Source of the DNA: Burkholderia sp. Ac-20379
Lineage (GTDB): Bacteria > Pseudomonadota > Gammaproteobacteria > Burkholderiales > Burkholderiaceae
Reading direction: 5' to 3'
Assembly (NCBI RefSeq): GCF_017104645.1
Contig: NZ_JAAGPF010000038.1
Coordinates: forward strand, 1-37,445
Length of the DNA: 37,445 nucleotides
Below, piece by piece: positions 1 to 37,445 of this stretch; within the stretch, counting starts at the first letter, position 1, and each line of letters starts with the position of its first letter. The notes beneath the pieces are model-generated. The model saw nothing but the letters and a program-made list of their open reading frames with translations, did no database searches and was not told the origin of the DNA. A program made the position numbers and the translations under genes.

Positions 1-55
1 TGCTCCCGCCACGTTCGCGCCATGCCGGTTTCGTATCGTCCTCAGATTGCCGGTC

Positions 56-75
56 GTCCGCCTGAAGAGGCGGGC
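56..75 (+). other. Hairpin in the leader of the giant adhesin gene
   Basis: An 8-bp stem (one G-U pair) with a GAAG tetraloop sits about 65 bases before the tpsA start. No T-run follows, so it is not a clear terminator. It could be a leader structure of the adhesin mRNA or the tail of an upstream unit outside the window. No convincing promoter is visible in the 139 bases before tpsA, so its promoter may lie outside. Confidence 0.25.
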
Positions 76-139
76 CGGACGGCGCAAGGATCGGCGCTCA
101 GCGCGCCACGCACAATATCTATCGGGTTCGGGGTGAGGG

Positions 140-3100
140 ATGGCAGCAGACGCACGCACGGCACGGCAACACAACGGCGGGGTTTCGCGCGCCGTCCTCA
201 AATCGAATCTGCGGCCGGTGTGCCGCGCCGTCGCGCTGCTGTTGGCGGCGGGCGTGACGACGCAGGTGCACGCGGCGGGCCTCGTCAACCTCGGTTCGGC
301 CATGCCGCGCGCCTCGGGCAGCGCCGCCGGCGTCGCCGGGCTCGGGGCGATCAACGTGGGCATCTCGCCGGCCGCGGCGCTGCAGGCCAGCCAACCGTCG
401 ATTCGCAACCTCGGCTACACCGCGCAGGCCATCGCCGCGCAGATCGCCGCGCAGCACGCGGCCGCGGCGGCCGCCGCGAACGCGCTGTCGAACGTGCCGA
501 ACGGCCTGGCGGCCGGCGGCCTGCAGGTGGCCACGGGCGCCACTGCCGATACCAGCAACCCGGTGCTGTGGATCAACGCGAGCGGGCCGACGCAGAGCGT
601 GGACGCCAGCGGCCACGTGACGGTCGACGTGCAGCAGACGGCGCAGAACGCCGTGCTGACCTGGCAGACGATGAACGTCGGCAAGCAGACGACGCTGAAT
701 TTCGATCAATCGGGCGGCACCCAGACCAACGGCGCCAATAACTGGGCCGTGCTGAATCGCGTGAACGACCCGAGCGGCCGGCCGAGCGAGATTCTCGGCA
801 ACATCACGGCGCAGGGCGCGGTGTACGTGATCAACCGCAACGGCGTGCTGTTCGGCGCGGGCTCCCAGGTCAACGTGCATTCGCTGGTGGCCTCGTCGCT
901 CGATCTGCTGAACATGAACGACTACAACCAGTCGTTGATCGCCGCGCGGCCGGGCGCCGCGCAGACCACGCCGGCGCTGAGCGACAGCACGCTGGCCCAG
1001 GATGCGGCCGGCATCGTCGCCAGCAACCTGCAGTTCCTCGGCTCGTCGGCCGGTTCGACGGGCGGCCTCGCCGCCGGCGAGGCGGGCAGCACCGGCAACC
1101 TGGGCGGCAACAACACGACCACGCCCAACGTGGTGCTCGGCCTCGGCAACAACGTCAACCTCACGTCGGCGGGCCAGTACCGTTCGTGGGGCGACGTGAC
1201 GATCGAGCAGGGCGCGTCGATCACGACCCATGCCAACGGCACCGCCAGCGACGGCGGCTTCGTGCTGATCGCGGCGCCCAACGTGACCAATGCCGGCAGC
1301 ATCACCGCCACCGACGGCCAGGTGGTGCTGGCCGCGGGCGTGGGCGTGAGCCTGCGGCCGAACGTGAACCAGCCGCAGATCCTCTCGCCGGAACTGAGCG
1401 GCAAGCTCACGCTGCTCGACACCGCCGCCGGGACGAGCGCCGACATCACGCCGATCGGCACGCTGACCAACACCGGCATCGTGCAGGCCACGCGCGGCAA
1501 CGTGAATCTGCTGGGCGGGCGGGTCGACCAGAACGGCGTGGTGGGCGTGACGACGAGCGTGAACACGCCCGGCTCGATCACCATCTCGACCGTCGACGAA
1601 TATGCGTCGAACAACCCGAACGGCGCAGCCTATCTCGGCCAGGGCGTGGTCCTGGTCGGCGTGGGCGGTGCGGTGGGCGACGCGACGAACCGCGCCGGCA
1701 TGCTGAGCTTCGGCCCCAACTCGGTGACGACGGTGCTGCCCGACACCAACGGCCAGACCGCCACCTCCGCGCCGGGCACGACGTTCGTGCCGGGCAGCAT
1801 CGCCATGACGGCCGGCGCCGTGTGGTTCCAGGGCGGCTCGCTGATCGAGGCGCCCGGCTCGACCGTCTCGGTCGCGGCGCTGACCTCGACGTCGCAGGTG
1901 GCCTACAACGCCGATCTGCAGCAGCGCGCCGTGCCGGGCCGCATCTACCTCGACAACGGCGCGACGATCGACGTGTCCGGCCTGGCGAACGTGGAGCTGC
2001 CGATCTCGAGCATCCTGCTGACGATCGACCGGATCGGCGGCAACGAGCTGGCCGATTCGCCGCTGCTGCGCGACGGCTTCCTGTTCGGTCTCAAGGGCGT
2101 GGTGGTGGACAGCACGCTGACCGGCACCCGCAGCGACGGCGTGCAGTGGGTCGGCAGCCCGATCCTGAACCTGGCCGGCTATGTCGACCTGATCCCGCGC
2201 AGCGTCGACCAGTTGCTGACCAACGGCGGCAAGATCACGCTGGCCGGCAACGAGGTGATGACCGCGGCGGGTTCGTCGATCAACCTGAACGGCGGCTATG
2301 TCCACTACGACGGCGGCATGGTGAACACCACGCGCCTCGTCGACGCGAACGGCGCGATCGTGCCGATCGGGCAGGCCAGCCCGTACGACACCTATCTCGG
2401 CATCGCCGGCGCGTTCACCGAGACGCACGCGCGCTGGGGCATCACCAAGACCTGGTACAACCCGTTGCAGACGGGGGGCACCTATCAATCGGACTTCATC
2501 GTCGGTGGCAACGCGGGCACGCTCGACGTCTATGCGCAATCGGCCATGGTGCTCGACGGCGACATCAGCGCCCACGCGTTCGGCGGCGCCAAGCAGACGC
2601 AGGGCAACAGCCTGCCCGCCGGCGGCACGCTCAACGTGGGCGTCGATCCGTCCGGCACGTCGATCATCGGCCTCACCGCCGGCGGCAATACCGCGTCGGT
2701 GTCGTCGGGCGTGGCCGGCCTGGTGATCCTGCAGGATCAGGCTCCGCAGCTCGACAGCCTGGCGTCGGGCTTCTCGGTGTCCACCGCGCTCGATACGACG
2801 ACGCTCGGCGCGTTGTCGAGCACCGATCCGAACAATGTGCTGGCGACCCAGGTGGTGCCGACCTCGACGCTGAACAAGGGCGGCTTCTCCAACCTGAACG
2901 TGACCGAGGACAAGGCCGCGGGCAAGGGCATTCTGGTGGCCGAGGGCACGCAACTGACGCTGCAGGCGGGCGGCTCGATCTCGCTGAAAAGCCCGAGTGG
3001 GGGCGCCGGCGTGACGGTGCTCGGCGACCTGAGCGTGCCCTCCGGCACGATTTCGGTCCTGGCGGGCGGCGATATCTCGGTCGGCCCGAACGCGACCTTG

Positions 3101-6100
3101 AGCGTGGCGGGGCAATGGGTCAACAACGATGTCCAGGCCGCGCCCGGCACGACCCCCGGCAATAGCGAATACATCAATGGCGGCAGCATTTCGCTGGCGA
3201 CGCAGGAAACGTCCAACCGCGCCACGCAGGCCGACACGACGGGCTCGATCGTCCTGCAGACGGGCAGCGTGCTGGATCTGTCGAGCGGCGGGATGATGCA
3301 GGCCAATGGCCAGTTGCTGATGAGCAACGGCGTGGCCCAGGGCAAGGGCGGCAACCTGACCCTGCGCACCTACGACACGAGTGCGTTCGGATCATATGGC
3401 ACGGGGGATGCCTTCGCGCCGACGCTGCCGGGCTCGCAGCCCACGCATGGCCGGATCGAGATGAACGGCACGATCCTCAGCGAAGGCTTCTCGGGGGGCG
3501 GCACGCTGACGCTGCAGGCGCCGGGCTTCCAGATCGGCGGCGATGCGGCGGCCATGCCGGCCTGGGATCTCTACCTGCCGGAGGGCTTCTTCGCGCAGCA
3601 GGGCTTCGGCAAGTATGTGCTGAATGCGCTGTACGACGTCACGGTCGCGCCCGGCGCGACCGTCGCCGTGACCCAACGCAATCTGATCCCCAACGCCACG
3701 GGCCTGCTGAACGCGGCAACCGGCGCCAATCTGTCGGCCGGCGGCCTGGCCGGCACCGGCACGCTCGACGCCTATCACCGGCAGGCCACCGATCTGGTGC
3801 TGACGGGCGGCGGTTATGCCGGCTGGCTCGACGCCAAGGGCGCCACGCCGACCTACGCCGGTGTGACGGGCGGCGTGACCGTGGCGTCGGGCGCGTCGAT
3901 CGTCGCCGATGCGGGCGCGAGCGTCGGGCTCGGTTCGCCTGCACAGGTGGTCGTACTCGGTTCGATCGTCGCGCCGGGCGGATCGATCGTGCTCGATGTG
4001 GCGGGTTCGATCGGCAACCCCTATCTGCTCGACGGGCAGACGGCCGCAAGCCTGGCATCCAGCAACCGGAGCGTCTGGCTGGGGCCGGACGCGCGGCTGG
4101 ATGTGGCCGGCGTGGCGCTCGCCAATCCGCTGGCCGTGCCCGTCAAGATCGGCGCGCAGGGCGTGCAGCCGGACACCGGCAAGGTGCTGGCCGGGGGCAC
4201 GGTGAGCCTCGCGACCGACGGCGGCTACGTGGTCGCCCAGGCCGGCTCGACGATCGATGTGTCGGGCACGTCGGCGCAATTCGATGCGCTGCAGGCCAAC
4301 GGCCGCTATGCGAAGCAGACGGTCTGGAGCGATGCGGGATCGATCACGTACGGGGCATCGTCCGGCCTGCTCGCCGACGCCACGCTCGACGCGCATGGCG
4401 GCGGCGGCGCGGGGCAGGGCGCGGGCGGCACCCTGACGATCCTGCCGATGCAGCAGGCGGACAAATCCGACAACATGGCCGTGGTGATTCGCCAGAGCGG
4501 CGACCTGGCGCCGGCCGGCCTGACGCCGGGAGGCAACCTCGCCACCGCCATCGACCCCACCACGGGGCAGCCGATCGGCGCCACGCCGGCCCACCTGCTC
4601 CAGTTCTCCGCCGACCGCCTCGACGGCTCCGGCATCGCCAACCTCGTGCTCGGCGACGCCAGCGCGGCCGGTGGCGGCGCCGTGGTGCCGTCGATCGTGT
4701 TCGCGGGCGACGTCAGGCTGGCGCTGCCGGGCTCCCTCACGCTCAATACCAACCGCATCGCGGCGATCGGCACGGGGCAACTGTCGAACCTGCTGGCGAA
4801 TCCTGCGACGGCCTCGCTGCCCGCCCTGCTGGGTCAGGCGCAGCAGCCGGCGCTCGGCACCACGGTCGAGCTCGATGCGCCGTACGTGGCGCTGAAGGGG
4901 CAGGCGAACACGCTGGCGCCGGCGTTCGTCCCGGTTGCGACGCTGTCCGACGCCACGCTGAACGTCAATGCCGGGTTCATCGACCTGTCGAACCAGATTC
5001 AGTTGAACAATTTCGGCCAGGCCAACTTCGTCAGCAGCGGCGATATCCGCCTCAGCTCGACCAAGGTACAGGCCACCGGCGCCGCGAACGTCTTCGCGCC
5101 GGGCGTGCTCTATTCGCCCGGCAATCTCGCGTTCAAGGCGGCCGACCTCTATCCGTCCACCGGCAGCACCTTCATCATCGATGCCGCCGGCCCGGTGGAT
5201 GCGGCCACCGGCCAGCAGACGCCCACCACCGTGACGTTCGCGCCGAACGGCGCCTCGGGCACGCCGCTGTCGGCGGGCGGCTCGTTGCTGGTCGACGCCA
5301 CCGACATCGTTCAGGGCGGCACGCTGCGCGTGCCGTCGGGCAAGCTCGTGCTCGGCGTGGGCGACCCCAGCGACAGCGCGACGCAGAGCCTGTTCGGCGG
5401 CCTGCCGCTGCTGGCGGCCACCGATTCGGTGCGCCTCACCAGCGGCAGCGTGACCTCGGTCTCGAACGGCGGAATCCTCATCCCCTACGGCACCACGGTC
5501 GACGGCGTCGAATACCAGTTCAACCCGGTGTCGGGCGCGGCGGCCGCGGATCTCGGCGCACCGCCGGCGAAATACATCGGCCTCAACGCGGGCAAGGTGT
5601 CGCTCGAGCCGGGCGCGATCATCGATCTGTCGGGCGGCGGCGACCTGCAGGCGGTGGAGTGGGTGCCCGGCACCGGCGGCACCCGCGACGTGCTCTCGCA
5701 ATACTCGATCAGCTACGCGAACTCGACCTCCGGCAGCGCGGTGCCGGTGAACGTCGGCGGTTCGAACGTGTATGCGATCGTGCCGGGCGCGCAATCGCCG
5801 GTGGCGGCCTACGATCCGGTCTACGCGCAGGGCACGCAGCCGTCCACCAATGCCAACGGCACGGCCAGCACCACCACCGCAACGCTTGGCGTGGGCCAGG
5901 CGGGCACGGGCGACGTGGTCGGCAAGTCGGTCTACCTGTCGGGCGTGCCGGGCCTGCCCGCCGGCTACTACACGCTGCTGCCGGCGAAGTACGCCACGCT
6001 GCCGGGCGCCTATCGCGTCACGGTGTCGAGCGCCTCGGGCGGCGTCGTGCCGGGGGCGAGCGCGACGCTGCCGGACGGCACCGTGCTGACGGCCGGCTAC

Positions 6101-9100
6101 CTGGCCGATTCGGTGACGGGCAGCCGCAGCGCCACCCCCACGCTGTTCAGCGTGCAGTCGGGCGCGGTCTGGCAGCAGTATTCGCAGTACACGCTCACCA
6201 GCGCCAACAGCTTCTACGCGGCGCAATCCGTCAGCAAGGGCACCGTGACGCCGCCGCTGCCGGTCGACGGCGGCCAACTGGTGCTGGCGGCCACGCGGTC
6301 GCTGGCGTTGGGCGCCACGCTCAATACCGCGCCGGGCGCGGGCGGCGCGCCTGCCGAGGTGGATATCGCCGCGCAGGACATCCAGATCACCGGCAACGGC
6401 AGCAGCGCGCTGGCCGGGTATCTGCAGATCGACGCCGGCGCGCTCGATTCGCTGACGGCGGGCAGCCTGCTGATCGGCGGCACGCGCACGGCCACCAGCA
6501 GCGGCATCACGATCGCGCCGATCGCCAACAGCGTGGTGGTGTCGAACGACGCCGGCTCGTCGCTCACCGGCCCGGAGATCCTGCTCGTCACCCGCTCGGG
6601 CGCGGGCGGCGTCGACGCGAACGCGGCCAACGGCCTGCAGGTGGACGCCGGGGCCTCGATCGTCGCGGCCGGCAGCTATCCGGCCGGCAAGGACGCGCCG
6701 ATCACGATCGCCGGCGACGGCGCCCTGTTGCGCGTGTCGAACGGCGCGCCGGTGGCGCTGTCGCGCACCGGCTCGACCGGCACCGGCCTCCTGACGGTCG
6801 GTGCGGGCGCGACGCTGGCGGGCGGGCAGTCGCTGCTGATCGATTCGTCGGGCAACCTGAAGGTCGATCCCACCGCGGTGCTGTCGGGCCGCGCGATCGC
6901 GGCCGACGGCGCGGCGATCACCATCACCAATGCGACCGGCAGCGCCGTGGACGGCCTGCCCGGTTTCGTGATCAGCCCGGCCGGCCTCGCGCAGTTCGCG
7001 AACGCCGATCAGGTCACGCTGCGCAGCTATGGCGCGATCGCGTTCCTGGGCGACGTCACGGCCAGCTTCGGCAATCGCGTCGATCTGAGCGCCGGCAGCT
7101 TCACGAGCGACGGCGGCAACGTCACGCTGAACGCGCCGCAGATCGCGTTCACCAACGAGGCCGGCGCACCCACGGTCACGCCGGTGGCAGGCAGCGGCAC
7201 GCTGACCGTCAATGCCGGCGAGATCGATCTCGGCGCCGGCGCGAAATCGCAGAGCGGCTTCGGCTCGGTGAACATGACGGCGAGCGGCGGCATCGCCGGC
7301 CAGAACACCGGCAGCTTCGATCTGGGCGCGGCGGCGGTCACGCTGGCCGCGCCCGTGTATCTGGCCGATACCGGCTCGAACGAAACGCTCGCCACCACCG
7401 GCGCGCTCGCGTTGAATGCGGGCGCCGGCACCGCGCTGTCGCGGGCGTCGCTCGGCGGCGCGATCGGTTTCACCGGCGGCACGCTGATCGACAACGGCGC
7501 GCTGATTTCCGCGCCGGCCGGCAACGTGAGCCTCGAAGCCACCACCGGCAACCTGACGATCGGCAACGGCGCGGTCGTGAGCGCGGCCGGCGTGGCGAAG
7601 ACCTTCTACGACGTCACGGCCTACGCGCCGGCCGGCAGCATCTCGCTGACCGCCGATGCCGGCACGGTGGACGTGCAATCCGGCTCGACGCTCGATTTCT
7701 CGGGCGCGAGCGGCGGCGGCGCGGCCGGCGCGCTGACGCTCTCGGCGCCGCAGCAGACGGTGGCGCTGAACGGCACGATCAAGGGCAACGCGGCCAGCGG
7801 CTATGCGGGCGGCTCGTTGTCGCTGACCAGCGGCAGCGCGGTGAATCTCGATGCGCTGGCCGGCACGCTCGCCTCCAGCGGCGTGAATCATGCGATCTCG
7901 GTGCGCAGCAAGACGGGCAACCTGACGCTGTCCGCCGGCAACACGCTGACGGCCGGCTCGGTGGCGCTGATCGCCGACGGCGGCGCGGGCAACGCGTCGG
8001 ATACGGCGAACGGCAACGTCGTCGTGCTCGGCACGATCGACGCCTCGGGCAAGGCCGGCGGCGAGATCGACCTGTACGGCCACAGCGGCGTGGATATCGA
8101 GGGTTCGCTGCTCGCGCGCGGCTCGGATGCGAACCAGCGCGGCGGCACGGTGGTGATCGGCACCAATGGCGTGTTCGATCCCGCGGCGGCGAATCCGTAC
8201 AACGCCACCTACGGCTACGAGAACATCGACCCGGCGCATGCGGGCACGATCCGCGTGGGCGCCGGCGCCTTGATCGACGTGTCGGGCGGCACGGCGGGCG
8301 GCTTGAGCGGCGGCACGGTCAGCTTCCGCACGCCGCTGCTGTCGGACGGCACGGTCAACCTGATCATGCCGGCCGGCGGCTTCCAGCCGGGCAAGGGCAT
8401 TGCCGGCTCGCGCGCGACCTCGCTCGAGGCCTATGCCGTGTGGAGCACGGCCGACGCCACGGCCGGTGCGCAGCATTTCGACGGGATCGTCGATCCCGCG
8501 GGCTGGTACGACGCCAAGGGCAACTTGCTGGCCGGCACCTTCGTCGCGCAGAATGCGGCCGCGACGAAATTCACGTTCGCGCCGAACTCGACCGGCGATG
8601 GCGGCGGGACGGTCACGAACGCCACGACCGGCGTGTCGACGCTGCTGACTCGCGACCAGTTGCAGACGGGCGATGCGGCGATCGGCTTCGGCGGGCTGTC
8701 GAGCATGTATTTCTCCGCCACCACGCCGAATGCCACGCACGAATCGTTCTACGGCTACCGGAACGGCGACGCGACGGCGGCCGTGCCGGGCACGCTGATG
8801 GGGTTCGTGCAGCACGGGCTGGACGGCGTGGTGAACCCGCTCGTCGCGGCCGGCGTCGCGAATGCGCGCCTGACGCCGGGCATCGAGCTGGACAATCCGG
8901 GCTCGGCCGTCAACGGCGGCAATATCTCGGTGCTGACCAACTGGAATCTCGGGGCCGGCGCCTCGTCGACGGATCTGGCCTATCGCTACGACGGTCAGGC
9001 GCCGGTCGTGACGCTGCGCGCAGCGAACGACGTGACGCTGAAGGCGAGCGTGTCGGACGGGTTCTTCCAGATCGCCAATCCGCTCGGCGGCGGCGTCATC

Positions 9101-12100
9101 AGCGTGCCGCCGCTGTCGAGCTTCGGCGCCGTGTCGGCGGTGTTCAACGCCCCGTCGGGCGCAAACGGGGCCGCTTACGGTTACTCCCTCGGCTATTGGC
9201 TTCCGAAAGGGCTGGTTGCGGCGCCGGGTCACCCGACGGGCGGCACGGCCGACGAAGTCGCGGAGTACTACGCGTTGTATTCCGCCTACGAGAACTATCT
9301 GGTGTCGGCTCCGACCAGCTTGAGCGGGCAAATCACCGGAACGGATCCTCGCACCGACGTCGCTGAATTGATGCAGTCTATCCGTGGTGGACCGGTGATC
9401 GCAGGGCAGCCGGTTGCGCCGACGGCGCCCACGGCCGCGATGCAGGCCGCCGACCCGTCGTCGTATCTCGTCTACCTCCACGACTATCAGGATTATTTCG
9501 CCGCGGCCGTCAAGTTTTACGTGGCGAACCATGCATTGTTCGCGCTGAGCCTCCTTGCGCCGCCGGCGGTGCAGCCGGTTTCCGTCATCGCGGCATCGAC
9601 CATTCCGGTGCCCGCGGTGGCCGACAACACGCCGTCGCCGGTCGCGTCGGCGGGCAATCCGCTGCCGATGCTCTCGGCTTCGCTGATCGGCGGCGGCAGC
9701 ACGTTCCGCGTGATCGCCGGCGCCGATGCGAGCAGTGCGAATCCGGCGGCCCTGCAGGCGCTCTCGCAGCCCGGCTCGGCGGGCAGCGTCGTGCTCGACG
9801 GCTATACGAGCTATCTCGATGCCAACGGCCGCCAGATCCTGGCGCCGACGATGATACGCACGGGCACCGGCGCGATCGATATCGCGGCGTCGGGCGACAT
9901 CGCGCTCTACGACACCTCGCGCAATTGGGCGGCCGATCCGTCGCTCCAGCTCGTGCCGGGCGTGATCTACACGGCCGGGCAACTGTCGGCGGGCGCGCCG
10001 GCGCAAGGCACGACGGCATCGGTCGTGCACGCCGGCACGGTCGGAACGAACTACCAGGACATCCTGCTGACGCCGACCGTGAATTCCGATGCCGCGGGCG
10101 ACGTGACGCTGCTTGCCGGCGGCAATATCGTCGGCGCCGAGAAGCTGACGGATGCCACCGGCCTGGTCACGGGCGCCGCCGGCACCGATATCAGCCAGTT
10201 CTGGTGGCAGTGGATGCAGATCGGCAACCCGACCGGCAAGGTGGGCGCGACGAGCCCGGTCACGCAGACCGTCCAGACTTCGATCAACTTCGGCGGCTTC
10301 GATCAGGGCGTGATGAGCGTGGGCGGCAATGTGTCGGTGACCGCCGGCGGCGACATCTCGAATCTGTCGGTTTCGCTGCCCACCACGTGGTGGCTGACCA
10401 ATGCGAATACGGACAACCCGACGGTCAATACCGTGGGCGGCGGCAATTTGACGGTCGGCGCGGGCGGAAGCATCCTCAGCGGCGCCTATTTCGTGGCCAA
10501 GGGCGCCGGCCAACTGACGGCGGGCGGCCAGATCGCCCCCAACTACTCGGTGCCGTCGGGCTCGCTGATCGTGCCGCCGGTCGACGTGTCGACCATCCTC
10601 GCGCTGCAGGACGCCACGCTGAACGTCAGTGCGCGTCAGGGCGCGAATATCGGCCAGATCGTCGATCCGTCCTACATCAAGGGCGGCCAGACCTCCGCCT
10701 TCGACATCCTGACCGACATGAAGGGGTATTCGACCGGCTCGAGCGTGACGGTGGCCGCCACGACGGGCAATGTCGCGATCGGAACGCTGACCAAGCCGGC
10801 GGTCATCGGCGGCGGGGCCGTCGCATCGTTGTCGTCGCCGGCCGGCGATCTGTCGTACGTCCTGCCGTCGGCGATCGGCCTGACGGCTTTCGACGGCGGT
10901 ATCACGATCGCATCGGCCGGCGCACTCTCTCCGTCCGCGTCGGGCAATCTGGCGCTGCTTGCGGATCAATCGATTTCGATCTCGGGGTCGCCGCTGAACA
11001 GCAACGCACCGGCCGTGTTCGGCATGCTGGACAGCAACCCGGCGCAGATGCCTTCGCCGACCAATCCGAATGCGCAGGTGTTCCAGTTCACCGACAGCAA
11101 TCTCGCGGCGCACGCGGCGAGCCCGCTGCACGCGGACGATACGACGCCGGCCCGCCTCTACAGCCTGAACGGCTCGATCGTCGATGGGGCGCTCGGCACG
11201 GTCAACGGGGTGGCGTACTACCAGAACCTGCTCTCGATCGGGATCGACAAGCCGGCCTTCATCCAGGCGGCGGACGATATCGTGAATCTGGCGTTCGTCG
11301 GGCAGAACCTGAGAAAGTCGGATATCACGCGGGTGGTGGCCGGGCGCGATATCTACGACACGCCGTTGGCGCCGGGCCAGCGGCAGTTCGTGATTCCGTC
11401 GATCGTGCTGGGCGGGCCCGGCACGCTGGATGTCGAGGCGGGCCGCAATATCGGGCCGCTGACGAACGTGCTTCAGGAGTACGCCATCGTCGGCGCGGGC
11501 GTGTTCTCCGGCTATACCGGTATCGACGCGATCGGCAATGCCGGCAACCCCTACCTGCCGCACGAGAGCGCCAACGTCAACGTGATGTTCGGCGTCGGGC
11601 CTGGCGTGAATCTCGCCACCTTCTCCGCCACCTACATCGATCCCGCCAGCGCGGTGGCGCGCGATGCGAACACCGCGCCGGCGCTGATCGCCTTCATCGG
11701 GCAGTACCAGGCCGGGCAGGCCGTCGACACCGGGCTGGTGAAGGATCAGCCCGCGGTGCAGCCGATGACGGCGGAACAGGCCTGGGCCGCCTTCAAGGAC
11801 CTGCCGGCCCATGTGCAGCAGCTGTTTGCCGAGCAGGTGCTGTTCGGCGTGCTGACGAAGGTGGGCGAGGGCTACAACGATCCGGCCAGCCCGTTCTATC
11901 AGAAATACGTCAGCGGCTTCGACGCGATCAATACGCTGTTCCCGGCCGCGCTGGGCTATACCGCCAACAATCTGTCGGGCGGCTCGAACGGCGCGAGCCG
12001 CACGGCGGATACCGGCGATCTGGACATCCGCAGCACGACCATTCAGACCCAGCAGGGCGGCAGCGTGTCGATCCTCGGGCCGGGCGGCCAGGCGCTGGTG

Positions 12101-12880
12101 GGCAGCACGGCGGCGCCGCCGCAACTGCTCAACAGCAACGGCAAGGTGGTGGCCGGGCCGGGCACGATGGGCATTCTCACGCTCGAGACGGGCGACGTGA
12201 ATATCTTCACCGACCGCAGCGTGCTGCTCGCGCAAAGCCGGATCTTCACCGAGCGCGGCGGCGACATGACGATCTGGAGCTCGAACGGCGATATCAACGC
12301 GGGCAAGGGCGCGAAATCGTCGTCGGACGTGCCGGCGCCGCAGTATGTCTGCGATCCGAACCACTACTGCACGGTGGATGCGCGGGGCGCGGTGACGGGC
12401 GCCGGCATCGCGACGCTGCAGAGCGTGCCGGGCGTGCCGATCGGCACGATCAACCTGATCGCGCCGCGCGGCACGGTGGATGCGGGCGACGCGGGCATTC
12501 GCGCCGGCAACATCAACGTCGCCGCGCTGCGTGTGGCGAACGCCGACAATATCCAGGTGTCGGGGAAGTCGAGCGGCATTCCCGTCGTGCAGTCCGTGAA
12601 CACCGGGGCGTTGACCGCCGCCAGCTCGGCCGCGACGGCGGCAAGCCAGATGGCGCAGGATCTTGCGCGCGGCAATGCATCGGGCGGCGGCGTGCGCCGC
12701 TGGAAAATCACGGTGCAGGTCGAGGGCTTCGGCGAAACCGAGGAATCGCGGCGGCGCAAGCACAAGCAGGTCAGCTACGATCCGTCCAACGCGGTGTCGG
12801 TGGTGGGGTTCGGTCAGGCCGGGCCGACCCAGCGGGCGGCGCTGAGCGAGGGCGAAAGGACGAAGCTCGGCAAGCTTTGA
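140..12880 (+). CDS. Giant TpsA exoprotein, filamentous haemagglutinin family (PdtA-like)
   Basis: A 4246-residue secreted adhesin of the two-partner secretion (type Vb) class, exported through the outer membrane by a TpsB pore. An extended signal peptide ends near residue 45 (VHA/AG). The TPS/haemagglutination-activity domain lies at about 140-260, with the INRNGVLFG motif that corresponds to the family NPNG-type motif. The body is Gly/Ala/Ser/Thr/Asn-rich with irregular repeats, as expected of a right-handed beta-helix, interrupted by two helix-like Tyr/Ala-rich stretches (about 3009-3140 and 3842-3938). The C-terminal part, from about 4060, resembles DUF3739 (GTINLIAPRGTVDAGDAGIR). The only cysteines I found in the mature chain are C4071 and C4077. 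Size and neighbours match the recalled P. aeruginosa PdtA. The ATG at 140 has GTGAGGG almost abutting it; a GTG at residue 27 is a weaker alternative. The likely partner is the TpsB at 29351, 16 kb away. Confidence 0.93.
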   Translation: MAADARTARQHNGGVSRAVLKSNLRPVCRAVALLLAAGVTTQVHAAGLVNLGSAMPRASGSAAGVAGLGAINVGISPAAALQASQPSIRNLGYTAQAIAAQIAAQHAAAAAAANALSNVPNGLAAGGLQVATGATADTSNPVLWINASGPTQSVDASGHVTVDVQQTAQNAVLTWQTMNVGKQTTLNFDQSGGTQTNGANNWAVLNRVNDPSGRPSEILGNITAQGAVYVINRNGVLFGAGSQVNVHSLVASSLDLLNMNDYNQSLIAARPGAAQTTPALSDSTLAQDAAGIVASNLQFLGSSAGSTGGLAAGEAGSTGNLGGNNTTTPNVVLGLGNNVNLTSAGQYRSWGDVTIEQGASITTHANGTASDGGFVLIAAPNVTNAGSITATDGQVVLAAGVGVSLRPNVNQPQILSPELSGKLTLLDTAAGTSADITPIGTLTNTGIVQATRGNVNLLGGRVDQNGVVGVTTSVNTPGSITISTVDEYASNNPNGAAYLGQGVVLVGVGGAVGDATNRAGMLSFGPNSVTTVLPDTNGQTATSAPGTTFVPGSIAMTAGAVWFQGGSLIEAPGSTVSVAALTSTSQVAYNADLQQRAVPGRIYLDNGATIDVSGLANVELPISSILLTIDRIGGNELADSPLLRDGFLFGLKGVVVDSTLTGTRSDGVQWVGSPILNLAGYVDLIPRSVDQLLTNGGKITLAGNEVMTAAGSSINLNGGYVHYDGGMVNTTRLVDANGAIVPIGQASPYDTYLGIAGAFTETHARWGITKTWYNPLQTGGTYQSDFIVGGNAGTLDVYAQSAMVLDGDISAHAFGGAKQTQGNSLPAGGTLNVGVDPSGTSIIGLTAGGNTASVSSGVAGLVILQDQAPQLDSLASGFSVSTALDTTTLGALSSTDPNNVLATQVVPTSTLNKGGFSNLNVTEDKAAGKGILVAEGTQLTLQAGGSISLKSPSGGAGVTVLGDLSVPSGTISVLAGGDISVGPNATLSVAGQWVNNDVQAAPGTTPGNSEYINGGSISLATQETSNRATQADTTGSIVLQTGSVLDLSSGGMMQANGQLLMSNGVAQGKGGNLTLRTYDTSAFGSYGTGDAFAPTLPGSQPTHGRIEMNGTILSEGFSGGGTLTLQAPGFQIGGDAAAMPAWDLYLPEGFFAQQGFGKYVLNALYDVTVAPGATVAVTQRNLIPNATGLLNAATGANLSAGGLAGTGTLDAYHRQATDLVLTGGGYAGWLDAKGATPTYAGVTGGVTVASGASIVADAGASVGLGSPAQVVVLGSIVAPGGSIVLDVAGSIGNPYLLDGQTAASLASSNRSVWLGPDARLDVAGVALANPLAVPVKIGAQGVQPDTGKVLAGGTVSLATDGGYVVAQAGSTIDVSGTSAQFDALQANGRYAKQTVWSDAGSITYGASSGLLADATLDAHGGGGAGQGAGGTLTILPMQQADKSDNMAVVIRQSGDLAPAGLTPGGNLATAIDPTTGQPIGATPAHLLQFSADRLDGSGIANLVLGDASAAGGGAVVPSIVFAGDVRLALPGSLTLNTNRIAAIGTGQLSNLLANPATASLPALLGQAQQPALGTTVELDAPYVALKGQANTLAPAFVPVATLSDATLNVNAGFIDLSNQIQLNNFGQANFVSSGDIRLSSTKVQATGAANVFAPGVLYSPGNLAFKAADLYPSTGSTFIIDAAGPVDAATGQQTPTTVTFAPNGASGTPLSAGGSLLVDATDIVQGGTLRVPSGKLVLGVGDPSDSATQSLFGGLPLLAATDSVRLTSGSVTSVSNGGILIPYGTTVDGVEYQFNPVSGAAAADLGAPPAKYIGLNAGKVSLEPGAIIDLSGGGDLQAVEWVPGTGGTRDVLSQYSISYANSTSGSAVPVNVGGSNVYAIVPGAQSPVAAYDPVYAQGTQPSTNANGTASTTTATLGVGQAGTGDVVGKSVYLSGVPGLPAGYYTLLPAKYATLPGAYRVTVSSASGGVVPGASATLPDGTVLTAGYLADSVTGSRSATPTLFSVQSGAVWQQYSQYTLTSANSFYAAQSVSKGTVTPPLPVDGGQLVLAATRSLALGATLNTAPGAGGAPAEVDIAAQDIQITGNGSSALAGYLQIDAGALDSLTAGSLLIGGTRTATSSGITIAPIANSVVVSNDAGSSLTGPEILLVTRSGAGGVDANAANGLQVDAGASIVAAGSYPAGKDAPITIAGDGALLRVSNGAPVALSRTGSTGTGLLTVGAGATLAGGQSLLIDSSGNLKVDPTAVLSGRAIAADGAAITITNATGSAVDGLPGFVISPAGLAQFANADQVTLRSYGAIAFLGDVTASFGNRVDLSAGSFTSDGGNVTLNAPQIAFTNEAGAPTVTPVAGSGTLTVNAGEIDLGAGAKSQSGFGSVNMTASGGIAGQNTGSFDLGAAAVTLAAPVYLADTGSNETLATTGALALNAGAGTALSRASLGGAIGFTGGTLIDNGALISAPAGNVSLEATTGNLTIGNGAVVSAAGVAKTFYDVTAYAPAGSISLTADAGTVDVQSGSTLDFSGASGGGAAGALTLSAPQQTVALNGTIKGNAASGYAGGSLSLTSGSAVNLDALAGTLASSGVNHAISVRSKTGNLTLSAGNTLTAGSVALIADGGAGNASDTANGNVVVLGTIDASGKAGGEIDLYGHSGVDIEGSLLARGSDANQRGGTVVIGTNGVFDPAAANPYNATYGYENIDPAHAGTIRVGAGALIDVSGGTAGGLSGGTVSFRTPLLSDGTVNLIMPAGGFQPGKGIAGSRATSLEAYAVWSTADATAGAQHFDGIVDPAGWYDAKGNLLAGTFVAQNAAATKFTFAPNSTGDGGGTVTNATTGVSTLLTRDQLQTGDAAIGFGGLSSMYFSATTPNATHESFYGYRNGDATAAVPGTLMGFVQHGLDGVVNPLVAAGVANARLTPGIELDNPGSAVNGGNISVLTNWNLGAGASSTDLAYRYDGQAPVVTLRAANDVTLKASVSDGFFQIANPLGGGVISVPPLSSFGAVSAVFNAPSGANGAAYGYSLGYWLPKGLVAAPGHPTGGTADEVAEYYALYSAYENYLVSAPTSLSGQITGTDPRTDVAELMQSIRGGPVIAGQPVAPTAPTAAMQAADPSSYLVYLHDYQDYFAAAVKFYVANHALFALSLLAPPAVQPVSVIAASTIPVPAVADNTPSPVASAGNPLPMLSASLIGGGSTFRVIAGADASSANPAALQALSQPGSAGSVVLDGYTSYLDANGRQILAPTMIRTGTGAIDIAASGDIALYDTSRNWAADPSLQLVPGVIYTAGQLSAGAPAQGTTASVVHAGTVGTNYQDILLTPTVNSDAAGDVTLLAGGNIVGAEKLTDATGLVTGAAGTDISQFWWQWMQIGNPTGKVGATSPVTQTVQTSINFGGFDQGVMSVGGNVSVTAGGDISNLSVSLPTTWWLTNANTDNPTVNTVGGGNLTVGAGGSILSGAYFVAKGAGQLTAGGQIAPNYSVPSGSLIVPPVDVSTILALQDATLNVSARQGANIGQIVDPSYIKGGQTSAFDILTDMKGYSTGSSVTVAATTGNVAIGTLTKPAVIGGGAVASLSSPAGDLSYVLPSAIGLTAFDGGITIASAGALSPSASGNLALLADQSISISGSPLNSNAPAVFGMLDSNPAQMPSPTNPNAQVFQFTDSNLAAHAASPLHADDTTPARLYSLNGSIVDGALGTVNGVAYYQNLLSIGIDKPAFIQAADDIVNLAFVGQNLRKSDITRVVAGRDIYDTPLAPGQRQFVIPSIVLGGPGTLDVEAGRNIGPLTNVLQEYAIVGAGVFSGYTGIDAIGNAGNPYLPHESANVNVMFGVGPGVNLATFSATYIDPASAVARDANTAPALIAFIGQYQAGQAVDTGLVKDQPAVQPMTAEQAWAAFKDLPAHVQQLFAEQVLFGVLTKVGEGYNDPASPFYQKYVSGFDAINTLFPAALGYTANNLSGGSNGASRTADTGDLDIRSTTIQTQQGGSVSILGPGGQALVGSTAAPPQLLNSNGKVVAGPGTMGILTLETGDVNIFTDRSVLLAQSRIFTERGGDMTIWSSNGDINAGKGAKSSSDVPAPQYVCDPNHYCTVDARGAVTGAGIATLQSVPGVPIGTINLIAPRGTVDAGDAGIRAGNINVAALRVANADNIQVSGKSSGIPVVQSVNTGALTAASSAATAASQMAQDLARGNASGGGVRRWKITVQVEGFGETEESRRRKHKQVSYDPSNAVSVVGFGQAGPTQRAALSEGERTKLGKL

Positions 12881-12901
12881 CGGAGCGTTCCCGGGAGGGC
12901 G

Positions 12902-12931
12902 AGCCCGCCGCGCGATGCGGCGGGCTTTTTT
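12902..12931 (+). terminator. Rho-independent terminator of the adhesin gene
   Basis: A perfect 10-bp GC-rich stem (12902-12911 with 12917-12926) with loop GCGAT is followed by a T-run. It starts 21 bases after the tpsA stop codon, so the 12.7-kb gene ends its own transcript. Confidence 0.92.
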
Positions 12932-13032
12932 GTTTGGCGCGGACCGCGTTCGTGCGTGTCGAAACCGGGCAGGCCCGATCGCGCCGCGACGCGGCCGGGC
13001 CGTGGGCCAGGGCGCCGCGCCGGTTCGTGCCG

Positions 13033-14307
13033 TTATCGGCCGGTCACCTTCGAGCAGGCGGTGCCGTTGCCGATGTTCAGGCCGTAACCGTCGTTGTCGG
13101 TCACGAACACGTCCCAGATTGCTTGCTGGTAGTTCGCCGGTACGGTGTCGAAGCCGTTGCCGTGAATGATCGGCAAGAAGTTCGGGTTCGTGTAGTGCGT
13201 CGCGATGAACGTGGCGACAGCCTGCGTCACGTCCGGGTCCTTGTAGCACTGGCTCAGGATGATCTGGCTCGTGCCCGTCACCGGGTAGCCGACAGCCGGG
13301 TTGCCCGAGGCCGGCACCCAGTTCAGTTGGTTCGATGCCTGAGGTTTCACATCGCTCGGCGGCTTGATCGAGCCGAGCGCCGTGGTTGCGTTCGTGTAGG
13401 TTGGCGCGTAGTACTTGCCGTCCGTTGCGTTCACGAGGCTTGCCACCTGCAGTTGCGCGGCGGTGGCCGACGTCACGACCGGGCTTTGCGGAGCGAGCAG
13501 CGTGTTCGTGTAATCCGGGCTCAGGTAGGCAACCGTCGCGCCGTTGACGGTCGTGTTCAGCACCGCGTTACGTACGCCGCCGCTGCCCATGGCGCCGACG
13601 AAGTTCGACGGCACCGTGCCGCCGAACGAGTCGGCCATTGTCATCGAGTCGACGAACGCCACGTTCGAGTTGATGTTGCTGCCCGTGTTGTGGCAGACCA
13701 GCGACAGGTGGCGGGTCAGCAGTTCGGTCGTGCCGCTGCCGTCCTGACGGTAGATCACCTTGATCGGGGCCGCTTTGTAGTTGCCGCCTTCCGGATTGGC
13801 GACGCCGCTCCAGTCGGTGATGCGGCCCGAGAAGATGCCGCACAGGTCGTTGTCGTTCAGCGCGATGCTGTGGGGTTGGTTCGGGGTCGTTTGCGGAGTC
13901 GTTGTGCTCGTGACATCCGGGGCGTGGATCACCGGAATCGCGATTGCCGTGACGAGGTACGGGATCTGGATCAGCTTGCCGTCCGTCGCGGCACGGCTGT
14001 AGCCCGAGATTTGCGACGAGAGCAGGGCGGCGTCGCTGTTCGCGAAGTCGACCGTGCCGATCACGCCCGAGCCGAAGAACGTCGTTTGGTTCTGGAGGAA
14101 GGCGTTCTGGCCCGCGCCCGAACCGACCGAGAAGTACGTGAACGCACCAACGCTCGTGCTGAAGTTGGCGATTTCGGTGTTGATCATCGGTGCGACGAGC
14201 GTCGAGCCGCCACCTTGAACAATCGGGCCGGCCATGGCGGCCGTTGCACCGAGGCCCGATACGGCGAGTGCCACGACCTGGCAAATCTTGCGCTTGCTGG
14301 ACTGCAT
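13033..14307 (-). CDS. Secreted PstS/DING-like phosphate-binding protein, copy 1
   Basis: A 424-residue periplasmic-binding-protein fold of the PstS type. The signal peptide (MQSSKRKICQ..., cleaved near AMA/GP) has no lipobox, so the product is soluble. The mature N-terminus carries QGGGSTLVAP, resembling the DINGGG signature, and DGSGTTELLTRH is the PstS-like phosphate loop. Four mature cysteines (in DLCG, LVCH, SQCY and TACS) could form two disulfides. I chose the second ATG because AGGAG lies 7 bases before it and because it matches the start of copy 2; an ATG two codons upstream is too close to the ribosome site. No pstC, pstA or pstB genes adjoin it. This fits a secreted scavenger or LapA-type phosphatase rather than an ABC-transporter component. 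Secretion through the neighbouring type II genes is inferred from the P. aeruginosa Hxc/LapA arrangement. No clear terminator follows it on the minus strand. Confidence 0.88.
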   Translation of the reverse strand: MQSSKRKICQVVALAVSGLGATAAMAGPIVQGGGSTLVAPMINTEIANFSTSVGAFTYFSVGSGAGQNAFLQNQTTFFGSGVIGTVDFANSDAALLSSQISGYSRAATDGKLIQIPYLVTAIAIPVIHAPDVTSTTTPQTTPNQPHSIALNDNDLCGIFSGRITDWSGVANPEGGNYKAAPIKVIYRQDGSGTTELLTRHLSLVCHNTGSNINSNVAFVDSMTMADSFGGTVPSNFVGAMGSGGVRNAVLNTTVNGATVAYLSPDYTNTLLAPQSPVVTSATAAQLQVASLVNATDGKYYAPTYTNATTALGSIKPPSDVKPQASNQLNWVPASGNPAVGYPVTGTSQIILSQCYKDPDVTQAVATFIATHYTNPNFLPIIHGNGFDTVPANYQQAIWDVFVTDNDGYGLNIGNGTACSKVTGR

Positions 14308-14486
14308 GAGCATGCTCCTGAGGAAATGATGGCGCTGTCCGCCGTTGCCGCGGGCAGGTGGTTTGAGGTCGCGAAAAAGCGGATCGAAATACCGAACGGC
14401 GGTCTGAATGCGTGTGCGGCTCGACGGTGCGGTGCGCCGTCGTCCGATGGGTTCCGTTCGCCGGCCGGCGCCAGTTCGAACAGCGC

Positions 14487-14518
14487 AAAAAACTGCGCCC
14501 CGGGTTACCGGGGCGCAG
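14487..14518 (-). terminator. Rho-independent terminator after phosphate-binding protein copy 2
   Basis: An 11-bp perfect stem (14493-14503 with 14508-14518, loop GTTA) has six A residues at 14487-14492 on the plus strand, which is a T-run after the hairpin on the minus strand. It lies just past the stop of the gene at 14554-15828, so the two paralogues can be expressed separately or at different levels. Confidence 0.9.
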
Positions 14519-14553
14519 CTGTGTTGCCGGATGCGATACCGCTTGCGCGGGAT

Positions 14554-15828
14554 TTAGCGGCCGGTCACCGTCGAGCAGGCCGTGCTGTTGCCGATGCTCA
14601 GGCCGTAGCCGAGGTTGTCGCTCACGAACACGTCCGAGATGGCTTGCTGGTAGAGCGACGGCACGGTGTCGAAACCGTTGCCGTGAACGATCGCCGCGAA
14701 GTTCGGGTTCGTGAAGTGCGTCGCGATGAACGTGGCGACAGCGTTCGTCTTGCTCGCGTCCTGGTAGCACTGGCTCAGGATGATCTGGCTCGTGCCCGAC
14801 ACCGGGTAACCGACAACCGGGTTGCCGGCGGCCGGCACCCAGTTCAGCTGGTTCGAGGCGCGAGCCTTCGTGTCGACCGGCGGCTTGATCGAACCGAGCG
14901 CCGTCGTGGCGTTCGTGTAGTTCGGGGCGTAGTACTTGCCGTCCGTTGCGTTCACGAGGCTTGCCACTTGCAGTTGCGCGGCGCTGGCCGACGTCACCAC
15001 CGAGCTTTGCGGGGCCAGCAGCGTGTTCGTGTAATCCGGGCTCAGGTAGGCAACCGTTGCGCCGTTGGCGGTCGTGTTCAGCACCGCGTTACGCACGCCG
15101 CCGCTGCCGCTGGCGCCGACGAAGTTCGACGGCAACGAGCTACCGAACGAATCGGTGAACGTCAGCGAGTCGACGAACGCCACGTTCGAGTTGATGTTGC
15201 TGCCCGTGTTGTGGCAGACCTGCGACAGGTGGCGGGTCAGCAGTTCGGTCGTGCCGCTGCCGTCCGTGCGGTAAACGACCTTGATCGGGGCCGCTGCGTA
15301 GTTGCCGCCTTCCGGATTGGCAACGCCGCTCCAGTCGGTGATGCGGCCCGAGAAGATGCCGCACAGGTCGTCGTCGTTCAGCGCGATGCTGTGCGATTGG
15401 CTCGGCGACGTTTGCGGGGTCGTCGTGCTCGTGACGGCCGGGGCGCCCACCACCGGGATCGCGATTGCCGTGACGATGTACGGGATCTGGATCAGCTTGC
15501 CGTCCGTCGAGGCGCGGCTGTAGCCCGAGATTTGCGACGAGAGCAGGGCGGCGTCGCTGTTCGCGAAGTCGACCGTGCCGGTCACGCCAGCGCCGAAGAA
15601 CGTCGGTTGGTTCTGCAGGAAGGCGTTCTGGCCTGCGCCCGAGCCGACCGAGAAGTACGTGAACGCGCCAACGCTCGTGCTGAAGTTGGCGATTTCGGTG
15701 TTGATCGTCGGTGCGACGAGCGACGAGCCGCCACCTTGGACAACCGGGCCGGCCATGGCGGCCGTTGCACCGAGACCCGACACGACGAGTGCCAGGACCT
15801 GACAAATCTTGCGCTTGCTCGACTTCAT
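14554..15828 (-). CDS. Secreted PstS/DING-like phosphate-binding protein, copy 2
   Basis: A 424-residue paralogue of the neighbouring 13033-14307 gene and of identical length. The two proteins differ at scattered positions only, and long nucleotide stretches match closely. The signal peptide ends near AMA/GP; the mature protein begins GPVVQGGGSSLVAP and carries the DGSGTTELLTRH phosphate-loop motif and the same four cysteines. The ribosome site CAGGGG precedes the ATG by about 7 bases. The gene is followed by its own strong terminator and preceded by a 556-bp AT-rich region that also serves gspF on the other strand. In P. aeruginosa, proteins of this family (LapA, LapB, DING) are phosphate-regulated and exported by the Hxc type II system; the same role here is inferred. 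It could have low alkaline phosphatase activity or only bind phosphate; the sequence cannot decide. Confidence 0.88.
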   Translation of the reverse strand: MKSSKRKICQVLALVVSGLGATAAMAGPVVQGGGSSLVAPTINTEIANFSTSVGAFTYFSVGSGAGQNAFLQNQPTFFGAGVTGTVDFANSDAALLSSQISGYSRASTDGKLIQIPYIVTAIAIPVVGAPAVTSTTTPQTSPSQSHSIALNDDDLCGIFSGRITDWSGVANPEGGNYAAAPIKVVYRTDGSGTTELLTRHLSQVCHNTGSNINSNVAFVDSLTFTDSFGSSLPSNFVGASGSGGVRNAVLNTTANGATVAYLSPDYTNTLLAPQSSVVTSASAAQLQVASLVNATDGKYYAPNYTNATTALGSIKPPVDTKARASNQLNWVPAAGNPVVGYPVSGTSQIILSQCYQDASKTNAVATFIATHFTNPNFAAIVHGNGFDTVPSLYQQAISDVFVSDNLGYGLSIGNSTACSTVTGR

Positions 15829-16384
15829 GAGAATGCCCCTGAACGAAGATGAAATGGAATTGCTGTTCGCTGTTGCTGCGGCCAGACGTTGTGATGCCGC
15901 GAAAGAAATGTAGATTGAAAATCTGAAAAACAGTGTGAATTTTTAATAGCATAAGGTCCGTAACATTTTTGCCCGATACGTTTTTTCCGTTTTTATAAAA
16001 TCAAAAAGAACCTTGTGCCGATGCCGCTGCCGGCGCGGTGTAACGCAGCATCGAGGCAGTTGCGTGGCGAATGTTGCCCAACATTTCGTGCGCCCGGCGT
16101 GTGCCCCGCATTGGCCGCTTCAATTGTCATGCGATGAAATCGATTCGATTTCTATTTTTAAAGACGGCGGCCGGTTGCCGAATTGGCGTGCATTGATGGT
16201 TGCGTTGTTTAAATGATCGGCGTCGGATCCGGTTGAATGCCGATTCGATATTCCGAATTAAAAAAGGTAGCCCAACATCCGTCACAAATTTGCACGGGTT
16301 CGCTGCTTAGTCTTGGCTGGCAATCGCGCTCGCATTCGACGATCCGATGGAGCGAAGCGAGGCGCGTTACCGGGGAACACTGAC
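15829..16384. other. AT-rich divergent intergenic region between phosphate-binding gene and gspF
   Basis: A 556-bp stretch with no convincing gene. It is clearly more AT-rich than the rest of the window, especially 15900-16020 and 16140-16270, with A/T tracts typical of promoter DNA. It must hold the leftward promoter for the phosphate-binding gene and the rightward promoter for gspF. At 16279-16296 the plus strand reads CCGTCACAAATTTGCACG. Its first half and AAAT spacer resemble a Pho box, but the second half is poor. On the minus strand a TATGCT/TATTAA-like element lies near 15943-15952. None of these is proven. Confidence 0.5.
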
Positions 16385-17602
16385 ATGTCGGCATTCCGTT
16401 ACGAAGCGATCGACCAGGCGGGGCGCACGCTCAAAGGCGTGCTGGAGGCGGACAGCGCGCGCGCGGGGCGCGGCCAGTTGCGCACGCAGGGCCTCACGCC
16501 GCTGTCGGTCGAGCTGGCCGCTTCGCGCAAGCAGGGCGAGCGCAAGCAGCGGCTGGCGATCGGCCGCAAGCTTTCGCAGCGCGAGCAGGCGATCCTGACC
16601 CGCCAGCTCGCGAGCCTGCTGATCGCCGGGCTGCCGCTCAGCGAATCGCTTTCCGTGCTCAGCGAGCAATCCGAGCGCGACTACGTGCGCGAACTGATGG
16701 CCTCGATCCGCGCCGAGGTGGTGGGCGGCCACTCCTTCGCCAACGCGCTCACGCAGCATCCGAACGATTTCCCCGAGATCTATCGCGCGCTGGTGGCCGC
16801 CGGCGAGCACACCGGCAAGCTCGGCATCGTGCTGTCGCGTCTGGCCGACTACATCGAGCAAAGCAACGCGCTGCGGCAGAAGATCGTGCTGGCCTTCACG
16901 TATCCGGGCGTGGTCACGATGATCGCGTTCGGCATCGTGACGTTCCTGCTCAGCTACGTGGTGCCGCAGGTGGCCAACGTGTTCACCAGCACCAAGCAGG
17001 CACTGCCGACGCTGACGATCCTGATGCTCGCGCTGTCGAACTTCGTGCGGCATTGGTGGTGGGCGTCGCTGGCCGCGCTGGCGGTGGTGGTGTTCGCGAT
17101 CGGCAAGGTGCTGGCGCGGCCCGCGCCGCGCCTGGCATTCGACACCTGGGCGCTGACCGCGCCGCTGTTCGGCAAGCTGGTGCGCGGCTACAACACGGTG
17201 CGCTTCGCCAGCACGCTCGGCATCCTGACGGCCGCCGGCGTGCCGATCCTGCGCGCGCTGCAGGCGGCCGGCGAAACGCTGAGCAACCGCGCGATGATCG
17301 CCAAGGTGGACGATGCGATCGTGCGCGTGCGCGAGGGCATCTCGCTGTCGCGCGCGCTCGGCAATACCAAGACGTTTCCGCCGGTGCTGGTGCACCTGAT
17401 CCGCTCGGGCGAGGCCACCGGCGACGTGACCACCATGCTCGACCGGGCGGCCGAAGGCGAATCGCGCGAACTCGAACGCAAGACGATGTTCCTGACGAGC
17501 CTGCTCGAACCGCTGCTGATCCTCGCGATGGGCGGCGTGGTGCTGGTGATCGTGCTGGCCGTGATGATGCCGATCATCGAATTGAACAACATGGTGCAGT
17601 GA
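16385..17602 (+). CDS. gspF: Type II secretion inner-membrane platform protein GspF
   Basis: A 405-residue protein, the usual GspF length. It forms part of the inner-membrane platform that couples the GspE ATPase to pseudopilus assembly. Two T2SF domains are visible (about 68-191 and 271-392), with three membrane segments near 168-192, 222-243 and 372-396. Family signatures include RQLASLLIAGLPLSESL and GEATGDVTTMLDRAAE. I chose the ATG giving MSAFRYEAID, the standard GspF start; an upstream in-frame ATG at 16313 only adds non-conserved residues. It begins the gspF-gspG-gspH run. No gspC, gspD, gspE, gspL or gspM occurs in the window, so the remaining components lie elsewhere. The context of PstS-like substrates and Vre-like regulation points to an Hxc-type system (HxcS equivalent). 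Confidence 0.95.
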   Translation: MSAFRYEAIDQAGRTLKGVLEADSARAGRGQLRTQGLTPLSVELAASRKQGERKQRLAIGRKLSQREQAILTRQLASLLIAGLPLSESLSVLSEQSERDYVRELMASIRAEVVGGHSFANALTQHPNDFPEIYRALVAAGEHTGKLGIVLSRLADYIEQSNALRQKIVLAFTYPGVVTMIAFGIVTFLLSYVVPQVANVFTSTKQALPTLTILMLALSNFVRHWWWASLAALAVVVFAIGKVLARPAPRLAFDTWALTAPLFGKLVRGYNTVRFASTLGILTAAGVPILRALQAAGETLSNRAMIAKVDDAIVRVREGISLSRALGNTKTFPPVLVHLIRSGEATGDVTTMLDRAAEGESRELERKTMFLTSLLEPLLILAMGGVVLVIVLAVMMPIIELNNMVQ

Positions 17603-17641
17603 CGCCGCCGCGGCGGCGCGCTTCGATACGAGGACGAAGGG

Positions 17642-18100
17642 ATGACGGTGAATCGGATCCGGCGTGCGGCCGGTGCGGCACGGCGGCGGCAGCGCGGCTT
17701 CACGCTGATCGAAATCATGGTGGTGATCGCGATCCTCGGCATTCTCGCCGCGCTGATCGTGCCGAAGATCATGAGCCGTCCCGACGAGGCGCGCCGCGTG
17801 GCGGCCAAGCAGGACATCGGCTCGATCATGCAGTCGCTCAATCTCTACCGGCTCGACAACGGCCGCTATCCGTCGCAGGAGCAGGGGCTGGGCGCGCTGG
17901 TGCAGAAGCCCACGGTGGATCCGGTGCCGGGCAACTGGAAGGACGGCGGCTATCTCGAACGGCTGCCGAACGATCCGTGGGGCAATGCCTACCAGTACCT
18001 GAGCCCCGGCACGCACGGCGCGATCGACGTGTTCAGCTACGGCGCGGACGGCAAGGCCGGCGGCGAGGGCAACGATGCCGACATCGGCTCGTGGCAATGA
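17642..18100 (+). CDS. gspG: Type II secretion major pseudopilin GspG
   Basis: A 152-residue major pseudopilin. The prepilin peptidase site is after G19 in QRG/FTLIEIMVVIAILG, with Glu at +5 of the mature protein. The C-terminal part (DPWGNAYQYL, then FSYGADGKAGGEGNDADIGSW) is the conserved GspG calcium-binding/structural region. It polymerises into the periplasmic pseudopilus that pushes substrates through the secretin. It starts 39 bases after gspF with GAAGGG just before the ATG, and nearly abuts gspH, so the three are one operon. The leader is longer and more Arg-rich than in many GspG proteins. Confidence 0.96.
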   Translation: MTVNRIRRAAGAARRRQRGFTLIEIMVVIAILGILAALIVPKIMSRPDEARRVAAKQDIGSIMQSLNLYRLDNGRYPSQEQGLGALVQKPTVDPVPGNWKDGGYLERLPNDPWGNAYQYLSPGTHGAIDVFSYGADGKAGGEGNDADIGSWQ

Positions 18101-18107
18101 GCGCGGC

Positions 18108-18614
18108 GTGACGGCGCGCGCGACGCGTGGGCCGCGGCGCACCGGGCGTTCGCGTTCGGAGGCCGGCTTCACGCTGATCGAGATGCTGGTGGTGCTGCTG
18201 ATCGCCGGCATCCTGATCGCGGCCGTCACGCTGGTGCCCACGCGCAATCGCCGCACCGAACTGTCGGAAGATGCGCAGCGCCTGGCCACCTTGCTCGAAT
18301 CGGCCGGCGACGAGGCGCAGGTGCGCGCCGTGCCGATCGCGTGGCAACCGATGGGCGGCGGCTACCGGTTCCTGCAGCGCACGGAGAACGGCGAATGGGT
18401 GCCGATGAGCGACGATCTGTTCCGGCCGCGGCGCTGGAGTTCGGACGTCACCGGCGTGGCGATCCGCTATAGCGACGGCGGCCGCGCGATCTCGCGCGTC
18501 GTGATCGGCGAGGAGAGCATCGATGCGCCCGTCACGATCACGCTGTCGTCGGAGTCGATCCGGCTCGATGTGATGTCCACGGGGATCGGCAACTTCATCG
18601 TCCGGCGGCCGTAA
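18108..18614 (+). CDS. gspH: Type II secretion minor pseudopilin GspH
   Basis: A 168-residue minor pseudopilin with prepilin site EAG/FTLIEMLVVLLIAGILIAAV and a GspH/FimT-type C-terminal domain, a likely part of the pseudopilus tip. I chose the GTG at 18108, which follows gspG by 7 bases and gives a 20-residue leader. An in-frame ATG at 18075 would overlap the end of gspG and give 179 residues. In the usual operon gspI and gspJ would follow; here they are absent and the next gene belongs to the regulatory unit. gspK is found separately at 25081-26073. Confidence 0.88.
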   Translation: MTARATRGPRRTGRSRSEAGFTLIEMLVVLLIAGILIAAVTLVPTRNRRTELSEDAQRLATLLESAGDEAQVRAVPIAWQPMGGGYRFLQRTENGEWVPMSDDLFRPRRWSSDVTGVAIRYSDGGRAISRVVIGEESIDAPVTITLSSESIRLDVMSTGIGNFIVRRP

Positions 18615-18803
18615 AACGGCGACGACGCCGACGACGACGACGCGCGCGCGTGCGATCGCACCGTGCCGCACGCGTGCCGAGCGCCGCGCGAGGCCCGTTC
18701 CGAGCGCGCCGCGCGGCGCATTCTGCGATCGCAGCGCGGGCCGCCGAAGCCCGCGGCGCGCGGTGTCCGGAGACGGTGCGAGGATTGCTTCGTTTTCCTG
18801 CAC

Positions 18804-18832
18804 AGGTCACCGGACTGTCATACGTGCCACTC
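18804..18832 (+). promoter_or_regulatory. Candidate Pho box upstream of the signalling unit
   Basis: AGGTCAC, CTGTCAT and GCCACTC are spaced exactly 11 bases apart, the period of PhoB half-sites (consensus CTGTCAT-N4-CTGTCAC). The middle half-site is perfect, the first keeps GTCA, and the third is weak. It lies about 90 bases before the STN-protein start. This fits recalled PhoB control of vreA in P. aeruginosa but is a match by eye only. The surrounding 304-bp gap (18615-18918) otherwise holds GC-rich DNA with no gene. Confidence 0.45.
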
Positions 18833-18918
18833 ACAATCGAATGTCCGATCGCCGCGGCGCCGGTCATTCGGCACGGCGCATCGGCCGGGTCGCGCGATTC
18901 ACCTTCGGCCAGGGATTC

Positions 18919-19662
18919 ATGACACGTTTTCGGGCGCCGGTTGGCGTGGTTGCGCTCAGCGTCTGTCTGGCCGTGCTTGCCTGGCCTGGGTGTCGAGCGA
19001 TGGCGCAAACCGCTTCGAACGAAGTTGAACAACCGGGCGGCGTGCGGCATTTCGAACTTCCCGCGCAACCGCTCGCACGGGCGCTGCTCGGCTTCGCCCG
19101 CATCAGCGAGCTGGTGGTGCTGGCGCCCGCACCGTTGCTGGAAGGGCGGATCAGTACCCCGCTCAGCGGCGATTTCCAGCCGCGCGACGCGTTGCGGCGC
19201 GTTCTGGCGGGCACGGGCCTGCGAGCCGATTTCTCGCAACCCGACGAGGCGATCATCGTGCCGGATCGGGCGCCGGCTGCCGCGGCGCCGGAGCCGGAAC
19301 CCGCGCAGGCCGACGCCGCGCTGCCGATCGATGGTGTTGACGGATACGAAGAACGCCGCGCCTACGCGGCATTGATACAGACCAAATTGATCGAGGCGCT
19401 GTGCGCAAAACCGGGCACCGTGCCGGGCGCGTATCGGTTCGCCGCGCAAGTACGATTAGACGAGAGGGGGGCTGTCGTGGCTGTGAACCAGGTGGCATCG
19501 AGCGGAGAGGCCGCGCGCGACGCGGCGATCCTGCGAGCGTTACGTGTCGTGCAGATCGACGCGGTTCCCCCCGACGGCCTGCCGCAGCCGGTCACGATCC
19601 TGCTGCGTCCGGTCGGAGGCGGCGTGCACTTCCGCTGCCCGACGGCGGCATCCCGGAACTAG
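18919..19662 (+). CDS. Periplasmic STN/TonB-C signalling protein (VreA-like)
   Basis: A 247-residue exported protein with a signal peptide ending near AMA/QT (residue 29). An STN domain (about 43-115: HFELPAQPLARALLGFA, then DALRRVLAGTGL) is the module that in TonB-dependent transducers and secretins contacts the anti-sigma factor. A Pro/Ala/Glu linker (117-145) leads to a TonB C-terminal-like domain (about 147-233). The outer-membrane barrel of a normal FecA/FpvA-type transducer is missing entirely. This architecture and the following sigma/anti-sigma pair match the recalled P. aeruginosa VreA. Start: ATG with AGGG 5 bases upstream, giving a proper signal peptide; a longer in-frame start at 18763 would lack one. 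The gene ends 6 bases before the sigma factor, so the unit is one operon. The signal sensed is unknown. Confidence 0.85.
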   Translation: MTRFRAPVGVVALSVCLAVLAWPGCRAMAQTASNEVEQPGGVRHFELPAQPLARALLGFARISELVVLAPAPLLEGRISTPLSGDFQPRDALRRVLAGTGLRADFSQPDEAIIVPDRAPAAAAPEPEPAQADAALPIDGVDGYEERRAYAALIQTKLIEALCAKPGTVPGAYRFAAQVRLDERGAVVAVNQVASSGEAARDAAILRALRVVQIDAVPPDGLPQPVTILLRPVGGGVHFRCPTAASRN

Positions 19663-19668
19663 GCGGCC

Positions 19669-20217
19669 ATGTCCGATTCATCCAGCGCCGGCCTGCGCAA
19701 ACTGATCGCGTCGCGCTATGCCCATCTGGTGCGGCGGCTCGAACGCGCGACCGGCTCGAAGGACAACGCCGCCGACGCGCTGCACGAAACCTGGCTGCGC
19801 CTCGAGAACGCGAACGTGTCGACCCAGGTGGGCAACCCGGATGCGTATATTCTCGGGATGGCGAACAACGTCGCGATCGATCAGCATCGCCGCGAACGCC
19901 GCCATCTGCATGAGGACGACATCGAGGCCGTGCTCGAATTGCCCGACGAGCTGTCCGATCCCGAGCGCATCGTGGCGGCGCGCCGCAAGGTCGAGACGCT
20001 CAAGGATGTCCTGAACGGGCTGACGCCGCGGCGCCGGGCGATCCTCGTGGCGGCGCGCGTCGACGGCCTGTTGAATCGCGAGATCGCGGAGCAGTTCGGC
20101 ATTTCGTTGCGTCTCGTCGAAAGCGAACTGAGCGCCGCGATGAAGTATTGCCTGCAGAAGATGCAGGAGGAAGGCGACGCAATCCCGGGGGCGCGCGGCG
20201 GTCCCCGTAAATTTTGA
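19669..20217 (+). CDS. ECF sigma factor, FecI/VreI type
   Basis: A 182-residue extracytoplasmic-function sigma factor that directs RNA polymerase to a small regulon. Region 2 spans about 10-77 (DALHETWLRLEN..., then YILGMANNVAIDQHRRERR, a standard -10 recognition/core-binding helix). Region 4 spans about 108-160 (LTPRRRAILVAARVDGLLN, then EIAEQFGISLRLVESEL, a helix-turn-helix). AGGCGG lies before the ATG. It is preceded by the STN protein and overlaps or abuts the FecR gene, the classic surface-signalling order. By analogy with VreI it may activate the type II secretion and two-partner secretion genes of this region; its promoter motif cannot be read with confidence here. Confidence 0.93.
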   Translation: MSDSSSAGLRKLIASRYAHLVRRLERATGSKDNAADALHETWLRLENANVSTQVGNPDAYILGMANNVAIDQHRRERRHLHEDDIEAVLELPDELSDPERIVAARRKVETLKDVLNGLTPRRRAILVAARVDGLLNREIAEQFGISLRLVESELSAAMKYCLQKMQEEGDAIPGARGGPRKF

Positions 20218-20228
20218 GCAACCCGACG

Positions 20229-21227
20229 ATGACGAGAGCCGAGCACGACCCCGCCGACGACGCGCACGATATCGCCAGCGCGTGGCTGTTGCGGCTGCGC
20301 TCCGGCGACGCCGGGCCTGCCGATGCCGCCGCGTTCGAGCGTTGGTCGGCCGATCATCCGCAGGCGGCGCGGCAACTGCGCGAAACCTGGAGCCTGCTGC
20401 GCGCCGCGGCGGGCGAGGTGGCGCAGGAGGAGCGCGCGCGCGGCGGTGCATGGCGTGGCGTGGCCGAGCGCGAGCGCGCCATGCGCACCGGCCGCCGGGC
20501 GTTCGTCGGCTTCGCGGTGGCGGCGGGCGCGTCGTGGCTGGCGATTCGGCCGCCGCTCGGCTTGTGGCCGTCGGTCGGCGATCTGACGGCCAATTACCGC
20601 ACCGCCACCGGCGAACAGCGCCAGATCGCGCTGTCGTCGCGCGTGACGGTGGAAATGAATACGCAGACGCGGCTCGATACCATCGCGGCGCCGGGCGCGC
20701 AGGGCTTCGAGTTGGTATCGGGCGAAACCGAGATCGATGCGCAGGCGCCCGTCCCGGGGCGGGCCGAGCAGCTCAAGCCGGTCACCGTGGTGGCCGGCAG
20801 CGGCCGGATCCAGGCTGCCGTGGCGCGCTTCAACGTGCGTCGCGGCAACGACGGCCAGGTGTGCGTGACCTGCCTGTCCGGGCAGGTGGCGATCGATCAT
20901 CCCCACGGGCGCCGCGTGCTCGGCGCCGACGATCAGGTGACATACGACGACCGGCGCGTCGACGCCGTCGCGCGCGTCGACACCGGGCCGGTCACGGCCT
21001 GGCGGCGCGGCGTGCTGGTGTTCAACGACGTGCCGCTGTCCGACGTGGTCGCGCAGATCAACCGCTACCGGCCCGGCAAGGTGATCCTGCGCAATGCGGC
21101 GCTCGGCGAGAACCGCATGCAGGCGCAGTTCCCGATCGCGCGCGTCGACAACGTCATCGATCTGCTCGGACGCATGTACGGCGCGCGCATCACGCGCCTG
21201 CCCGGCAACATCGTGTTGCTGAGCTGA
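20229..21227 (+). CDS. FecR/VreR-type anti-sigma factor
   Basis: A 332-residue single-pass inner-membrane regulator. A cytoplasmic DUF4880 domain (about 13-57; AFERWSADHPQAARQLRETW) binds the sigma factor. One membrane segment follows (about 90-106), then a periplasmic FecR domain (121-225) and a C-terminal STN-like segment (258-331; VFNDVPLSDVVAQINRYRP) that should contact the periplasmic signalling protein. I report the first ATG. A TTG at 20214, whose last two bases begin the TGA of the sigma gene, gives five more residues and translational coupling; neither start has a strong ribosome site. Such proteins usually hold the sigma factor until signalled and are often also needed for its activity. 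The unit ends at a strong terminator. Confidence 0.93.
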   Translation: MTRAEHDPADDAHDIASAWLLRLRSGDAGPADAAAFERWSADHPQAARQLRETWSLLRAAAGEVAQEERARGGAWRGVAERERAMRTGRRAFVGFAVAAGASWLAIRPPLGLWPSVGDLTANYRTATGEQRQIALSSRVTVEMNTQTRLDTIAAPGAQGFELVSGETEIDAQAPVPGRAEQLKPVTVVAGSGRIQAAVARFNVRRGNDGQVCVTCLSGQVAIDHPHGRRVLGADDQVTYDDRRVDAVARVDTGPVTAWRRGVLVFNDVPLSDVVAQINRYRPGKVILRNAALGENRMQAQFPIARVDNVIDLLGRMYGARITRLPGNIVLLS

Positions 21228-21272
21228 GGCCCCCACCGCCTCGCCGGCCCCGCCGCCGTTTCACGGCCGATC

Positions 21273-21300
21273 GCCGCTCGGGTTCCGAGCGGCTTTTTTT
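21273..21300 (+). terminator. Rho-independent terminator of the signalling operon
   Basis: A 9-bp perfect stem (21273-21281 with 21285-21293, loop GTT) followed by seven T residues, 46 bases after the anti-sigma stop codon. It separates the operon from the short gene at 21496. Confidence 0.93.
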
Positions 21301-21495
21301 CGTCCTCCGCCTGCCGTTCCCGGCCCCGCCATCGCGAAATCCGCCGATTGGTCTGCGGGTTGGGCGCGTTCGTACCGACTAGATGAATGAGGTGCGTCGT
21401 ATTTGCGACCGCGGCCGAAGCGCTGGCCGCTGTACGTGTTTGAGCGGAGGGTGGCGGAACTGGGCTGCGGACATCGTGCTTCGGGGGACGGCAAT

Positions 21496-21738
21496 ATGAT
21501 GAGAGCGTCGATAACGGAAGAATGGCTGGCGGGCGCGCCGCGCACGAACGACGACGAGATCATTCGCGAAGGGGCCGTGCGCTGGCTGTTGTGGCTGCGC
21601 GCCGGCGAGGCGGCGGAACGGGAATTCTCGGCGTGCGAGCGCTGGTGCGCGCAGAGCGCCGCGCATGCATCGGCGATGCACGAGGCGCTATGGCTATGGG
21701 CCGCGCTGCGGGCGATCGACGGGCCGGATCTGCAGTGA
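21496..21738 (+). CDS. Solitary FecR N-terminal (DUF4880) domain protein
   Basis: An 80-residue protein made of little more than the DUF4880 sigma-binding domain: residues about 20-75 read IIREGAVRWLLWLRAGEAAE, then CERWCAQSAAHASAMHEALW, matching the N-terminal domain of the neighbouring anti-sigma factor in pattern though not closely in sequence. It has no membrane segment and no periplasmic domain, so it should be cytoplasmic. I chose the ATG at 21496 (GGGGGACGG upstream); an in-frame start at 21403 exists but adds non-conserved residues. It lies behind the terminator of the signalling operon and has no sigma gene of its own. It may be a remnant of a second FecR gene or a working free anti-sigma domain. 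Confidence 0.7.
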   Translation: MMRASITEEWLAGAPRTNDDEIIREGAVRWLLWLRAGEAAEREFSACERWCAQSAAHASAMHEALWLWAALRAIDGPDLQ

Positions 21739-21779
21739 GCCCGGTCGACCGTGCGGCCCGCGTGCGGTGCGGCTGCCGG

Positions 21780-22046
21780 TCAGAGATCGGCGGGCGTCAA
21801 CGCGGTACGGCCGCCGGCGGGCGCGGTGTCGTAGCGGCCGATGGCGCGCGCCAGGCGTTGGCGGCCCAGTTCGAACGCCAGCCGCAGTTGCTGCGGGCTG
21901 GAGCCGGCCGCGCCGAAGCATTGGCACAGCGTGTCGGCCGTGAGCGAGAACGCGGCGTAACCCCAGCCGGATGCGTAGGCGGAAAACCAGAGGGTGGACC
22001 CGCCGGAAACGATCGGCGTGGTCAGGTGGACGGCGGGCGAGGTCAT
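21780..22046 (-). CDS. Small uncharacterised protein
   Basis: An 88-residue minus-strand reading frame with normal high-GC codon use. The middle (FSAYASGWGYAAFSLTADT, then CFGA, then LRLAFELGRQRLARAIGRY) vaguely recalls small DUF1488-type proteins of Burkholderia, but I cannot assign it. No signal peptide or membrane segment is seen. No clear ribosome site precedes the ATG. The gene converges on the short DUF4880 gene, 41 bases away. It may be unrelated to the secretion locus. Confidence 0.5.
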   Translation of the reverse strand: MTSPAVHLTTPIVSGGSTLWFSAYASGWGYAAFSLTADTLCQCFGAAGSSPQQLRLAFELGRQRLARAIGRYDTAPAGGRTALTPADL

Positions 22047-22311
22047 GGCGGCGGATCGATCGGGAAGGTCGCGGAATCAGGCCGCCATTCTGACATATGA
22101 CATCGTACCAAGGGGGCTTCCGTCGCACGCGATCGATGCCCGTTCTCGCGGCGCGATCGACGCGAATAAAAAGATTGCGGGTTAGGCGGCCCCGCAGCGA
22201 CTTTGTAAACGAGGGCCGTGCAGTGGCGAGCGGACGCGCGGCAAGCGCGGCGTCCGGATCGGCACGCGTGGCAGTGGCCGGGAACGTCGGGGCGACATGA
22301 CCCCGACGCGG

Positions 22312-23142
22312 TCAGTTCGGCGCCGGGCCGTCGTCGCGTGCATGGGCACGCGCGGCGGCCCAGGCGGCGTCGAGCGGGTCGTCGTTCGCCCGATGCGGCG
22401 CGAGCAGGAACGGAAAGCGTTCGACGAACGAGGCGGACGCCTGCAATGCCACGATATGGTCGATCATCCAATGCAGCATTTCGCCACCGCGCCGAATCTG
22501 GTTCGTACGCCAGCGAGGCATCGTTTCGAACAACGCCGCGAACGCGCTCCAGCGCGAGGGGCGATCGTTGTCGCCGGGGCGGAAGTAGGTCGCGAGACGA
22601 ACGTCGGCGTGTTCGTCCAGTTCGCCCACGAATATGCCGCGCGGCGTCGGCACGGCCAGTTGTTTCCAATGCTCGGCCAGCGCCAGGCCGCGAATCGCGC
22701 GGGCCATCACGAACGCGATGGCCACCTCGTTCTCGATGCCGGCCAGCGCCGGCGCGCCGTTGCGCTGCATGCAGCGCGCGATGGCGTGCGGCCGGATGGT
22801 GGCCGAGGCGAAGCTGCGCAGCACCAGATCGGGAACGGTCAACTGCAATTCGAATTCGCGCATGCCGTGTTCGGCGCTCATCGTCGCGAAATTGACGAAC
22901 AGCCCCTCGCGGCCGCCCAGCGCACCCACGTACGGTTCGAGGCCCAGCCGCCGGAGCCGCGGCGCGACCTGGCGCGCCAGCAGGCGCATCAGGTTGCGCC
23001 GGCCGCGCTCGCCGTCGTAGGCGTCGAGCGTGCGCGTGATCACGTCGCTGATTTCCCAGCGCCGCGCCTCGGCGACGAGCCGCGGCGAACCATTCAAGTC
23101 GAAGCGTGCGCGGCCGTGGGCCACGCGGGGGTCTACGTACAT
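22312..23142 (-). CDS. Uncharacterised protein divergent from the transposase-Phd fusion
   Basis: A 276-residue protein that I do not recognise. It has no signal peptide and no membrane segment, is rich in Arg, and has recognisable blocks such as YVGALGGREGLFVNFATMS and HWKQLAVPTPRGIFVGELDE. The ATG giving MYVDPRVAHG has GAAGG about 8 bases upstream. A longer TTG-started frame (to 23214) is possible but less likely. It diverges from the gene at 23301 with a shared spacer of 158 bases, so the two may be co-regulated. A hairpin past its stop (about 22286-22307) has no T-run and is not a clear terminator. Confidence 0.65.
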   Translation of the reverse strand: MYVDPRVAHGRARFDLNGSPRLVAEARRWEISDVITRTLDAYDGERGRRNLMRLLARQVAPRLRRLGLEPYVGALGGREGLFVNFATMSAEHGMREFELQLTVPDLVLRSFASATIRPHAIARCMQRNGAPALAGIENEVAIAFVMARAIRGLALAEHWKQLAVPTPRGIFVGELDEHADVRLATYFRPGDNDRPSRWSAFAALFETMPRWRTNQIRRGGEMLHWMIDHIVALQASASFVERFPFLLAPHRANDDPLDAAWAAARAHARDDGPAPN

Positions 23143-23300
23143 GCGGAAGGCCTTCGCGGGATCGGCGGACGGCGGGGGACGCGCTGCCGGACGTCCCCGA
23201 TGCTCATGCGCCAAAGCCCGCGAGTCAAGTTCGACGCTACATGCGCTGCCCGGCCTGCGTGCCGCGCCGCGTTTCCCTTTCCAAGAGCAGAGGTGACCTG

Positions 23301-24926
23301 GTGATACGCACTGTGTTGGAACGCTTTCTGGAACACAGCCCGATCGCGATCATGGCGCGGCTGATGATGCAGTGCGCGGTCGACGATCAGTGGCTCGATG
23401 CGGGGGACGATCCGCAGGCCGCGCTCGATCACGAGCCGTTGCGCGAGGCGCTGCTTGCGCGGGTCGCGGAGGCGATGATCGCGATCGGCGCGGGCGCGGC
23501 CTCGTTCGCCATGTCGCCCGAGTTCGCGCCCGCGGTGACGGCGCTGCACGACCGCATGAGCCGGCTGCGTTCGGGCTGGGGCCGCGCGCTCGTCAAGGAC
23601 GGCACGGCGCTGCTGCTGCCGCTCGCTCCGCGTCTGCCCGCCGAATGGGCCGACGCGGCCGGCGGCTTGCGCTTGCGCGTGCTCGACGGCACGGCGCTGC
23701 CGGCCGGGCTGGCCTGCCGGCCCGGCCACGACGGCTGCCGGTTCGGCATCGACGCCGACGAACCCGGCGGCCCGTGCGCGTTGCCCGTCTACGATCCCGA
23801 ATCCGGCCTGGTGGTCGATCTGGTGCCCTACGAGCGGGGCCGCGTCAACGAACGCGCGTTCGCCGGCGCGTTGCTCGAATCGCTGCAGCCGGGCGAACTG
23901 TGGATCCTCGACGGCCGCTTCGGCACGGCCGGCATGCTGTCGTGCTGGCCGCGCGGCAGCGGCTGGTTCCTGCTGCGCGAGCATGGCTGCGAGCCGGCCT
24001 GGCAGGCGGCCGGCGAGGCCATCGACGCCGGGCTGCTCGACGGCGGGCGCCTGACCGAACGGCCCGTGACGATGGCGGGCGATACCGGCGCGGCCTACCG
24101 GTGCATCGAATGGCAACCGTTCGATGCGGCGAGCGAACCGTTGCGCGTGCTGACCAACGCGCCGGTGGCATGGCTCGATACGGCCCGCGCCGTGCGGCTG
24201 GCGCGCGAGCGCTGGCGCGCCGCGTTGCCGCTGCCGGCCGATGCGATGTTCGACGGCGCGCTGTACGCCGATCTGCCGGTGCGCGCGCTGCCGCTCGCGC
24301 TCGGGATCGTCGCGACCGCCTGGAACGTGTGCAGCGTGATGACGACGGCGGCCACCGGCGAGCTCGATCTCGAGGCGCGCGATGCCGCGCGCCTGCCGGC
24401 CCAGATCGCCGCCTCGATGCGCTCGGCCTACGCGGGCATGATGATCGCGCTGCCGCCGGCCTGGTGGCGGCGCTACGACCATCTCTCGATCGGCACGCTC
24501 GGCTCGCTGGCGAAGCTGCTCGCGCATCATGTGGACCCACGCAGCGACCGCCGCAAACGGCGCGATCACAGCCTGTCGGCGAAATCGCGCGCGCAGCTTC
24601 GCGCGGCGACGCTCGACCGCCTGCTGCACGACGAGCACGACGGCCTGACCTCGAACGTCTTCAGCCTGCGCACGGTCGCGATGGCCACGCGCGACTTCAG
24701 CAGCAATCCGTCGAAGGCGCTGCGCCATGCGGGCGAGGCGCTGGTGATGGTGACCAAGTACAACCGGCCGATCGCGTTGCTGGTGTCGATCGAGGATTGG
24801 AATCGGCTGCTGGGCGAGGTGCGCGAGACCAGCGTGAGCCGGCTGTCGCTCGACGGCGGCGGCCCGGTGCAGCGGGTGCCGTCCGCCGGCACGCTGGGCT
24901 ACGGCGGCGACGTGCCGTTGAATTGA
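23301..24926 (+). CDS. Transposase-like protein fused to a C-terminal Phd antitoxin domain (PhdA-like)
   Basis: A 541-residue protein. Residues about 1-400 have the outline of an IS4-type DDE transposase: D129 in LRVLDGTALP, D204 in LWILDGRFGTAG, and a late RERWR segment (302-306) where active IS4 enzymes have Y-x-x-R-W-x-I-E. The expected catalytic Glu is not at that position (RWRAALPLP), so it is probably not an active transposase. Residues about 457-505 (TRDFSSNPSKALRHAGEALV, then YNRPIALLVSIEDWNRLLG) form a Phd/YefM-type antitoxin domain. The GTG start has GAGGTGA 6 bases upstream; the longer frame from 23106 is non-coding in character. I saw no terminal inverted repeats, target duplication or toxin partner. 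P. aeruginosa PhdA, next to pdtA, is the probable counterpart, recalled from memory. Likely a domesticated DNA-binding regulator. Confidence 0.75.
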   Translation: MIRTVLERFLEHSPIAIMARLMMQCAVDDQWLDAGDDPQAALDHEPLREALLARVAEAMIAIGAGAASFAMSPEFAPAVTALHDRMSRLRSGWGRALVKDGTALLLPLAPRLPAEWADAAGGLRLRVLDGTALPAGLACRPGHDGCRFGIDADEPGGPCALPVYDPESGLVVDLVPYERGRVNERAFAGALLESLQPGELWILDGRFGTAGMLSCWPRGSGWFLLREHGCEPAWQAAGEAIDAGLLDGGRLTERPVTMAGDTGAAYRCIEWQPFDAASEPLRVLTNAPVAWLDTARAVRLARERWRAALPLPADAMFDGALYADLPVRALPLALGIVATAWNVCSVMTTAATGELDLEARDAARLPAQIAASMRSAYAGMMIALPPAWWRRYDHLSIGTLGSLAKLLAHHVDPRSDRRKRRDHSLSAKSRAQLRAATLDRLLHDEHDGLTSNVFSLRTVAMATRDFSSNPSKALRHAGEALVMVTKYNRPIALLVSIEDWNRLLGEVRETSVSRLSLDGGGPVQRVPSAGTLGYGGDVPLN

Positions 24927-24971
24927 GCCGGTGCGGGCCGGGCGCGCCTCGCGTGCGCCCGCCGCGTTGTT

Positions 24972-25067
24972 GCGATACGGCGATACGGCGATACGGCGAT
25001 ACGGCGATACGGCGATACGGCGATACGGCGATACGGCGATACGGCGATACGGCGATACGGCGATACG
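24972..25067. repeat. Octanucleotide tandem repeat, 12 perfect copies of GCGATACG
   Basis: Twelve uninterrupted 8-base units with no mismatch, ending in a partial unit (GCG). It lies in the 154-base spacer between the convergent stop codons of the Phd-fusion gene and gspK. The unit is not a multiple of three and no gene uses it, so copy changes would not shift a reading frame in the genes reported. It is a short-sequence repeat, not a CRISPR array (no spacers). Confidence 0.98.
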
Positions 25068-25080
25068 GCGGGCGAACCGC

Positions 25081-26073
25081 TCAGGCGGTCACGCGCCGGA
25101 CCCACACGACCGAGGTCGACGTGAACTGGCCGGCGCTGAAGCGGGCGATCAGGGTGTCGATCCGCAGGTTCAGGCGGGGCGAGTGGATGCGGCAGTGCAC
25201 GAGGAAGTAGCCGCTGTCGACGCCGATCATCGCGCCGGCCGGCAGTTGGCTGCTGCCCTGAACCGGGTTCAGGTAGGCGGCCAGCTCGCCGGTGTTGACG
25301 AAGTAGGCGGAGCCGCGATGCGTGGTGAGGCGGTGCGCATCGCTGCGCGTGAGGGTCGGGATGCCGGCCATCAGCACCGGCTCGGCCGCGGTGTTGACGT
25401 TGACGTTCGTCAGGTCGGGCAGCAGGGTGACGTACGGCGCCAGCGCCGCAATGGTGGCCGCGCTGTAGCCGGGAATCCGGGAGAGATCGTCGACCGTGAC
25501 GAGCTGCAGCGGCCAGCCGTCGGGGCCGCCGTTGCGACGCAGCGAACGCAGCATCGCGTCGCTGGTCTGTTTGGCGAGCGAGGGATCCAGCGACAGCGCG
25601 TCGAGCAGGCGGCGATAGGCAAGAATGCCGTCGTTGTTGGCCTGGTAGGGCTGGCCGACGGCGGGGCGGGATACCAGGTTCATCAGGTTGAAGCGCGATT
25701 GCGCGTCTTCCACGTGGCCCGAGATATAGGCTTTGGCGAGATCGGCATTGACGCCGAGCGCCTCGCGCGGCAGCAGATCGGCCAGTTGCACGTCGGCCAC
25801 CGGCTCGGACCAGGCCTGCCCGGCGAACGTGACGTTCGTCTTGACGCTTTGCTGGCGCAACTGCGCGCGCGCCCACTCGACGGCCGCGCGTTCGGCCCAT
25901 AGCGCCTGAGTGGAGAGCCGCTGGTTTTCCACGTCGTGGGTGGACACCTGCTGCCGCCATACGACGCCCGCCGCCAGCGTGGCGGCCAGCGCCACCACCA
26001 GCAGCACCGTCACGATCGCGATGCCGCGTTGCCTTGCCGGCGAGGCGGCACGGCGGGGCCGGGTGCGGTTCAT
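25081..26073 (-). CDS. gspK: Type II secretion minor pseudopilin GspK
   Basis: A 330-residue GspK, the large minor pseudopilin that caps the pseudopilus tip. The N-terminus has prepilin site RQRG/IAIVTVLLVVALAAT. As in other GspK proteins there is no Glu at mature position 5, which lets it sit at the tip. The long helical domain follows, with the typical motif DAQSRFNLMNL and near the end NVNTAAEPVL, both GspK signatures. It is encoded on the opposite strand from gspFGH, 6.5 kb away, paired with a membrane-protein gene 13 bases upstream. GspI, GspJ and GspL are not next to it, so this type II system is dispersed. Confidence 0.93.
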   Translation of the reverse strand: MNRTRPRRAASPARQRGIAIVTVLLVVALAATLAAGVVWRQQVSTHDVENQRLSTQALWAERAAVEWARAQLRQQSVKTNVTFAGQAWSEPVADVQLADLLPREALGVNADLAKAYISGHVEDAQSRFNLMNLVSRPAVGQPYQANNDGILAYRRLLDALSLDPSLAKQTSDAMLRSLRRNGGPDGWPLQLVTVDDLSRIPGYSAATIAALAPYVTLLPDLTNVNVNTAAEPVLMAGIPTLTRSDAHRLTTHRGSAYFVNTGELAAYLNPVQGSSQLPAGAMIGVDSGYFLVHCRIHSPRLNLRIDTLIARFSAGQFTSTSVVWVRRVTA

Positions 26074-26086
26074 GGGCGTCGCTCCG

Positions 26087-26656
26087 TCACGAGTCGAACG
26101 CCAGCCAGGTGTGCAGCAGACAGGCCGGCAGCGAGGCGGTGGCGCCGAAGCTCGCGGCCAGCGCGGCCAGCCAGATCGCGGGGGGCGGTTCGAGCACGCT
26201 GTCCGGCGTCGCGGCCAGCAGATCGACCAGCTCGGTGGCCGGGCGGGAACCCCACAGCAGCAGCGCGAACAAGCCGCACGAGAGCGTCATCGCGCCCGCG
26301 AACAGATACGCGGCGGCGTTGCGTCTCGCGTAAAACGGCGCGCGGTGATGGCGCTGATTCGTCGCCACGATCGAGATGCCGATCGACACCGGCACGACCG
26401 CCATCGCCGCGCCCCAGAAGTAGGGCTGATCGCTGTCGGGGTTGATCAGCAGCAGCGTGCCGATGATCCAGAACGGCGGCGCGAGCAGCGTCGAGAGCAG
26501 CCACGACGTCAACTGCCGCGGCAGCCACGGCGCACGCCAGCGCAGGGCGCGCGCATGCGACGGCATCATGCCGCGCGGCCGCGCGACGAAGCCCGCCGCC
26601 GTGGTGGCGGCGAGTTTCGCGACAAGCCAGCGCCGAACTATCGAAGCGATCGACAT
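26087..26656 (-). CDS. Uncharacterised inner-membrane protein upstream of gspK
   Basis: A 189-residue protein with a basic N-terminus and about four hydrophobic segments: WLLSTLLAPPFWIIGTLLLI, FWGAAMAVVPVSIGISIVA, AYLFAGAMTLSCGLFALLLW, and IWLAALAASFGATASLPACL near the C-terminus. I do not recognise the family. It is only 13 bases upstream of gspK on the same strand, so the two are almost surely co-transcribed and it may serve the secretion platform, though it does not look like GspL, GspM or GspN. The ATG at 26656 lacks a strong ribosome site and a downstream start is possible. Confidence 0.62.
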   Translation of the reverse strand: MSIASIVRRWLVAKLAATTAAGFVARPRGMMPSHARALRWRAPWLPRQLTSWLLSTLLAPPFWIIGTLLLINPDSDQPYFWGAAMAVVPVSIGISIVATNQRHHRAPFYARRNAAAYLFAGAMTLSCGLFALLLWGSRPATELVDLLAATPDSVLEPPPAIWLAALAASFGATASLPACLLHTWLAFDS

Positions 26657-27342
26657 GAAAGAACCGTGCAGATTTTCCGTGATGGGGCGCGATCCGCCGG
26701 CTACCCGGGCGGACGTTCCGATGAACGCCCCTTAACCCTCTAGACGGATCGAACGCGCCAGACCCGCAGAAAATTTGCAACCGGTTCGCAGATTCGCCGA
26801 TCGAGCCGGCGAATCCGCGATCGGCATCGGTATTTCGTTCCCCATCGTATCGAATGTCCTTTCGGTGTCACAAAAAATTACCGGTTGTGATCGGACGATA
26901 TGCGTGCGGTGGGCGCAGTGCCGGCCGCACGGTGCCGGCGGCGCGAGAGAGGGCGCATCCGGCGGAGCCGTCATATCCGATTGACCGAACGGAAGCGGGC
27001 GGCAATCGCGTCATACAGACGTCGCACCAGGACGCGCCGCGTGGCCGGAACGCCACGCCGATGCCGTGCACCGCGCCGCCGCGTACACGTTCGCGTCGAT
27101 TCTGTCTTGCCGCGCGTTGCGTCGTTGCGCGCACGCCGAACATGCCGGCGTCTTCCTCCCTCTTTTTGAATCGACGCGCGGCGCGCGCCTGAACCGCATG
27201 CCGCCGAAACGCGCGTCGTGCGTCGTACCGAGAAAAATTCTGCGGCATACCGCGCAGCGATTCGTCTAGTAGCTGTGACCCGCATGCGGCGCCCTGGAAC
27301 CGGCTGGATGCCGGGCCCGCAGCGAACGGTTGGCCATGACAA
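26657..27342. other. Long divergent intergenic region before the TIGR03032 gene
   Basis: A 686-bp region with no convincing gene: the short frames in it lack normal codon bias and ribosome sites. The part near 26760-26900 is less GC-rich and holds the best regulatory candidate (26854-26871). Weaker GTCAT half-sites appear at 26968 (CCGTCAT) and 27008-27025 (GCGTCAT-N4-ACGTCGC). The 27340 end has no strong ribosome site. It should contain promoters in both directions. Confidence 0.55.
26854..26871 (+). promoter_or_regulatory. Candidate Pho box in the divergent region
   Basis: ATGTCCT-TTCG-GTGTCAC: two TGTC cores exactly 11 bases apart, matching 12 of 18 positions of the enterobacterial Pho box by my count, followed by an A-tract. 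Its orientation would serve the rightward gene at 27343, though it is about 470 bases away; the leftward gspK unit starts 200 bases away. It is a match by eye in long intergenic DNA, so a chance hit is possible. Confidence 0.35.
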
Positions 27343-28503
27343 ATGGGTGGGGAGCAATTGGAATCGAACGGAAACGGGCAGGCGGGCGCCTATCGTGGCG
27401 AGCCGCCGACAGCGGAGGAAATCGCCGCGCCCTACATCAACATGCGCGATACCGGCCGCTTCATCGAGGTGCTGTCGGGGCTGGGCTGTTCGCTGGCGAT
27501 CAGCCGGCGGCCGAGCGGCGTGGCGCTGGTCGGCGCCGACGGCGGCGTGCCGACGCTGTCGGCCTGCCTGCTGCCGCGTTCGATGGGCATGGCCGTATCG
27601 GCGAACCGTCTTGCCGTCGCCGCCCAGCACGAACTGATGATCTTCGCCAACGTCGCCGCGCTCGCGCCGCATTATCCGGAGCGCCCCGGCCATTACGACG
27701 CGATGTACGTGCCGCGCCAGACGTACTTCACCGGCGATCTCGATCTGCACGACATGGTGTTCGACAAGCAGATCGTATTGGCGGTCAACACGCGCTTTTC
27801 GTGCATCTGTGTCATCGACGGATTCTTCAATTTCACGCCGATCTGGCAGCCGCCGTTCGTCACGTCGCTGGCGCCGGACGATCGCTGCCATCTGAACGGC
27901 ATGGCGTTCCACGACGGCAAGGTGCGCTACGCAACGGCGCTGGCCCGCAGCGATGCGCCGTTCGGCTGGCGCGAGCAGATGGCGCACGGCGGCATCGTGA
28001 TGGAGGTGCCGTCGGGCGAGATCGTGGCATCGGGCTTGTCGATGCCGCATTCGCCGCGCGTGATCGACGGCGTGCTGCATGTGCTCGAAGGCGGCCGGGG
28101 CCGCGTATTGCGGTTCGATCGCGGCACCGGCGAACCGCGCGAGCTGGCCCGGCTGCCGGGCTTCACGCACGGCCTGGCCGAGCATGGCGGCGTGCTGTTC
28201 GTCGGCTTGTCGCGGCTGCGCGAGCGGCGCGGCCCGCAGGGGCTGCCGATCGAGGAGAGCCGGCACGCGCTGGTGGCCGGCATCGCCGCGCTCGATGCGA
28301 AGAGCGGCGCATTGCTCGGGATTCTCGAGTTCTTCAACGGGGTGGACGAGGTCTTCGACATCCAGGTGATGCCCGGCGTGCGACGCGCCGAAATTCTCGG
28401 CGCCGAGCAATGGCTCGCCACGCCGTCGATCGTCACCATGCACGGCGGCTTCTGGCAGACGCAGCCGCGCGAGGATGACGAAGCTGCCTTGCGAGTGCAA
28501 TGA
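27343..28503 (+). CDS. TIGR03032-family beta-propeller-like protein
   Basis: A 386-residue cytoplasmic-looking protein of the uncharacterised TIGR03032 (DUF4915) family. Diagnostic blocks are LPRSMGMAVSANRLAVAAQ, YVPRQTYFTGDLDLHDM, VNTRFSCICVIDGFFNF, PPFVTSLAPDDRCHLNGMA, and MPHSPRVIDGVLHVLEGG. The repeated hydrophobic strand pattern suggests a beta-propeller. No signal peptide is seen. The family's reaction is not known to me. The next gene, an APS-kinase-like protein, starts 7 bases after its stop, so the two form an operon. The ATG at 27343 has a weak ribosome site; an internal ATG at 27442 is an alternative. Why it sits between type II secretion and two-partner secretion genes is unknown. 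Confidence 0.85.
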   Translation: MGGEQLESNGNGQAGAYRGEPPTAEEIAAPYINMRDTGRFIEVLSGLGCSLAISRRPSGVALVGADGGVPTLSACLLPRSMGMAVSANRLAVAAQHELMIFANVAALAPHYPERPGHYDAMYVPRQTYFTGDLDLHDMVFDKQIVLAVNTRFSCICVIDGFFNFTPIWQPPFVTSLAPDDRCHLNGMAFHDGKVRYATALARSDAPFGWREQMAHGGIVMEVPSGEIVASGLSMPHSPRVIDGVLHVLEGGRGRVLRFDRGTGEPRELARLPGFTHGLAEHGGVLFVGLSRLRERRGPQGLPIEESRHALVAGIAALDAKSGALLGILEFFNGVDEVFDIQVMPGVRRAEILGAEQWLATPSIVTMHGGFWQTQPREDDEAALRVQ

Positions 28504-28510
28504 GCGCGCG

Positions 28511-29194
28511 ATGAACAAGAAAGTTTGCGGGTTGTCGCCGGTGACATCGTCCTTATCGGTAAGCAGCCGAAATCGCGGCGACGCGGCGCGCGAAACCGGC
28601 CGCGCGGCAACCGGCCATGCGGCCGTGCGGCCCGAGCATCGAGGCGGCGCGATCTGGCTCACCGGCCTGTCCGGAGCGGGCAAGACGACGCTGGCCGAGG
28701 CGCTCGCCGTGCATCTGCGTTTGCTGGGTCAGTTCGTCGTGGTGCTCGACGGCGACCGGATGCGGGCCGGGTTGAATCGCGATCTCGGGTTCGGCGAAGC
28801 GGATCGCTTCGAGAACGTGCGGCGCCTGGCCGAAGTCGCGGCGGTGGTGGCGGATGCCGGCGGCGTGGCGGTGGTGGCGGCGATTGCGCCGTTGGCGGCG
28901 ATGCGCGATGCGGCGCGGGAACGCATCGGGCGCGCGTATCGCGAGGTGCATGTGCGCGCGCCGCTGGGCGTGTGCGCCGCGCGCGATCCGAAGGGCTTGT
29001 ATGCGCGTGCGCAACGGGGCGAATTGCCGGGATTGACCGGCGTCGATGCGCCCTACGAGCCGCCCGCCGATCCCGATCTGGTGATCGATACGGCGGAGGC
29101 GACGCGGGAGCAGTGCAGCGACATGTTGTTGTGGTTCACGCTCGATACGTTCCGGGTGCGATCGCGCGATGCGGGAGCGGGCGGCGCGGGCTGA
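28511..29194 (+). CDS. cysC: APS-kinase-like protein (CysC family)
   Basis: A 227-residue CysC-type kinase, which normally phosphorylates adenylyl sulfate (APS) with ATP to give PAPS, the sulfate donor. A Walker A loop GLSGAGKTT lies at 52-60, DGDRMRAGLNRDLGF at 80-94, ENVRRLAEVA at 101-110, and PKGLYARAQRGELPGLTG at 160-177; all are family signatures. The usual FISP segment with its conserved Ser is replaced by AIAP (124-127), and the first Arg of the following RAER motif is Ala. Substrate handling may therefore differ. A non-conserved, basic 45-residue N-terminal extension precedes the fold; I chose the ATG at 28511, 7 bases after the upstream stop. No cysD/cysN sulfurylase or sulfotransferase gene adjoins it. 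Confidence 0.85.
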   Translation: MNKKVCGLSPVTSSLSVSSRNRGDAARETGRAATGHAAVRPEHRGGAIWLTGLSGAGKTTLAEALAVHLRLLGQFVVVLDGDRMRAGLNRDLGFGEADRFENVRRLAEVAAVVADAGGVAVVAAIAPLAAMRDAARERIGRAYREVHVRAPLGVCAARDPKGLYARAQRGELPGLTGVDAPYEPPADPDLVIDTAEATREQCSDMLLWFTLDTFRVRSRDAGAGGAG

Positions 29195-29350
29195 CGGCAG
29201 CGGGAATCGAAGTGGATGTCGAACGGCGAATGAGTAGCGATATTAATCAGGATGGCTGATTGATTGCCACAGTCCTGAAATGAGAAGCGAATAGTGCGAG
29301 CTGCCCGGCAGCGCGAGAAGTTGTATTCGAGACCACAAGGGGAAAGGCGC

Positions 29351-31012
29351 ATGCCGCCGAGATTCAATCATCATCCGTGCATTCCGCCGCGGCTGCGACG
29401 CCGGCATCTGGCGGGTTGCGCGTTGCTTGGCGGCCTGGGCCTCGCGACCGGCGCCGGTGCGCAGGAAGCGCCGGCCGCCGGTCATGCGCCGACGGCGGAC
29501 GCGAGCCGTCCGGCGGATGCGTCCGCCATGCGCTTCGACATCAACGAGTTCATCGTGCGCGGCAATACCGTTCTGCCCGCGCTCGACATCGAGAAGGCGG
29601 TGTATCCGTACGAAGGCCCGGGCCGCTCCCTGGACGATGTCGACGCCGCGCGCGATGCGTTGACGAAGGCCTATCAGGATCGCGGCTATCAGTCGGTCGT
29701 GGTGGATCTGCCGCAGCAACAGGTGAAGAACGGCGTGGTGCTGCTGCAGGTCACCGAGGCGAAGATCGGCAGGGTGCGCGTGCAGGGCTCCAAGTACACG
29801 TCGCCGCAGAATATTCGCGACGCGGTGCCCGCGCTTGCGGAAGGCAAGGTGCCGGATTTCAATTCGGTGCAATCGCAGTTGGGCGCGCTCAACAATTCGA
29901 ACGATCGCCAGGTGCTGCCGGTGCTGAAGCCCGGCGTGATGCCGCAGACGGTCGACGTCGATCTGAAGGTGGACGATCACAGCCCGCTGCACGGCTCGAT
30001 CGAGCTGAACAACGACAACAGCCCGGGCACGTCGCTGCTGCGCACCATGGGCACGCTCAGCTATTCGAACCTCTGGCAGCTCGGGCACATCGTTTCGGCC
30101 ACCTACGTGCTGGCGCCGCAGCATCCGGCCGACGCGCGCGTCTATGCGTTCTCGTATCTCGCCCCGCTCGCCGATACGCATTGGAGCTTGCTGGGCACGA
30201 TCGTGCACTCGGACAGCAACGTCGCCGCGCTGGCCAGCACCAACGTGCTGGGCAAGGGCACGACCTACGGCTTCACGGCGATCTACACGTTGCCGGGCAG
30301 CGATACCTACGGCCACAACCTCAGCATCGAGATCGATCACAAGCACTACGACGAGACGGTCACCGTGCTGGGGCTGACCTCGTCGTCGCCGCTGACCTAC
30401 GTGCCGATCTCGGTCACCTATTCGGGACAACTGAATCTCAAGCAATCGCAGACGTCGTTCTCGGCGGCGCTCGTGACCAATATCCGCGGCCTGGGCAGCG
30501 GCTGGAACGATTGGGACGCCAAGCGCTACAACGCCACGCCGGATTTCATCTACGGCAAGTTCGACCTCAATCACACGCAGAACTTCAAGCACGACGTGCA
30601 GGCCAACCTGCACGTCAGCGCGCAGTTGTCGAATTCGCCGCTCGTGTCGAGCGAGCAGTTCGCCGCGGGCGGCATGAACACGGTGCGCGGCTACATGCAG
30701 GCCGAGGACACCGGCGACAGCGGGGTGATCGGCTCGTTCGAGCTGCGCACGCCGTCGCTGGCCCCGCATCTGAGCAGCCGGATCGACGAATTGCGGTTCC
30801 ATGCGTTCGTCGACGCGGCCCACTTGTGGCTGAACAGCCCGCTGCCGGATCAGATCTCGAGCTACAACCTGCTCAGCGTCGGCCTGGGCATGCGCATGCA
30901 GGTGATGAAGTACGCGAGTGCGAATTTCGAGGCCGGCTGGCCGCTGAAGGCGGGCATCTATACACGGCAGTACAGCCCCCGGTTCGATTTCAACGTTCGA
31001 CTGGGCTTCTGA
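29351..31012 (+). CDS. TpsB outer-membrane transporter of two-partner secretion (PdtB-like)
   Basis: A 553-residue FhaC/ShlB-family pore that exports a TpsA protein. The signal peptide ends near GAGA/QE (residue 37). Two POTRA domains, about 62-137 and 138-207 (INEFIVRGNTVLPALDIEKA; VRVQGSKYTSPQNIRDAVPA), precede a beta-barrel (208-553). The L6 tip motif VRGY is at 445-448 and FVDAA near the end corresponds to the conserved barrel FxD motif. The start is the ATG at 29351 (GGAAAGG upstream); an earlier in-frame start at 29294 would spoil the signal peptide. The only TpsA in the window is at 140-12880, so this is its likely partner despite the 16-kb gap. exbB follows after 56 bases, suggesting one transcript for pore and energy module. 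Confidence 0.93.
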   Translation: MPPRFNHHPCIPPRLRRRHLAGCALLGGLGLATGAGAQEAPAAGHAPTADASRPADASAMRFDINEFIVRGNTVLPALDIEKAVYPYEGPGRSLDDVDAARDALTKAYQDRGYQSVVVDLPQQQVKNGVVLLQVTEAKIGRVRVQGSKYTSPQNIRDAVPALAEGKVPDFNSVQSQLGALNNSNDRQVLPVLKPGVMPQTVDVDLKVDDHSPLHGSIELNNDNSPGTSLLRTMGTLSYSNLWQLGHIVSATYVLAPQHPADARVYAFSYLAPLADTHWSLLGTIVHSDSNVAALASTNVLGKGTTYGFTAIYTLPGSDTYGHNLSIEIDHKHYDETVTVLGLTSSSPLTYVPISVTYSGQLNLKQSQTSFSAALVTNIRGLGSGWNDWDAKRYNATPDFIYGKFDLNHTQNFKHDVQANLHVSAQLSNSPLVSSEQFAAGGMNTVRGYMQAEDTGDSGVIGSFELRTPSLAPHLSSRIDELRFHAFVDAAHLWLNSPLPDQISSYNLLSVGLGMRMQVMKYASANFEAGWPLKAGIYTRQYSPRFDFNVRLGF

Positions 31013-31068
31013 CGGATTTTTGATCGTGCCGGGCCGATGCGGCAGGCGGCGCAAACGGGGAGTGGATC

Positions 31069-32865
31069 GTGAAGCGAGTGATGGTGTTCATGTTGGCGGC
31101 GTTGCTGGGCACGCTGCCGGGAATCGCAAATGCGTGGTGGCAGAACGATTGGTCGTTCCGTAAGGCGATCACGATCGACGCAAGCGCGAAGGGGGCGAAC
31201 CTCAACGAATCGGCCGGCCGCGTGCCGCTGCTGATCCGCCTGCATTCGGGCAACTTCCAGTTCGACGGCCTGGCCGACAACGGCGCGGATATCCGCTTCG
31301 TGGCGGCCGACGACAAGACGCCGCTGAACTATCAGATCGAGCAGTACGATCCGGTGCTCGGCGTGGCGCTGATCTGGGTGGACGTGCCGAAGATGCCGGC
31401 CGGTTCCGCCGAATCGATCTGGATGTACTACGGCAACAAGAAGGCGCCGGACGGCAGCAAGCCGGCCGAGGTGTTCGATGCCGATTACGCGCTCGTCTAC
31501 CACTTCAACGGCGCGGCGGGCACGCCGCCGAAGGACGCCACCGCCTATGCCAACAACGCGCAGGCGGCGACCGTGCGCACGGTCGAGGACGGCATCGTCG
31601 GCAAGGGCGTGAGCTTCGACGGCAACGGTTCGCTGACGCTGCCGGCCACGCCGTCGCTGAACGTGGCGGCCGGCGGCGCGTTCACCTTCAGCGCGTGGGT
31701 CAAGCCCGCCGCGCTGGCCTCGAACGCGCTGCTCTACAGCCGCCGAGACGGCGCCAACGCGCTGCTGATCGGCCTCGACAACGGGCTGCCGTTCGCCGAG
31801 ATCGACGGCGGGGGCGCACCGGTGCGCATCGCCGGCACCGCACCGCTGACGGCGGCCCAGTGGGCGCACGTCGCCGTGACCGACGACGGGCACACCCTCG
31901 TTGTCTACGTCAACGGCAAGCAGGTCGCGCAGATCGCCGGCACGCTGCCGGCCCTGACGACCCCCGCCGTGATCGGCGCCGACGCGCCCGGCGCGCCGGC
32001 CGGCTTCTCGGCCTACGCCGGCGCGCTCGACGAGCTGCGTCTGTCGCGCATCGCGCGCCCGGCGGCCGTGATCGCCATCGACGCGCTGGCGCAAGGCTCG
32101 GAATCGAAGCTGATCGCCTACGGCAACGACGAAAAGCAATCGGGCTTCGGCTTCGGCTACTTCGGCGTGATCGTGCATTCGGTGACGGTGGACGCCTGGG
32201 TCGTGATCGGCATCCTGCTGGTGATGGCGCTGGTGTCGTGGGTCGTCATGTACAACAAGGCGCGCTACGTCGGCCTGGTCGACAAGGCCAACCTGTTCTT
32301 CACGCAGCGCTTCCGCGAGATCGGCGGGCGTCATCTGACGGGCCTCGCCCACTACGACGAGAAGAGCGCCGAAGGCCGCCGCCTGTTCCAGTCCTCGCTG
32401 TATCGCCTGTATCGCGCCGGCGTGCACGAAATCCACGCCCGCGTGGATTCCACCGGCCGCACCGTGATCACCAGCGAATCGATCGAAGCGATCCGCGCCT
32501 CGATGGACGCGACGCTGGTGCGCGAGAACCAGCGGCTGTCGAAATCGATGGTGCTGTTGACCATCGCGATCTCGGGCGGGCCGTTCCTGGGGCTGCTCGG
32601 CACGGTGGTGGGCGTGATGATCACGTTCGCCGCGATCGCGGCGGCCGGCGACGTCAACGTGAACGCCATCGCACCGGGTATCGCGGCGGCGCTGCTGGCC
32701 ACCGTGACCGGCCTGTTCGTCGCGATTCCGGCCCTGTTCGGCTACAACTATCTGCTGATCCGCAACAAGAACGTGACCGCCAACATGCAGGTGTTCGTCG
32801 ACGAATTCGTCACGCGCCTGGCCGAAGCGCACCGTTCGCCGGATCACGCGGTCCTGGCTGACTGA
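31069..32865 (+). CDS. exbB: ExbB/TolQ proton channel with N-terminal DUF2341 and LamG-like domains
   Basis: A 598-residue protein, more than twice the usual ExbB length. A signal peptide (1-22, ANA/WW) is followed by a DUF2341 domain (about 60-135), a concanavalin/LamG-like domain (about 140-335; ALVYHFNGA, FTFSAWVKPAAL, WAHVAVTDDGHTLVVYVNGK, LDELRLSRIARP), a first membrane segment (372-395), a cytoplasmic helical region, and the two conserved MotA/TolQ/ExbB segments (about 495-523 and 535-565; GGPFLGLLGTVVGVMITFAA). The GTG start has GGGGAGTGG upstream. It is followed by exbD and tonB. The periplasmic lectin-like half could bind a glycan or the exported adhesin. The proton-channel role is established for the family; the sensing role is inferred. 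Confidence 0.93.
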   Translation: MKRVMVFMLAALLGTLPGIANAWWQNDWSFRKAITIDASAKGANLNESAGRVPLLIRLHSGNFQFDGLADNGADIRFVAADDKTPLNYQIEQYDPVLGVALIWVDVPKMPAGSAESIWMYYGNKKAPDGSKPAEVFDADYALVYHFNGAAGTPPKDATAYANNAQAATVRTVEDGIVGKGVSFDGNGSLTLPATPSLNVAAGGAFTFSAWVKPAALASNALLYSRRDGANALLIGLDNGLPFAEIDGGGAPVRIAGTAPLTAAQWAHVAVTDDGHTLVVYVNGKQVAQIAGTLPALTTPAVIGADAPGAPAGFSAYAGALDELRLSRIARPAAVIAIDALAQGSESKLIAYGNDEKQSGFGFGYFGVIVHSVTVDAWVVIGILLVMALVSWVVMYNKARYVGLVDKANLFFTQRFREIGGRHLTGLAHYDEKSAEGRRLFQSSLYRLYRAGVHEIHARVDSTGRTVITSESIEAIRASMDATLVRENQRLSKSMVLLTIAISGGPFLGLLGTVVGVMITFAAIAAAGDVNVNAIAPGIAAALLATVTGLFVAIPALFGYNYLLIRNKNVTANMQVFVDEFVTRLAEAHRSPDHAVLAD

Positions 32866-32884
32866 CCGACGCGGGGAGACCACC

Positions 32885-33292
32885 ATGCAGGTTCAGGACG
32901 ACGACAAGCCGTACGACGACATCAACATCACGCCGATGCTCGATCTGGCGTACGTACTGCTGATCATTTTCATCATCATGACGACCGCTTCGGTGCAGGG
33001 GATCAAGGTCGATCTGCCGAAGGCGAGCTCGTCCGCGAGCCTGGCCAAGCCGAAGACCAAGGCCATCACCGTGGCCGACTCGGGGCAGATCTTCCTCGAC
33101 GCCTACCCGGTGACGATGGACGAACTCGAAAGCCGGCTGCGCACCGAGAAAGCCACGAATCCCGAGTTTCCGATCGTGCTCAAGGGCGACGCGACGGTGC
33201 AGTACCAGCGCGTGATGGACGTGCTCGATCTGCTGCGCCGCCTCGATCTGTCGCAAGTCGGTCTGGTGACCGGCAAGGCGAAGGGCGGCTAG
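32885..33292 (+). CDS. exbD: ExbD/TolR proton-channel subunit
   Basis: A 135-residue single-pass protein that pairs with ExbB to use the proton gradient. The short cytoplasmic N-terminus runs into the membrane segment NITPMLDLAYVLLIIFIIM (about 14-32), with the key membrane Asp at position 20. The periplasmic domain (about 45-130) shows the standard pattern, including IFLDAYPVTMDELESRL and DLLRRLDLSQVGLVTGKA. GGGGAG precedes the ATG. It lies between exbB (19 bases) and tonB (9 bases). Confidence 0.95.
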   Translation: MQVQDDDKPYDDINITPMLDLAYVLLIIFIIMTTASVQGIKVDLPKASSSASLAKPKTKAITVADSGQIFLDAYPVTMDELESRLRTEKATNPEFPIVLKGDATVQYQRVMDVLDLLRRLDLSQVGLVTGKAKGG

Positions 33293-33301
33293 GGACCGGC
33301 G

Positions 33302-33994
33302 ATGGAGATGAACTATGAGGGCGGGCCGCCCGAGAAGGGGCCGCGGCGGTTCGTGAAGCCGGTGGCGATCGCGCTGGTGGTGGCGGGCGTGATCGCGCTG
33401 ATCTGGCGTTTCGCCGGCGATACGGCTGGCGTCAAGCGCGTGAGCGCGCCGCAGGTGACGACGGTGATTCCGTTGCCGCCGCCGCCCCCGCCGCCGCCGC
33501 CGAAGAAACCGCCTCCCGAGAAGGTCAAGGAGGAGGTCAAGACGCCGGTGGACAAGCCGACGGTCGCGCCGAAGCCGTCCCAGGCGCCCAAGCCGTCGGA
33601 CAACCAGCCCAAGCAGATGACCATGAATGCGTCCCCGCAGGCAGGCGCGGGCGGCATTCCGATCGGCGGCGGCGATGGCATGGGCGGCAGCGGCAACGGC
33701 GGCGGCGGATTCGGCAACACCAGCTACAACCAGTACGCCGGCTATCTGCTGCAACGCGTGATCGAGAACGACAAACGCGTCCAGGAAATGAACGGCACGC
33801 ACTATGCGGGCGCGCTCAACATCTGGATGGACCCGACCGGCCGCATCAAGCGCGTGACGATGGCCACCTCCACGGGCGATCCGAAGATCGACGCGGCGAT
33901 CGTGGCCGCGGTCGAGTCGAGCGGCAAGCTCGACGAGGCGCCGCCGGCCGACCAGGCCTACCCGGTCGTCGTCAAGTTGCAAGGGCGCATCTGA
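33302..33994 (+). CDS. tonB: TonB-family energy transducer
   Basis: A 230-residue TonB-like protein. One membrane anchor (about 19-36) is followed by a Pro/Lys/Glu-rich stretch (57-105) with nine consecutive prolines, a Gly-rich hinge (113-137), and a TonB C-terminal domain (about 140-230; GALNIWMDPTGRIKRVTMAT, then DAAIVAAVESSGKLDEAPP). It should carry energy from the ExbB-ExbD pair to an outer-membrane or periplasmic target. No TonB-dependent receptor gene occurs in the window, so the target may be the TpsB pore, the porin, or an unlinked receptor. The gene starts 9 bases after exbD. Confidence 0.92.
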   Translation: MEMNYEGGPPEKGPRRFVKPVAIALVVAGVIALIWRFAGDTAGVKRVSAPQVTTVIPLPPPPPPPPPKKPPPEKVKEEVKTPVDKPTVAPKPSQAPKPSDNQPKQMTMNASPQAGAGGIPIGGGDGMGGSGNGGGGFGNTSYNQYAGYLLQRVIENDKRVQEMNGTHYAGALNIWMDPTGRIKRVTMATSTGDPKIDAAIVAAVESSGKLDEAPPADQAYPVVVKLQGRI

Positions 33995-34071
33995 TCGCGC
34001 GCGGAATTCATGGGGCAGGCCCGCGGGGGCGGGCGCTGCCGGACAGAACAGACAGTGTTCGGAGCACTTAG

Positions 34072-35880
34072 ATGATTCGAAAGATGAAGGTACGGGGTGG
34101 GGGGCAGCTGTGGGCCGGCGCGCCGGCGCGGTTGTCGTGCATCGGCGCGGCGGTATTCACGCTCGGCATGATCGGCGCGGGCAGCGCGCAGGCGCAATCG
34201 CTTGAGGCGCAGGCCGCGGCGGGCCAGGCCGCGCCGACCGAGAGCGTGGTGATCAACCTGATCAACCTGCTGGTCAAGCAGGGCGTGCTGACCCGGCAGA
34301 GCGCCGCGCAGCTGATCAGCGAAGCGCGCACGGAAGCCGTGCAGGCCAAGGCGGCGGCGAGCCGCGCGCCGGTGGCGGGCGCCGCGGTGGTGAACGCGCC
34401 GACGCAGCCGGGCGACGTGGCCGTGCCGTACGTGCCGCAGGTGGTGCGCGATCAGATCCGCGATCAGGTCAAGCAGGAAGTGATCGCGCAGGCCAAGCAG
34501 GAAAACTGGGCGCAGCCGAACACGTTCCCCGATTGGGTCTCGCGCATCAAGCTCGACGGCGACCTGCGCGTGCGCGACGAATATCACTTCTATGGCAGCC
34601 GCAACGCCACCAACGTGACCAACTTCGGCGCGCTCAATTCGGGCACGGGCTTCGACATCAACCCGAACACCAACACCACGCAGTTGCCGACGCAGAACAC
34701 CACGCAGAACCGCAACAACCTGCTGCGCTATCGCGCGCGCCTGGGCGTGACGGCGCTGCTGTCCGAGCAGCTCAGTGCCGGCGTGCAGCTTGCCAGCGGC
34801 AACGACGCCAACCCGGTGTCCACCACCGCGACGGCGGGCGGCGGCTTCGCGAAGCGCAACATCTGGCTGAACAAGGCGTTCTTCGCCTACAAGCCCACGC
34901 CGTGGATCAACGTGATGGCCGGCCGTTTCGACAACCCGTTCTTCAAGTCGGACCTGCTGTTCTCCGACGATCTGGAAATGGACGGTATCGCCGCCAGCGC
35001 GCGCCACGCGCTGCCGGGCAATCCGGACGTCACGCTGTTCGGCACGTTCGGCCTGTTTCCGATTCAGTACACCAGCGAGAACTTCCCGTCGAACAGCAGC
35101 GACAAGGTCGGCGGCGACACGAAGTGGATGTTCGGCGCGCAGGTGGGCGCGGAGTGGAAGATCAACGATCAGAACCGCCTGAAGGGCGCGGTGGCGTATT
35201 ACGACTTCCAGAACATGCGCGGCACGCTGTCCTCGCCGTGCGCGCTGTATCTGGGCGCCACGAGCTGCAGCACGGACAACGAGGCGCCGTCGTACGTCGG
35301 CGGCGGCAACTCGCTGGTGGCGCTGCGCAACATCGTGCAGAACCCGAACCTCGCGCCCGGCATGACGGCCGATCCGCAACTGTTCGGCCTGGCCTACAAC
35401 TTCCGCCTGCTCGACCTGAAGGCGCAGTGGGACACGGTGATCGCCAACCGCTACAAGCTGCGCCTCGACGGCGAGTTCGTGCGCAACCTGGCCTACAACT
35501 CGAACAAGGCGTTCGCGGGTGCGACCACGCCGGTCAACAACTACGAATCGACCTCGATCAACGCGACCCAGGGCGACTACCGCAGCGGCCCGAACGGCTT
35601 CCTCGCGAAGGCCACGTTCGGCGATCCGGAACCGCACGACAAGGGCCAGTGGAACTTCTCGCTCGCCTATAAATATCTGCAGCCCGACGCCACGCTCGAT
35701 GCCTTCACCGATCCGGACTTCCATTTGGGCGGCACCAATGCGCGCGGCTACATCCTCGGCGCGGCCTATGCCGTGGCGCGCGACACCTGGGTGTCGGCGC
35801 GTTACCTGAGCGCGCGTGAGGTGTACGGGCCGCCGGTATCGATCGACGTGCTGCAGCTCGAGCTCAACGCACGTTTCTGA
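34072..35880 (+). CDS. Putative outer-membrane porin (Porin_5 type)
   Basis: A 602-residue beta-barrel protein of the 'putative porin' Porin_5 kind. A long signal peptide (to about residue 42, AQA/QS) is followed by a short helical stretch (SVVINLINLLVKQGVLTRQS, typical of the family's N-terminal plug-like helix), a coiled region to about 145, and a barrel beginning SRIKLDGDLRVRDEYHF. Strands alternate in pattern and the chain ends in the outer-membrane signature LELNARF with terminal Phe. GGAG lies 9 bases before the ATG. It follows tonB by 77 bases, with a short GC hairpin (34019-34034) between. The solute it passes is unknown; in this setting phosphate or a phosphorylated compound is possible but unproven. 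Confidence 0.88.
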   Translation: MIRKMKVRGGGQLWAGAPARLSCIGAAVFTLGMIGAGSAQAQSLEAQAAAGQAAPTESVVINLINLLVKQGVLTRQSAAQLISEARTEAVQAKAAASRAPVAGAAVVNAPTQPGDVAVPYVPQVVRDQIRDQVKQEVIAQAKQENWAQPNTFPDWVSRIKLDGDLRVRDEYHFYGSRNATNVTNFGALNSGTGFDINPNTNTTQLPTQNTTQNRNNLLRYRARLGVTALLSEQLSAGVQLASGNDANPVSTTATAGGGFAKRNIWLNKAFFAYKPTPWINVMAGRFDNPFFKSDLLFSDDLEMDGIAASARHALPGNPDVTLFGTFGLFPIQYTSENFPSNSSDKVGGDTKWMFGAQVGAEWKINDQNRLKGAVAYYDFQNMRGTLSSPCALYLGATSCSTDNEAPSYVGGGNSLVALRNIVQNPNLAPGMTADPQLFGLAYNFRLLDLKAQWDTVIANRYKLRLDGEFVRNLAYNSNKAFAGATTPVNNYESTSINATQGDYRSGPNGFLAKATFGDPEPHDKGQWNFSLAYKYLQPDATLDAFTDPDFHLGGTNARGYILGAAYAVARDTWVSARYLSAREVYGPPVSIDVLQLELNARF

Positions 35881-35891
35881 CGGAGCGCCGC

Positions 35892-36554
35892 ATGAAACCG
35901 AACCGATACGCGCGGCTCGCCGCCGGCCTGCTGGGCGCGATGCTCGGCGCGGCGGCGTTGCCGGCCCATGCGCAGAGCATGGAAGACAGGTTGCGCACGC
36001 AACTGCGTGCGACGACCCAGCAATTGCGTCAGTTGCAGGACGGCCAGGCGCAGCTCGAAGCCGACAAGGGCGCCGCCGAGCAGGCGCGCGACAAGGCGCT
36101 CGCCCAGCTCAAGGATGCGCAGGCGCAACTGGCCGCCGCCAAGGGCGAGTCGAGCGGCGAGGCCGCGGCCAAGCGTTCGCTGGCGCAGGAGCGCGCGGCG
36201 CACGAGCAGGACACGCAGGCGCTCGCGAAGCTGAAGGCCTCGTACGCGCAGTTGCAGGGCGCATCGCACGATCAGGATGCGCAACGCAAACGGTTGCAGG
36301 ACGATTTGCAGGCGCGTGACACGCAACTGCAAACCTGCCGTGCCCACAATGCGGATCTGTACCGCGTCGGCCACGAGATTCTCGATGCCTACGAGCATGT
36401 GGATCTCGGCACCGTGTTGTCGACGCGGCAGCCGTTCGCCACGTCGGCGCGCGTGAAATACGACGACATCGCGCAACGCTACGGCGACGATCTGTACGCC
36501 GGCAAATACGACCCCGCTGCGCGGCCCGCACCGGCAGCGAAGGGCGAGCACTGA
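35892..36554 (+). CDS. Periplasmic coiled-coil protein
   Basis: A 220-residue exported protein with a signal peptide ending AHA/QS (about residue 27). A long Gln/Ala/Lys/Asp-rich coiled coil spans about 29-150 (heptad pattern, e.g. LRATTQQLRQLQDGQAQLEA), and a compact C-terminal part (about 152-205; LYRVGHEILDAYEHVDLGTV, then KYDDIAQRYGDDLY) is the more conserved-looking segment. I cannot name the family. It has GGAG 6 bases before the ATG and lies 11 bases after the porin stop, so it is part of the same operon. Such a protein could span from the porin or pore toward the peptidoglycan, or chaperone the adhesin in the periplasm; this is conjecture. Confidence 0.78.
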   Translation: MKPNRYARLAAGLLGAMLGAAALPAHAQSMEDRLRTQLRATTQQLRQLQDGQAQLEADKGAAEQARDKALAQLKDAQAQLAAAKGESSGEAAAKRSLAQERAAHEQDTQALAKLKASYAQLQGASHDQDAQRKRLQDDLQARDTQLQTCRAHNADLYRVGHEILDAYEHVDLGTVLSTRQPFATSARVKYDDIAQRYGDDLYAGKYDPAARPAPAAKGEH

Positions 36555-36602
36555 CGAGCCGGCCTGGCCGGATCGATTGGCAATACCAACGGAAACGACA
36601 TC

Positions 36603-37193
36603 ATGGCTGATATGAAGCAGGGCAACGACGAAGCGCGCGGCGCGCACGACGTGGCGATCGAATCGATCGGGGTGGAGCAGCTCGCCGAGGTGCTGCGGCG
36701 CGCCGGTTACCGCGTGACGCTGGCGGAACAGAACGGCGCGGCGCAACTGATGAGCGCCAGCCAGGGCGTGGGCTTCGCGGTGCGCTTCGGCAATTCGGCG
36801 GGCGGTGCGCCCGCCACCCCGGCCGAGGCGCGCTTCTTCGACTACACGATGAGCTGCGTGCTGCAGGTGCAGGGCGAATTGCCGGCCGAACTGGTGGCGG
36901 ACTGGAACCGCACCAAGCGTTTCGCGCGGCTGGCTAACCACGGCGCGTTCCTCGCGCTCGAGATGGACGTGATCGTGGCCGGCGGCGTGTCCGAACGCTA
37001 CCTGCGCTCGACCATCGAATTGTGGGATCGCCTGGTGCAGGAGTTTCTGCTGCATCTGCGCAATCGTCCGGCGATGGCCGAACAGGAAGCGGCCGCGCGC
37101 GTGCAGCAGGGCGACGCCGCGGCAACGCCGGAGCCGGCGTCGGACGCCGTTGTACCGGCCAAGGGCGCGCGCGGCAAAGCCGAAACGGTATGA
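36603..37193 (+). CDS. YbjN domain protein
   Basis: A 196-residue cytoplasmic protein of the YbjN family (type III chaperone-like fold, often called sensory transduction regulator). The core spans about 15-150: LAEVLRRAGYRVTLAEQNGA, then CVLQVQGELPAELVADWNRT, FARLANHGAFLALEMDVIV, and a C-terminal helix LRSTIELWDRLVQEFLLHLR. The tail is low-complexity Ala/Pro. It starts 48 bases after the coiled-coil gene and its stop overlaps the next start (ATGA), so the operon continues. Its fold resembles secretion chaperones, which makes a role in keeping an exported protein unfolded worth considering, but direct evidence is lacking. Confidence 0.87.
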   Translation: MADMKQGNDEARGAHDVAIESIGVEQLAEVLRRAGYRVTLAEQNGAAQLMSASQGVGFAVRFGNSAGGAPATPAEARFFDYTMSCVLQVQGELPAELVADWNRTKRFARLANHGAFLALEMDVIVAGGVSERYLRSTIELWDRLVQEFLLHLRNRPAMAEQEAAARVQQGDAAATPEPASDAVVPAKGARGKAETV

Positions 37194-37445
37194 GCCTGCT
37201 CGCGCGATGGGCCGGCGCGTTGCGCGCGACGTTCTCCGGTGCGCCGGGCGTCGTCGCGGCGCGCGCGATCGATCGCGACGACGCCCCGGCAGACTGGCGC
37301 GCCTATGCCGAGCAGGTGTCGCGCTGCATGTGCGAGGCGCTCGATGCACCCGACGCGCCCGATGCGCCGGGCGTCGCGCCGGCCTCGCTGGCGGTGCTCG
37401 ACGATTATGCGAGCGCCCGCGTGGCGGCCGGCGATCCGTCGCCGG
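37190..37445 (+). CDS. Start of an unidentified gene, cut by the window end
   Basis: An open frame of 85 codons runs to the window edge with no stop. Its ATG overlaps the stop of the YbjN gene (ATGA), a sign of translational coupling. It begins MSLLARWAGALRATFSGAPG and contains an Asp/Ala/Pro-repeat stretch (DAPDAPDAPG). There is no clear signal peptide. Too little is present to assign a function. Confidence 0.7.
   Translation, partial: MSLLARWAGALRATFSGAPGVVAARAIDRDDAPADWRAYAEQVSRCMCEALDAPDAPDAPGVAPASLAVLDDYASARVAAGDPSP

Follow-up and report, generated by a model that had tools for sequence, protein, structure and literature searches.

The window that we analysed, a stretch of 37,445 nucleotides from Burkholderia sp. 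Ac-20379 (contig NZ_JAAGPF010000038.1), carries a gene in which a transposase body is joined in one frame to a Phd-type domain and is kept as a fusion. The gene is a single open frame on the forward strand (23301-24926), with a GTG start at 23301 and a stop codon ending at 24926, and it encodes a protein of 541 aa. Taking the account as a whole, we consider it reasonably probable that the frame of an IS4-type transposase was fused to a resident Phd gene, that its Tn5-like body was kept, and that the product is a regulator of the locus. An earlier note on this DNA had proposed a domesticated transposase fused to a Phd antitoxin domain, and the proposal is well supported by syntenic single-copy orthologues, a predicted Tn5-type fold, a Glu segment rebuilt in 38/38 compared rows, purifying selection and the absence of IS ends around the gene.

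Table 1. Position of the fused gene, its parts and its neighbours in the window
Feature	Position	Strand	Remarks
Divergent neighbour, 276-aa protein	22312..23142	-	conserved; conservation begins at the ATG at 23142
Divergent spacer	23143..23300		158 bp; conserved blocks in an alignment of 38 upstream regions; candidate regulatory region
Transposase-derived body	23301..24569	+	residues 1 to about 423; Tn5/IS4-like fold; D129 and D204 kept; Glu segment replaced
Linker between transposase part and Phd domain	24570..24671	+	tails of IS proteins align loosely here
Phd/YefM-type domain core	24672..24830	+	residues 458-510; near-invariant; PF02604
C-terminal tail and stop	24831..24926	+	variable; mean pairwise identity 0.504
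gspK, second type II secretion locus	25081..26073	-	NCBIfam NF037980, 236.1 bits, cut-off 130

Taken singly, the family matches of the window protein are weak. PF02604 (Phd) is matched at residues 464-506 with E=1.5e-4 and 21.9 bits, below the curated cut-off of 29.8, which the excised domain does not reach either (26.4 bits); the NCBIfam transposase model NF033592 is matched at residues 80-227 with E=1.8e-6 and 27.3 bits, below its cut-off of 115. Both matches are backed by those of the orthologues, and the transposase match also by the predicted structure. Among 25 fused orthologues scanned with E up to 0.1, all 25 matched Phd, in agreement with the C-terminal domain recognised in the earlier note, and 15 matched DDE_Tnp_1. 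PF02604 was also matched by each of the ten aligned Phd domains, four of them stand-alone (E up to 0.01). The AF2 model of the window protein matches the Tn5 transposase, with the alignment starting near the N-terminus of the body, and the RNase H-like fold is present in it; the model is poor in the Phd part, where from residue 446 onwards hardly any position reaches a pLDDT of 50. When solved structures were searched by sequence, the whole-protein profile gave nothing at E 0.01, and the sole match of the Phd profile was a weak one (3g5o, Rv2865, E=0.061).

An internal methionine, Met461, is conserved, and a Shine-Dalgarno-like motif precedes it in just 1/37 rows, in a count whose scripted pattern passed over L030, which likewise has Met there. 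As the motif is absent in the other 36/37 rows, the Phd domain is probably made only within the fusion, and its separate expression from Met461 is unlikely.

The body resembles the IS4-family (Tn5-like) elements of two genomes of the same family, G293 and G321, both in its Tn5-type fold and in sequence. Each of the two genomes carries four copies. Their proteins share 37-38% identity with residues 3-423/430 of the window protein, and in DNA seven of the eight copies match each other at 96.6-100% and the eighth (L059) at about 91%. CACCCCTTTCAAGGTGA stands at both ends of all eight, forming 17-bp terminal repeats, and direct repeats of the target flank those copies whose surroundings were compared by eye. 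The proteins of these elements end within the stretch aligned to the linker and the early Phd domain, and they have no Phd domain. The relative L055 and the more distant L063 pass the NCBIfam IS4 transposase cut-off of 115 (152.9 and 131.9 bits, respectively).

A search around the fused gene (window 22901-25200) for ends resembling those of the IS4 relatives found none, as the earlier note had stated of mobile-element ends in general: the best matches had 8 and 9 mismatches of 20 and were no better than the means of 60 shuffles (7.4 and 7.75). In the genome of Burkholderia sp. Ac-20379, the protein search returned one copy of the fused gene, and the DNA search four further scraps only (32-54 bases, E 2e-4 to 4e-4). 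Neither the inverted repeats nor the multiple identical copies that would speak against domestication were thus found in this genome. An active transposon or a recent IS copy is ruled out by the single copy, the altered Glu segment described below, the missing ends and the shortness of the DNA scraps. Further IS relatives occur in 18 plasmid records and in 4/274 genomes of the class, including that of Ac-20379, and carry no weight in the argument; the relevant stretch of the PLSDB record H1 is without annotation, and one scan of viral contigs returned no relative.

The neighbourhood of the gene in the window is a type II secretion / TonB-ExbBD / FecR locus. By Pfam, it encodes GspF, GspG, GspH, FecR, STN/TonB, ExbB-, ExbD- and TonB-like proteins and a porin, together with a phosphate-binding-like protein and an FHA-like giant protein, and the ORF adjoining FecR looks like an ECF sigma factor in sequence. 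The earlier note had spoken of a phosphate/adhesin locus: phosphate-binding-like and FHA-like genes are there, and the locus is better named after its secretion, TonB-ExbBD and FecR genes. In the window, a very large open frame of 4246 aa (140-12880, forward strand) has an FHA-type DUF3739 domain near its C-terminus, and a stand-alone DUF4880 ORF (21403-21738, forward strand), matched in many loci, adjoins a FecR gene. Between the convergent ends of the fused gene and of gspK lies a perfect 8-bp tandem repeat, GCGATACG, of 12.4 copies (24972-25070).

In the Burkholderia sample, the fusion is present in 33/65 genomes, including that of Ac-20379 and that of G011, whose copy is frameshifted, and these are exactly the genomes with the gspK of this locus at an identity of at least 67%. 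Two more (G025 and G052) have a gspK at 53-54% with a stand-alone Phd gene adjoining it, and the other 30/65 have neither the fusion nor the gspK of this locus. The family sample holds the full-length fusion in 28/299 genomes (again counting Ac-20379), belonging to Burkholderia, Paraburkholderia and Trinickia, and in all three genera the conserved single-copy orthologues lie at the same locus, beside gspK. The latter adjoins the fused gene, convergently, in 54/54 loci, many of which are the same genome present in two collections.

Five loci carry the Phd gene unfused. In G025, G052, G154 and G228, a stand-alone Phd protein of 72-77 aa adjoins gspK, convergently, at the same spot as the fusion. 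In G100 (L081 8503-8760 and 9342-10385), an 85-aa stand-alone Phd protein, which passes the PF02604 curated cut-off (32.4 vs 29.8 bits), also adjoins gspK; it is divergent from it, so its place is not identical to that in the other unfused loci, and it further adjoins STN/TonB, FecR and sigma-like genes in an order unlike that of the convergent loci. At the E-values used, neither a transposase body nor the divergent gene was found in any of the five. The nine neighbouring ORFs scanned around the stand-alone genes belong to GspH, GspM, GspL, STN/TonB or no family, with no toxin among them. The stand-alone proteins are 46-49% identical to the window domain in L076, L078 and L080, and 38% in L081, and the residues A-R-FS-NPS--LR-A, V-VT-Y--P and W are invariant in the ten aligned Phd domains. 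A second solitary Phd-like family was observed in G052, G228 and G025 (L075 ~1418-1720, L079 ~6406-6708 and L082 ~15926-16093), represented by ITTRDLSKNPSKALRDVG in L075 and L079; it lies ~21 kb (G052) and ~28 kb (G228) from the first Phd gene.

The comparison of fused and unfused loci also suggests the order of events. In a tree of concatenated secretion genes, which covered 21 of 34 loci with some genes missing, one branch with weak support (62/94) separated the 16 fused loci from the 5 unfused ones, whereas in the tree of gspK alone the pattern needs two changes; a single origin of the fusion is thus weakly favoured without being proven. The unfused loci could in principle have arisen by fission of a fused gene; since Phd is generally a small stand-alone protein, fusion is the simpler event. 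Given an unfused Phd gene at the locus and IS4 relatives without Phd, the likeliest course is that a solitary Phd-type gene already resident there captured the transposase frame, with the transposase as the newcomer, and that the product was kept across genera. Of the idea of a transposase body turned regulator, put forward in the earlier note, domestication is therefore well supported, and the direction seems to differ.

The two halves of the fusion are conserved to very different degrees. We compared 38 rows drawn from the 54 loci, which represent 37 genes (L014 and L033 are one gene with different starts; G011, G017 and G064 are not among the rows). The frame is continuous in every row. Pairwise identity averages 0.630 in the body, 0.757 in the linker (residues 416-457), 0.955 in the Phd domain and 0.504 in the tail. 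The median dN/dS (Nei-Gojobori, in high-GC genomes, over pairs with dS <0.6, namely 436 body pairs and 435 Phd pairs) was 0.378 for the body and 0.023 for the Phd domain, with gspK (0.243) and the divergent neighbour (0.247) as yardsticks; the body thus evolves faster than its neighbours (0.378 vs about 0.245). In each of the 11 chosen pairs, 0/1000 resamplings of the body reached 1. Purifying selection thus acts on both halves, moderately on the body and extremely on the Phd domain.

These values bear on the reading that all function resides in the Phd domain, the body being a tolerated, slowly decaying N-terminal add-on that only lends it a promoter and a start. Such a passive extension would agree with a Phd domain far more conserved than the body, with a body dN/dS higher than that of gspK, with the loss of catalytic aspartates in Trinickia (D1 in L051 and L052, D2 also in L052) and with the frameshifted or split copy of G011 (L073), for which an assembly error is possible. 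However, the body dN/dS is well under 1 in 11/11 tested pairs, none of the 38 rows (G011 not among them) has a break in the frame, and many body residues are invariant across the 25 orthologues, for example GMMIALP at 379-385. We regard a passive extension as rather unlikely, and prefer a body that is retained as part of a regulator.

The divergent 276-aa neighbour offers a second alternative. It is present in 54/54 fused loci, in L030 as a fragment only, and was not found in 5/5 unfused loci; it has no Pfam or NCBIfam match, and its AF2 model (pLDDT 50.4) is too poor for a structure search. The upstream-gene alignment (A3) holds 17 sequences, with L052 left out. Elsewhere in Burkholderia the neighbour has three distant relatives (26-29% identity), and in the two loci compared (L091 and L093; L092 left out), where they lie near carboxymuconolactone-decarboxylase-like or hydrolase genes, no function in common was found. 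Phd antitoxins act on partners next to them, and the neighbour co-occurs with the fusion; the two could thus form a reshaped toxin-antitoxin pair, with the neighbour as a toxin or partner that has escaped recognition and the fusion as antitoxin and repressor. Yet the two genes are divergent and form no operon, the neighbour has no family match to a toxin, G063 (L030) and G064 retain the fusion with a neighbour reduced to a 45-residue remnant, and stand-alone Phd genes occur without it. A type II pair has an adjacent cognate toxin in the same operon, which the fused gene lacks, and no toxin family was recognised among its scanned neighbours; the earlier note, too, had described a Phd domain without a toxin gene. 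A toxin-antitoxin pair is, in our judgement, improbable, and a solitary Phd-type regulator remains the preferred reading.

A third alternative concerns the active site of the body. The earlier note had rightly placed D129 and D204, which stand in RVLDGTA and WILDGRF, and had remarked that the expected Glu is lacking: in the alignment to the IS4 elements, the Glu column of the window protein holds Ala with a one-residue deletion adjoining, and ENLFQRLES of the elements becomes AALPLPADA. The D-D-E triad with its Glu segment is thus not intact in the window protein. In this alignment, the segment is rebuilt in 38/38 rows, with the one-residue deletion adjoining and an ALPLPL-like sequence replacing ENLFQRLES, and it is present in 4/4 aligned rows of IS4 relatives, one of which (L059) has lost D2. 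D1 is Asp in 33/38 rows and D2 in 37/38, and the Glu column holds D in 30, E in 5, and A (the window protein), Q and T in one each, so that it is acidic in 35/38. With the Glu helix rebuilt and D1 or D2 gone in some lineages, the fused protein seems hardly capable of normal DDE transposition, against which the altered segment argues; on the same column counts, the loss of all chemistry is not proven. Those counts would suit a still-active DNA enzyme, for example a nuclease or recombinase that the Phd domain steers to one particular site, but the prolines and the deletion around the Glu position in the aligned rows, the missing D1 of L051 and L052 and the Ala of the window copy make it very improbable. 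An ordinary degenerate IS remnant with no host function, to which the IS4 ancestry might point, is hardly credible for a gene that keeps its position across three genera, carries a near-invariant fused domain and is under a purifying selection that contradicts this reading.

The preferred account, of a transposase frame captured by a Phd gene, would run as follows. The second type II secretion locus, in its ancestral form in Burkholderiaceae, would have had a small, solitary Phd-type gene next to gspK. Just upstream of this gene an IS4-type element would have inserted and then lost its ends, and its transposase frame would have come to run on into that of the Phd gene. Phd/YefM antitoxins bind DNA as dimers, and by analogy the near-invariant Phd domain should do the same; it is predicted to bind an operator in or near the secretion locus, and the 158-bp divergent spacer would be the likeliest place of action. 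The body would add a large oligomerisation module and possibly a second DNA contact. The result would be a larger repressor or a DNA-bridging regulator, acting on the divergent neighbour and also on the fused gene, and the fusion thus probably acts as a DNA-binding regulator of the secretion locus. The phage-lysis modulator suggested in the earlier note finds no support.

The spacer (23143-23300) has no consensus sigma-70 promoter that we could find, and it offers one lead. The first codons of the neighbour, ATG TAC GTA, read in reverse, give TACGTACAT in most Burkholderia, overlapping the gene start, and GTA is that valine codon in 32/37 loci vs 40/1609 valine codons within the fused genes. 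TACGTACA stands at the start of the neighbour in 16/24 fused genome_contigs loci. In the unfused loci, there are 2, 2 and 4 sites in L076, L077 (these two are near relatives) and L080, and one site each, distant from Phd, in L078 and L081. The heptamer TACGTAC occurs twice upstream of gspK in L076, L077 and L080, and in L080 two copies also precede the stand-alone Phd gene. As TACGTACA was chosen post hoc, after inspection of the data, as the loci are mutually related, and as the motif is absent in 8/24 fused loci, TACGTACA/TACGTAC is a candidate operator motif as a lead only.

With respect to known systems, the fusion shares its fold with the IS4 elements of G293 and G321, and differs from them in lacking the terminal repeats (8/8 copies), the near-identical copies and the Glu segment, and in having a Phd domain. 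It shares its domain and locus with the solitary Phd/YefM genes (PF02604) beside gspK, which differ in being stand-alone proteins of 72-85 aa with no transposase body; no toxin was recognised in either case. TldR derives from TnpB, and neither it nor TnpA_REP nor Cas1 is known to be an IS4-type DDE protein. As far as the excerpted texts go, TnpA_REP (PMC8266576), TldR (PMC13418256) and Cas1 (PMC8987985) are transposon proteins with host roles, and in those excerpts, unlike in the window protein, no fusion to an antitoxin domain was found. Antitoxins, in turn, are described in the review PMC8987985 as leaving their toxin and acting as regulators; the Xre-type examples in its excerpt are given without a transposase fusion, which again sets the window protein apart. 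The exaptation of transposon proteins in prokaryotes and the turning of antitoxins into transcription factors are thus already known, in so far as these excerpts cover them. None of the matches listed from the open-access literature was, judging by its title and the opening of its abstract, a transposase-Phd fusion, and no fusion of a bacterial DDE transposase to a regulator appeared among them.

If the account is true, a solitary Phd-type protein would have a role at a secretion locus, and one could test what keeps so large a transposase body, its active site damaged, on a domain of ~50 residues. Moreover, with fused orthologues, unfused counterparts and intact elements of the same family at hand, the steps of insertion, loss of ends, read-through fusion, loss of catalysis and retention can be ordered and tested. 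In animals and plants, new transcription factors are known to arise by the capture of transposases, and eukaryotes have host-transposase fusion transcription factors in which a host domain is joined to a domesticated transposase. The marks of such a fusion are found here as well: a conserved single frame, an unfused host gene at the locus (four convergent, the fifth divergent) and purifying selection. The window fusion likewise joins a host domain to a domesticated transposase, and it is unlike the eukaryotic ones in being bacterial, in its IS4-type DDE transposase and antitoxin-type domain, and in its place at a secretion locus. We therefore put forward, as an evenly balanced proposal, that it may be a bacterial counterpart of those factors, a DDE transposase captured by a resident solitary antitoxin-type regulator, with the presumed pre-fusion locus still visible in relatives and with both modules binding or bridging DNA to control the secretion locus.
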